Of a stretch of 38,716 nucleotides of DNA, positions 1 through 38,716 are shown piece by piece. Source of the stretch: Armatimonadota bacterium (lineage in GTDB: Bacteria > Sysuimicrobiota > Sysuimicrobiia > Sysuimicrobiales > Kaftiobacteriaceae). The stretch covers positions 30,271 through 68,986 of the forward strand of contig JAVHLZ010000006.1 in the NCBI GenBank assembly GCA_031081675.1. The letters are read 5' to 3'. Every line of letters begins with the position of its first letter. Positions within the stretch are counted from its first letter, which is position 1. The position numbers and the translations under genes are program-made. The notes beneath the pieces are model-generated. The model was not told the DNA's origin. It was given only the letters and a program-made list of their open reading frames with translations, and made no database searches.

Positions 1-12
1 GCCCCCGGGCGG

Positions 13-1116
13 CTACGAGAGCAGGTCGCGCACCCGGTCTGTGGCCTTGCGCCGGCCAGGCCGGCGCCCGCCGTGGCGCAGGGCCGCCGCCTGCCGCAGC
101 AGCTCCCGCTCCTCGTCGGTGAGGTCCCGGGGGACCTGCACATCGAGGCGGACGTGCAGGTCTCCCCTTCCCCCGCGGGTGTCGGGCAGCCCCAGCCCCC
201 GCAGGGTCAGCACCGTCCCCGGTTGCACTCCGGGAGGAATCGCATGGCGGCGGGGACCCTGCAGGGTGGGAATCTCCACCTCGTCGCCCAGCGCCGCCTG
301 GTAGATGGAAATCGGGACCGTGCAGTACAGGTCGCGCCCCCGGCGCTCGAACACCGGGTGGGGTCGCAGGTGGACCACCACGTACAGGTCTCCCCGGGGA
401 CCGCCGCGCGCTCCCGCCTCGCCTTCCCCCGGCACCCGCAACCGGGCGCCATCTTCCACCCCCGCCGGAATCGTGACGGTGACGGACCGGGTGGCCTCGG
501 CGCGGCCGCGGCCGCGGCACTGCCGGCACGGGTGGCGCAGCACGGTGCCCTCCCCGCCGCAGGTGGGGCAGGTGCTGATCCGGGTGAAGGAGCCGAAGAT
601 GGTGCGCTGGGAGTAGGTCACCTGTCCCGACCCCCCGCAGGTGCGGCAGCGCTCCGGCGCCGATCCCCGTTCGGCGCCGGTCCCGAAGCAGGACGGACAC
701 GTGTCCAGCCGGCGGATCTCCAGGGTCTTGTCCACGCCGGAGGCCGCCTCCTCGAGGGTGATCTCCAGGTCGTAGCGCAGGTCCGCCCCGCGCTCGGGCC
801 CCTGGCGGTCGGCCCGCACCCGGCGGCCGAAGAACATCTCGAACAGGTCCCCAAAGGGTTCAAACGGCCCGAACAGGTCCTCCGACGGGGCCGACGGCAC
901 CGGCTGCACGGTGCCATACCGGTCATACCGGGCCCGCCGCTCGGGGTCGCTGAGGACCTGGTAGGCCTCGTTGATCTCCTTGAACCGCTCGCTGGCCTGA
1001 GGATCATCCTTGCGGACATCGGGGTGGTACTCCCGGGCCAGCCGCCGGAACGCCTGCTTGATCTCTTCCTGGGTGGCGTTGCGGTCGACCCCGAGGATCT
1101 CGTAGTAGTCCCGCAT
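13..1116 (-). CDS. dnaJ: Chaperone protein DnaJ (Hsp40)
   Basis: DnaJ is the co-chaperone that delivers unfolded proteins to DnaK and stimulates its ATPase in the cytoplasm. The 367-residue product has the full type I layout. The N-terminal J domain carries the HPD motif at residues 31-33. A short Gly/Phe-rich linker follows (about 75-100). Next comes a zinc-binding region with four CxxCxGxG-type repeats ([32 protein letters not shown]), and then the C-terminal substrate-binding barrels. It starts with ATG 6 bp after the hrcA stop codon and has no clear Shine-Dalgarno of its own, so translational coupling to hrcA is likely. It shares the CIRCE-controlled promoter upstream of hrcA. grpE and dnaK are not between hrcA and dnaJ, unlike the usual hrcA-grpE-dnaK-dnaJ order. 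Confidence 0.97.
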
Positions 1117-1122
1117 CGCGGA

Positions 1123-2157
1123 TCAGCGCGCCTCGGCCAGCGCGTCGCTGACGCTGTCGGCCAGATACCGGACCAGGGCCACGACCCGGCCGTAGGGCAT
1201 CCGCGTGGGCCCCACGATGCCCAGGGCGCCCGCGGGGCGCCCGCCCACGCGGTAGGCGGCCACCACCACGCTGCACCCGCGCAGCGCCTCCACCCGGTGC
1301 TCGCTGCCGATGGCGATCCACACCGGGCGCTCGGCGGCGTCCTCCAGGAGGCCCGCCACCACCTCTTCCTGTTCCAGCGCCCGCAGCACCGGCCGGGCGC
1401 GCCGGGCATCGCGGAACTCGGGCTGCGCCAGGATGTTGGCCGTGCCCTCGATGTGGATGCGCCGGGCCGCCGACGGCAGCCGGCGGAGCACCCGCTCCGC
1501 CAGCAGCCTGACCACCCGGTGCTGCCAGGCGACCTCGTCCACCACCTGCTGGAGGAGCGCGTCGGTGATCTCGCCCAGCGGATATCCCTGCAGGCGCTGG
1601 CTCACCGTGCGGGACGCCCGCTCCAGGCCGTCGGGATCCATCGGCTCCTGCAGGTCCAGCGCGCGCGCCTGGAGCACGCCGGCGTCGGTGACGATCACCG
1701 CCAGCACCCGGGTGGCCTCCAGGGGGACGAAGTGGAGGTGGCGGAACGCCAGGCGCCGCGGGTGGGGATGGGACACCACCGAGGCGTACGGCACGAGGGC
1801 GGCCAGGGTCCGCGCGACCTCCTGGGGCACCCGCTCCCGTTCGGCCAGGGCGGCGGCCAGCCGGCGCCGCACCCAGTGACGCTGGGGGGCCGGCAGCCGC
1901 TCTTCCTCCAGCATGGAGTCCACGTACACCCGGTAGCCCCGCTCGGTGGGAATGCGGCCGGCGGAGGTGTGAGGCTGGGCCAGCAGGCCCATCTCTTCCA
2001 GGGCCGCCATCTCGTTGCGGATGGTGGCCGCGCTCACCCCCAGCCGGGCGCGGTGGGCCAGGGCCTCCGAGCCCACGGGCTCGGCGGTCTCCACGTACGT
2101 CTGGATCACCGCCTGCAGGATGTCCCGCTTGCGCGCGTCCAGCCGCGGCATCGCCAC
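1123..2157 (-). CDS. hrcA: Heat-inducible transcription repressor HrcA
   Basis: HrcA binds CIRCE operators and represses chaperone genes until heat stress titrates GroEL. The 344-residue protein has the family's N-terminal winged helix (about residues 1-75). It includes the signatures TYVETAEPVGSEAL and SAATIRNEMAALEEMGLL and the wing HTSAGRIPTERGYRVYVD. The GAF-like and dimerisation domains follow. Length matches the family (about 340). The chosen start is GTG at 2157; an ATG two codons in (2151) is equally possible, with GGTGAGGGG upstream of both. The gene sits directly behind a perfect CIRCE element and is followed by dnaJ, so it is autoregulated. Confidence 0.97.
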   Translation of the reverse strand: MAMPRLDARKRDILQAVIQTYVETAEPVGSEALAHRARLGVSAATIRNEMAALEEMGLLAQPHTSAGRIPTERGYRVYVDSMLEEERLPAPQRHWVRRRLAAALAERERVPQEVARTLAALVPYASVVSHPHPRRLAFRHLHFVPLEATRVLAVIVTDAGVLQARALDLQEPMDPDGLERASRTVSQRLQGYPLGEITDALLQQVVDEVAWQHRVVRLLAERVLRRLPSAARRIHIEGTANILAQPEFRDARRARPVLRALEQEEVVAGLLEDAAERPVWIAIGSEHRVEALRGCSVVVAAYRVGGRPAGALGIVGPTRMPYGRVVALVRYLADSVSDALAEAR

Positions 2158-2190
2158 AGGCCCCTCACCGTCCGGCCGCCACCGTCCGTC

Positions 2191-2217
2191 TTAGCACTCA
2201 ATGTTCAAGAGTGCTAA
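2191..2217. promoter_or_regulatory. CIRCE operator (HrcA binding site)
   Basis: TTAGCACTC, a 9-nt spacer, then GAGTGCTAA: an exact match to the CIRCE consensus with both 9-bp arms perfect. It lies between the promoter and hrcA, close to the predicted transcription start, where bound HrcA would block transcription of hrcA-dnaJ. Confidence 0.98.
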
Positions 2218-2229
2218 CCGGCCTCCCCC

Positions 2230-2259
2230 ACCATAGCACCCGCCGAAAAACAGTGTCAA
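2230..2259 (-). promoter_or_regulatory. Sigma-70-type promoter of hrcA-dnaJ
   Basis: On the minus strand a perfect -35 box TTGACA (2254-2259) is followed after 18 bp by TATGGT (2230-2235). The predicted start falls just ahead of the CIRCE element. The -35 hexamer overlaps the stop codon of murJ (2256-2258), so the promoter is embedded in the end of the upstream gene. Confidence 0.85.
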
Positions 2260-3848
2260 CGCAACCGGTCGCCCCCACCACCCGGCGCGGGACGGCCGCG
2301 CAGCAGAGCCACCACCAGACCCAGCTCGGCGACCCGCAGCACGCGGCACACGCCCACGTACGCCGCGAGCCCGCAGGCGGCGGCCAGGGCCGCGGCGCCG
2401 GCGGAGACCGGACCCGAACTCCCCGCCGCGCCGGCCACGGGGACCATGACCCCGCCGCCGAGGGCGGCGGCCAGGGCGGCGCGCCCGGCGGTGGCCAGAA
2501 TCCGCCGGCCGTCCAGCCTGCCCAGGTGCCCGCGCAACGCCGCCAGCATGAGGGCCAGGTTGACGACGGCCACCACCGATGTGGCCGCGGCGATGCCCAC
2601 CACCCCCCACCACCGCATGAACACCACGTCCAGCACCGCGTTGAGGGCGATCATGGCGACCCCGGTGCGCACCGGCGTGGCCATGTCCTGCAGGGCGTAC
2701 AGGGTGCGGGTGACCACATAGTAGCCGGCGATGGCGGGCAGGCCTACCGCGTATCCGGCCAGGGCCCCCGCCACCGCCTGCGTGGCGTGAGGCCCGAACT
2801 CTCCCCGCTGGAAGATAATCCGCACCAGGGGTTCGCGCAGGGCCACCGCCAGGGCCGCCACGGGAAGGATCACCACCATCAGGGACCGCAGGGCCAGCGA
2901 GAACGTGGCCCTCAGATCGGCGCGGTCGCCCGCGGCCGCGTGGCGGGCGAGAGCGGGGAAGGCCGCGGTGGCCACCGAGATGGCAAAGATCCCCGCCGGC
3001 GCCTGCACGATCTCGTAGGCATAGTCCAGCGCCGCCACCGGGTGGACCGTCGGAGCGGCCGGCAGCAGGGACGCGAAGAACCGGTCCACGTAGGCGTTGA
3101 CCTCCACCACCGCCAGGCCCAGCATCGCCGGCACCGCCAGACGGGCCATCTCCCGGATCGCGGGGTGACGCAGGTCCATCCCGACCGGGCGCAACCCCAG
3201 CCGGCGGGCCGGCCACCACTGCACCAGCATCTGCGCCGCCGTCCCCAGCACCCAGCTGAGCGCCAGGCCCCGGATGCCCACGCGCGGCCCCAGCGTCAGG
3301 GTGCCGACGATGATGACCCCGTTGAACACCAGCGGCGCCAGCGCGGGGGGCGCGAACCGCTGGTGGGCCTGCAGGAAGCCGGTGAGGTAGATGGCCAGCG
3401 CCAGGAAGAGCATGGCCACGAAGATGATCCGGGTCAGATCCACGGCCAGGTCCAGCAGCGCAGGCGCCCGGGCGAACCCCGGAGCGGCCAGCGCCACCAG
3501 GACCGGAGCCAGGGCCTGGCCGGCCACCGCCAGGGCCACGCCGCCCGCCGCCACCACGGTGAGGGTGATCCCCGCCACCCGCCGCGCCTCGGCCTCGTCC
3601 TGCGCCAGGAGCCGCGAGAGGGTGGGGATGAAGACGATGCTGAGGGTGCCGCCCAGCAGCAGTCTCTGGATGAAGAACGGCACCGAGTAGGCGACCACGT
3701 AGGCGGCCTTGGCGTCCGACGCCCCGAACAGCCACGCCGTCACCACCTCCCGCACCAACCCCAGGGCGCGGCTGACCACGGTGGCCCCGGCCATCAGGGA
3801 TGCGGCCCGGACCAGGCGGACCGGAGCGGAGGGGGACGACGGGCTCAT
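2256..3848 (-). CDS. murJ: Lipid II flippase MurJ (MviN family)
   Basis: MurJ moves the peptidoglycan precursor lipid II across the cytoplasmic membrane. The product is about 530 residues, the normal family length, with many hydrophobic segments consistent with the 14-helix MOP-superfamily fold. The N-terminal signature ASLMAGATVVSRALGLVREV and the following GGTLSIVFIPTLSRLL are typical of MviN/MurJ. The start was placed at ATG 3848, giving MSPSSPSAPVRLVRAASLMAG. The reading frame stays open upstream to 4265, but that extension would cross the divergent rpsT gene and has no family similarity. The Shine-Dalgarno is weak. The stop codon overlaps the hrcA promoter. Confidence 0.93.
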   Translation of the reverse strand: MSPSSPSAPVRLVRAASLMAGATVVSRALGLVREVVTAWLFGASDAKAAYVVAYSVPFFIQRLLLGGTLSIVFIPTLSRLLAQDEAEARRVAGITLTVVAAGGVALAVAGQALAPVLVALAAPGFARAPALLDLAVDLTRIIFVAMLFLALAIYLTGFLQAHQRFAPPALAPLVFNGVIIVGTLTLGPRVGIRGLALSWVLGTAAQMLVQWWPARRLGLRPVGMDLRHPAIREMARLAVPAMLGLAVVEVNAYVDRFFASLLPAAPTVHPVAALDYAYEIVQAPAGIFAISVATAAFPALARHAAAGDRADLRATFSLALRSLMVVILPVAALAVALREPLVRIIFQRGEFGPHATQAVAGALAGYAVGLPAIAGYYVVTRTLYALQDMATPVRTGVAMIALNAVLDVVFMRWWGVVGIAAATSVVAVVNLALMLAALRGHLGRLDGRRILATAGRAALAAALGGGVMVPVAGAAGSSGPVSAGAAALAAACGLAAYVGVCRVLRVAELGLVVALLRGRPAPGGGGDRLR

Positions 3849-3886
3849 GGGACCGGCGCCGGCGGCCCGGCGACCGGACGGCGCCC

Positions 3887-3916
3887 TTGTGGGACGCGGC
3901 GGCGGTGTGGTAGGAT
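3887..3916 (+). promoter_or_regulatory. Probable rpsT promoter
   Basis: TTGTGG (3887-3892), an 18-bp spacer and TAGGAT (3911-3916) on the plus strand, about 38 bp before the rpsT start and inside the murJ-rpsT divergent gap. The -35 box is imperfect, so this is a moderate call. Confidence 0.5.
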
Positions 3917-3953
3917 ACGCCCCGGCTCGGCACCCACGATCGGGGAGGCAGCG

Positions 3954-4202
3954 GTGGCCAAGAGGCTGCGGTCGGGACTGAAACACCAGCGCAAGTCGGA
4001 AAAGCGCCGCCTGCGCAACCAGAGCGTGCGGACCCGGCTGAAGACGCTGACCAAGAAGGCGCTGGCCGATCCCCGCCTGCTGCCGCTGGTCCAGGCGGAG
4101 TTCGATCGGGCGGCCCGCAAGGGCATCATCCACCCCAACAAGGCCGCCCGCAGGAAGTCGCGGCTGATGCGCCGCCTCGCGGCGGCCGCCGCCACCCCGT
4201 AA
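3954..4202 (+). CDS. rpsT: 30S ribosomal protein S20
   Basis: S20 is a primary 16S rRNA-binding protein of the small subunit. The 82-residue product is very rich in Lys and Arg. It begins VAKRLRSGLKHQRKSEKRR and includes NQSVRTRLKTLTKKAL, with the late motif IHPNKAARRKSRLMRRL: these are the S20 family signatures. Start is GTG at 3954, preceded by GGGGAGG (3942-3948) at 5-nt spacing. The frame is open far upstream but only this part resembles a protein family. It is transcribed divergently from murJ and convergently with holA, with 37 bp between the two stops. Confidence 0.96.
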   Translation: MAKRLRSGLKHQRKSEKRRLRNQSVRTRLKTLTKKALADPRLLPLVQAEFDRAARKGIIHPNKAARRKSRLMRRLAAAAATP

Positions 4203-4239
4203 GGGCGGTCCACACGGCCCCGCTGCAACCCGTCTTCCC

Positions 4240-5262
4240 TCACCTCCGGTCCCGGGCAGCCGCATGCCGCCGGTGGCCGGGGAGCGGGTCCAGACACAGG
4301 CGGGCCACGAGCATCTGCAGAGCCACGCGTCCCTGGCCCGTGGACTTGACGGCCCGGTCGGCGTCCTGCAGGCGGCCGAAGATCTCCGGAAACGCGGCCA
4401 GCGGGAAGTTCCGCGCCTGGGCGGCCAGGCGCCGGGCCACGAACGGGGGCACCCCCAGGGCCTCCGCCAGGGCCGCGCCCGGACGCCGGCGCGCCAGCAG
4501 GACGGCGGCCCGGTACAGCAGGCGGAACTGCCGGGCGATCATGAACAGGACGTAGGCCGGCGCCTCGTCCCGCACGATCTCCTCCAGAGCCGCCAGGGCC
4601 CGGTCGGCGGCCCGCTCGCCCACCGCGTCCACCAGGGCGAAGATGCTGGTGTCCGCCTGCCGGCTCACCACCGCGTCCACGTCGGCCCGGGTGATGCGGT
4701 CCCGCCCGGCGCAGGAGGCGAACAGCTTCTCCATCTCCAGGGACAGCTGCCGCAGGCCCGGGCCCGTGCGGGCGATCAGCAGGTCCGCCGCGTCCGGGTC
4801 CATGCGGAACCCGGCCGACCGGGCGCGGTCGGCGATCCAGGCTGGCAGTTCCCGGATGCTCAAGCGGGGGAACTCCTGGACGTGGCCCATCCTCCGGATG
4901 GTGCCGTACAGGCGGCGCCGCCGGTCCAGGCCCGCGGCCACCAGGATGAGGGCGGACGGAGGAGAGCCCCTGTCCAGGTAGGCCGCCAGGCGGTCCTGAG
5001 CCGGGACAGGCCAGGCGTCCACGTCGCGGATCACCACCACCCGCCGCTGGCCGAAGAAGGGCAGCGTGTCCACCCGGGTGATGGCGTCGGCCACGTCCAC
5101 CTCGTCCGCCCGCAGCATGTCCAGGTTCAGGGCGCGCTCCTCGGGCGGGATCAGCCGGTCCAGCAGGTCGCGCAGCGCCTGCTCGACCAACAGGTCCTCC
5201 TCCCCGTGGAGGAGGTAGACGTGGGCGGCCGCGCCGGCCGGCCGGTCAGGGTTCTGCGGCAT
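4240..5262 (-). CDS. holA: DNA polymerase III delta subunit (HolA)
   Basis: The delta subunit opens the beta sliding clamp as part of the clamp-loader complex. The 340-residue protein fits the family: an N-terminal AAA-like domain beginning HVYLLHGEEDLLVEQAL, the segment TLPFFGQRRVVVIRDVD, an AAA lid region with the pattern LRQLSLEMEKL near residue 205, and a C-terminal collar domain. The ATG start at 5262 overlaps the 3' end of comEC by 17 bp, so the two are co-transcribed. The comEC-holA-rpsT neighbourhood is common in Firmicutes and related phyla, although here rpsT is on the opposite strand. Confidence 0.92.
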   Translation of the reverse strand: MPQNPDRPAGAAAHVYLLHGEEDLLVEQALRDLLDRLIPPEERALNLDMLRADEVDVADAITRVDTLPFFGQRRVVVIRDVDAWPVPAQDRLAAYLDRGSPPSALILVAAGLDRRRRLYGTIRRMGHVQEFPRLSIRELPAWIADRARSAGFRMDPDAADLLIARTGPGLRQLSLEMEKLFASCAGRDRITRADVDAVVSRQADTSIFALVDAVGERAADRALAALEEIVRDEAPAYVLFMIARQFRLLYRAAVLLARRRPGAALAEALGVPPFVARRLAAQARNFPLAAFPEIFGRLQDADRAVKSTGQGRVALQMLVARLCLDPLPGHRRHAAARDRR

Positions 5263-7606
5263 GTCGGGTCGGGCGCACCCACATCTGCCGTCCGTCGGTG
5301 ACCACGGTGACGGCGCCGTGGCGGTCGGTGCGGTAGACGGCGGCCCCCTGGGCCAGCAGGGCGTCCACGGCCGCGGGGTGGGGATGGCCGAAGGGATTGC
5401 GGGCGCCCACGGAGATGACCGCCACCCGGGGGGAGACGGCGCGCAGGAACTCCGGCGAGCTGCTGGTGGCGCTGCCGTGGTGGGCGGCCTTCAGCACAGC
5501 GCTGCGCAGGTCGCGCCCCTGCCGGACCAGGTCGGCTTCGGTCAGGGCGTCAATGTCGCCGGTCAGCAGCACGCTCAGGGCACCGTATCGCACGCGCAGG
5601 ACCACCGAGTTGGCGTTGACGTCCGAGGCGGTCCCCTCCACGGGAGGATCCGGCGGGTTCAGGATCGACGCCACCACTCCCCCGCCCAGCTCCAGGCGCC
5701 CGCCCCGCCGGGCCGGGATCACGTCCAGCCCCCGGGCGCGCACCGCCAGCACAAAGCGCGGGTAGGACGGAGCCGGATGGCCCACGCCGGCGTCGAGGAC
5801 CAGACCTATCGGGAAGTTCTGGACGACGGCGGGGAGTCCTCCGACGTGATCCTCGTGGGCGTGGGTGAGGACCACCACGTCCACCGACCGCACCCCCAGA
5901 CGCCGCAGGGCCGGGACCACGCGCCTCGCCCCGATGTCGTAACCCGTGATCCGCCCCTCCACCTCCCCGCCGCCGTCCACCAGCAGAACCCGGCCCGACG
6001 GCGCCCGGACCACGATGGCGTCACCCTGTCCCACGTCCAGAAACGTGACCACCAGGTGAGGCGGTGCGGCGGCGGCCACCAGGCGCAGCCACAGCGCCGC
6101 GGCCAGGGCCAGCGCGGCCGCAGGTGCCGCCGTCCCGGGGGACAGCCGCAGGCCGCCCCGCGCCCACCCCGCCAGCAGGGCCAGAACCAGATAGCAGGCG
6201 AGGAGGCCGGCGGCGGAGGGTGCGGGCACCGCCACGGTGGCCAGGGGAAGGCGGGATGCCGCCGAGGCCACGGCCCACAGGGCGTCCAGAAGGAAGGCGA
6301 GGGGTGGAGCGGCCGCCAGCGCCAGCGCGGGCAGGACCGCGCCCGCGCAGGCCACGGCGAATCCGGCCGGCACCAGCACCGCCACCAGGGGCAGCGCCGC
6401 CACGTTGGCCACGAGCCCGGCCACGGGGATCTGCTGGAAGTGGTATGCCAGCAGCGGCGCCACCGCCGCCTGAGCGCACGCGGTGGACACCACCAGCGTG
6501 TCCGCCAGGCGGGGCGCGGCCAGCCGGGACGCCACCGCCGGCGCCAGGACGATCAGCGCCCATGCGGCGGCAAACGACAGCTGGGCGCCGGCGTCGAACA
6601 GCAGCGCCGGCGAGGTCACCAGCAGGGCCAGCGCGGCCAGGGCCAGCCCGGCGGCCGGGTCGGCGGGCCGCCCCGCCCCGGCGGCGGCCAGACCGGCCAG
6701 GGCTCCCACCGTGGCGCGGAAGACCGAGGGGACCCAGCCGGCCATCAGCGCGAAGAACGCCACCGCCCCCGCCGCCACCGCGGACGAGGCCGCCGGGGGC
6801 GCCCGCAGCAGGCGTGTCAGCCACAGGACCGCGGCCAGGACCAGGCCGACCTGCGCCCCGGAGACCACGAGCACGTGGAGCAGCCCGGAGCGGGTGAATG
6901 CCTCGACGGTCGAATCGTCCAGGGCCCCGTCGTCGCCCAGGAGGAGGCTGATCAGGATAGCGCCCCGCCGTCCGGGCAGCGCGTCGCGGAGGACGGTCGT
7001 CAGGCGGCGGCGCACCGCGTCGGCGGCGCCGATCAGGGAGTTGACCCGGCCGCGCCCCACCACGCGCGCCGAGGCGGGATCGGCGTACAGGAGGGCGGCG
7101 ATGCCCCGCGCGGCCAGATAGTCCCGGTAGGAGAACTCCCCCGGATTGCCGGCCGGCGGAGGACTGACCAGACGTCCGCGCACCCGCACCCGGTCTCCCG
7201 GACGGATGTCCGTGCCGCCCCGGACGGAGACCAGGACGCGTCCGGACGCCGCCCGGATGCCGTCCTCCTCCACCGCGTCGGCGGCCACGACCACCCGGAC
7301 GCCGGCGGGGGTACTCCGCGCCGGCCCGACCACCGTGCCGGTCAGGACGACCCTCCGGCCCAGGGCCTCCCGCAGCGCGGGCGAGAGGGCGGGCTCCTCG
7401 TGCACGCGCAGCCACAGCCCGCCGGCCGCAACGGCGGCTGTCACCAGGAGCGCGCCGGCCGACCGCCGGACGGCCAGGAGCATCCCCGCGGCGGCGATCG
7501 CACCGGCCAGCAGCCCGGCCCACGCCCACGCCGTCAGGCCGGATCCCCGTCCCAGGGCGACTCCCAGGGCGAAGGCCGCGGCCAGGTGCGCGATCGGGCG
7601 CGACAT
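5246..7606 (-). CDS. comEC: ComEC/Rec2-type DNA uptake channel protein
   Basis: ComEC is the inner-membrane channel that carries transforming single-stranded DNA into the cytoplasm. An N-terminal hydrophobic region and OB-fold-like segment (VVGPARSTPAGVRVVV, then RGRLVSPPPAGNPGEFSYRD) come first. The multi-helix Competence domain follows (HVLVVSGAQVGLVLAAVLWL). A C-terminal metallo-beta-lactamase-like domain closes the protein, with FLDVGQGDAIVVRAPSGR, LLVDGGG, the metal motif THAHEDHVGG and AAHHGSATSSS. With ATG 7606 the protein is 786 residues. ATG 7687 in the same frame would add 27 Arg/Pro/Gly-rich residues unlike the family. Neither start has a strong Shine-Dalgarno. It is upstream of and overlaps holA. 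comEA is not in the window. Confidence 0.93.
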   Translation of the reverse strand: MSRPIAHLAAAFALGVALGRGSGLTAWAWAGLLAGAIAAAGMLLAVRRSAGALLVTAAVAAGGLWLRVHEEPALSPALREALGRRVVLTGTVVGPARSTPAGVRVVVAADAVEEDGIRAASGRVLVSVRGGTDIRPGDRVRVRGRLVSPPPAGNPGEFSYRDYLAARGIAALLYADPASARVVGRGRVNSLIGAADAVRRRLTTVLRDALPGRRGAILISLLLGDDGALDDSTVEAFTRSGLLHVLVVSGAQVGLVLAAVLWLTRLLRAPPAASSAVAAGAVAFFALMAGWVPSVFRATVGALAGLAAAGAGRPADPAAGLALAALALLVTSPALLFDAGAQLSFAAAWALIVLAPAVASRLAAPRLADTLVVSTACAQAAVAPLLAYHFQQIPVAGLVANVAALPLVAVLVPAGFAVACAGAVLPALALAAAPPLAFLLDALWAVASAASRLPLATVAVPAPSAAGLLACYLVLALLAGWARGGLRLSPGTAAPAAALALAAALWLRLVAAAAPPHLVVTFLDVGQGDAIVVRAPSGRVLLVDGGGEVEGRITGYDIGARRVVPALRRLGVRSVDVVVLTHAHEDHVGGLPAVVQNFPIGLVLDAGVGHPAPSYPRFVLAVRARGLDVIPARRGGRLELGGGVVASILNPPDPPVEGTASDVNANSVVLRVRYGALSVLLTGDIDALTEADLVRQGRDLRSAVLKAAHHGSATSSSPEFLRAVSPRVAVISVGARNPFGHPHPAAVDALLAQGAAVYRTDRHGAVTVVTDGRQMWVRPTRHAAEP

Positions 7607-7719
7607 TGCCGGTCGGCGGGCCGGCCGGCACTGCGGTCCCGGCGGCCCCGCGCCCCGATCATGCCCGGACCGCATCGGGGAGGCCATGCCCCGCCCCGGC
7701 CATTGAGGGGAGATGCAGT

Positions 7720-7817
7720 TCGATCTACGCGATCTACACGGTCGCGCAATCGGCGCAACTTACCGGATAGGCCGATATCCGTCAGATCGCGCAGATTGCG
7801 CAGATTGGGTAGATCGA
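7720..7817. repeat. 98-nt nested palindrome between thrS and comEC
   Basis: Three nested inverted repeats share one axis. The outer arms are TCGATCTAC (7720-7728) and GTAGATCGA (7809-7817). The middle arms are GCGCAATC (7744-7751) and GATTGCGC (7794-7801). The inner arms are CGGATA (7764-7769) and TATCCG (7776-7781). The left side holds a short direct repeat, CGATCTACG then CGATCTACA, and the right side CGCAGATTG twice. Its GC content is about 56%, much lower than the flanks. It starts 2 bp past the thrS stop and could act as terminator, BIME/REP-like element or miniature mobile element. Confidence 0.7.
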
Positions 7818-7819
7818 CG

Positions 7820-9739
7820 TCATCGCCTCGCCGCCAGGTCGTCGCGGATGCGCTCCAGGAAGCGGTCCACCTCCATCGGGCCCAGGTCGCCCGCCGACCG
7901 GCTGCGCACCGCCACCTGGCCGCTTGCGACCTCCCGGTCGCCCACCACCAGCATGTAGGGGACGTACTCCAGCTGGGCGCGCCGTACCTTATAGCTGATC
8001 CTCTCGCTGCTGTCGTCCACCTCCGCCCGCAGGCCCCGCTCCGCCAGCGCCGCGGCCACCTGCCGGGCGTAGGCCGCGTGGCGGTCGGTCACCGGCAGCA
8101 CCCGGACCTGCACCGGCGCCAGCCAGGCGGGAAACGCCCCGCCGTAGTGCTCGATGAGGATGCCCAGGAAGCGCTCCAGCGAGCCCAGGATGGCCCGGTG
8201 GATCAGGACCGGCCGGTGCTGGAGGCCGTCCTCGCCCATGTACGCCAGGTCGAACCGCTCGGGCAGGACGAAGTCCAGCTGGATGGTGGTCAGCTGCCAG
8301 CGGCGGCCCAGGGCGTCGTACATGAAGATGTCGATCTTGGGGCCGTAGAAGTTGGCCTCGCCGACGGCCCGCTGGTAGGGCGTCCCCCGCCGGCGCAGGG
8401 CGTCCTCCAGGGCGGCTTCCGCCTGCTCCCACACCTCCGGCCGCCCCGCAAACCGCCCCGGCTGGGCGGGGTCGCGCACCGACAGCATGATCTCGTAGCG
8501 CTGGAATCCGAACGCTCCCAGCACGGCGAAGGCCAGATCCATCAACCCGGTGATCTCCTCGCCGATCTGGTCGGGCCGGGCGAAGATGTGGGCGTCGTCC
8601 TGGGAGATCATCCGCACCCGCAGCAGGCCGTGCAGGACGCCGGAGCGCTCGTAGCGGTACACCGTGCCGATCTCCGCCAGGCGCACCGGCAGCTCCCGGT
8701 AACTGCGCGTGCGGCTGGCGTAGATCATGATGTGGAAGGGACAGTTCATGGGTTTGACCAGGTACTTCTGCTGGTCGATCTCCATGCCGGCGAACATGTT
8801 CTCGGCATACCACGCCATGTGCCCGCTGCGCTCCCACAGGTGCTGGCGGGCCACGTGGGGCGTGTACACCCACTGGTAGCCGCGCCGGTCCAGCTCCCCG
8901 CGCAGGAACTCCTCGATCAGGCGGCGGACCAGGGCGCCCCGGGGGTGCCACAGGACCAGACCCGGGCCGATCTCGTCGTTGATGCTGAACAGGTCCAGCT
9001 CCCGGCCCAGCCGCCGGTGGTCCCGGCGGCGCGCCTCCTCCAGGCGCTGCAGGTACTCCTCCAGCATCTCCGGGCGCGGGAAGGAGATGCCGTAGATCCG
9101 CTGCAGCATCTCCCGCCGCTCGTCCCCCCGCCAGTAGGCGCCCGCCACGCTGAGCAGCTTGACGGCCCGGATCATCCCCGTGCGGGGCAGGTGGGGCCCG
9201 CGGCACATGTCCAGAAAGCCGTCCTGGCGGTAGAAGGAGACCTGGGGATCGGTGATCTCGTCCAGCAGCTCCAGCTTGTACGTCTCCCCCATCTCCCGGT
9301 ACAGGCGCAGGGCCTCGTCCCGGGGGATCTCCACCCGTTCGATGGGCTGATCCCGGGCGGCGAGCTCCCGCATACGCTCCTCCAGCCGCTGCAGGTCCTC
9401 GGGAGACAGCGGGCGGCCCACGTCGATGTCATAGTAGAAACCGTCCTCGATGGGCGGCCCGATGGCCAGCCGGGCATGGGGAAACAGCTCTTTCACCGCC
9501 TGCGCCAGCAGGTGGGCGGAGGAATGCCAGTAGACTTCCCGGCCCTGGGGGTCGTCGAAGGTGAGCAGCTCCACCCGGGCGTCGGTCTCCAGGCGGGCCG
9601 ACAGGTCCCGCAGGACGCCGTCCACTCGCGCCACCAGGGCGTCGGGCACGCCCGCGTCCCGGGCGATCTCGGCCACCGAAACGCCCCGGGGATAGACCTT
9701 CACCCGCCCGTCCGGCAGCGTAACGCGAATTCCGTTCAC
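7820..9739 (-). CDS. thrS: Threonine--tRNA ligase
   Basis: ThrRS charges tRNA-Thr and edits mis-charged seryl-tRNA. The 639-residue product has the bacterial layout. The TGS domain comes first (about 1-62). The N2 editing domain follows with HSSAH at 72-76 and the IGPPIEDGFYYDID segment. The class II catalytic core has RYERSGVLHGLLRVR (motif 2), the zinc-binding MNCPFHIMIY and LIHRAILGSLERF (motif 3). The C-terminal anticodon-binding domain ends the protein. Start is GTG 9739 with GAGGTG upstream at 5-nt spacing. The frame is open further upstream only because it runs through the T-box leader, which is not coding. Expression is controlled by that leader. Confidence 0.97.
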   Translation of the reverse strand: MNGIRVTLPDGRVKVYPRGVSVAEIARDAGVPDALVARVDGVLRDLSARLETDARVELLTFDDPQGREVYWHSSAHLLAQAVKELFPHARLAIGPPIEDGFYYDIDVGRPLSPEDLQRLEERMRELAARDQPIERVEIPRDEALRLYREMGETYKLELLDEITDPQVSFYRQDGFLDMCRGPHLPRTGMIRAVKLLSVAGAYWRGDERREMLQRIYGISFPRPEMLEEYLQRLEEARRRDHRRLGRELDLFSINDEIGPGLVLWHPRGALVRRLIEEFLRGELDRRGYQWVYTPHVARQHLWERSGHMAWYAENMFAGMEIDQQKYLVKPMNCPFHIMIYASRTRSYRELPVRLAEIGTVYRYERSGVLHGLLRVRMISQDDAHIFARPDQIGEEITGLMDLAFAVLGAFGFQRYEIMLSVRDPAQPGRFAGRPEVWEQAEAALEDALRRRGTPYQRAVGEANFYGPKIDIFMYDALGRRWQLTTIQLDFVLPERFDLAYMGEDGLQHRPVLIHRAILGSLERFLGILIEHYGGAFPAWLAPVQVRVLPVTDRHAAYARQVAAALAERGLRAEVDDSSERISYKVRRAQLEYVPYMLVVGDREVASGQVAVRSRSAGDLGPMEVDRFLERIRDDLAARR

Positions 9740-9763
9740 GGCCGCACCTCGCCTCCTCCCATC

Positions 9764-9790
9764 AAAAAACCCGTCCCTGCATGGGACGGG
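9764..9790 (-). terminator. T-box intrinsic terminator upstream of thrS
   Basis: On the minus strand CCCGTCCC, loop ATGCA and GGGACGGG are followed directly by six T residues (9764-9769): a textbook Rho-independent terminator. It competes with the antiterminator formed from the T-box sequence just upstream. Confidence 0.95.
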
Positions 9791-10013
9791 CGTGCCCGCG
9801 GTTCCACCCTGCTTCCGCCCGGACGCGCCGGGTCGGCTCTCTGATCCCGATGACGGGGGGTCCGGCGGCCCCTCCCGCACCGCCCGCGCGGCGGCTCGGG
9901 ACCGCGGCTCGGAGGTGGTACCCTCCGGTTCGCCGGGGGAGGCTCGCAGCCTGAGGCCTCCCTCTCTCAGGCCCGGCGTGATGCCGGAGGGCGTGTCCCC
10001 CTCATCGCCTGTC
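9764..10013 (-). promoter_or_regulatory. T-box riboswitch controlling thrS (Thr specifier ACC)
   Basis: This roughly 250-nt leader has every part of a transcriptional T-box. The conserved antiterminator sequence AGGGTGGAACCGCGGGC lies at 9794-9810, and the terminator hairpin follows it. In Stem I the arms CCCTCCGG (9984-9991) and CCGGAGGG (9921-9928) pair perfectly. Directly 3' of that helix comes TACCACC, giving candidate specifier codon ACC (9917-9919, threonine) followed by A. The T-box UGGA would pair with the NCCA end of an uncharged tRNA-Thr having discriminator U. An apical CCTGAG/CTCAGG hairpin with GA-rich sequence sits where the AG bulge is expected. Uncharged tRNA-Thr would allow readthrough into thrS. 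The 5' end is inferred from the promoter. Confidence 0.93.
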
Positions 10014-10019
10014 GGAGGC

Positions 10020-10048
10020 AGTATAGACACCGGCTCCGGCGGTGTCAA
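10020..10048 (-). promoter_or_regulatory. Sigma-70-type promoter of the thrS leader
   Basis: Minus strand TTGACA (10043-10048), 17-bp spacer, TATACT (10020-10025). It is near-consensus in both boxes and spacing, and the transcription start would fall near 10013, at the 5' end of the T-box RNA. Confidence 0.93.
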
Positions 10049-10065
10049 CGCCGCCGGCGGGGGTG

Positions 10066-10776
10066 TCAGGCCGGACCGGGTCCGTACGCCTGCCGCACGC
10101 TCCAGGGCACCACCGTGATGCTGACCAGGCGTTCCGTCCCGTCGAACAGGTCGGCCAGATCGGCGACGGTCACCCGCAGCTGGTAGCTGAGCACCCGGTC
10201 GATGTTCTGCGGGACGCTGCGGACCACGTCCACCAGCTCGTGGACCCGGTACACCCGCACGATGCCGGGATCGGCCGCGGACCGGATGGGGCCCCGGCTC
10301 ACCACGTGGACGGGAACGCCGCGGCGGTACTGGAGCTGCAGCTCCACCGACCCGCCTCCCGGGTCCCGGAACCGGACGTGCTCGGTCACCGTGGCCGAGG
10401 TGTCGGTCCCCTTGGCGTAGTACTCCCGGGTCACCGAGCCCAGCCGCGCGGTCCGGTAGGCTCCCGGGACCGCCCGGGGGTGGGCGGTGAAGGTGCGGAT
10501 GTTGAACCCCGCCTCCTCCCCGGTCTGGGGATGGCGGGCCGGAACCGCCAGCCCGATGGACCGGCTGACGGCGTCGGGAGCGGGCTGGCCGGAGGCATCG
10601 GTCCGCAGCAGCGTGTCGGTGAAGATCACCGCCAGGTTGGCCCCCCGGGAGGCACCGCCGGACACCGGCGCCACCTGCCAGGGGGCCGGCAGCCGCGACT
10701 GCGCGGCCTCGGGGCGCACGGCCAGATGCAGCACGGTCTGGGTGGCGATGGTGAGATCCAGCAGCACCTCGCTCAC
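10066..10776 (-). CDS. Uncharacterised 236-residue protein
   Basis: I do not recognise this gene firmly. The protein is soluble, with no signal peptide or membrane segment, and alternates beta-strand-like stretches (for example VTREYYAKGTDTSATVTEHV and SVELQLQYRRGVPVHVV). The overall pattern faintly recalls the acetoacetate decarboxylase-like or DUF2071 fold, but the catalytic lysine motif of true acetoacetate decarboxylases is not visible, so no reaction is assigned. Its GTG start at 10776 overlaps the dtd stop in a 4-bp GTGA, so it is translationally coupled to dtd. It ends 18 bp before the -35 box of the thrS promoter. Confidence 0.75.
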   Translation of the reverse strand: MSEVLLDLTIATQTVLHLAVRPEAAQSRLPAPWQVAPVSGGASRGANLAVIFTDTLLRTDASGQPAPDAVSRSIGLAVPARHPQTGEEAGFNIRTFTAHPRAVPGAYRTARLGSVTREYYAKGTDTSATVTEHVRFRDPGGGSVELQLQYRRGVPVHVVSRGPIRSAADPGIVRVYRVHELVDVVRSVPQNIDRVLSYQLRVTVADLADLFDGTERLVSITVVPWSVRQAYGPGPA

Positions 10777-11216
10777 GGCCGGGTGTCCAGGACCAGCGTC
10801 ACCGGCCCCAGGTTGTGGATCTCCACCACCATCCGGGCTCCGAAGATCCCGGTGCGGACCGGCACCCCCAGGGCCTCCAGGTGCCGGTTGAACTCGCGGT
10901 ACAGGGGCTCGGCCCGCTCCGGCGGCGCCGCCCGGATGAAGCTGGGCCGCCGGCCGCCGGTGGTGTCGCCGTACAGGGTGAACTGGGACACCGACAGCAC
11001 CTCGCCGCCGACGTCCAGCACGCTGCGGTTGAGCCGGCCCTGGTCGTCGTCGAAGATGCGCAGGTGGGCGATCTTGTGGGCGAGGGAGCGGGCGTCGTCC
11101 GCGGTGTCGTCCACCGAGACGCCGAGGAGGACGACACAGCCCAGGCCGATGCGGGCCACCTCATCGCCCTCCACCCGGACCGCCGCCCGCTCGACGCGCT
11201 GGACCACCGCCCGCAC
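10773..11216 (-). CDS. dtd: D-aminoacyl-tRNA deacylase
   Basis: DTD hydrolyses D-aminoacyl-tRNAs (and mis-acylated glycyl-tRNA-Ala), recycling tRNA during translation. The 147-residue product matches the usual length. It shows the N-terminal VRAVVQRVERAAVRV and the active-site motif SVSQFTLYGDT with SQFT at 77-80. GGRRPSFIRAAPP follows, and the C-terminal gateway motif NLGPVT has Gly-Pro at about 137-138. Start is GTG 11216, preceded by GGGAGG; an upstream in-frame extension has no family similarity. It overlaps the next gene by 4 bp and lies upstream of thrS, so two translation-fidelity enzymes sit close together. Confidence 0.95.
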   Translation of the reverse strand: MRAVVQRVERAAVRVEGDEVARIGLGCVVLLGVSVDDTADDARSLAHKIAHLRIFDDDQGRLNRSVLDVGGEVLSVSQFTLYGDTTGGRRPSFIRAAPPERAEPLYREFNRHLEALGVPVRTGIFGARMVVEIHNLGPVTLVLDTRP

Positions 11217-11346
11217 GCCGCCTCCCACCCCTCCCCCACCGACGGGACGCCCCTCAGACCTTTCGACGCGCACGCGCCGGCCATCCTTGACCCCGACAGG
11301 GATTTCCGCTCCCGCCCGGCGCATATCCCCCGGGGGAGGGAGACCC

Positions 11347-11889
11347 ATGGAGACGCACGATGCGGCGCTGATCAGGCGCATCCGCCGGCTGGAATGGTGC
11401 GTGGCGGGGTCGGCCGCCCTGTGGGCGCTCATGGCCTGGGGGCTGTGGGCGCGGGCGGCGGGCGCCGCCCCGCCTCCGGTGGTGCGGGCGGCAGCGGTGG
11501 AGGTGACGGATGCCACCGGGCGGGTGCGTGCGGTCCTCGACGCCGCCGGCCGCCGACCGGCTCTGGTCCTGTACGACGCAGACGGACGCCGCCGGCTGTC
11601 CCTGGGCCTGGGAGTCCAGGGCAACCCCGAGGTGGTCCTGGCCGACGCCCGCGGTCGGCCGCGGCTGCTCCTGCGCGCGGGCTACGAGCGGGCGGCGGAG
11701 GTGCAGCTCGCCGACGGATCCGGGCGTCCCCGGGCGGGCCTGTGGATCACCCACCAGGACGAACCGGGGTTGTGGCTGTTTGACGAGCTGGCCCGACCGC
11801 GCATCGGCCTGAAGGTCCTGGCAGGCGGTGTGCCGCGGCTGTGGCTGTTCGAAGAGTCCACCGGCCGCATCCTCTTCACGGCACCCTGA
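11347..11889 (+). CDS. Membrane-anchored beta-repeat protein, unknown function
   Basis: The 180-residue protein starts with a short charged helix (ETHDAALIRRIRRLE), then a single membrane segment (about residues 18-38: VAGSAALWALMAWGLW), then about 135 residues of a degenerate repeat of roughly 20-25 residues. Each unit has the pattern L-x-D-x-x-G-R-x-R-x-x-L (VTDATGRVRAVLD, LYDADGRRRLSLGL, LADARGRPRLLLR, LADGSGRPRAGLW, LFDELARPRIGLK, LFEESTGRILF). This suggests a small beta-solenoid or propeller-like extracytoplasmic domain. Start ATG 11347 has GGGGGAGGGAG upstream. It faces the GH63 gene convergently. The family and function are unknown to me. Confidence 0.85.
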   Translation: METHDAALIRRIRRLEWCVAGSAALWALMAWGLWARAAGAAPPPVVRAAAVEVTDATGRVRAVLDAAGRRPALVLYDADGRRRLSLGLGVQGNPEVVLADARGRPRLLLRAGYERAAEVQLADGSGRPRAGLWITHQDEPGLWLFDELARPRIGLKVLAGGVPRLWLFEESTGRILFTAP

Positions 11890-11907
11890 CGGCCGCGGCG
11901 GGGTCTG

Positions 11908-11950
11908 TTCTCCCCTCTCCCCTCTTCCCTCTTCCCTCTTCCCTTCCCTC
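11908..11950. repeat. 43-nt pyrimidine tract with CTCTTCC repeats
   Basis: Uninterrupted C/T run on the plus strand built from repeated TCTTCCC units, between the convergent repeat-protein and GH63 genes and touching the GH63 stop codon. A related GAGGGAAGAGGG/CCCTCTTCCCTC pair occurs at 33385-33429. Confidence 0.75.
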
Positions 11951-13226
11951 ACCCCACCGGCCGCTTCACCAGGTCGAGGACCAGGGCCGCAGTCCAGGTG
12001 AACCCGTCCGCCCCCAGGCCGGCGCCCGTATACGGGTGGAAGTACTCGCGCCACCCGCCCCGGCGGACCAGGTCCACCGTGGCGGCGGCCAGGGCCGCGG
12101 CCCGGTCGCGCAGGCCCAGATCGTCCAGCCCCCGGGCGACCATCCAGTTGACGTTCACCCACACCGGTCCCCGCCAGTACCGGTCGGGCTCGAACCCCGG
12201 CTGGTCGGGCGGCACCGAGGGCACGGGCAGGCAGCCTGCGCAGCGGGCCAGATACCGGTCCAGGAGGGCGGCGGCCCCGGCGGCGTCCACCAGGCCACCG
12301 TAGATCGCCCCGAGCCCGGCCACCGTGTCGGCGGGAATGAGGGCGCCTGAGACCACGTCGAAGTCGGCGAAGATCCCGGACTCCGGCCGCCACAGCGTCC
12401 GCCGGTAGGCATCGGCAAACACGGCCAGGACGTCGGGGGACACCGCCGGCGGGCGGCCCAGGACGGCGGCGATGTGGTTGAGGTCCCGCGCCGCCCGGTA
12501 CCAGACCGCGTTGAACAGCGCGTCGTACACCGCAAACGGCGTGCGGGGGAGCAGCCGGCGCAGGTCGTATCCCGCGTCGGCAATCATCTCCACCAGCGCG
12601 TAGTAGAGGTCGTAATCGCGGTCGGTCGGACGCTGGCGCGCCTCCACCGCCGCCGTGTCCTCCCGGCGGTACGCCCGCGCGGGGCGCAGGCCCCGTCCGA
12701 CGGCCCCGTCCCACCGGGGACTGTTGTCCGTCCCGCTCTCCCACGGGTGGATGACGACGATCAGGGGACACCCGCCCGTGGTGCGCCGGTCCAGGTAATA
12801 CCGCACCAGGTCCCGCAGAGGCTCCCACAGCCGCGCCCACCACCGGGGGGCGATGTCGGGCCGCATCTCGCCCACCATCCGCACGGCCGTGGGCAGCACC
12901 GGCGGCTGGGAAATCCCGCTGGTGCGCTCGGAGGGGTGGCGGACCGGGACCCCGGGCCACCAGGAGGGGTCCGGCTGGTAGCCGGCGGGCGCATGGGGCG
13001 CGTAGCGGATGTGGGGCAGGCAGCCGTCGGTCCACTGCCCCCGCAGCAGCGAGTCCACCTCGCGCGCGGCGCGGTCCCAGTCCAGGTGCGCCCACCCGAT
13101 GGCGGCAAAGGCGCTGTCCCAGTTCCACTGGTGGGGGTACTGGCGGAGGCTGGGAGCGGTGTACTCCCCCCGGTCGTTGCCGCGCAGGACGGCCTCGGCG
13201 GCGGCGGCCAGGTCCGGTCCGGTCAC
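11949..13226 (-). CDS. GH63-type glycoside hydrolase, probable glucosylglycerate/mannosylglycerate hydrolase
   Basis: The 425-residue protein is an (alpha/alpha)6-barrel hydrolase of the short GH63 group, whose characterised members cleave mannosylglycerate and glucosylglycerate (about 415-446 residues). Visible family motifs are HQWNWDSAFAAIGW with Asp at 37, HPWESGTDNSPRWD (about 160-173), DRYWRGPVWVNVNWM and REYFHPYTGAGLGADGFTW near the C terminus. It has no signal peptide, so it is cytoplasmic. The GTG start at 13226 overlaps the ABC ATPase stop as GTGA, placing it last in the sugar-uptake operon: substrate would enter through the transporter and be cleaved inside. The exact substrate is inferred; trehalose-like or other alpha-glycosides are alternatives. 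Confidence 0.85.
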   Translation of the reverse strand: MTGPDLAAAAEAVLRGNDRGEYTAPSLRQYPHQWNWDSAFAAIGWAHLDWDRAAREVDSLLRGQWTDGCLPHIRYAPHAPAGYQPDPSWWPGVPVRHPSERTSGISQPPVLPTAVRMVGEMRPDIAPRWWARLWEPLRDLVRYYLDRRTTGGCPLIVVIHPWESGTDNSPRWDGAVGRGLRPARAYRREDTAAVEARQRPTDRDYDLYYALVEMIADAGYDLRRLLPRTPFAVYDALFNAVWYRAARDLNHIAAVLGRPPAVSPDVLAVFADAYRRTLWRPESGIFADFDVVSGALIPADTVAGLGAIYGGLVDAAGAAALLDRYLARCAGCLPVPSVPPDQPGFEPDRYWRGPVWVNVNWMVARGLDDLGLRDRAAALAAATVDLVRRGGWREYFHPYTGAGLGADGFTWTAALVLDLVKRPVG

Positions 13227-14311
13227 GGCGTCGACAGGGCCTCGCCGGTGACCGCGTCCATCAGGCGGATCCGTGAGGGCGCCGCCCGCAGCCACACCCG
13301 CTGCCCGCTGGCGACGGCGGCGTCGGCCGGAACCGTGACCTTCACCGTGTGGCGGGCCACCCGGGCGGTGACCAGCTGGGTGGGCCCCACCGGCTCCACC
13401 ACCACCACCTCCGCGGGCAGTGCGCCCGCCGCCGGGGAGGTCAGGACCTCCAGGTGCTCGGGGCGGATCCCCACGTCCACCGGGCCGCCCCGGGCGGCGA
13501 GGCGGGCCGCCCCGGAGGGCAGCGGGATCCGGACCCCCGCCACCGCGACCGCGGGACCGTCCCCGTCGACGGTCAGCTCGCCCGGCAGGAAGTTCATGGG
13601 CGGCGTCCCGATGAACTCGCCCACGAAGCGGGTGGCCGGGGTGTCGTAGATGCGGGCGGGGGTGTCGCACTGGACGATCTGGCCGTCCCGCATCACCGCG
13701 ATGCGGTCTCCCAGGGACAGCGCCTCCACCTGGTCGTGGGTCACGTACACGGTGGTGGACCCCAGCTCCCGGTGCAGCCGCTTCAGTTCCGCCCGCATGT
13801 GCAGCCGCAGCAGGGCATCCAGGTTGGACAGCGGCTCGTCCATCAGCAGGACATCGGGGCGCATCACGATGGCACGCGCGACCGCCACCCGCTGGCGCTG
13901 CCCGCCGGACAGCTGGGCCGGGAAGCGGTCCAGCAGGTCGGCGATCTCCAGCAGTTCGGCCGCCTCCCGGGCGCGCCGGCGCTGCTCGGCCACAGGCAGC
14001 CGGTGCATCCGCAGCCCGAAGACGATGTTGTCGTAGACGGTCATGTGGGGGAAGACGGCGTAGGACTGGAAGACCATCGCGATCCCCCGCCGGCCCGGAG
14101 GCAGCCGGGTGACGTCGCGCCCGCCGATGACCACCCGTCCCCGGTCCAGCGTCTCCAGGCCGGCGATGGCCCGCAGGGTGGTGGTCTTCCCGCACCCGCT
14201 GGGCCCCAGCAGGACCAGGAACTCGCCGTCCCCGACGTGCAGGCTGAGGTCGCGGATGGCCACCACCCGGCCGAAGGTCTTGCGCAGCCCGGTCAGGGCG
14301 ATGTCGGCCAT
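13223..14311 (-). CDS. Carbohydrate ABC transporter ATP-binding protein (MalK/UgpC type)
   Basis: This is the energising subunit of the adjacent sugar importer. The 362-residue protein has Walker A GPSGCGKT (36-43), a Q-loop in VFQSYAVFPHM, signature LSGGQRQRVAVARA starting at 134, Walker B VLLMDEPLSNLD starting at 154 and the switch VTHDQ. A C-terminal TOBE/OB region of about 120 residues follows, as in MalK-type ATPases. ATG 14311 lies 22 bp after the permease stop. The following hydrolase gene overlaps it by 4 bp. It could also energise ATPase-less importers elsewhere, as MsmK does in some Firmicutes; that is speculation here. Confidence 0.95.
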   Translation of the reverse strand: MADIALTGLRKTFGRVVAIRDLSLHVGDGEFLVLLGPSGCGKTTTLRAIAGLETLDRGRVVIGGRDVTRLPPGRRGIAMVFQSYAVFPHMTVYDNIVFGLRMHRLPVAEQRRRAREAAELLEIADLLDRFPAQLSGGQRQRVAVARAIVMRPDVLLMDEPLSNLDALLRLHMRAELKRLHRELGSTTVYVTHDQVEALSLGDRIAVMRDGQIVQCDTPARIYDTPATRFVGEFIGTPPMNFLPGELTVDGDGPAVAVAGVRIPLPSGAARLAARGGPVDVGIRPEHLEVLTSPAAGALPAEVVVVEPVGPTQLVTARVARHTVKVTVPADAAVASGQRVWLRAAPSRIRLMDAVTGEALSTP

Positions 14312-14333
14312 GGACGCACCGGACGCCGCCGGG

Positions 14334-15143
14334 TCACCGGACGGTCACCCCCCACAGGGTGAGCAGGTAGCGGCGGATCAGGAAGATGATGATCAGCGCG
14401 GGGACCACCATGAAAAATCCCCCGGCAAACCGGAAGGGCAGAGGGGCGCCGGCGCCCAGCACCGAGTCCACGATGAGGGCGGGCAGGGTGCGCCGGTCCA
14501 GGGTCAGGATGGTGGCAGCAAACACCTCGTTCCAGGAGAGGACGAAGGTGAAGATGGCCGCCGCCGCCAGGCCCGGCGCCGCCATGGGGAGGGTCACCCG
14601 CAGGACGGCCTGCGCCCGACTGCTGCCGAGGGTCAGGGCGGCCTCTTCCAGCTCGTAGGACACCCCCGCAAAGACGCTGGTGACGATGGCGGTGACGAAG
14701 GGGACGCTGAGGGCCGTGTGGACCGCGGCCACCCCCACCACCGTGTCGTACAGCCCCCACCGGATGAACGCCACCGCCAGGGGCACCGACAGGACCGTGG
14801 CGGGGAACATCTTCACCGACAGGATCAGCAGCTGCAGCGCCTCGCGACCCCGGAAGGCGTAGCGGGCCAGGGCGTATCCCGCCGGCGCCGCCAGGGCCAG
14901 GGACAGGGCGATGGTCAGGACCGCCACCTGCACGCTGCGCAGCGTCGCCGGCCACACGCCGGTGGACCGCAGGAAGAACGCCAGCGTGTCCAGCGAGAAC
15001 CGGGACGGCCACAGGGGCCGCGGCCACTGGTACAGCACCTCCCGGGGGGTGAACGCCGCCAGGGTGATGAGCAGGAGCGGCAGGGCCACCCAGGCGGCGA
15101 TGGCCAGGACGGCGGCGTAGACGGCCACCCGCCGCAGGGTCAC
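14334..15143 (-). CDS. Carbohydrate ABC transporter permease (MalG type)
   Basis: The second membrane subunit of the CUT1 sugar importer. The 269-residue protein has six hydrophobic segments and the cytoplasmic EAA-loop motif EEAALTLGSSRAQAVLRVTLP that contacts the ATPase. The GTG start at 15143 overlaps the stop of the first permease as GTGA. The frame is open upstream but the extension lacks family similarity. The N-terminal TM segment begins at once (VAVYAAVLAIAAWVALPLLL), as normal for MalG-type proteins. Confidence 0.94.
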   Translation of the reverse strand: MTLRRVAVYAAVLAIAAWVALPLLLITLAAFTPREVLYQWPRPLWPSRFSLDTLAFFLRSTGVWPATLRSVQVAVLTIALSLALAAPAGYALARYAFRGREALQLLILSVKMFPATVLSVPLAVAFIRWGLYDTVVGVAAVHTALSVPFVTAIVTSVFAGVSYELEEAALTLGSSRAQAVLRVTLPMAAPGLAAAAIFTFVLSWNEVFAATILTLDRRTLPALIVDSVLGAGAPLPFRFAGGFFMVVPALIIIFLIRRYLLTLWGVTVR

Positions 15144-16033
15144 GCCCGCCCCTCCCCCGCCCGGGGCGCCAGCCCCCGCAGGTACACCCAGGTGACGGCG
15201 CCCGACAGCAGGAGGATCAGGACCGCGTAGGCGCTGGCCACCTGCGGGCTGCGGTACAGGGCGTACCAGAAGTAGGCCTCTCCGGCCAGGACGGGCACCT
15301 GCCGGCCGGCCAGGGCGACCACGGTGGCGAACAGCTGGAACGCCAGGATGGTGCGGATGATCAGCGCGGTCTGGAGGCTGGGGCGCAGCAGGGGCAGGAT
15401 CACGTGCCGCAGCGTCTGCCAGGGCCCGGCGCCGAACACGGCGGCGGTTTCCGCGTAGTCCCGCGGGATCAACTGCAGCCCCGCCAGGAGGATGACCATC
15501 ACGATGGCCGTGGCGCGCCACACCTCGGCGGCGACGATCGCGGCCAGGAGCCACCCGGGCCGCTCCAGGGTCAGGAACACCACCGGGTGCGCGATCACCC
15601 CCAGGGTCTGCAGGAGGGCGTTGAGATAGCCCCGTTCGGTGAAGATCGACAGCCAGATCAGCCCGGCCGCCAGGTCGGAGATGCCCAGGGGCAGCGCCGT
15701 CAGGTACAGGAACGCCCCGTGGCCCCGGAAGCGGGCGTGCACCAGCAGGGCGATGGCCAGGCCCAGGGCCACCTGCAGGGGCACCGCCAGCGCGGTGATG
15801 ACCAGCGTGAACCGCAGCGCGGGGCGGAAGTACAGGTCGGCGGCCATGCGCCGCAGGTGGGCCGGGGTCAGCCCGCCCGCCGGATCGTCCACGGCCAGCC
15901 AGATGGCCTGAGCCATGGGATAGAGGAAGAACACCGCGAGAAACAGCACCACCGGCACCACCAGCAGGTACGGGGTCCAGTCCACCCGCGGGCGGGCCGG
16001 CGCGGCGGAGAGGTCGGCATCAGCCACGGCCAT
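15140..16033 (-). CDS. Carbohydrate ABC transporter permease (MalF/UgpA type)
   Basis: The first membrane subunit of the CUT1 importer. The 297-residue protein has a hydrophilic N-terminal tail of about 20 residues and then six TM segments (first at PYLLVVPVVLFLAVFFLYP). Its EAA-type loop reads DYAETAAVFGAGPWQTLRHVILP. ATG 16033 is separated from the binding-protein gene by 58 bp holding a 17-bp hairpin. No Shine-Dalgarno is seen between hairpin and start (TTCCCCGGACC), so translation may be weak or structure-dependent. Confidence 0.94.
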   Translation of the reverse strand: MAVADADLSAAPARPRVDWTPYLLVVPVVLFLAVFFLYPMAQAIWLAVDDPAGGLTPAHLRRMAADLYFRPALRFTLVITALAVPLQVALGLAIALLVHARFRGHGAFLYLTALPLGISDLAAGLIWLSIFTERGYLNALLQTLGVIAHPVVFLTLERPGWLLAAIVAAEVWRATAIVMVILLAGLQLIPRDYAETAAVFGAGPWQTLRHVILPLLRPSLQTALIIRTILAFQLFATVVALAGRQVPVLAGEAYFWYALYRSPQVASAYAVLILLLSGAVTWVYLRGLAPRAGEGRA

Positions 16034-16044
16034 GGTCCGGGGAA

Positions 16045-16080
16045 CCGGGGCGGGGCGGCCGGTCGGCCGCCCCGCCCCGG
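16045..16080 (-). promoter_or_regulatory. Strong hairpin between sugar-binding-protein and permease genes
   Basis: A perfect 17-bp inverted repeat, arms 16045-16061 and 16064-16080 (CCGGGGCGGGGCGGCCG and its complement), with a 2-nt centre. It lies in the transcribed spacer after the binding-protein stop. Such hairpins commonly protect the upstream mRNA from 3' exonucleases or cause partial termination, giving more binding protein than permease. It lacks a good T run, so complete termination is unlikely. Confidence 0.85.
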
Positions 16081-16091
16081 CGGTCAGGCCC

Positions 16092-17396
16092 TCAGTCGGG
16101 CACGCACGGCCGCTCGGGAGGGTCGGGCGGCGTGCAGGGCGCGTTGGTGGCCCGGTACAGCTCGGCCAGCTTGGCGGCCTGCTCGTTCAGCACCCGCGGA
16201 ATGTCCTCCCCCTGGATGGCGATGCGGCGGAAGGTGTCCACGTAGATGGGCACAAACTCGCCGGTCCGCGCGCCCAGGCCCACCGGCAGCAGCGCCGTCC
16301 GCGCGTCCCGGGCGCCGGCCTGGGCCGCCACGCCGTCGGCCACCACCTTCAGGCCGCCGGTGGGCGTGGCGCGGGCGGCCTCCGGAGAGACCGGGAAGAA
16401 GGCCACGCCCTGCAGGGTCAGGACCTGGGTGTCCGGCCGGGTGAGGTACTCGATCAACCGCTCACCCAGGTCGGGGTTGTCGGCCGTGCGGGGGATGGCC
16501 AGGCCCACGATGACCGAGATGAACGACCTGCCCCGGGGGCCTGCGGGCGAGGGCAGCACCACGAAGTCGTCGGGACGCTCCCGCAGGGCCGGAATCAATC
16601 GCGCGGTGTGGTCCCACGCCACCCACACCTCGCCCAGCAGCAGGGGCTCGGACATGAACTCGTAGACGAACGACGAGGGGTGGGTGACGCCCCACAGGCG
16701 GCGCAGGTACCGCCACATCTCCACCGCCTCGGGGGAGCGGAACCGCTTGACCTGCGACCCGGTGAACGACGGGTAGGCGTACCCGTGCAGGAAGCGGCCG
16801 TACAACCCCCGGGGGCCCACCGGGAACCCCACCCGCCGCTGCCCGGTGGCCTGCCGGATGTTCTCGCCCCACTGGAGCAGGTCGTCGTAGGTCATCCGCA
16901 TCGGGTCCCGGCCCGCCGGAAAGTGCCGCAGGGCTTCCTTGCGGGCGGCGATCAGGTAGGTGGCCTGCATCCAGGGAACGAACGCCTGGATGCCCTCCAT
17001 GCGGGCCACCCGCAGGAGGTCGGGAAAGAAGGTGCGGTCTCCGCGGGCGTCCAGGCGGCGCTGCACCTCGGCCATGTCCCGGATGGCGTTGTTGGCGATG
17101 AACACCGGGAAGATCCCGTGCAGGGTCCCGGTGACGTCGATGGTCCCCCGGCCGGCCCGGGCCTCGGCCAGCAGCCGGTCCACGTACGGCCCCTCACTCT
17201 CGGTGACGAACTGGACGCGGATGCCGGTCTCCTGGGTGAAGCGGGCCAGCAGGGTGTTCCGCGCCCACTCCTGCTCCTGGATGGGTGTGAGCTGGTTGGA
17301 GGTGAAGACCACCTCGGGGGCCGGGGCGGACACGCCCGCTCCGGCGGCACCCAGGGAGGCCACCACCAGTACGACACACGCCGACAGGATGCGCAT
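16092..17396 (-). CDS. Extracellular sugar-binding protein of CUT1 ABC transporter
   Basis: The 434-residue protein binds the substrate outside the membrane and feeds the MalF/MalG-type channel. A Sec signal peptide is clear (MRILSACVVLVVASLGAAGA, likely cleaved near residue 24). The mature part fits family 1 solute-binding proteins: VVFTSNQLTPIQEQEWARNT, TGIRVQFVTESEG, and the late ISVIVGLAIPRTADNP with LIEYLTRPDTQVL. No lipobox is evident. The start ATG 17396 has the excellent Shine-Dalgarno AGGAGGTGA a few bases upstream. It is the first gene of the operon and is separated from the permease by the strong hairpin. Confidence 0.92.
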   Translation of the reverse strand: MRILSACVVLVVASLGAAGAGVSAPAPEVVFTSNQLTPIQEQEWARNTLLARFTQETGIRVQFVTESEGPYVDRLLAEARAGRGTIDVTGTLHGIFPVFIANNAIRDMAEVQRRLDARGDRTFFPDLLRVARMEGIQAFVPWMQATYLIAARKEALRHFPAGRDPMRMTYDDLLQWGENIRQATGQRRVGFPVGPRGLYGRFLHGYAYPSFTGSQVKRFRSPEAVEMWRYLRRLWGVTHPSSFVYEFMSEPLLLGEVWVAWDHTARLIPALRERPDDFVVLPSPAGPRGRSFISVIVGLAIPRTADNPDLGERLIEYLTRPDTQVLTLQGVAFFPVSPEAARATPTGGLKVVADGVAAQAGARDARTALLPVGLGARTGEFVPIYVDTFRRIAIQGEDIPRVLNEQAAKLAELYRATNAPCTPPDPPERPCVPD

Positions 17397-17475
17397 CAGG
17401 TCACCTCCTGAGGGTGGGTCACTGCCGGACATCCCGTGGGTCGCACCCCCCTTCCCGCTCCCGGACGGATTCAAA

Positions 17476-17502
17476 AGGGACTGACGGCGGCGGTCAGTCC
17501 CT
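17476..17502 (-). terminator. Intrinsic terminator between tRNA-Val and the sugar operon
   Basis: On the minus strand AGGGACTGAC, 7-nt loop, GTCAGTCCCT, followed by a short T run (AAAA at 17473-17476 on the plus strand). It would end the tRNA-Val transcript about 120 nt past the tRNA. The 79 bp between it and the sugar operon start must then hold that operon's promoter, but I see no convincing boxes. Confidence 0.8.
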
Positions 17503-17620
17503 CTGCCAATGCCTTCTGCCTCGACCGCGATATGCAGTTGTCCGACACCGGAAAAGGTACTTCGGCGGGCGGCCGTCGGCGGTCCTGCTCGCGCCGGGGA
17601 GAGAGGCCACCCCGGCGGGA

Positions 17621-17697
17621 TGGTGGGCGGTGCAGGACTTGAACCTGCGACCTCATCCATGTCAAGGATGCGCTCTGGCCACCTGAGCTAACCGCCC
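17621..17697 (-). tRNA. tRNA-Val (anticodon GAC), CCA encoded
   Basis: The minus strand folds as a full cloverleaf. Acceptor GGGCGGT pairs with ACCGCCC, discriminator A, and CCA is encoded (17621-17623). The D arm is GCTC...GAGC. The anticodon stem CATCC/GGATG encloses loop TTGACAT, giving anticodon GAC for valine codons GUC/GUU. The T arm is GCAGG TTCAAGT CCTGC. Confidence 0.96.
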
Positions 17698-17707
17698 GCG
17701 CGGACTC

Positions 17708-17713
17708 ATTATA
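17708..17713 (-). promoter_or_regulatory. TATAAT -10 box of tRNA-Val
   Basis: A consensus TATAAT on the minus strand lies 10 bp upstream of the mature tRNA 5' end. The -35 region is poor (AGCCCC at 17-bp spacing). Confidence 0.65.
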
Positions 17714-17734
17714 GCCGGAACCGCCGGCGGGGGG

Positions 17735-18547
17735 CTACCGGTATCCCCTCCCCGCCCACCGCTCCAGCCCCCGCACACCCAGAGACCCCAGCAGGGTCAT
17801 GATCAGGTACAGCAGCGCCACCATGTTGAAGGTCTCAAAGGAGCGGAAGGTGCGGGCGTTGAGCAGCTGGCCCGAGTAGGTGAGCTCCTGGACCGACAGC
17901 ACCGACGCCAGGGACGAATCCTTGAGCATGGCCACAAAGTCATTGCCCAGCGGCGGCAGGATCACCCGCACGGCCTGGGGGAGGATGACAAAGCGCATCG
18001 CCTGCCAGGACGACATCCCCAGCGACCGCGCCGCCTCCCACTGGCCCCGGGGAATCGACTCGATGCCGGCCCGGTAGATCTCGGCGAGGTAGGCTCCGTA
18101 CCCGATCCCCAGACCCAGCGACGCCCGCACGATGTCATTGCGGAACCAGCGGATCCCCGTGGCGTCGGCCAGGACCGGGGTCACCACGAAACCGATGTAG
18201 ATCAGCTGCACCAGCAGCGGGACGCCGCGGACCACCTCCACGTACAGCCGGGCCGGCGTGTAGAAGAGAGGGTTGCGGGAGAGCTGGCCCAGCGCCGCCA
18301 CCAGGCCCAGGGCCATGGCCAGGCTGTAGGCGGCCACGGCCACCTCGAGGGTGAGCACGATCCCCGGCGCCAGGAAGCGGTAGGTTTCGACGTACACCGG
18401 CGACCGGAGGATCCCCGCCAGGGCCAGCAGCCCGCCGGCCAGCAGGACCACCGCCCACCAGGGAGCCCGCTCGAGGGCGGCCAGGGACACCAGCCTGCCC
18501 TGGCCGGGCAGCCGGGGGGCCTCGGCGGGAGCGGGAGTCATGGGCAT
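17735..18547 (-). CDS. Polar amino-acid ABC transporter permease (HisM/GlnP type)
   Basis: The membrane subunit of an amino-acid importer. The 270-residue protein has a hydrophilic N-terminal stretch and several TM segments. It carries the family segment FLAPGIVLTLEVAVAAYSLA, then EVVRGVPLLVQL and the EAA motif QWEAARSLGMSSWQAMRFVILPQA. ATG 18547 is only 3 nt after the hairpin at 18551-18585; a second in-frame ATG is at 18541. The upstream gene encodes its binding protein. No ATPase gene follows: the next feature downstream is tRNA-Val. Confidence 0.94.
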   Translation of the reverse strand: MPMTPAPAEAPRLPGQGRLVSLAALERAPWWAVVLLAGGLLALAGILRSPVYVETYRFLAPGIVLTLEVAVAAYSLAMALGLVAALGQLSRNPLFYTPARLYVEVVRGVPLLVQLIYIGFVVTPVLADATGIRWFRNDIVRASLGLGIGYGAYLAEIYRAGIESIPRGQWEAARSLGMSSWQAMRFVILPQAVRVILPPLGNDFVAMLKDSSLASVLSVQELTYSGQLLNARTFRSFETFNMVALLYLIMTLLGSLGVRGLERWAGRGYR

Positions 18548-18550
18548 CTA

Positions 18551-18585
18551 CCAGGACGGGGGAGGTGTTCCCTCCCCCGCCCTGG
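18551..18585 (-). promoter_or_regulatory. Strong hairpin between amino-acid-binding-protein and permease genes
   Basis: Arms 18551-18565 and 18571-18585 pair over 15 bp with a single G-U in the RNA sense and a 5-nt loop. It sits between the binding-protein stop and the permease start and ends 3 nt before the permease ATG. The 5' arm contains GGGGGAGGG, the only Shine-Dalgarno-like sequence nearby, and it is sequestered in the stem. Confidence 0.85.
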
Positions 18586-18606
18586 CGTGCGTCGGTCCGG
18601 TTCCGG

Positions 18607-19443
18607 TTACTGGGTGGGCTTCCACTCCACGAACCACTTCTGGTACAGCCGGTCCAGGGTGCCGTTCTCCCGCAGGACCTTCAGGGCGGCGTTGAAGGCG
18701 CTCTGCAGCTCCACGTCGCCCTCCCGCACCACGATGCCCAGGCCCTCGCTGGTGAGGGGCTCGCCCACGATCTTCAGCTTGTCGGGATTGGTGCCCATGT
18801 AGCCCGAGGCGCCGGTGTTGTCGATGATCACCGCGTCGACGTCCTTGTTCAGCAGCGCCCGGACCGCCAGGTCGAAGGTGGGGTACCGCTTGACCTCCTT
18901 GATCTTGCCCTCCTTCTGCAGCTGGGACGCCAGCTCGTCGTTGGTGGTGCCCCGCTGCACCGCCACCAGCTTGTCCGCCAGGTCGCCGACCCCGCTGATC
19001 CGGGTCTCGTCGGCCCGCACCAGGATCACCTGCCCCACCTGGATGTAGGGCTCGGTGAAGTCCATGGTCTTGTCCCGCTCGGCGGTGATGGTCACCCCCG
19101 AGATCACCGCGTCAAAGTCGCCCTTCTGCAGGGCCGGGAAGATCCCGTCCCAGGCCACACTCTTGATGTCCACCTTGCAGTTGGCCAGCTCGCAGATGGC
19201 CCGGATCAGGTCGATGTCGTAGCCGATGATGTTCTTGTTGGCGTCCAGCATTTCAAACGGCGGGTAGGTGGCGTCGGTGGCCACCCGGATGGTCCGCCCG
19301 CCCAGGTCGGGGACCTGCGCCGCCGGCGGCGGCGCCGGCGCCGGGGCCTGGGCCTGCCGGCGCTGGCAGCCCGCCACCGCGAGCACGACGGCGGCCGCCA
19401 CGGCGGCCAGGATCGCCCACCGGACGCGGAACGCATGCCTCAT
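18607..19443 (-). CDS. Amino-acid-binding lipoprotein of ABC transporter (SBP family 3)
   Basis: The extracytoplasmic receptor of the adjacent permease. The 278-residue protein begins with a lipoprotein signal peptide with lipobox AVAGC (Cys 26), then a Pro/Ala-rich linker. The family 3 solute-binding domain follows: IRVATDATYPPFEM, GYDIDLIRAICE, WDGIFPALQKGDFDAVISGVT, then MDFTEPYIQVGQ and a late DRLYQKWF. ATG 19443 has AAGGAGGGAG upstream. The ligand cannot be told from sequence. The dppB gene is divergent, with 157 bp between the two starts. Confidence 0.94.
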   Translation of the reverse strand: MRHAFRVRWAILAAVAAAVVLAVAGCQRRQAQAPAPAPPPAAQVPDLGGRTIRVATDATYPPFEMLDANKNIIGYDIDLIRAICELANCKVDIKSVAWDGIFPALQKGDFDAVISGVTITAERDKTMDFTEPYIQVGQVILVRADETRISGVGDLADKLVAVQRGTTNDELASQLQKEGKIKEVKRYPTFDLAVRALLNKDVDAVIIDNTGASGYMGTNPDKLKIVGEPLTSEGLGIVVREGDVELQSAFNAALKVLRENGTLDRLYQKWFVEWKPTQ

Positions 19444-19600
19444 GGGGCTCCCTCCTTGGCCTGTGGGGGTCTCGCACCCTCTCCGCCCCCTAACTTCTCT
19501 TCACCGCCACCGTCTCCTTCCCGAGGAGGACCTGACCGTCGCCGATGGAACACTCTCCCCCGGCCCGGAGGCGCCGTCGCTCGATGCGGCGCCGGGCGGG

Positions 19601-20629
19601 ATGCGCTCTGCCATGGGCATGGGACGCTACATTCTGGCGCGGGCCGCCCTGGCCGTCCCCATGCTGGGGGTGCTGCTGACGCTGGTCTTCGTGATCCTCC
19701 GGGTCATGCCCGGGGACCCCTGCGTGGCGCTGCTGGGCGGCCGCAACGTCACCCCCGAAACCCTGGACCGGTGCCGGCAGGCGCTGGGGGTGGACCAGCC
19801 CATCCACGTGCAGTACGTCCGCTACCTGGAGGACATCCTCCGCGGGAACCTGGGGACGTCCATCCGCACGGGGCTGCCGGTGCTGCAGGAGCTCCTGCTG
19901 CGGATCCCGGCCACCATCGAGCTGGCGCTGGGGGGCATGGTGGTGGCCACCGCGCTGGGGCTGGTCACCGGCGTGTACGCGTCCCTGCACAGCGACCGGC
20001 CCCTGGACCACGGGCTGCGCCTGTTCAACGTGGCGTCGTTCGCCATGCCGGTGTTCTGGATCGGCCTGATGCTGGTGCTGCTGCTCAGCGTGCGCTGGCG
20101 GCTGTTTCCGGTGGGGGGGAGGCTGGATCCGGTGGCGGCGGCCACCTTTGAGCCGATCACCCACTTCTACCTGCTGGACACCCTGCTGCGGGGCGACGTG
20201 GCCCTGTTCGTGGACGCGCTGCGCCACCTGGCGCTGCCGGCCCTGACCCTGGGATTCGTGGTCAGCGGCTTTATCGGGCGCATGACCCGGGCCAGCATGC
20301 TGGACGTTCTGGACAAGGAGTACGTCACCGCCGCCCGGGCCAAGGGGTTGCGGGAGCGGGTGGTGGTCCTGCGCCACGCCCTGCGCAACGCGCTGATTCC
20401 CATCGTCACGGTGGTGGGCCTGCAGTTCGCCCTGCTGATGGCCGGCGCCATCCTCACCGAGACCGTGTACAGCTGGCCGGGCGTAGCCCGCTACCTGATC
20501 GCCAGCATCGAGGCGCGGGACTTCCAGGCCATCCAGGGCACGGTGGTCTTCATCGCCATCTTCATCTCGGCCATCAACCTGCTGGTGGACGTCCTCTATG
20601 CCCGCCTGGACCCCCGGATCCGGTTCTAG
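19601..20629 (+). CDS. Dipeptide/oligopeptide ABC transporter permease (DppB type)
   Basis: The first membrane subunit of a peptide/nickel-type importer. The product begins MGRYILARAALAVPMLG in the family style and continues with VFVILRVMPGDP and ALGVDQPIHVQYVRYLEDIL. The EAA loop reads EYVTAARAKGLRERVVVLRHALRNALIPIVT. Three in-frame ATGs (19601, 19613, 19619) are possible; 19601 follows GGGCGGG and gives 342 residues, 19619 gives the family-like MGRYIL start. The next permease gene overlaps its 3' end by 32 bp. Confidence 0.93.
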   Translation: MRSAMGMGRYILARAALAVPMLGVLLTLVFVILRVMPGDPCVALLGGRNVTPETLDRCRQALGVDQPIHVQYVRYLEDILRGNLGTSIRTGLPVLQELLLRIPATIELALGGMVVATALGLVTGVYASLHSDRPLDHGLRLFNVASFAMPVFWIGLMLVLLLSVRWRLFPVGGRLDPVAAATFEPITHFYLLDTLLRGDVALFVDALRHLALPALTLGFVVSGFIGRMTRASMLDVLDKEYVTAARAKGLRERVVVLRHALRNALIPIVTVVGLQFALLMAGAILTETVYSWPGVARYLIASIEARDFQAIQGTVVFIAIFISAINLLVDVLYARLDPRIRF

Positions 20630-21494
20630 CCCGGCGCCGGACGCCCTCTCCCGCCCCCGGCGCCGGGGGCCGCTCTCCCGCCACTACCTGCTCCTGGCGG
20701 GCAGCGTCCTGGTGGCGGCGTTTGTCGCGGTGACCCTCCTGGCTCCGGTCCTGGCCCCCTACGATCCCACCGCCCCCACGCCGGGCGGCCGCCTCGCCCC
20801 GCCCAGCCGCCAGCACCCCATGGGCACCGACCAGCTGCACCGCGACGTCCTGAGCCGGGTGCTGTACGGCGGCCGGGTGCCGCTGATGGTGGCCGCGCTG
20901 TCCTGCGCGGCCTCCCTGGCGGTGGGGACCCTCCTGGGCTGGATCTCCGGGTACGCGGGCGGCCGGGTGGACCGGGTCCTGTCGCTGGTGATGGACGCCA
21001 TCTACTCGTTTCCGGCGCTCATCCTCGCCATCGCCATCGTCGCCATGCTGGGGCCGGGCCTGACCAACATGGTCCTGGCCATCTCGTTCGTCTACATCCC
21101 CGCCTACTTCCGGGTCGCCCGGGGACAGGTCCTGGTGGTGCGGGAGCAGGACTTCGTGGAGGCCGCCCGCGCCCTGGGCGCCAGCCGCGCCCGGATCCTG
21201 CTGCGCCACATCGCCCCCAACACCCTGTCGGCGGTGATGACGGTCCCGTCGTTCAACATCGCCGACGCCATCCTCACCGAGGCCGCCCTGTCCTTCCTGG
21301 GGTTCGGGCTGCCACCGCCCACCCCGGACTGGGGGTTTGACATCCAGAACGGCCAGCGGATGCTGCAGGCCGGCTTCTGGTGGCTGATCACCTTCCCCGG
21401 GCTGATGATCATCCTCGTGTCGCTGGGGTTCGGCATGATCGGCGAAGGGCTCAACGACCTCCTCAATCCCCGCCGGCGCCGCCGGATCGCCTGA
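20598..21494 (+). CDS. Dipeptide/oligopeptide ABC transporter permease (DppC type)
   Basis: The second membrane subunit of the peptide importer. The 298-residue protein has an N-terminal hydrophilic tail, a TM segment (YLLLAGSVLVAAFVAVTLLA), then APYDPT and the family signature HPMGTDQLHRDVLSRVLYGG. Four to five more TM segments follow, with the EAA motif DFVEAARALGASRARILLRH and the typical ALSFLGFGLPPPTPDWG. ATG 20598 lies inside the end of the dppB-type gene (32-bp overlap), so translation is coupled. Confidence 0.94.
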   Translation: MPAWTPGSGSSPAPDALSRPRRRGPLSRHYLLLAGSVLVAAFVAVTLLAPVLAPYDPTAPTPGGRLAPPSRQHPMGTDQLHRDVLSRVLYGGRVPLMVAALSCAASLAVGTLLGWISGYAGGRVDRVLSLVMDAIYSFPALILAIAIVAMLGPGLTNMVLAISFVYIPAYFRVARGQVLVVREQDFVEAARALGASRARILLRHIAPNTLSAVMTVPSFNIADAILTEAALSFLGFGLPPPTPDWGFDIQNGQRMLQAGFWWLITFPGLMIILVSLGFGMIGEGLNDLLNPRRRRRIA

Positions 21495-21580
21495 GCGGAG
21501 GTCGGCGCGGCAGGAGGGCGGGTGCGGGGTCACGTAGGTGAAGGGGGGAAGGAGATCCCACGTTCGGGAGGGGGTGACGT

Positions 21581-23155
21581 ATGAGGCGCGTGTGCGCGGC
21601 CGCCGCCGTGATGGCGGTGGCGGCCCTGGCGTGGTCTGTGGCCCCGGGGGCCACGGCGGCAACGCCCCGGGATACCCTCGTGATGGGCACCACCGACCGC
21701 ATCACCGAGCTGTCCCCCGAAAACTCCTACGACTACTGGACCTGGCACGTGTTCCAGCAGGTGGCCGAGGGCCTGGTGACGTTCCCGCCGGGCTCCACGG
21801 TGGTGGGGCCCCGGCTGGCGGAGAGCTGGACCGTGTCCCCCGACGGGAAGGTCTACACCTTCCGCCTGCGCAGCGGGGTGCTGTTCACCGACATGACGCC
21901 GTTTGACGCCGACGCCGTCAAGTGGTCCCTGGAACGGGCCCTGCGGCTGAACGGACCCGAGGGCGGGGTGGGCCTCATCATGAACATCCAGAAGGTGGAG
22001 GCCCTGGATGCCCGCACGGTCCGGATCACCCTCAAGGAGGCCGACGCCACCTTCCTGGCGCGCATGACCGACCCCATCGCGCCGGCGATGATCTTCAGCC
22101 CCAAGTCCACGCCCGCCAACGAGTTCGCCCGCGGGCGGTTTGCCGGCACGGGCCCCTACATGCTGACCCAGTACGTGCCCGACCAGCGGACGGTGTACGA
22201 GGCCTTCCGCAGCTACTGGGGCCCCCAGCCCCGCAGCCGCCGGGTGATCACGGTGTTCTTCGCCGACGAGTCGTCGCTGACGGCCGCGGTGGAGTCGGGC
22301 CAGGTGGACGTGGGCTTCCGCAGCTTCAACCCCGAGACCCTGCGGCGCCTGCGCACCAACCCCAACCTCCAGGTCCTGCAGGGGCCCAGCCTGTCGGTGC
22401 GCTACATCGTCTTCAACGTGCGGGCCAAGCCCTTCGACAACCCCAAAGTCCGCCAGGCCATCGCCTACGCCGTGGACCGGGAGCGGATCGCCCGGGATGT
22501 CTTTGGCGGCATCAACACCCCCCTGTACAGCATGGTGCCGCCGGGGCTGTGGAGCCACATCCCGGCGTTCCCCCGCCGGAACCTGGACCGGGCGCGGGCG
22601 CTGCTGCGGGAGGCGGGGTACTCGTCGGCCAACAAGCTGCGGATCACCCTGTGGCTCACCCCGGTGCGGTACGGGGCCACCGAGCCCGACGCGGGCGCGG
22701 TGGTCAAGCGGGCCATCGAGGAGACCGGCCTGGCCCAGGTGGAGATCAAGACCCAGGAGTGGGCCACCTACACCAAGTCCATGAGCGCCGGGGAGTTCGG
22801 CATGTTCTTCCTGGGCTGGTTCCCCGACTTCGTGGACCCCGACAACTTCCTGGCGCCGTGGCTCACGGAGTCCCCGGAGTCCCTGGGCACGTTCCTGAAC
22901 AAGGCCACCAGCGCCGCTGACCAGCAGACCTACCGGCGCTTCGTGCAGCTGCTGACCGACGCCAAGAAGACCACCGACCGTCAGGTGCGCACGCAGCTGT
23001 ACCAGCAGGCCCAGCGGCTGCTGGCGGAGACCGCCATCCTGGTCCCGCTGTGGAGCAACAACGTCCAGGCCTTCGCCGTGGCGCAAAAGAATGTGCGGGG
23101 CATCGTCCTGGACGGGACCATGAACTTCCGGACCTGGCTGGTGTACAAGGAGTGA
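21581..23155 (+). CDS. Peptide/nickel-type ABC substrate-binding protein (SBP family 5)
   Basis: The receptor for the two preceding permeases. The 524-residue protein has a Sec signal peptide (about residues 1-26, ending APGATA-ATP, no lipobox). It shows the family 5 pattern: LAESWTVSPDGKVYTFRLR, VLFTDMTPFDADAVKWSLER, GTGPYMLTQYVPDQRT and NPKVRQAIAYAVDRERIA. ATG 21581 follows GGGAGGGGGTGACGT, a strong ribosome binding site. The cognate ATPases (DppD/DppF type) are not next to it: a convergent gene follows a large hairpin. The substrate may be a peptide, but sugars and opines are also carried by this family. Confidence 0.94.
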   Translation: MRRVCAAAAVMAVAALAWSVAPGATAATPRDTLVMGTTDRITELSPENSYDYWTWHVFQQVAEGLVTFPPGSTVVGPRLAESWTVSPDGKVYTFRLRSGVLFTDMTPFDADAVKWSLERALRLNGPEGGVGLIMNIQKVEALDARTVRITLKEADATFLARMTDPIAPAMIFSPKSTPANEFARGRFAGTGPYMLTQYVPDQRTVYEAFRSYWGPQPRSRRVITVFFADESSLTAAVESGQVDVGFRSFNPETLRRLRTNPNLQVLQGPSLSVRYIVFNVRAKPFDNPKVRQAIAYAVDRERIARDVFGGINTPLYSMVPPGLWSHIPAFPRRNLDRARALLREAGYSSANKLRITLWLTPVRYGATEPDAGAVVKRAIEETGLAQVEIKTQEWATYTKSMSAGEFGMFFLGWFPDFVDPDNFLAPWLTESPESLGTFLNKATSAADQQTYRRFVQLLTDAKKTTDRQVRTQLYQQAQRLLAETAILVPLWSNNVQAFAVAQKNVRGIVLDGTMNFRTWLVYKE

Positions 23156-23170
23156 CCCGGCCGGGGACGG

Positions 23171-23214
23171 GTGCCGCGCGGGAGCCGGGCGGGACGCCGC
23201 CCGGCTCCCGGCAC
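23171..23214. terminator. Bidirectional hairpin terminator between convergent genes
   Basis: A 14-bp perfect stem CGGGAGCCGGGCGG (23179-23192) with loop GACG and its complement (23197-23210), extended after a 4-nt bulge by GTGC (23171-23174) with GCAC (23211-23214). It fills the gap between the peptide-binding-protein stop and the dehydrogenase stop. There is no long T run. Confidence 0.8.
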
Positions 23215-23215
23215 T

Positions 23216-24199
23216 TCAGGCCTCCAGCACCTCCGGGTTCACCGGCGTGGGGGGACGGCGGCCCTGCAGGACCGCCACCAGGTTCTCCGCCGCCAGGGTG
23301 GCCATCCGGGTGCGGGTGGGCACGCTGGCGCTGGCGATGTGGGGCGCCACCGCCACGTTGTCCAGCCGCAGCAGCGGGTCGTCGGGCGGCACCGGCTCCA
23401 CCTCGAAGACATCGATGCCGGCGGCGAAGATGCGCCCGGTGGCCAGGGCCTCGGCGAGCGCCCGCTGGTCCACCACCGGCCCCCGGCTGGTGTTCACGAA
23501 CACCGCCGTGGGCTTCATCAGGGCGAACTGCGCGGGGCCGATGAGGTGGCGGGTCTGGGGCGTCAGCGGCACGTGGACGCTGATGATGTCCGCCTCCCGC
23601 AGGACGTCGTCCAGCGGGGCGTAGGCGATTCCCAGGGTCTGCTCGAGGTCCTGGCGGCGGACCACGTCGTAGTACAGGACCCGCATGGCGAACCCCTGGG
23701 CCCGGCGGGCCACCGCCGACCCGATGCGCCCCAGGCCCACCAGGCCCAGGGTGGCGTGGTGCACGTCCTGGCCGGCCAGCAGCATCGGCTCCCAGGTCTT
23801 CCAGCGGCCGGCTCGGGTGAACCGGTCCGCCTCCACCAGGCGGCGGGCCGCCGCCAGGATCAGGCAGAAGGCGAAGTCGGCGACGGTCTCGGTCAACACC
23901 TCGGGGGTGTTGGTCACCACGATCTTCCGGCGGGTGGCTTCCGGCACATCGATGTTGTCGTAGCCCACCGCGAAGTTGGCCACGACCCGCAATCGGGGAG
24001 CCGCGTCCATGACCTGGGCGTCGATGCGGTCGGTCAGCAGGCTCAGCAGGCCGTCCACCTCGGCGACCTCCCGCAGCAACACGTCGCGGGGAACCGGCTG
24101 GTCTTCCCGGTCCCAGAGGGTGACGTCGGCCACGGACCGCAACAGGTCCAGGGCAGGCTGGGGAATCCGTCGCGTCACGTAAACGCGAGGGCGGCTCAC
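23216..24199 (-). CDS. D-isomer-specific 2-hydroxyacid dehydrogenase (glyoxylate/hydroxypyruvate reductase type)
   Basis: An NAD(P)-dependent reductase of 2-oxoacids such as glyoxylate or hydroxypyruvate, cytoplasmic. The 327-residue protein has the family's catalytic domain, then the Rossmann signature GLGRIG (155-160). The catalytic triad is Arg 239 (VNTSRG), Glu 268 (FEVEPVPP) and His 287 (APHIAS). The segment NFAVGYDNIDVPEATRR is typical of the GHPR group. Start is GTG 24199 with a perfect Shine-Dalgarno AGGAGGTGA upstream. The exact substrate is not determined by the sequence. Confidence 0.94.
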   Translation of the reverse strand: MSRPRVYVTRRIPQPALDLLRSVADVTLWDREDQPVPRDVLLREVAEVDGLLSLLTDRIDAQVMDAAPRLRVVANFAVGYDNIDVPEATRRKIVVTNTPEVLTETVADFAFCLILAAARRLVEADRFTRAGRWKTWEPMLLAGQDVHHATLGLVGLGRIGSAVARRAQGFAMRVLYYDVVRRQDLEQTLGIAYAPLDDVLREADIISVHVPLTPQTRHLIGPAQFALMKPTAVFVNTSRGPVVDQRALAEALATGRIFAAGIDVFEVEPVPPDDPLLRLDNVAVAPHIASASVPTRTRMATLAAENLVAVLQGRRPPTPVNPEVLEA

Positions 24200-24287
24200 G
24201 GATCACCTCCTGTGGTGAGGACGCGGGTGAGTGCTACGACCCGTCGGGCCCGTCTTCCTGCGTGCGGGCGCGACCGGACCGGGACTC

Positions 24288-25490
24288 TTACCCCGGGGAC
24301 AGCAGGTCGGCTACGGGGATGCGGATGAGCACATCCGGGGGCAGGAGGGCCGCCAGGCGGTGTTCCCGGGCCCGGTGGATCACGGGCTCCAGGGCGCCGT
24401 CCAGGCCGCTGAGGGTGTCCACCACGACCACCCCCGCCTCCCGGACCTCGGGAGGCACCGGCTGGTCGCACACCAGTACCGGTACCACCGGCCATCCCTG
24501 GTGCGTCAGGCGCGCGGCGGCGTCCTGCAGGCCCGCCACGTCGGCGGGATCGGGCATTCCCTCCCGCACCCGGAAAACGACGACCGTCCCGCCCAGGCAG
24601 GCCGCGCCGTCCACCGGGCCGCCCCCCGCGTGCACCGCGACTTCTTCGGCGCCGGCGCGGCGCAGCGCCGACTCCACCAGGCCCACCACCGCCTGCCGGT
24701 CCGGCGGATGCAGGGCGACTTCCGTGAGGAGGTAGGCCGTGTCCCGTTCTTCGTCCCCCACCCGGGCGCCGCAATGCGGGCAGAGCACATCCAGGGAGGC
24801 GTAGGTGGCGATCTCGTTTGCCCGGGGGGAGGCGGCCAGCCACTGTCCCCCCTGGCGGCAGATGACCACGTGCCAGCGGTCCACCGCCCCGACCGCCACC
24901 AGCCGCTCCAGGGTCTCCCGGACCGTCTCCGGCGGCCGGTCGTTCAGCAGGGAGGGTGCCCGCGACGCGAGCACGGCGGGGCGGCCGCGAAAGGCGGGCT
25001 GACGGCGCAGCGCGGCCAGGACCTGCTCGGAGACGGGATCGCGCGGCAGGGAGATCATTCCCCCGTTGGGGGTCAGGCGCAGGGCGGTGAGGACGTCCCG
25101 GCGGAAGCGCTCCGCCACCGGCTCTCCCTCCGCCGGCGCCTCGACCAGCCGTCCCTCCACGGCCCCGTCCAGATGCAGCCGGGTCGCCGTCAGGACCTTC
25201 CGGACCGCCTGCTGATCCCTCCCGACCACCACCATCCGCAGGATCTTCGGCGAATGCAGGACCAGCAGGAGGCGTACCCCGGGGTGGGCCGGCGGGATGA
25301 AGACGTCCGTGAAGGGGTCACTGCGGAGCACAGGACGGCGCGCCGGCCCCGGGCGGGCAAACCGGGTGACGGCCTCCTGGACGCCGGCCAGCAGGCCCTG
25401 GTAGCCGCTGTCCACCAGGCGGGCGCGGATGGCGGCGAGGACCTCCGGCTCCCAGGCGGGTCGCTGGAAGTCGACGCGCTCGACGTACAT
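24288..25490 (-). CDS. Uncharacterised 400-residue protein with a CPHCG knuckle
   Basis: I do not recognise this protein. It is soluble, with no signal peptide or TM segment. Residues 1-130 are mixed alpha/beta (VRLLLVLHSPKILRMVVV). A middle part (about 150-245) has helix-turn-helix-like spacing (RPPETVRETLERLVAVGAVDR) followed by a lone CPHCG pair near residue 236, half of a zinc ribbon. The last 150 residues look like an alpha/beta domain with GAACLGGTVVVFRVREG. That stretch has the shape of a PD-(D/E)xK strand pair but lacks the Glu-x-Lys, so any nuclease idea is speculative. It is divergent from the response regulator, with 154 bp between the starts, and precedes the dehydrogenase on the same strand. 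Confidence 0.82.
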   Translation of the reverse strand: MYVERVDFQRPAWEPEVLAAIRARLVDSGYQGLLAGVQEAVTRFARPGPARRPVLRSDPFTDVFIPPAHPGVRLLLVLHSPKILRMVVVGRDQQAVRKVLTATRLHLDGAVEGRLVEAPAEGEPVAERFRRDVLTALRLTPNGGMISLPRDPVSEQVLAALRRQPAFRGRPAVLASRAPSLLNDRPPETVRETLERLVAVGAVDRWHVVICRQGGQWLAASPRANEIATYASLDVLCPHCGARVGDEERDTAYLLTEVALHPPDRQAVVGLVESALRRAGAEEVAVHAGGGPVDGAACLGGTVVVFRVREGMPDPADVAGLQDAAARLTHQGWPVVPVLVCDQPVPPEVREAGVVVVDTLSGLDGALEPVIHRAREHRLAALLPPDVLIRIPVADLLSPG

Positions 25491-25559
25491 GGGGCGGACC
25501 GGCGCACAGAGCGCCTACAGAGGCCTATTCCCCGGAGAGGGCGCGCACAGACGGGCTCT

Positions 25560-25608
25560 GGCACGCTTTGTGCCTCCCGCAGGAGGGGGCAGACCCGCCC
25601 TCCGGCGG
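25560..25608 (+). promoter_or_regulatory. Chain of three small stem-loops upstream of the response regulator
   Basis: GGCAC-GCTTT-GTGCC (25560-25574), CCTCC-CGCA-GGAGG (25573-25586) and CCGCC-CTCC-GGCGG (25595-25608). The first two overlap by two bases and so exclude each other. This sits in the gap between divergent genes and may be a structured 5' leader or an operator region. No known riboswitch class was matched; in particular the c-di-GMP (GEMM) consensus is absent. Confidence 0.45.
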
Positions 25609-25644
25609 AGGAGATCCCCGGGCAGGACAGCCAAAGTGCTCTCC

Positions 25645-26565
25645 ATGATGATCGGCCGCACCGGACGGCTGCTCGTCGCCGAAGACGACGAGAGCCTGCG
25701 CAATCTGCTGGTCCGGTACTTCGCGTCCCTGGGGCACACGGTCGATGCCTGTGCCGACGGGGCCACGGCGATCGCCCGGGTGGCCACCACCGCCTACGAT
25801 GTGATCATCACCGACATCCTCATGCCGGGCGCCGGAGGCCTGGAGGTGATGCGGGCTGCCAAAGCGGCCGATCGGTTTGTGGAAGTCGTCATCCTCACCG
25901 GCGCCCCCGACCTGTCCACCACCGTCCGGGCGCTGCGGGAGGGGGACGCCTTCGACTACATCCTCAAGCCCTTCCCCAACGTGGAAATCCTGCGGGCCAC
26001 CGTGGACCGGGCCCTGGAACGCCGCCACCTCCGGCAAGAGAACGAGCGCCTGGCCCGGGAACTGCGCCAGTTCCAGGCCACCGATCCCCTGACCGGCACC
26101 CTCAACCGCCGGGCGTTCTTCGATCAGGGGGAACCGCTGCTGGCCCGCGCGGTCCGCCACCAGGAACCGCTGTCCCTGATCATGGTTGACCTGGACGGGT
26201 TCCGGGACGTCAACGAGCGCCTGGGACCCACGGTGGCCGATGCGGTCCTCGCCCGGTGCGCCCAGATCTGCCGCGAGCAGCTGCGGGCGGAAGACCTGCT
26301 GGCGCGGTACTGGGCCGACAAGTTCGTGTGCCTGTTGCCGGTCACCGGCCTTTCCGACGCCGCCCTGGTGGCGGAGCGGATCCGCTCGGCCATCGCGGCG
26401 GCCCCCCTGTCCGCCGACGGACAGGCGATCCCGGTCCGGGCCAGCGCCGGTGTGACCTCCCGTCAGGCGGCCGACCGGTCCCTGGACACCCTGGTGCGCC
26501 GCGCCGAGCGCGCCCTGCGCCGGGCCAAAGAGCGCGGCGGCAACCAGGTGTGGACGGAGGGGTAG
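25645..26565 (+). CDS. Response regulator with REC and degenerate GGDEF domain
   Basis: The 306-residue protein joins an intact receiver domain to a GGDEF domain that has probably lost catalysis. REC residues: Asp14-Asp15, phospho-acceptor Asp57 in YDVIITDILMPG, Thr85 and Lys108 (ILKPF). A coiled linker (about 125-145) leads to DPLTGTLNRR (147-156) and MVDLDGF (180-186). At the active site GG(D/E)EF is replaced by WADKF (223-227), while the inhibitory-site RxxD is kept as RAED (214-217). The protein may therefore sense c-di-GMP rather than make it. Start ATG 25645 has a weak Shine-Dalgarno; ATG 25648 and GTG 25636 are alternatives. The stop is one base from the end of the convergent transposase gene. 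No histidine kinase is adjacent. Confidence 0.9.
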   Translation: MMIGRTGRLLVAEDDESLRNLLVRYFASLGHTVDACADGATAIARVATTAYDVIITDILMPGAGGLEVMRAAKAADRFVEVVILTGAPDLSTTVRALREGDAFDYILKPFPNVEILRATVDRALERRHLRQENERLARELRQFQATDPLTGTLNRRAFFDQGEPLLARAVRHQEPLSLIMVDLDGFRDVNERLGPTVADAVLARCAQICREQLRAEDLLARYWADKFVCLLPVTGLSDAALVAERIRSAIAAAPLSADGQAIPVRASAGVTSRQAADRSLDTLVRRAERALRRAKERGGNQVWTEG

Positions 26566-26566
26566 G

Positions 26567-27139
26567 TCACTCGAACTCGCGGGCCGGCGGGCGGGCCAGC
26601 CGCTCTTCAACGAGCAGCGCGTACTCCCGCGCCGCCCGCTCCGGCGATGCGCCCAGCATGCCCAGGAGGCACTCCGTGGTCACCCACCCCCGGACCTCCG
26701 GCCGCAGGTACAGGAGGTGGCTGGACCAGGGGTAGTCTTCGGGGCGACTGACCAGCCCCGCCCGAACCGGGTTCAGGTGGATGTAGGTCACCGCCTCCAG
26801 CAGGTACGCGTCCCGATCGCACGGTTGGGACCAGAATCGGTCGGTGAAGACATGCCCCCGGGTTCCGTGCCGGCGGTTGAGTCCCTGCGCGTAGACCTGG
26901 AGGACGCGCTGCATCAGGAGGGCCAGGGGCACGTCGGACACCTCCACCACCAGGTGCGCGTGGGTGCTCATCAGGCAGAAGGCGTGAACCCGGGCGCGGA
27001 AGGCCGGAAGGTATCGCCGCAGGGAGGCCACAAAGGCCTCCCGGTCGACGTCGTCCGCGAACAGCGCGGTCCCCCGAGTTGCCGTGGCTCCCACGTGGAA
27101 GAATGCGTGCAGAGGCGCCACCCGCGGCTTTCTGGCCAC
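26567..27139 (-). CDS. REP-associated tyrosine transposase (RAYT, Y1_Tnp/IS200-like)
   Basis: RAYTs are domesticated-looking relatives of IS200/IS605 transposases that act on REP palindromes. The 190-residue protein has the family start ARKPRVAPLHAFFHVGATATRG and the HUH motif as HAH (60-62, in MSTHAHLVVE). The catalytic Tyr is about residue 83 in QVYAQGLNRRHG. HVFTDRFWS and the signature YIHLNPVRAGLV follow. GTG 27139 was chosen because it matches the family N terminus and follows GGTGAG; a start at 27208 would add 23 unrelated residues. Palindromic repeats lie just upstream at 27241-27312, as expected for a RAYT/REP unit. Confidence 0.92.
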   Translation of the reverse strand: MARKPRVAPLHAFFHVGATATRGTALFADDVDREAFVASLRRYLPAFRARVHAFCLMSTHAHLVVEVSDVPLALLMQRVLQVYAQGLNRRHGTRGHVFTDRFWSQPCDRDAYLLEAVTYIHLNPVRAGLVSRPEDYPWSSHLLYLRPEVRGWVTTECLLGMLGASPERAAREYALLVEERLARPPAREFE

Positions 27140-27240
27140 CAGCTCACCACGACCCTCCCACCAATCGGTACCGCGGCCACCGTACCGCCTTTCCCGGTCG
27201 GCCACCATGCCCCAACCGAGCCACTGCCCCCTGCCCCCTC

Positions 27241-27312
27241 GGGGTCTGTCCCCATCGGGGTCTGTCCCCGGTCCAGGCGGATGGGGTCTGTCCCCGCCGG
27301 GGACAGACCCCA
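27241..27312. repeat. REP-like cluster: four copies of GGGGTCTGTCCCC
   Basis: Exact direct copies of the 13-mer lie at 27241-27253, 27257-27269 and 27283-27295, with one inverted copy GGGGACAGACCCC at 27299-27311. Copies three and four form a 14-bp stem (27282-27312) with a 3-nt loop. Each copy is itself near-palindromic (GGGG...CCCC). The cluster sits between the transposase and the nitroreductase gene and may also terminate transcription of the latter. Confidence 0.92.
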
Positions 27313-27320
27313 GAAGTCGG

Positions 27321-27842
27321 CTACCAGCGATCGTGGTGGACCAGCGATTCCAGCGGCCGGCGGCGGTACCGGGGAGGGCGTTCGGCGGGATACCCCACGG
27401 GAATGAGGCCTACCGGCAGGACGTGGGGTGGCAGTCCCAGGACGTCCCGCACCGCGTCGTCGTCGAACGCGCCCACAAAACAGGCCCCCAGGCCTTCGTC
27501 CACCGCCCCCAGGAGGATCAGCATGCTGGCGAACGCGGCGTCGACGATACTGTACCGCCGCACGCCGCGCTCACCGTACCGGGCGGCGCTGCGCCGGGTG
27601 TCGGCGCACACGGCCAGGACCACCGGAGCGGCCCCCACCCAGGTCTGACCCCAGGCGGCCTGAACCAGCCGCTGGCGCACCGCGGGGTCCCGGACCACCA
27701 CGAACTCCACCGGCTGGGTAAAACCGGCGCTGGGCGCCCGGTGGGCATACTCCAGCAGGCGCCGCACGGTGGCCTCCTCCACCGGCCGGGACAGAAACGC
27801 TCGAACCATGCCGCGTCGGCGGACCACCTCGGCGAACTCCAC
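27321..27842 (-). CDS. Nitroreductase-family flavoprotein (small form)
   Basis: FMN-dependent oxidoreductases of this family reduce nitro compounds, quinones or other acceptors with NAD(P)H. The 173-residue protein shows RRRGMVRAFLSRPV at the N terminus (FMN phosphate contacts), HRAPSAGFTQPVEFVVV, VDAAFASMLILLGAVDEGLG and GLIPVGYPAERPPRYRRRP near the C terminus. It is shorter than classical NfsB (about 217). GTG 27842 follows GGGGGGAGGCGG. It starts 14 bp after the lytic transglycosylase stop on the same strand. The physiological substrate is unknown. Confidence 0.9.
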   Translation of the reverse strand: MEFAEVVRRRGMVRAFLSRPVEEATVRRLLEYAHRAPSAGFTQPVEFVVVRDPAVRQRLVQAAWGQTWVGAAPVVLAVCADTRRSAARYGERGVRRYSIVDAAFASMLILLGAVDEGLGACFVGAFDDDAVRDVLGLPPHVLPVGLIPVGYPAERPPRYRRRPLESLVHHDRW

Positions 27843-27856
27843 GACCGCCTCCCCCC

Positions 27857-29962
27857 TCAGGGATACAGCCAGCGGTAGATACCGTACGTCTGCATCACCC
27901 GCTGCACGTAGGCCCGCGTCTCCGCGTACGGAATGCTCTCCACAAACACGTCCGGATCGTTTCGGGGACCGCGGGACCAGCGCCCCGCCGCGGCGGGACC
28001 CGCGTTGTAGGCGGCCAGAGCCAGGATCAGGTCGCCGCCGAACCTCCGCACCATCGCCCCCACATACGCGGCCCCCAGGTCAATATTGACAGCGGGATCC
28101 ATCAGCTGGCGCAGGTCGACCGGTCGGCCCGCCGTGGCCTCCGCGGTCGCCGGGATGATCTGCATCAACCCCACCGCCCGCGCCGGGGAGACGGCCCGGG
28201 GATCGAACCGGCTCTCCTCCCGCATGACCGCCAGCACCAGGTACGGATCCACGCGATGCCGGCGGGCGGCGGCCTGGACCTCCTCCCAGAAGGCGCGGGG
28301 ATACGCCGCCTCCCACACATCCCGATCCGCCGCCGGGCCCCCCGCCAGCGCCGCAGGCACCAGGGAGGACGCCGCCTCCAGGGCCCCCTTCGCATCTCCC
28401 GCCACCGACGCCAGCCACGCCTCCGCGGCGGCCAGTTCCCTGGCCTGCGATGGCGACAGGGCTGTGCCGGCCCGCCGAGCCCGCACCGCCTCCAGCGCGT
28501 CGTCCACGAAGCCCAGCGCGGCCAGCTCCTGGTAGGCGGAGGAGGGCTGGTCGTCGGCAAGGCGCACGGGCGCCGCGCCAGGCGGCGGGGGCGGCGACGG
28601 TCGTCCCAGCATCAGCCGCGCCCGCTGGCCGTAGTACGTCAGGGGATACCGGTCCGCCACAGTGCGCCACAGGGCGTCCGCGCGCATCCCCGCCGCCTGC
28701 CGCGCCTTGGCCGCCCAGAACAGGCCGGCGGCGGCGCGAGGGGCGCCGTCAAGGTGGTCCGCATACGCCCTGAACAACCGCTCGGCCTCGCCGTACCGGT
28801 GCTGCCGGAACGCCAGCCAGCCCAGTCGCCAGCGGGCATCGTCGGCCACTGACGAGGTCGGGTAACGGCGCGCCAGCTCCGTCCACCAGCGGCGAGCCTG
28901 GGCGAGGTCGCCGGCGGCCTCGGCGGAGGACGCCAACGACGCCATCGCCCGAGGAGCCCACGGGGTCGCCCCCAACTCCCGGAGCACGCGCACCCAGACG
29001 GCCCGGGCTTCCCCACGCCTGCCCCGGGCGGCGAGAGCCCGCCCCATCCAGTACAGTCCGCGGGCCCGCACTCCCGGATCCGCGATCCGGGCGGACTGGC
29101 CGAAGGCGTAGACGGCGTCCTCGCCGGGCAGACGCAGCAGGCCCAGCCGGAACCACGCGTCCGCGGCCTGGATTCCGGTCACTCCCCGGTGCAGGGCCGC
29201 AACCAGTTCCCGCCGGGCGGCCTCGAATTCCCCCAGGGCGATCAGCCGCCGGGCGCGCGTCAGGCGGGCCTCCACCGGCAGCGCCTCGTCCCCCAGCCCC
29301 CTCAAGTGCAGCCAGGCCCGGGCGGCATCGGCCTCGGGGCCGCCTTCGGGATCGCTCCACCCCGCCATGGCATAGGCCCGCACGGCGTCGGCGCGCCGGC
29401 CCATCGCCTCCGCTGCCCGACCCCGCAGCCACCACACTCTGACCATCTCCGGACCGGAATCTTCCGGCCGGAACGGGGACAGCATCCGCAGGGCCGCGTC
29501 CGGCCTGTCCAGCTGCAGCAGGACCTCGGCCGCCTGCAGCCGGGCGCGGCGGGCCAGAAGACCGTTGCCGCTGGAGACCGCCAGGGACACCAGGCGATCG
29601 GCCGCCCCCGCAAGGTCCCCCGACAGCAGAGCCGCCGAGGCCGAGTACCACCGGGCATAATCGGCCAGGGGTGGATGGCCCGCGGCCACGGCGTCGAACT
29701 CCGCGCCGGCCGCGGCCGCGTCGCCGGCAGCCAGAGCGCAGTGGCCCAGCAGGTACCGGGCCCGGTATCCCGCGGGGCCCGGATGCCACCGCAGCCGGCG
29801 GAGGAGGTCGGAGGCGTCGGCGCACCGCCCGCCCGCCCGCGCCACCACGGCGGGCAGCAGCTCGCGCGGCGGCAGGACCACCCCTCCCGACGCCCGCCCG
29901 GCGGCGCAGGACACGGCGGCGACAATCGCACCCGCACAGGCCAACCAGCTCGTGCGCGTCAT
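27857..29962 (-). CDS. slt: Soluble-type lytic murein transglycosylase (Slt family)
   Basis: Lytic transglycosylases cleave the MurNAc-GlcNAc bond of peptidoglycan. The 701-residue protein has an N-terminal export signal (about 1-25; AAVSC could be a weak lipobox with Cys 19). A long alpha-helical, TPR-like superhelix follows (about 40-540: repeated A-rich helices such as AAAGLFWAAKARQAAGMRADAL). The C-terminal SLT domain has catalytic Glu 583 in REESRFDPRAVSPARAVGLM, then QIIPATA, ALAAYNAGP and SIPYAETRAYVQRVM. Its ATG overlaps the plsC stop as ATGA, so they are co-transcribed. Length and layout match E. coli Slt70 relatives. Confidence 0.94.
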   Translation of the reverse strand: MTRTSWLACAGAIVAAVSCAAGRASGGVVLPPRELLPAVVARAGGRCADASDLLRRLRWHPGPAGYRARYLLGHCALAAGDAAAAGAEFDAVAAGHPPLADYARWYSASAALLSGDLAGAADRLVSLAVSSGNGLLARRARLQAAEVLLQLDRPDAALRMLSPFRPEDSGPEMVRVWWLRGRAAEAMGRRADAVRAYAMAGWSDPEGGPEADAARAWLHLRGLGDEALPVEARLTRARRLIALGEFEAARRELVAALHRGVTGIQAADAWFRLGLLRLPGEDAVYAFGQSARIADPGVRARGLYWMGRALAARGRRGEARAVWVRVLRELGATPWAPRAMASLASSAEAAGDLAQARRWWTELARRYPTSSVADDARWRLGWLAFRQHRYGEAERLFRAYADHLDGAPRAAAGLFWAAKARQAAGMRADALWRTVADRYPLTYYGQRARLMLGRPSPPPPPGAAPVRLADDQPSSAYQELAALGFVDDALEAVRARRAGTALSPSQARELAAAEAWLASVAGDAKGALEAASSLVPAALAGGPAADRDVWEAAYPRAFWEEVQAAARRHRVDPYLVLAVMREESRFDPRAVSPARAVGLMQIIPATAEATAGRPVDLRQLMDPAVNIDLGAAYVGAMVRRFGGDLILALAAYNAGPAAAGRWSRGPRNDPDVFVESIPYAETRAYVQRVMQTYGIYRWLYP

Positions 29963-30600
29963 CGGCCCAGCAGGGCGGCCAGAGTCCGGCGGATGGACGC
30001 GGTGAAGTCGTCGATCAGGCGGAGGTCGGGGGGCGGGAGGATCGGATCGCCGACCCGGACGGTCACGCGGGCCGGGCGCGGGACACGCGCCCGCAGGGGG
30101 AGCATGCGGGCCAACCCCAGCAACCCCACCGGCACCACGGGCACCTGGGCCCGGATGGCCAGGAAGGCGGCCCCGGGCTGCAGCGATCCCATCCCCGGCT
30201 GGACCACCCCGCCCTCCGGAAAGACGACCAGCACCTCGCCGCGGGCCAGGCGGTCCAGACAGGCCTTGACCGCCGCCACATCGGGGGCTCCCCGGCGAAC
30301 GAAAATGGGATTGAACAGCCGGATCAGCGCAAACAGCACCGGGTAGCGGTCCAGCTCCCGTCCGGCCAGGTACGTGACCCGGAACGGCATCGCCGCCGAC
30401 AGGACGATCGGATCGATCTCGCTGGCGTGGTTGGCGGTGATGATGAACGGGCCGCGGGGGGGCAGGCGGTCCAGCCCCTCCACCCGCAGCTGCCAGCCCA
30501 CCCGCAGCAGGGTGCGGAAGAACCAGGCCACGAGCCGATAGCCCGGGCCCATGCGTGTGCCCGGATGGCGTGCGCGCTCACGGGCTCCCGCCGGGTGCAT
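29959..30600 (-). CDS. plsC: 1-acyl-sn-glycerol-3-phosphate acyltransferase (PlsC family)
   Basis: PlsC adds the second acyl chain to lysophosphatidic acid in phospholipid synthesis at the inner membrane. The protein (213 residues) has an N-terminal hydrophobic helix (YRLVAWFFRTLLRVGW), motif I NHASEID with His 58 and Asp 63 (HX4D), motif III VVFPEGG and VPVVPVGLLG. ATG 30600 overlaps the rlmD stop as ATGA, a pattern repeated in this genome. ATG 30552 (MGPGYRL) is an alternative that would remove 16 Arg-rich residues. Substrate specificity within the superfamily is inferred. Confidence 0.9.
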   Translation of the reverse strand: MHPAGARERARHPGTRMGPGYRLVAWFFRTLLRVGWQLRVEGLDRLPPRGPFIITANHASEIDPIVLSAAMPFRVTYLAGRELDRYPVLFALIRLFNPIFVRRGAPDVAAVKACLDRLARGEVLVVFPEGGVVQPGMGSLQPGAAFLAIRAQVPVVPVGLLGLARMLPLRARVPRPARVTVRVGDPILPPPDLRLIDDFTASIRRTLAALLGR

Positions 30601-31946
30601 CAGGGACTCCGGTCCAGGCGCACGATGCATTCCACGTGGTAGGTGTGAGGGAACAGGTCCAGGGGCTGCACCACGCTCGCCCGGTACCCGGCGGCGACCA
30701 GGACCCTCAGGTCCGGCGCCAGGGTGGTCGGGTTGCAGGACACGTACACCACCCGCGGGGGACCCAGGGCGGCGATCCGCCGCATCACCCGGGCACCCGC
30801 CCCGGCCCGCGGCGGGTCCAGCACCACCACGTCCGGCGGCGCGCCGCTCACGATCTCCGGCAGGCGCGCGGCGTCGGCGCAGACGAACCGGGCGTTGGCA
30901 ATGCCGTTGCTGGCGGCGTTGTGCCGGGCCGCGTCCACCGCGGCGGGCGCCGCCTCCACCCCCACCACCTCCGCCGCCCGGGACGCCAGCGCCAGGGCGA
31001 ACGTCCCCACCCCGCAGTACAGGTCGGCCACGCGCTCCCGCCCGGACAGCGCGGCGAACTCCACCACCACGTCGAGCATCCGCTCGGCGGCGGCGGTGTT
31101 GGTCTGGAAGAAGGTCTGCACGTCCAGCCGGAAGGTCAGCCCGCGCAGGCGCTCGTGGATGAACGGGCGCCCCGCCAGCACCTCGACCCCGGCCACCTCC
31201 ACCGCATCGCTGCGGGACGGGTTGAGGACGCGGACCACTCCGGTCACGTCGGGAACGGCCCGGCGGACCGCCTCCACCCATTCCCGCGCCTGCGGGAACG
31301 GGCCGGGAGTGGTGACCAGCCCCACCAGCATCTCGCCGGTGGCCCGTCCCTCCCGAACCACCAGGTGGCGGGCGAACCCCTGGTGGGTCCGCGGGTCGTA
31401 GCAGGGAATCGCCCAGGCCCGCAGGAACTCCCGCGTCGCCTGCAGCACGGCCACCACCCGCGGCGAGGGCAGGTAGCACACCTCCAGGTCCACCACCTCG
31501 TCCCACCGCTCGCGCCGGTGCAGCCCCACCCGGCCGGGCGGCGCCAGGGAGAACTCCATCTTGTTGCGGTAGTGCCAGGGCGGCTCGGTCGGGAGGATGG
31601 GGCGCACCGGGAGGTCGGTCAGCCCGCCCAGGTGCCGCAGGCTGTCCACCACGATGGCTTCCTTGGCCGCGAGCTGGGCCGGGTAGTCCACGTGCTGCCA
31701 CAGGCACCCGCCGCACTCGCCGAAGTGGGGGCAGCGGGGCGGGACCCGCGCCGGGGAGGGTTCCTCCACCCCCACCGTCGTCGCCTCGGCGTAGGTCTTC
31801 CGCATCCGGCGCAGGCGAGCCCGGACCACCTCGCCGGGGGCGGCGCCGTCGACAAAGACCACCAGGCCGTCCAGGCGGGCGACGCCCCGCCCCCCGTAGC
31901 TCAGCCGGTCCACCCGCAGGATGACGTCCTCGCGCGGGGCAGGCAT
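30600..31946 (-). CDS. rlmD: 23S rRNA (uracil-C5)-methyltransferase, RlmD/RumA/TrmA family
   Basis: A SAM-dependent enzyme that makes 5-methyluridine in rRNA or tRNA. The 448-residue protein has an N-terminal TRAM domain (about 5-60). Four Cys of a [4Fe-4S] cluster sit at 72, 78, 81 and 157 (CPHFGECGGC, then VCYLP). A Rossmann methyltransferase core has DLYCGVGTFALAL (308-320), LDPPRAG (376-382) and the catalytic Cys 404 in VSCNPTTLA. ATG 31946 is only 9 bp downstream of a TACAAT -10 box. The choice among RlmD, RlmCD and TrmA specificity cannot be made from sequence alone. Confidence 0.93.
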   Translation of the reverse strand: MPAPREDVILRVDRLSYGGRGVARLDGLVVFVDGAAPGEVVRARLRRMRKTYAEATTVGVEEPSPARVPPRCPHFGECGGCLWQHVDYPAQLAAKEAIVVDSLRHLGGLTDLPVRPILPTEPPWHYRNKMEFSLAPPGRVGLHRRERWDEVVDLEVCYLPSPRVVAVLQATREFLRAWAIPCYDPRTHQGFARHLVVREGRATGEMLVGLVTTPGPFPQAREWVEAVRRAVPDVTGVVRVLNPSRSDAVEVAGVEVLAGRPFIHERLRGLTFRLDVQTFFQTNTAAAERMLDVVVEFAALSGRERVADLYCGVGTFALALASRAAEVVGVEAAPAAVDAARHNAASNGIANARFVCADAARLPEIVSGAPPDVVVLDPPRAGAGARVMRRIAALGPPRVVYVSCNPTTLAPDLRVLVAAGYRASVVQPLDLFPHTYHVECIVRLDRSP

Positions 31947-31955
31947 GCCACGCCC

Positions 31956-31961
31956 ATTGTA
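31956..31961 (-). promoter_or_regulatory. TACAAT -10 box of rlmD (near-leaderless)
   Basis: TACAAT on the minus strand, with 9 bp to the rlmD ATG, would give a 5' leader of only a few bases. The -35 region is weak. Confidence 0.5.
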
Positions 31962-31999
31962 GCAAGGGCGCGGCCGGAGCGGCCGCGAAGGGGACAGGT

Positions 32000-32548
32000 G
32001 TGGACGCGTACCGGTGCATCATCACCAAACGTGACCTGCGCACCTTCATTGACCGCCCCCTCCCGCCCGAGGTGCTGCGCCGGATCCTCAATGCGGGGCG
32101 CATGAGCGGCAGCAGCCGCAACCGACAGCCCTGGCACTTTGTGGTGGTGCGGGACCGGGCCCGCCTCCGGGAGCTGGCCACCTTCGGGCGGTTTGCCCAG
32201 CACATCGCCACCGCCGCGGCGGCCGTCGTGCTGGTGGTCGATGACGCGGCCGCCCTGTTTGACGCCGGCCGCTGCGCCCAGAACATCATGCTGGCGGCGT
32301 GGGCCCACGGCGTCGCCTCCTGCCCGGCGACCCTCCACCGGGCGGAGGAGGCCAAAGCGTTCCTGGGCGTGCCCCCGGAGCGGGTCCTGGCGGCGGCCAT
32401 CTCGCTGGGGTACCCTCACCCCCGGGGCCGGGGTCCCATCGAGCGGGCGGCGCTGCGGATCCTGGCCGGCCGGGGCCGGCGCCCTCTGGAGACCCTGGTG
32501 TCCTGGGAACGGTACGGCGCCACATCCTCTCCCGTCCCGCCCGTATAA
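32000..32548 (+). CDS. Nitroreductase-family flavoprotein (second small form)
   Basis: A second FMN-dependent nitroreductase-fold protein, 182 residues. It has ITKRDLRTFIDRPLPPEVLR at the N terminus, the flavin-binding GSSRNRQPWHFVVVRD, then AGRCAQNIMLAAWAHGVASC and ISLGYPHPRGRGP with RRPLETLVSWERYG at the end. It starts with GTG 32000 and is divergent from rlmD. The stop codon overlaps the next ATG in TAATG, so it is translated together with the following secreted protein. It differs clearly from the other nitroreductase in this window, so the two are not a recent duplication. Confidence 0.9.
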   Translation: MDAYRCIITKRDLRTFIDRPLPPEVLRRILNAGRMSGSSRNRQPWHFVVVRDRARLRELATFGRFAQHIATAAAAVVLVVDDAAALFDAGRCAQNIMLAAWAHGVASCPATLHRAEEAKAFLGVPPERVLAAAISLGYPHPRGRGPIERAALRILAGRGRRPLETLVSWERYGATSSPVPPV

Positions 32549-33384
32549 TGAACATCGTGCGCCGGATGTGGGGCGGACGCGCGCGGTTCCTGGGCCTGGT
32601 CCTGGGCGTGGGGATCCTCCTCGTGGGAGGAACGGTCCATGCCCAGTCGCCGTCGGTTGACCAGCTGCTGGCGCGCCTGTTCGACGGCGAGGGCAAACAG
32701 CCGTACGTCCTCACCGCGGACTTCACGGGATCCCTGGTGGTGACGGTCCGGGGCAGCCGGCTGGACGTGCAGGCGGCCGGGACGGTCCTGGAGTGGCGGG
32801 GGACCGACGGGGTCCGGCGGCGACGGGTGACCATCCACCGGCTGGACCTGCCGCTGCTGCTGCGGCCGTTCGCGTCCACCCTGCGGCGGACCATCGAGGA
32901 GAAGATCGAACGGGAGGCCGACAACCCCGAGACGTTTCACGCCCACGACATCTTCCTGCTGGCCGAACTGCCGGGGCGGCAGTATGTGCTGGCCGGCGTG
33001 CACCGCAGCATCGTGGACGACGCCATCGCCCGCTACGGCCAGCCTCGGGACGCCCGCGACGTCGCCACCCGGCGCAAGATCGCCCAGTGGCTGTACACCT
33101 CGCCGTCGATGCGGGACTTTCTGGTCCGGCCCGGCCCGCCCTACGCCATCCGGGCCACGGTGGACGACTCCGGCCTGCTCCATGATCTCGTGGTCTCTTA
33201 CGATTGGGGAGATGTCACCACGACCGTGGGCTACGTGACGATCGGCGGGCAACCGGTGTGGGCCTCGGTCACCGCCGACACCGTCACCATCCTGACCGGC
33301 GTCGGCCGGGTAAGCGGCCGCCTGAGCCTGCGCCTGACCAACCACTGCGTCAACTGCCCCACCGCGCCGGGAAGCCCACGCTGA
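32548..33384 (+). CDS. Secreted protein of unknown function
   Basis: The 278-residue product has a Sec signal peptide (Arg-rich start, hydrophobic FLGLVLGVGILLVGG, cleavage near VHA-QS, residue 32). The mature part is mixed alpha/beta with LTADFTGSLVVTVRGSRL and alternating-strand segments near the C terminus (GDVTTTVGYVTIGGQPVW), mildly reminiscent of LolA-like lipid-carrier folds. A CVNC pair lies 9 residues from the end (about 267-270). No family assignment is made. ATG 32548 overlaps the upstream stop codon (TAATG), showing coupling to the nitroreductase. It faces the alcohol dehydrogenase gene. Confidence 0.82.
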   Translation: MNIVRRMWGGRARFLGLVLGVGILLVGGTVHAQSPSVDQLLARLFDGEGKQPYVLTADFTGSLVVTVRGSRLDVQAAGTVLEWRGTDGVRRRRVTIHRLDLPLLLRPFASTLRRTIEEKIEREADNPETFHAHDIFLLAELPGRQYVLAGVHRSIVDDAIARYGQPRDARDVATRRKIAQWLYTSPSMRDFLVRPGPPYAIRATVDDSGLLHDLVVSYDWGDVTTTVGYVTIGGQPVWASVTADTVTILTGVGRVSGRLSLRLTNHCVNCPTAPGSPR

Positions 33385-33429
33385 GAGGGAAGAGGGAAAA
33401 CCCTACTTTTCTTTTCCCCCTCTTCCCTC
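33385..33429. terminator. 12-bp inverted repeat between convergent genes
   Basis: GAGGGAAGAGGG (33385-33396) and its exact complement CCCTCTTCCCTC (33418-33429) flank a 21-nt A/T-rich centre. It fills the gap between the secreted protein and the alcohol dehydrogenase. It is likely a bidirectional terminator; its arms are the same polypurine/polypyrimidine motif as at 11908-11950. Confidence 0.7.
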
Positions 33430-34429
33430 ATCCCTCCACCACCAGCACTGCCGCGCCGGTGATCTCTCCCCGCTTGAGGGCGACCAGCGCGCGGGAGGCT
33501 TCCGGCAGGGAAAAAGTCTGGACGTCCACCCGCACCGGAATCCGCGCCGCCAGCTCCAGAAACTCCCGCCCGTCCCGACGGGTGCTGTTGCTGACACTGC
33601 GGACGGCGCGTTCCCAGTACAGCAGGCGGTAGTCCAGGGGTGGCAGCGGGTCCAGGTAGACGGCGTTGATGGCCACGGTGCCCCCCCGGCGCAGGCGCCG
33701 GAGGGCCTCCACCACCACCCGCCCGGACGGCGCAAACACCACCGCCGCGTCCAGCTCGGCCGGCGGGACGTCGTCGGGCCCGCCCACCCACGCGGCTCCC
33801 AGGTCCTCGGCCAGGCGCCGGCGGGCGGGGCTGCGGGTGAAGACATACACCTCGCACCCCCAGTGGCGGGCCACCTGGATGGCCAGGTGCGCCGAGGCGC
33901 CGAACCCGAACAGGCCCAGCCGCTCGCCCGGCTGCACCCCCGACACCCGCAGCGAGCGGTAGCCGATGATCCCCGCGCACAGCAGCGGCGCGGCCCGGTC
34001 GTCGTCGAAGCCGTCTGGCAGGGGATAGACAAAGTCGGCCCGGGCGATCAGGTAGTCGGCATAGCCCCCGTCCTGGTGGTACCCGGTGAACACCAGGTCC
34101 GCGCACAGGTTTTCCTCGCCCCGCCGGCAGTGCGCGCACACCCCGCACGTTCCCCCCACCCACGCCACGCCGACCCGGGTCCCGGGGGCCGGGGCGGTGA
34201 CGCCCGGCCCGAGGCGGTCCACCACGCCCACCACCTGGTGGCCCAGCACCACGGGCAGACGGACAGGCGGCAGGTCGCCCTCGGCGATGTGCAGGTCGGT
34301 GTGGCAGACCCCGCACCGCCGGACGCGGACGCGGACCTGTCCGGGGCCGGGCTCGGGCACCGGCACCTCCCGCATCTCCAGGCGGGCCGAGTCAATGGGC
34401 CCGGGAGCGGTCAGGACCACCGCGCGCAT
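33428..34429 (-). CDS. Zinc-dependent alcohol dehydrogenase (MDR superfamily)
   Basis: An NAD(P)-dependent oxidoreductase of alcohols and aldehydes. The 333-residue protein has the catalytic zinc motif CGVCHTDLH (39-47), GHQVVG in place of the usual GHE, and a structural zinc site CGVCAHCRRGEENLC (95-109). The Rossmann region GLFGFGASAHLAIQVARHWG follows. The order and short length recall the CAD2-like group of thermophile alcohol dehydrogenases. ATG 34429 follows GGGGAGGGA at 6-nt spacing. It is divergent from the lipoprotein gene across an 87-bp gap holding a structured element. Substrate unknown. Confidence 0.92.
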   Translation of the reverse strand: MRAVVLTAPGPIDSARLEMREVPVPEPGPGQVRVRVRRCGVCHTDLHIAEGDLPPVRLPVVLGHQVVGVVDRLGPGVTAPAPGTRVGVAWVGGTCGVCAHCRRGEENLCADLVFTGYHQDGGYADYLIARADFVYPLPDGFDDDRAAPLLCAGIIGYRSLRVSGVQPGERLGLFGFGASAHLAIQVARHWGCEVYVFTRSPARRRLAEDLGAAWVGGPDDVPPAELDAAVVFAPSGRVVVEALRRLRRGGTVAINAVYLDPLPPLDYRLLYWERAVRSVSNSTRRDGREFLELAARIPVRVDVQTFSLPEASRALVALKRGEITGAAVLVVEG

Positions 34430-34457
34430 GCGTGGTCCCTCCCCGAGGCCTTAGCAG

Positions 34458-34501
34458 GACACGCCGCGTCCGCGACGCGCAAGGGACCGTCCCGGCGTGT
34501 C
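34458..34501. repeat. 44-nt three-way-junction palindrome
   Basis: An outer stem GACACGCC (34458-34465) / GGCGTGTC (34494-34501) encloses two hairpins: GCGTC-CGC-GACGC (34466-34478) and GGGACCGTCCC (34483-34493). Only GCAA is left unpaired at the junction. It lies in the divergent gap between the alcohol dehydrogenase and lipoprotein genes. Confidence 0.6.
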
Positions 34502-34516
34502 GCGAACATCGGCCGT

Positions 34517-35032
34517 GTGCGGGTGTGGTCGGTTGTCGTGCTGGCCCTGCTGAGCGCAGCGTGCGCCCGAACGATGCCCTCTGCCACCCTGGTGGAGTAC
34601 CGGGATGCCGCCGGGATCTCGGTGCAGTACCCGGCGGGCTGGCAGGCGCGCATCCGCGGGGATGCCACGTGGCTGGTCCCCGCGGACACACCCGGGGATG
34701 CCGAGCCGGCGGAATTCATCGTCATCGCCGCACGCCCCACCGGCGGCCCTCCCACCGACGCGATCGTCCGGCGGGAGGTCTTCGGCCTGCTCCCCATCCA
34801 CGGCGTCTCGGGATTCCAGCCCGACTCCCGCAGCCCCGCAGCGGGACTGTGGTACAAGTTCGAGGTCACCGGCAGTGCCGGCGAGCGGCAGTGGGCGGCC
34901 GTGGGGGCCGTGGCGGCCGGGACGGCGCGGCTGGTGATCGTCGCCTGCGCCAAGCCGCTGGAACGGTGGCGGGACGGCCAGAAGGAGTGCGATACCGTCA
35001 TCCGCTCGCTCCAGCCCGGCCCTTTGGACTGA
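34517..35032 (+). CDS. Small lipoprotein, PsbP-like fold suspected
   Basis: The 171-residue product has a very short lipoprotein signal (RVWSVVVLALLSAAC, lipobox SAAC, Cys 16 from GTG 34517; GTG 34523 is an alternative start). The mature part begins with VEYRDAAGISVQYPAGWQ and includes EFIVIAARPTGG and WYKFEVTGSAGERQW. This is the pattern of PsbP-like/DUF1795 proteins, which are usually surface lipoproteins of unknown role. The frame is open upstream but that part is antisense to the dehydrogenase. No Shine-Dalgarno is seen. It ends 99 bp before the convergent aminotransferase. Confidence 0.8.
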   Translation: MRVWSVVVLALLSAACARTMPSATLVEYRDAAGISVQYPAGWQARIRGDATWLVPADTPGDAEPAEFIVIAARPTGGPPTDAIVRREVFGLLPIHGVSGFQPDSRSPAAGLWYKFEVTGSAGERQWAAVGAVAAGTARLVIVACAKPLERWRDGQKECDTVIRSLQPGPLD

Positions 35033-35054
35033 CTCCTCCTCACCCGACGAAGGT

Positions 35055-35129
35055 CCTGCGCACGCCGCAGGGCCGCAGAATCGCTTGCCTGTCCGGGCCT
35101 TTCCCGCCCCCGCCTCCGCGCGGACAGGC
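35055..35129. terminator. Two hairpins between convergent lipoprotein and aminotransferase genes
   Basis: CCTGCG-CACGC-CGCAGG (35055-35071), and a larger stem GCCTGTCCG (35087-35095) / CGGACAGGC (35121-35129) with a 25-nt loop. The second ends 2 bp before the aminotransferase stop. Neither has a clear T run, so their termination role is inferred from position. Confidence 0.55.
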
Positions 35130-35131
35130 GC

Positions 35132-36343
35132 CTAGCGGACTGTCGGCCCCCCGGGGTCCCGGACGGCCGCGGGGTAGCGCTGCAGCGCCTGGGCCATGCG
35201 GGCCAGTCCTTCCCGGATGTTCTCCACGCTGGTGGCGTAGGACAGCCGCAGGTAGCCCTGCCCGTGCTCTCCAAACGCCGTTCCGGCCAGGCAGGCCACT
35301 CCCGCTTCGGTCAGCAGGAAGTCGGCCAGCCGACGGCTGTCGGGATCGATGCGGCTGACGTTGGGGAAGGCGTAGAACGCCCCCGCGGGCATGGTGCACG
35401 TCACCCCGTCCAGGGCCCGCAGGCCCTCCACGATCACGTCCCGCCGCCGGCGGAACTCGGCCACCATGCGCTCCACCGGTTCCCGGGGACCGCGCAGGGC
35501 CGCGATGCCGGCGATCTGGGTGAAGGCGGCCGCGCAGGAGTGGGAGTTGACCATCAGCTGGGTCATCCGGGCCGCCAAGTCCCGGCGCATCACGCCAAAG
35601 CCCAGGCGCCACCCGGTCATGGCGTAGGCCTTGGAAAACCCGTCCAGCAGGATGGTGCGCTCTTTCATCCCCGGGATGCTGGCGATGCTGTGGTGGGTGC
35701 CCTCGTACATGATCTGCCAGTAGATCTCGTCCGACAGCACGAAGGCCCGGGACCGCTGGACGGCCTCGGCAATCGCCAGCACGTCGTCCCGGGTGAGCAC
35801 CGAGCCGCACGGGTTGTGGGGGGAGTTGAGGATCACCAGCCTGGTCCGGGGGGTGATCAGCGCCCGCAGCTCGTCGGGATCCACCCGGAAGCCGCGGGAC
35901 TCCCGCAGGACCAGCGGCCGGGGCACGCCCCCGGCAAAGCGGGCCACCGACTCGTAGATGGGATAGCCGGGATCCGGGTAGATGACCTCATCGCCGGATT
36001 CGACCAGGGCCAGGATGGCGAAGAACATGACCGGCTTGCTGCCCGGCGTGATCACCACCTCGTCGGGGTGGACCGGAATCTTGCGGGTCGCCTCCACGTG
36101 CTGGGCGATGGCCTCCCGGGCCTCGTACAGTCCCGCCGACGGCGTGTAGTGGGTGTAACCGTCCCGCAGCGCCTTGACGGCCGCTTCCTTGATGTGCTCG
36201 GGGGTGTCGAAGTCGGGCTCCCCGATCTCCAGGTGGACGATGGAGCGTCCCTGCCGTTCGAGCTCCCGCGCCCGGGCCAGGACCTCGAAGGCGGTCTCCG
36301 TACCCAGTCCCCGCATCCGCGACGCCAGCGGCAGCTCTTCCAC
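35132..36343 (-). CDS. PLP-dependent aminotransferase, class I/II (aspartate aminotransferase-like)
   Basis: A fold-type I aminotransferase exchanging amino groups between amino acids and 2-oxoacids in the cytoplasm. The 403-residue protein has HLEIGEPDFDTP (37-48), YTHYTPSAGLYEAREAIA, NSPHNPCG (173-180) and DEIYW (205-209). The PLP Schiff-base lysine is 238 in DGFSKAYAMTGWRLGF, and YLRLSYATS near the C terminus carries the substrate-binding Arg. Start is GTG 36343 behind GGAAGGGGGGA. The substrate (aspartate, alanine or other) is not fixed by sequence. Carbamate kinase lies upstream on the same strand, with a 136-bp repetitive spacer between. Confidence 0.93.
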   Translation of the reverse strand: MEELPLASRMRGLGTETAFEVLARARELERQGRSIVHLEIGEPDFDTPEHIKEAAVKALRDGYTHYTPSAGLYEAREAIAQHVEATRKIPVHPDEVVITPGSKPVMFFAILALVESGDEVIYPDPGYPIYESVARFAGGVPRPLVLRESRGFRVDPDELRALITPRTRLVILNSPHNPCGSVLTRDDVLAIAEAVQRSRAFVLSDEIYWQIMYEGTHHSIASIPGMKERTILLDGFSKAYAMTGWRLGFGVMRRDLAARMTQLMVNSHSCAAAFTQIAGIAALRGPREPVERMVAEFRRRRDVIVEGLRALDGVTCTMPAGAFYAFPNVSRIDPDSRRLADFLLTEAGVACLAGTAFGEHGQGYLRLSYATSVENIREGLARMAQALQRYPAAVRDPGGPTVR

Positions 36344-36479
36344 GATCCGTCCCCCCTTCCGTCCTGCCGTTCCGCCTTCAGTCTTTCACCTTCACCCGTT
36401 ACCTTCAATCCTCAGCCTCTTGACCACCCCCGCACGTCGGCCATGCCCCCCTCAACCTTCAACCTCCAACCTTCAACGG
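36344..36479 (-). repeat. TGAAGG-rich low-complexity spacer
   Basis: On the minus strand the spacer between carbamate kinase and aminotransferase is built of loose repeats such as GTTGAAGGTTGGAGGTTGAAGG and later TTGAAGG, GTGAAGGTGAAAG and CTGAAGG. It is more A/T- and purine-rich than its surroundings. No gene or hairpin is evident in it. Confidence 0.6.
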
Positions 36480-37430
36480 TTATTGTTCTGGCCGCGGCAC
36501 GATGCGCGTTCCCGCCTGTCCGGCCAGGGCTCGGGGGATCTGCTCGGGCGAGGTGATGATCACCTGCCGGCCCCCTCGTTCCAGAAACCGCACCGCTGCC
36601 TCGATCTTGGGCCCCATGCTGCCGGGGGGGAACTGCCCCTCCGCCAGGTGGCGCCGGGCCTCTTCCACCGTCAGCACGGCCACCGGCCGCCGGCTCGGCC
36701 GCCCCCAGTCCAGGTAGACCGCGTCCACCGCCGTGGAGATCAGCAGCAGCTCGACCCCCAGGACCTGCGCCAGCAGCGCGCTGGCCAGGTCTTTGTCGAT
36801 CACCGCCTCCACCCCCGCCAGCCGGCCGTCGGGCTGGCGCACCACCGGGATGCCGCCCCCGCCGCAGGCGATCACCACCGCCCCCCGGGCGACCAAGTCC
36901 CGGATGACCTCCTCCTCCACGATCTCCACCGGCTGGGGCGAAGGGACCACCCGCCGCCACCCCCGCCCGGCGTCTTCCACCATCCGCCACCCCCGCTCGG
37001 CGGCCAGATGTTCGGCCTCAAGTGTGGGGTAAAAGCGGCCGATAGGTTTGGTGGGATGGGAGAAGGCGGGGTCCTGCGGGTCCACCACCACCTGGGTGAC
37101 CACGGTGGCGACCGGCTTGCGGATCCCCCGCCGGCGCAGCTCGGTGCCCAGGGCCTGCTGGAGCAGGTAGCCGATGCTGCCCTGGGTCTGCGCCCCCAGC
37201 ACGTCCAGGGGCAGCGGCGGAACCACCCCGGCCGCCAGCTCGCTGCGCAGGAGGTTGAAGCCGACCTGGGGACCGTTGCCGTGGGTCAGGACCACGTCCC
37301 AGCCCCGGGCCACCATCTCGGCGATGTGGACGCTGGTCTCCTGCAAGGCGGCGATCTCGCCGGCGACGGTGGGATGGGCTTCGTCTTTGATCAGGGAGTT
37401 GCCGCCGATGGCGACGACCGCGACGGGCAC
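36480..37430 (-). CDS. arcC: Carbamate kinase
   Basis: Carbamate kinase interconverts carbamoyl phosphate plus ADP with ATP plus carbamate, usually making ATP at the end of arginine or purine breakdown. The 316-residue protein is of normal length. It begins VPVAVVAIGGNSLIKD, then VVLTHGNGPQVGFNLLR, QTQGSIGYLLQQALG, IACGGGGIPVV, VIDKDLASALLA and GSMGPKIEAAVRFLE, all family signatures. GTG 37430 was chosen because it matches the family N terminus and has GAGGAG at 6-nt spacing; upstream in-frame starts add unrelated residues. arcA and arcB are not adjacent, so its pathway here is unclear. Confidence 0.94.
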   Translation of the reverse strand: MPVAVVAIGGNSLIKDEAHPTVAGEIAALQETSVHIAEMVARGWDVVLTHGNGPQVGFNLLRSELAAGVVPPLPLDVLGAQTQGSIGYLLQQALGTELRRRGIRKPVATVVTQVVVDPQDPAFSHPTKPIGRFYPTLEAEHLAAERGWRMVEDAGRGWRRVVPSPQPVEIVEEEVIRDLVARGAVVIACGGGGIPVVRQPDGRLAGVEAVIDKDLASALLAQVLGVELLLISTAVDAVYLDWGRPSRRPVAVLTVEEARRHLAEGQFPPGSMGPKIEAAVRFLERGGRQVIITSPEQIPRALAGQAGTRIVPRPEQ

Positions 37431-37727
37431 CGTGGGCTCCTCGGGATGCCGACCCGGATATGTGTTCGCCGGTCCGGTGGGCATCTCCCTGCGCCCCGGG
37501 CACGCCTCTTGCTCCGCACGGGAGCCGAGGGCCTGGAGCAGGCCGTCGGACAGGGCCCATCGAGCAGGCAGAGGTGGCCGAGGACGGACACCCGGGTCGC
37601 GCGCCGGATGCGGCGCGTGGGGGTCCGTTCCATCTTCTGGGATTCGGAGTTCCTCGGAAGTTGCAGCTAGCCTGCACCGGCTGGGGGCCGACAGGCCTGC
37701 CAGCACTTTCCTGACGGAGAGTCAGTG
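37431..37727. other. Intergenic region between arcC and the subtilase
   Basis: 297 bp between divergent starts. I see no convincing gene, tRNA or strong promoter boxes on either strand; it must hold the promoters of both flanking genes. Confidence 0.4.
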
Positions 37728-38716
37728 ATGCGAGCCTCCATGCATGTGGCAGGAATCCTGATGGTGGCGCTGTCGGTGGCGGCGCTGGTCGCTCCGGCGC
37801 CTCCGACCGCCGCGTCGGCGGGAGGTCAGCGCTACGTGGTGGTCTGGTCGGGCCAGGTCCTGCCGCCGGAGTTTGAGGGCCTGATGGCTTCGGTGGGCGG
37901 GCGCATCGTCCACCGGATGGACGAGATCGGTGTGGCGGTGGTGGAGTCCGGCGATCCGGCCTTTGCCGACGCGGTGGCCGGGATCGCGGGCGTGCAGGGA
38001 GTCGCCCCGGACCGGCTGGTGGCAGTGGGGGTGCCTGCCGAGGAGATGCCGGTCCTGGAAGGAACAGGCGGAGGTCCGGCGGGGGAGGCACTCTCGCCGG
38101 AGGGGGTTAGCCCCGCCGAGGCGCGGTTCTTCCCGGCCCAGTGGAACATGCGCGCGATCGGGGCAGACCGGGCGTGGGCGGCGGGAGTCCTGGGTGACCC
38201 CCGGGTCAAGGTCGCGGTCATCGACTCGGGGATTGACTTTATCCACCAGGACCTGCGTCCCCGGGTGGACCAAGCACTCAGCAGAGCGTTCTTCACGGAA
38301 CCGCTTCCTCCGGGTGCCCCGCCGTACCTGGACGTCTACGGCCACGGCACCCACGTGGCGGGGATCATCGCCGGCAGCGGGTACAACGTGGCCGGCGTGG
38401 CGCCCCGGGTGACGCTCATCGCGGTGAAGGTCTCTGGCCGAACCGGGTTCGCCCAGTACGGAGATATCATCGCCGCCATCACGTACGCCGCCGACGTGGG
38501 AGCGGATGTGATCAACATGAGCTTCGGCGACGTCCTGGTGAAGCAGGGGCGTGACGACGCCCAGCTGATGGCCGCCCTCAACCGTGCGATGAACTACGCC
38601 CACGCCCGGGGGGCGCTGCTGGTGGCGTCCGCGGGCAACAGCGGGATCAACTGGGACCGGACGGCCAACGCGATGAAGATCCCGGCCGAACTGCCCCACG
38701 TGGTGGCGGTGTCGGC
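37728..38716 (+). CDS. Secreted subtilisin-like serine protease (S8), 3' part beyond window
   Basis: The first 329 codons of a secreted protease. A signal peptide (about 1-32: AGILMVALSVAALVAP, then PTAASA) is followed by an I9-type inhibitory propeptide (about 35-105, QRYVVVWSGQVLPPEF...GVQGVAPDRLVAVG) and the start of the S8 catalytic domain. Catalytic Asp 166 is in VAVIDSGID and His 206 in GHGTHVAGIIAG. The oxyanion-hole Asn lies in SAGNSG (about residue 304). The catalytic Ser is past the window end. ATG 37728 follows GGAGAG. It is divergent from arcC. Function is probably extracellular protein degradation. Confidence 0.93.
   Translation, partial: MRASMHVAGILMVALSVAALVAPAPPTAASAGGQRYVVVWSGQVLPPEFEGLMASVGGRIVHRMDEIGVAVVESGDPAFADAVAGIAGVQGVAPDRLVAVGVPAEEMPVLEGTGGGPAGEALSPEGVSPAEARFFPAQWNMRAIGADRAWAAGVLGDPRVKVAVIDSGIDFIHQDLRPRVDQALSRAFFTEPLPPGAPPYLDVYGHGTHVAGIIAGSGYNVAGVAPRVTLIAVKVSGRTGFAQYGDIIAAITYAADVGADVINMSFGDVLVKQGRDDAQLMAALNRAMNYAHARGALLVASAGNSGINWDRTANAMKIPAELPHVVAVS

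Follow-up and report, generated by a model that had tools for sequence, protein, structure and literature searches.

A RAYT transposase gene with a dispersed family of 13-bp palindromes, probably a TIRYT-branch REPtron, in a Sysuimicrobiota genome

We have found a RAYT (REP-associated tyrosine transposase) gene lying beside a small array of 13-bp palindromes that are dispersed over the rest of a Sysuimicrobiota genome, and the locus is probably a REPtron of the TIRYT branch, i.e., an HuH/Y1 single-strand DNA transposase accompanied by its own minimal REP-like family. The joint evolution of RAYTs and REPs is accepted, and the described elements are 20–40 bp long and mostly GTAG-tagged. What is new here is that dispersed palindromes of 13 bp accompany RAYTs bearing the TIRYT signature, and that four sister pairs of enzyme and repeat, differing by a few symmetric bases, are found in one genome of 2.29 Mb (G000, 50 contigs). 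The stretch of DNA analyzed, called the window throughout (38,716 nt), corresponds to positions 30271–68986 of contig C6 of this genome, and its relevant features are collected in Table 1.

Table 1. Features of the window at and around the RAYT locus (positions within the window).
Feature	Position	Strand	Evidence
Response regulator-GGDEF gene, converging on the RAYT	25429–26565	+	Pfam PF00072 and PF00990
RAYT, longest frame (213 aa)	26567–27208	-	NCBIfam NF047646, Pfam PF01797
Y motif Y142-I-H-L-N146-P147 (catalytic tyrosine, Y---NP signature)	26768–26785	-	Alignment
HuH motif H83-A84-H85	26954–26962	-	Alignment
Class A 13-mer, copy 1 (T-centred strand on +)	27241–27253	+	Exact match
Class A 13-mer, copy 2 (16 bp from copy 1)	27257–27269	+	Exact match
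Class A 13-mer, copy 3	27283–27295	+	Exact match
Class A 13-mer, copy 4 (inverted, pairs with copy 3)	27299–27311	-	Exact match
Nitroreductase-family gene, upstream of the array	27321–27842	-	Pfam PF00881, E 1.2e-29
tRNA gene	17624–17697	-	Rfam, sole match in the window

The frame next to the palindromes had been predicted to encode a RAYT, and both profile collections agree: it matches Y1_Tnp above the Pfam cut-off (E 2.2e-6) and REP_Tyr_transpos of NCBIfam with E 1e-20, the latter at 74.1 bits, below the cut-off of 80 bits that is a curated threshold and not a biological feature. Homology to relatives starts at residue 24, the GTG at 27139, which is likely the true start of the gene. Among 48 aligned RAYTs, H83, H85, and N146 are invariant and Y142 is nearly so, and the Y motif aligns to YIYINP of 4er8. 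The distance from HAH (83–85) to Y142xxxNP is 57–59 residues, with a median of 58–67 aa between HuH and Y---NP given for most subclasses of class 2 TnpAREP in the available text of PMC6006769. The protein has HuH and Y---NP in a Y1_Tnp fold, the combination that defines a RAYT (TnpAREP class 2), and the gene, judging by its sequence, is intact. In the structure model (mean pLDDT 83, residues 1–28 below 50) the top PDB match was 4er8, the E. coli TnpAREP with a REP hairpin (E 6.1e-8, TM 0.74 by target), which was also the sole entry found by a profile search (E 6.6e-7). The transposases of the IS200/IS605 group (IS608, ISDra2) share the HuH/Y1 fold, with TM values of about 0.57–0.70 by target length; they differ in carrying Y---Q (PMC6006769, in the portion available) where the window RAYT has Y---NP, and the locus has no IS ends.

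Exact copies of GGGGTCTGTCCCC occur four times between 27241 and 27311 and nowhere else in the window, and 100 dinucleotide shuffles gave none. When two or fewer mismatches are allowed the window count is 7 against 6.09 expected, which is the chance level, so that within the window the exact 13-mer alone is informative. Three direct and one inverted copy had been noted and all four were located, as was the 14-bp stem with a 3-nt loop: copies 3 and 4 pair along 27282–27295 and 27299–27312, including a flanking T-A pair, around the loop GCC. Folded as DNA, this hairpin reaches -15.6 kcal/mol (z -5.6); the fold of one class A 13-mer on its own is weak (-2.9 kcal/mol, z -1.9), and single 13-mers of the classes described below range from -2.6 to -3.4 kcal/mol. 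All copies in the window are confined to the 5' side of the RAYT, and copy 4 ends 9 bp from the nitroreductase stop codon. The predicted distance of about 100 bp upstream of the transposase is correct when counted from the likely GTG start (101 bp) and wrong from the ATG of the longest frame at 27208 (32 bp). We found no terminator-like or promoter-like site at the array, the one terminator-like site of the region lying at 27482–27495, which rules out an intrinsic terminator there. A known RNA family at the array is likewise ruled out, the only Rfam match in the window being the tRNA gene of Table 1.

In the whole genome the class A 13-mer has 19 exact copies (8 forward, 11 reverse), compared with 1 for the reversed-pattern control, and they form six clusters, with four copies each on C6 (the window) and C25, three each on C8, C9, and C10, and two on C43. 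Uniqueness of the 13-mer to this locus, named beforehand as an outcome that would speak against a REP/RAYT unit, is contradicted by these counts. The true number is at least 19, because two contigs, C25 and C43 (loci L014 and L018), break off exactly at a 13-mer; N runs also adjoin 13-mers on C8, C20, and C39, where these short repeats interrupt the assembly. Eight of the 13 successive intervals measure exactly 16 bp (13 + 3), seven of them direct and one inverted, with no conservation of the three-base spacers between class A copies. Mapping of the copies relative to genes, which had been proposed as a check, was done with a GC3 frame scan of the flanks of the six clusters and placed the arrays between likely genes, the scan being unreliable for the clusters at the contig ends (C25 and C43). 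The same scan placed the C9 array between two frames that, from their motifs, we take to be rpsO-like and pnp-like.

This rpsO–pnp spacer allows a comparison with and without the array. Three exact class A copies are present in G000 and none in nine relatives (eight of the family and one of the order), and a conserved point of pnp lies 312 nt away from the rpsO stop codon in the former vs 65–215 nt in the latter. A G+C-rich hairpin after rpsO is, by eye, kept in most family members. These differences fit an array that was inserted or grew at this place in the lineage of the window, in a spacer which is not a clean empty site because the relatives are other genera. At the nitroreductase side no empty site was found, the best relatives (G004 and G012, 44–48% identity) having none of the other window neighbors in the DNA compared.

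Class A is not alone in this genome. G000 contains four RAYTs, two of which exceed the NCBIfam cut-off, and each has its own 13-mer class on the upstream side, no more than about 215 bp from the matched domain: class A, GGGGACAGACCCC, with 19 copies (RAYT on C6, the window); class B, GGGGACAGTCCCC, with 42 exact copies (RAYT on C39); class C, GGGGTCAGACCCC, with 19 copies (RAYT on C34); and class D, GGTGACAGTCACC, with 8 copies (RAYT on C32). A one-mismatch search with class A revealed two of these families, GGGGACTGTCCCC (class B) and GGGGTCTGACCCC (class C). Single-substitution variants of class A number 76 in G000, of which 42 are class B and 19 class C, while the remaining 37 possible substitutions account together for 15 places, four of them inside class A arrays. 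The CAG at the middle of one strand is fixed in the four classes and the arms vary; B, C, and D are perfect palindromes except for the central base, and class A (GGGGAC-A-GACCCC) reads as B in its left half and as C in its right half. The predicted fold of the class A 13-mer is a 4-bp stem with a 5-nt loop holding CAG, and that of classes B–D a 5-bp stem with a CAG loop; the stem positions that differ between classes are 3, 5, 9, and 11. On one side only, 5' of the CAG strand, class C carries an AATTTT tail, and no flank of this kind was seen at A and B apart from neighboring 13-mers. The C34 RAYT has a class C copy on each side, in direct orientation, and in class B 18 of the 30 successive intervals measure 23–25 bp.

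The distribution among relatives follows that of the transposases, with exceptions. Class A was counted in 100 genomes and classes B, C, and D in 44. Exact class A copies number 19 in the genome of origin, 5 in G005, one in each of eleven others, and zero in the rest. The family consists of ten genomes, six with a RAYT match and four with none (G001, G004, G007, and G009), and in these four RAYT-free genomes we found no copy of classes A–D. Equal abundance in relatives without a RAYT, the other outcome named as contrary to the prediction, is therefore not what the counts give. In the RAYT-bearing members, class B has 42 copies in G000, 15 in G008, 11 in G003, 2 in G006, 1 in G002, and 0 in G005; class C has 19 in G000, 14 in G006, 9 in G008, 8 in G003, and 2 each in G002 and G005; and class D has 8 in G000, 4 in G005, 2 in G002, and 0 in the others. 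The RAYT tree groups the class C RAYTs at 92/88, the class D RAYTs at 93/84, and the A/B RAYTs at 99/96, and a second tree is similar. The motif labels of six groups need five changes on the tree, which is the minimum, against a mean of 9.8 when shuffled (0 of 200 shuffles as low), and over the six RAYT-bearing family genomes the observed class placement ranks first of 15 for C and first of 20 for D, and for B it is one of the top 2 of 15. Across the family the 13-mer classes agree with the RAYT clades, the exceptions being G005 (five class A copies, no class A RAYT found), G006 (two class B copies, no B-clade RAYT), G002 and G005 (two class C copies each, no C-clade RAYT), and, outside the family, G019 (four class C copies, no RAYT match). 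A RAYT fragment on contig C98 of G006 was considered as the source of its two class B copies and rejected, as the tree places it in a clade bounded by inverted repeats (see below). The order set comprises 25 RAYT loci, with G026, G037, and one further place in G006 outside it; the latter is probably C98, which was added in the later tree, and with G025 too short the first tree had 24 rows. On G006 C48 and G008 C221 (L305 and L306) nitroreductase-family matches are found near class C copies, as near class A in the window, which may be coincidence.

The original reading of the locus as a REP/RAYT unit is supported by the dispersed copies and by their absence from RAYT-free family genomes, and the sister classes and the motif GGGGWCAG go beyond it. 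A canonical GTAG REP is ruled out. The tag (GT[AG]G at 0–2 nt from the foot) is present at 1 of 19 class A, 0 of 42 class B, and 0 of 19 class C copies, i.e., 1/80, and none of the three sets of loci compared shows an enrichment of GTAG-type strings upstream of the RAYT. RAYTs without GTAG REPs, flanked by terminal inverted repeats that share GGGGWSAS, have been described as TIRYTs (Di Nocera et al., 2013, PMC3733652, available text). Both GGGGACAG, present four times at the window locus, and GGGGTCAG fit this consensus. The octamer GGGG[AT]CAG is enriched upstream of RAYTs of the own order (2.22 vs 0.16 per kb in the control, 14-fold, 9 of 25 loci), of RAYTs outside the order taken from among the matches listed (1.20 vs 0.16 per kb, 7.5-fold, 27 of 82 loci), and of named RAYTs, mostly from Desulfobacterota and Proteobacteria by their record names (1.88 vs 0.15 per kb, 12.5-fold, 40 of 80 loci). 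Among the 60 of the 80 named loci that were inspected, a frequent form is GGGTCAGGCTT running into a CAA-TTGACAA-like stretch, some 40–55 nt before the matched region. The 7-mer GGG[AT]CAG lies upstream in 58 of these 80 loci, and the motif is not universal since 22 are without it. A subset of the named loci (set A2) comprises 47 of the 80, L244 and L251 having been omitted for an in-frame stop.

Perfect CAG-centred palindromes are found upstream in 11 of the 25 order loci, in 2 of the 82 outside the order, and in 2 of the 80 named ones (L185, which is G003, and L212), so a rule by which a CAG-centred 13-mer palindrome accompanies every RAYT fails; what recurs outside the order is the string GGGTCAG and not the palindrome. 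Since the octamer is enriched in the three sets and the palindromes are concentrated in the order (11/25 vs 2/82), the palindromic 13-mer seems to have been derived locally from a TIRYT motif of wide occurrence. In another family of the order (G011 and G028; L093, L094, and L095) the CAG-centred palindromes have other arms, of the GTGCCAGGCAC, GGTACC-, and GGTTCC-types.

Several observations weigh against the REPtron reading, namely the low copy number, the missing GTAG tag, the orphan copies in G005, G006, and G019, the weak fold of the single 13-mer, and the motif being non-universal, and three other explanations have been considered. That a GC-rich genome yields such G-run/C-run palindromes by chance, with the RAYT as a coincidental neighbor, agrees with the two-mismatch count in the window, yet it is refuted by the shuffles (four exact copies vs none in 100) and by the reversed-pattern control (19 vs 1), and 0–1 class A copies were found in all but one of the other 99 genomes; we give it practically no credence. 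The 13-mers might instead be cis-regulatory elements, either of the RAYT itself or of many genes, such as operators for a DNA-binding protein or mRNA-stabilizing or attenuating hairpins, spread by selection and not by the enzyme and only incidentally next to a RAYT. The intergenic position of the arrays by the frame scan, one of them following the rpsO hairpin, and the very stable DNA hairpin of copies 3 and 4 would suit such a role, which we consider rather unlikely given that the array showed neither a terminator-like nor a promoter-like site, that 13-mer class and RAYT clade match across genomes, and that the copies are absent from the RAYT-free members of the family.

A third explanation, which we hold to be quite improbable, is that the 13-mers are decayed terminal inverted repeats of an IS-like TIRYT element that moved the RAYT, the dispersed copies being solo ends. 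GGGGWCAG is indeed a signature of such terminal repeats (PMC3733652, in the text available), the C34 RAYT has class C copies on both sides, and the family does include an inverted-repeat clade. In this clade long RAYTs (L077, L084, and L090, on G002 C156, G005 C268, and G008 C88, respectively) are bounded by inverted repeats in an IS-like manner, those of G002 and G005 being about 24 bp long and starting with GGGGTCAGGTCTT. However, the window copies all lie on one side of the gene, the C34 pair is direct and not inverted, and the exact 13-mers are arranged in tandem arrays with 3-nt spacers, not as paired ends.

The REPtron reading, which we favor, can be placed among the systems described so far. 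With TIRYTs (or TIRtrons) the locus shares the RAYT-type HuH/Y1 protein and the GGGGWSAS motif beside the gene; unlike them, no terminal inverted repeats flank the window RAYT, the copies on both sides of the C34 RAYT are direct, and the motif in the window is part of a 13-bp palindrome repeated in tandem on the 5' side. Some families of TIRs were described as having repeated genomic copies that form dimers or clusters (PMC3733652, same available text). TIRYTs probably correspond to TnpA-Y1 subclass 2.1 of Quentin et al. (2018), who placed 20 of 26 TIRYTs there and, in the part of their text available, did not find REP-like sequences near subclass 2.1 genes (PMC6006769). The RAYTs described here differ from the subclass as surveyed in that REP-like sequences adjoin them. 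A C-terminal HTH is a criterion of subclass 2.1, and in the 213 aa of the window RAYT Pfam returned no HTH family.

As in the REPtrons of E. coli, Stenotrophomonas, and Marinomonas (PMC8266576, available text), the RAYT lies by clustered palindromes with dispersed intergenic copies and each enzyme has its own REP family, as was also reported for each tnpAREP (Quentin et al., 2018, PMC6006769, in its accessible part). The differences from the GTAG REPtron, as far as the text of PMC8266576 is available, are the foot (1/80), the length of 13 bp vs 20–40 bp, the 19 copies, and the fixed CAG center. Classical REPs usually exceed 100 per genome (PMC2817692, available text), and the copy numbers of 19 (A, a lower bound), 42 (B), 19 (C), and 8 (D) are below that figure. 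A search of the literature for the letters of the 13-mers, in open-access text only, returned nothing on bacterial repeats, with GGGGTCAGACCCC and GGGGACAGTCCCC in no paper.

From these comparisons we infer how the RAYT may act on its 13-mers, from binding and nicking to mobilization, with the strand marked and the stem read by the enzyme. It would bind the 13-mer hairpin on one strand, presumably GGGGACAGACCCC in class A, by analogy with E. coli TnpAREP, for which both binding and cleavage involve one strand of the REP in folded, single-stranded form (PMC8266576, text available). The asymmetric CAG center is proposed to mark the strand, because apart from it the B, C, and D 13-mers, taken without flanks, are symmetric, and the base pairs of the stem arms would tell class from class; some positions in the loop of small group 3 REPs are intolerant of any change (same source and extent). 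Having nicked the DNA adjacent to the hairpin, the RAYT would go on to copy 13-mers, or move them, to intergenic sites that often adjoin a copy already present, and such insertions could produce the 16-bp steps of class A and the 23–24-bp steps of class B. The weak fold of single 13-mers suggests that for binding the DNA would have to be transiently single-stranded or the copies paired.

Much more tentatively, this genome may hold four RAYT/13-mer pairs that do not mix, with REP-like elements smaller than any in the papers cited here, in which CAG would be a universal strand mark and a few stem pairs the whole address of the enzyme, class A being perhaps a hybrid of B and C that founded its own pair and offering a snapshot of the birth of a new REP class. 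The question of specificity narrows here to a small number of base pairs, which can be exchanged in vitro and for which the natural paralogues control one another, and the four enzyme-repeat pairs offer a small natural test bed for the joint evolution of enzyme and repeat in a little-studied phylum.

A different arrangement is found in a neighboring genus. In G008 and G006 (L291–L297) class B 13-mers come in pairs exactly 77 bp apart (once 78). Most pairs are inverted, many have a second motif, TGACTCAnnnnGGCTA, that follows the 13-mer at a constant distance, and the interiors are otherwise unlike; G008 alone has six such pairs at 77–78 bp, five inverted and one direct. These pairs may be REPIN-like composites, some copies being inverted pairs at fixed spacing as in REPINs (Bertels and Rainey, 2011, PMC3116915, in the text available), unlike class A in G000, which is mostly in direct tandem with one inverted pair in the window.
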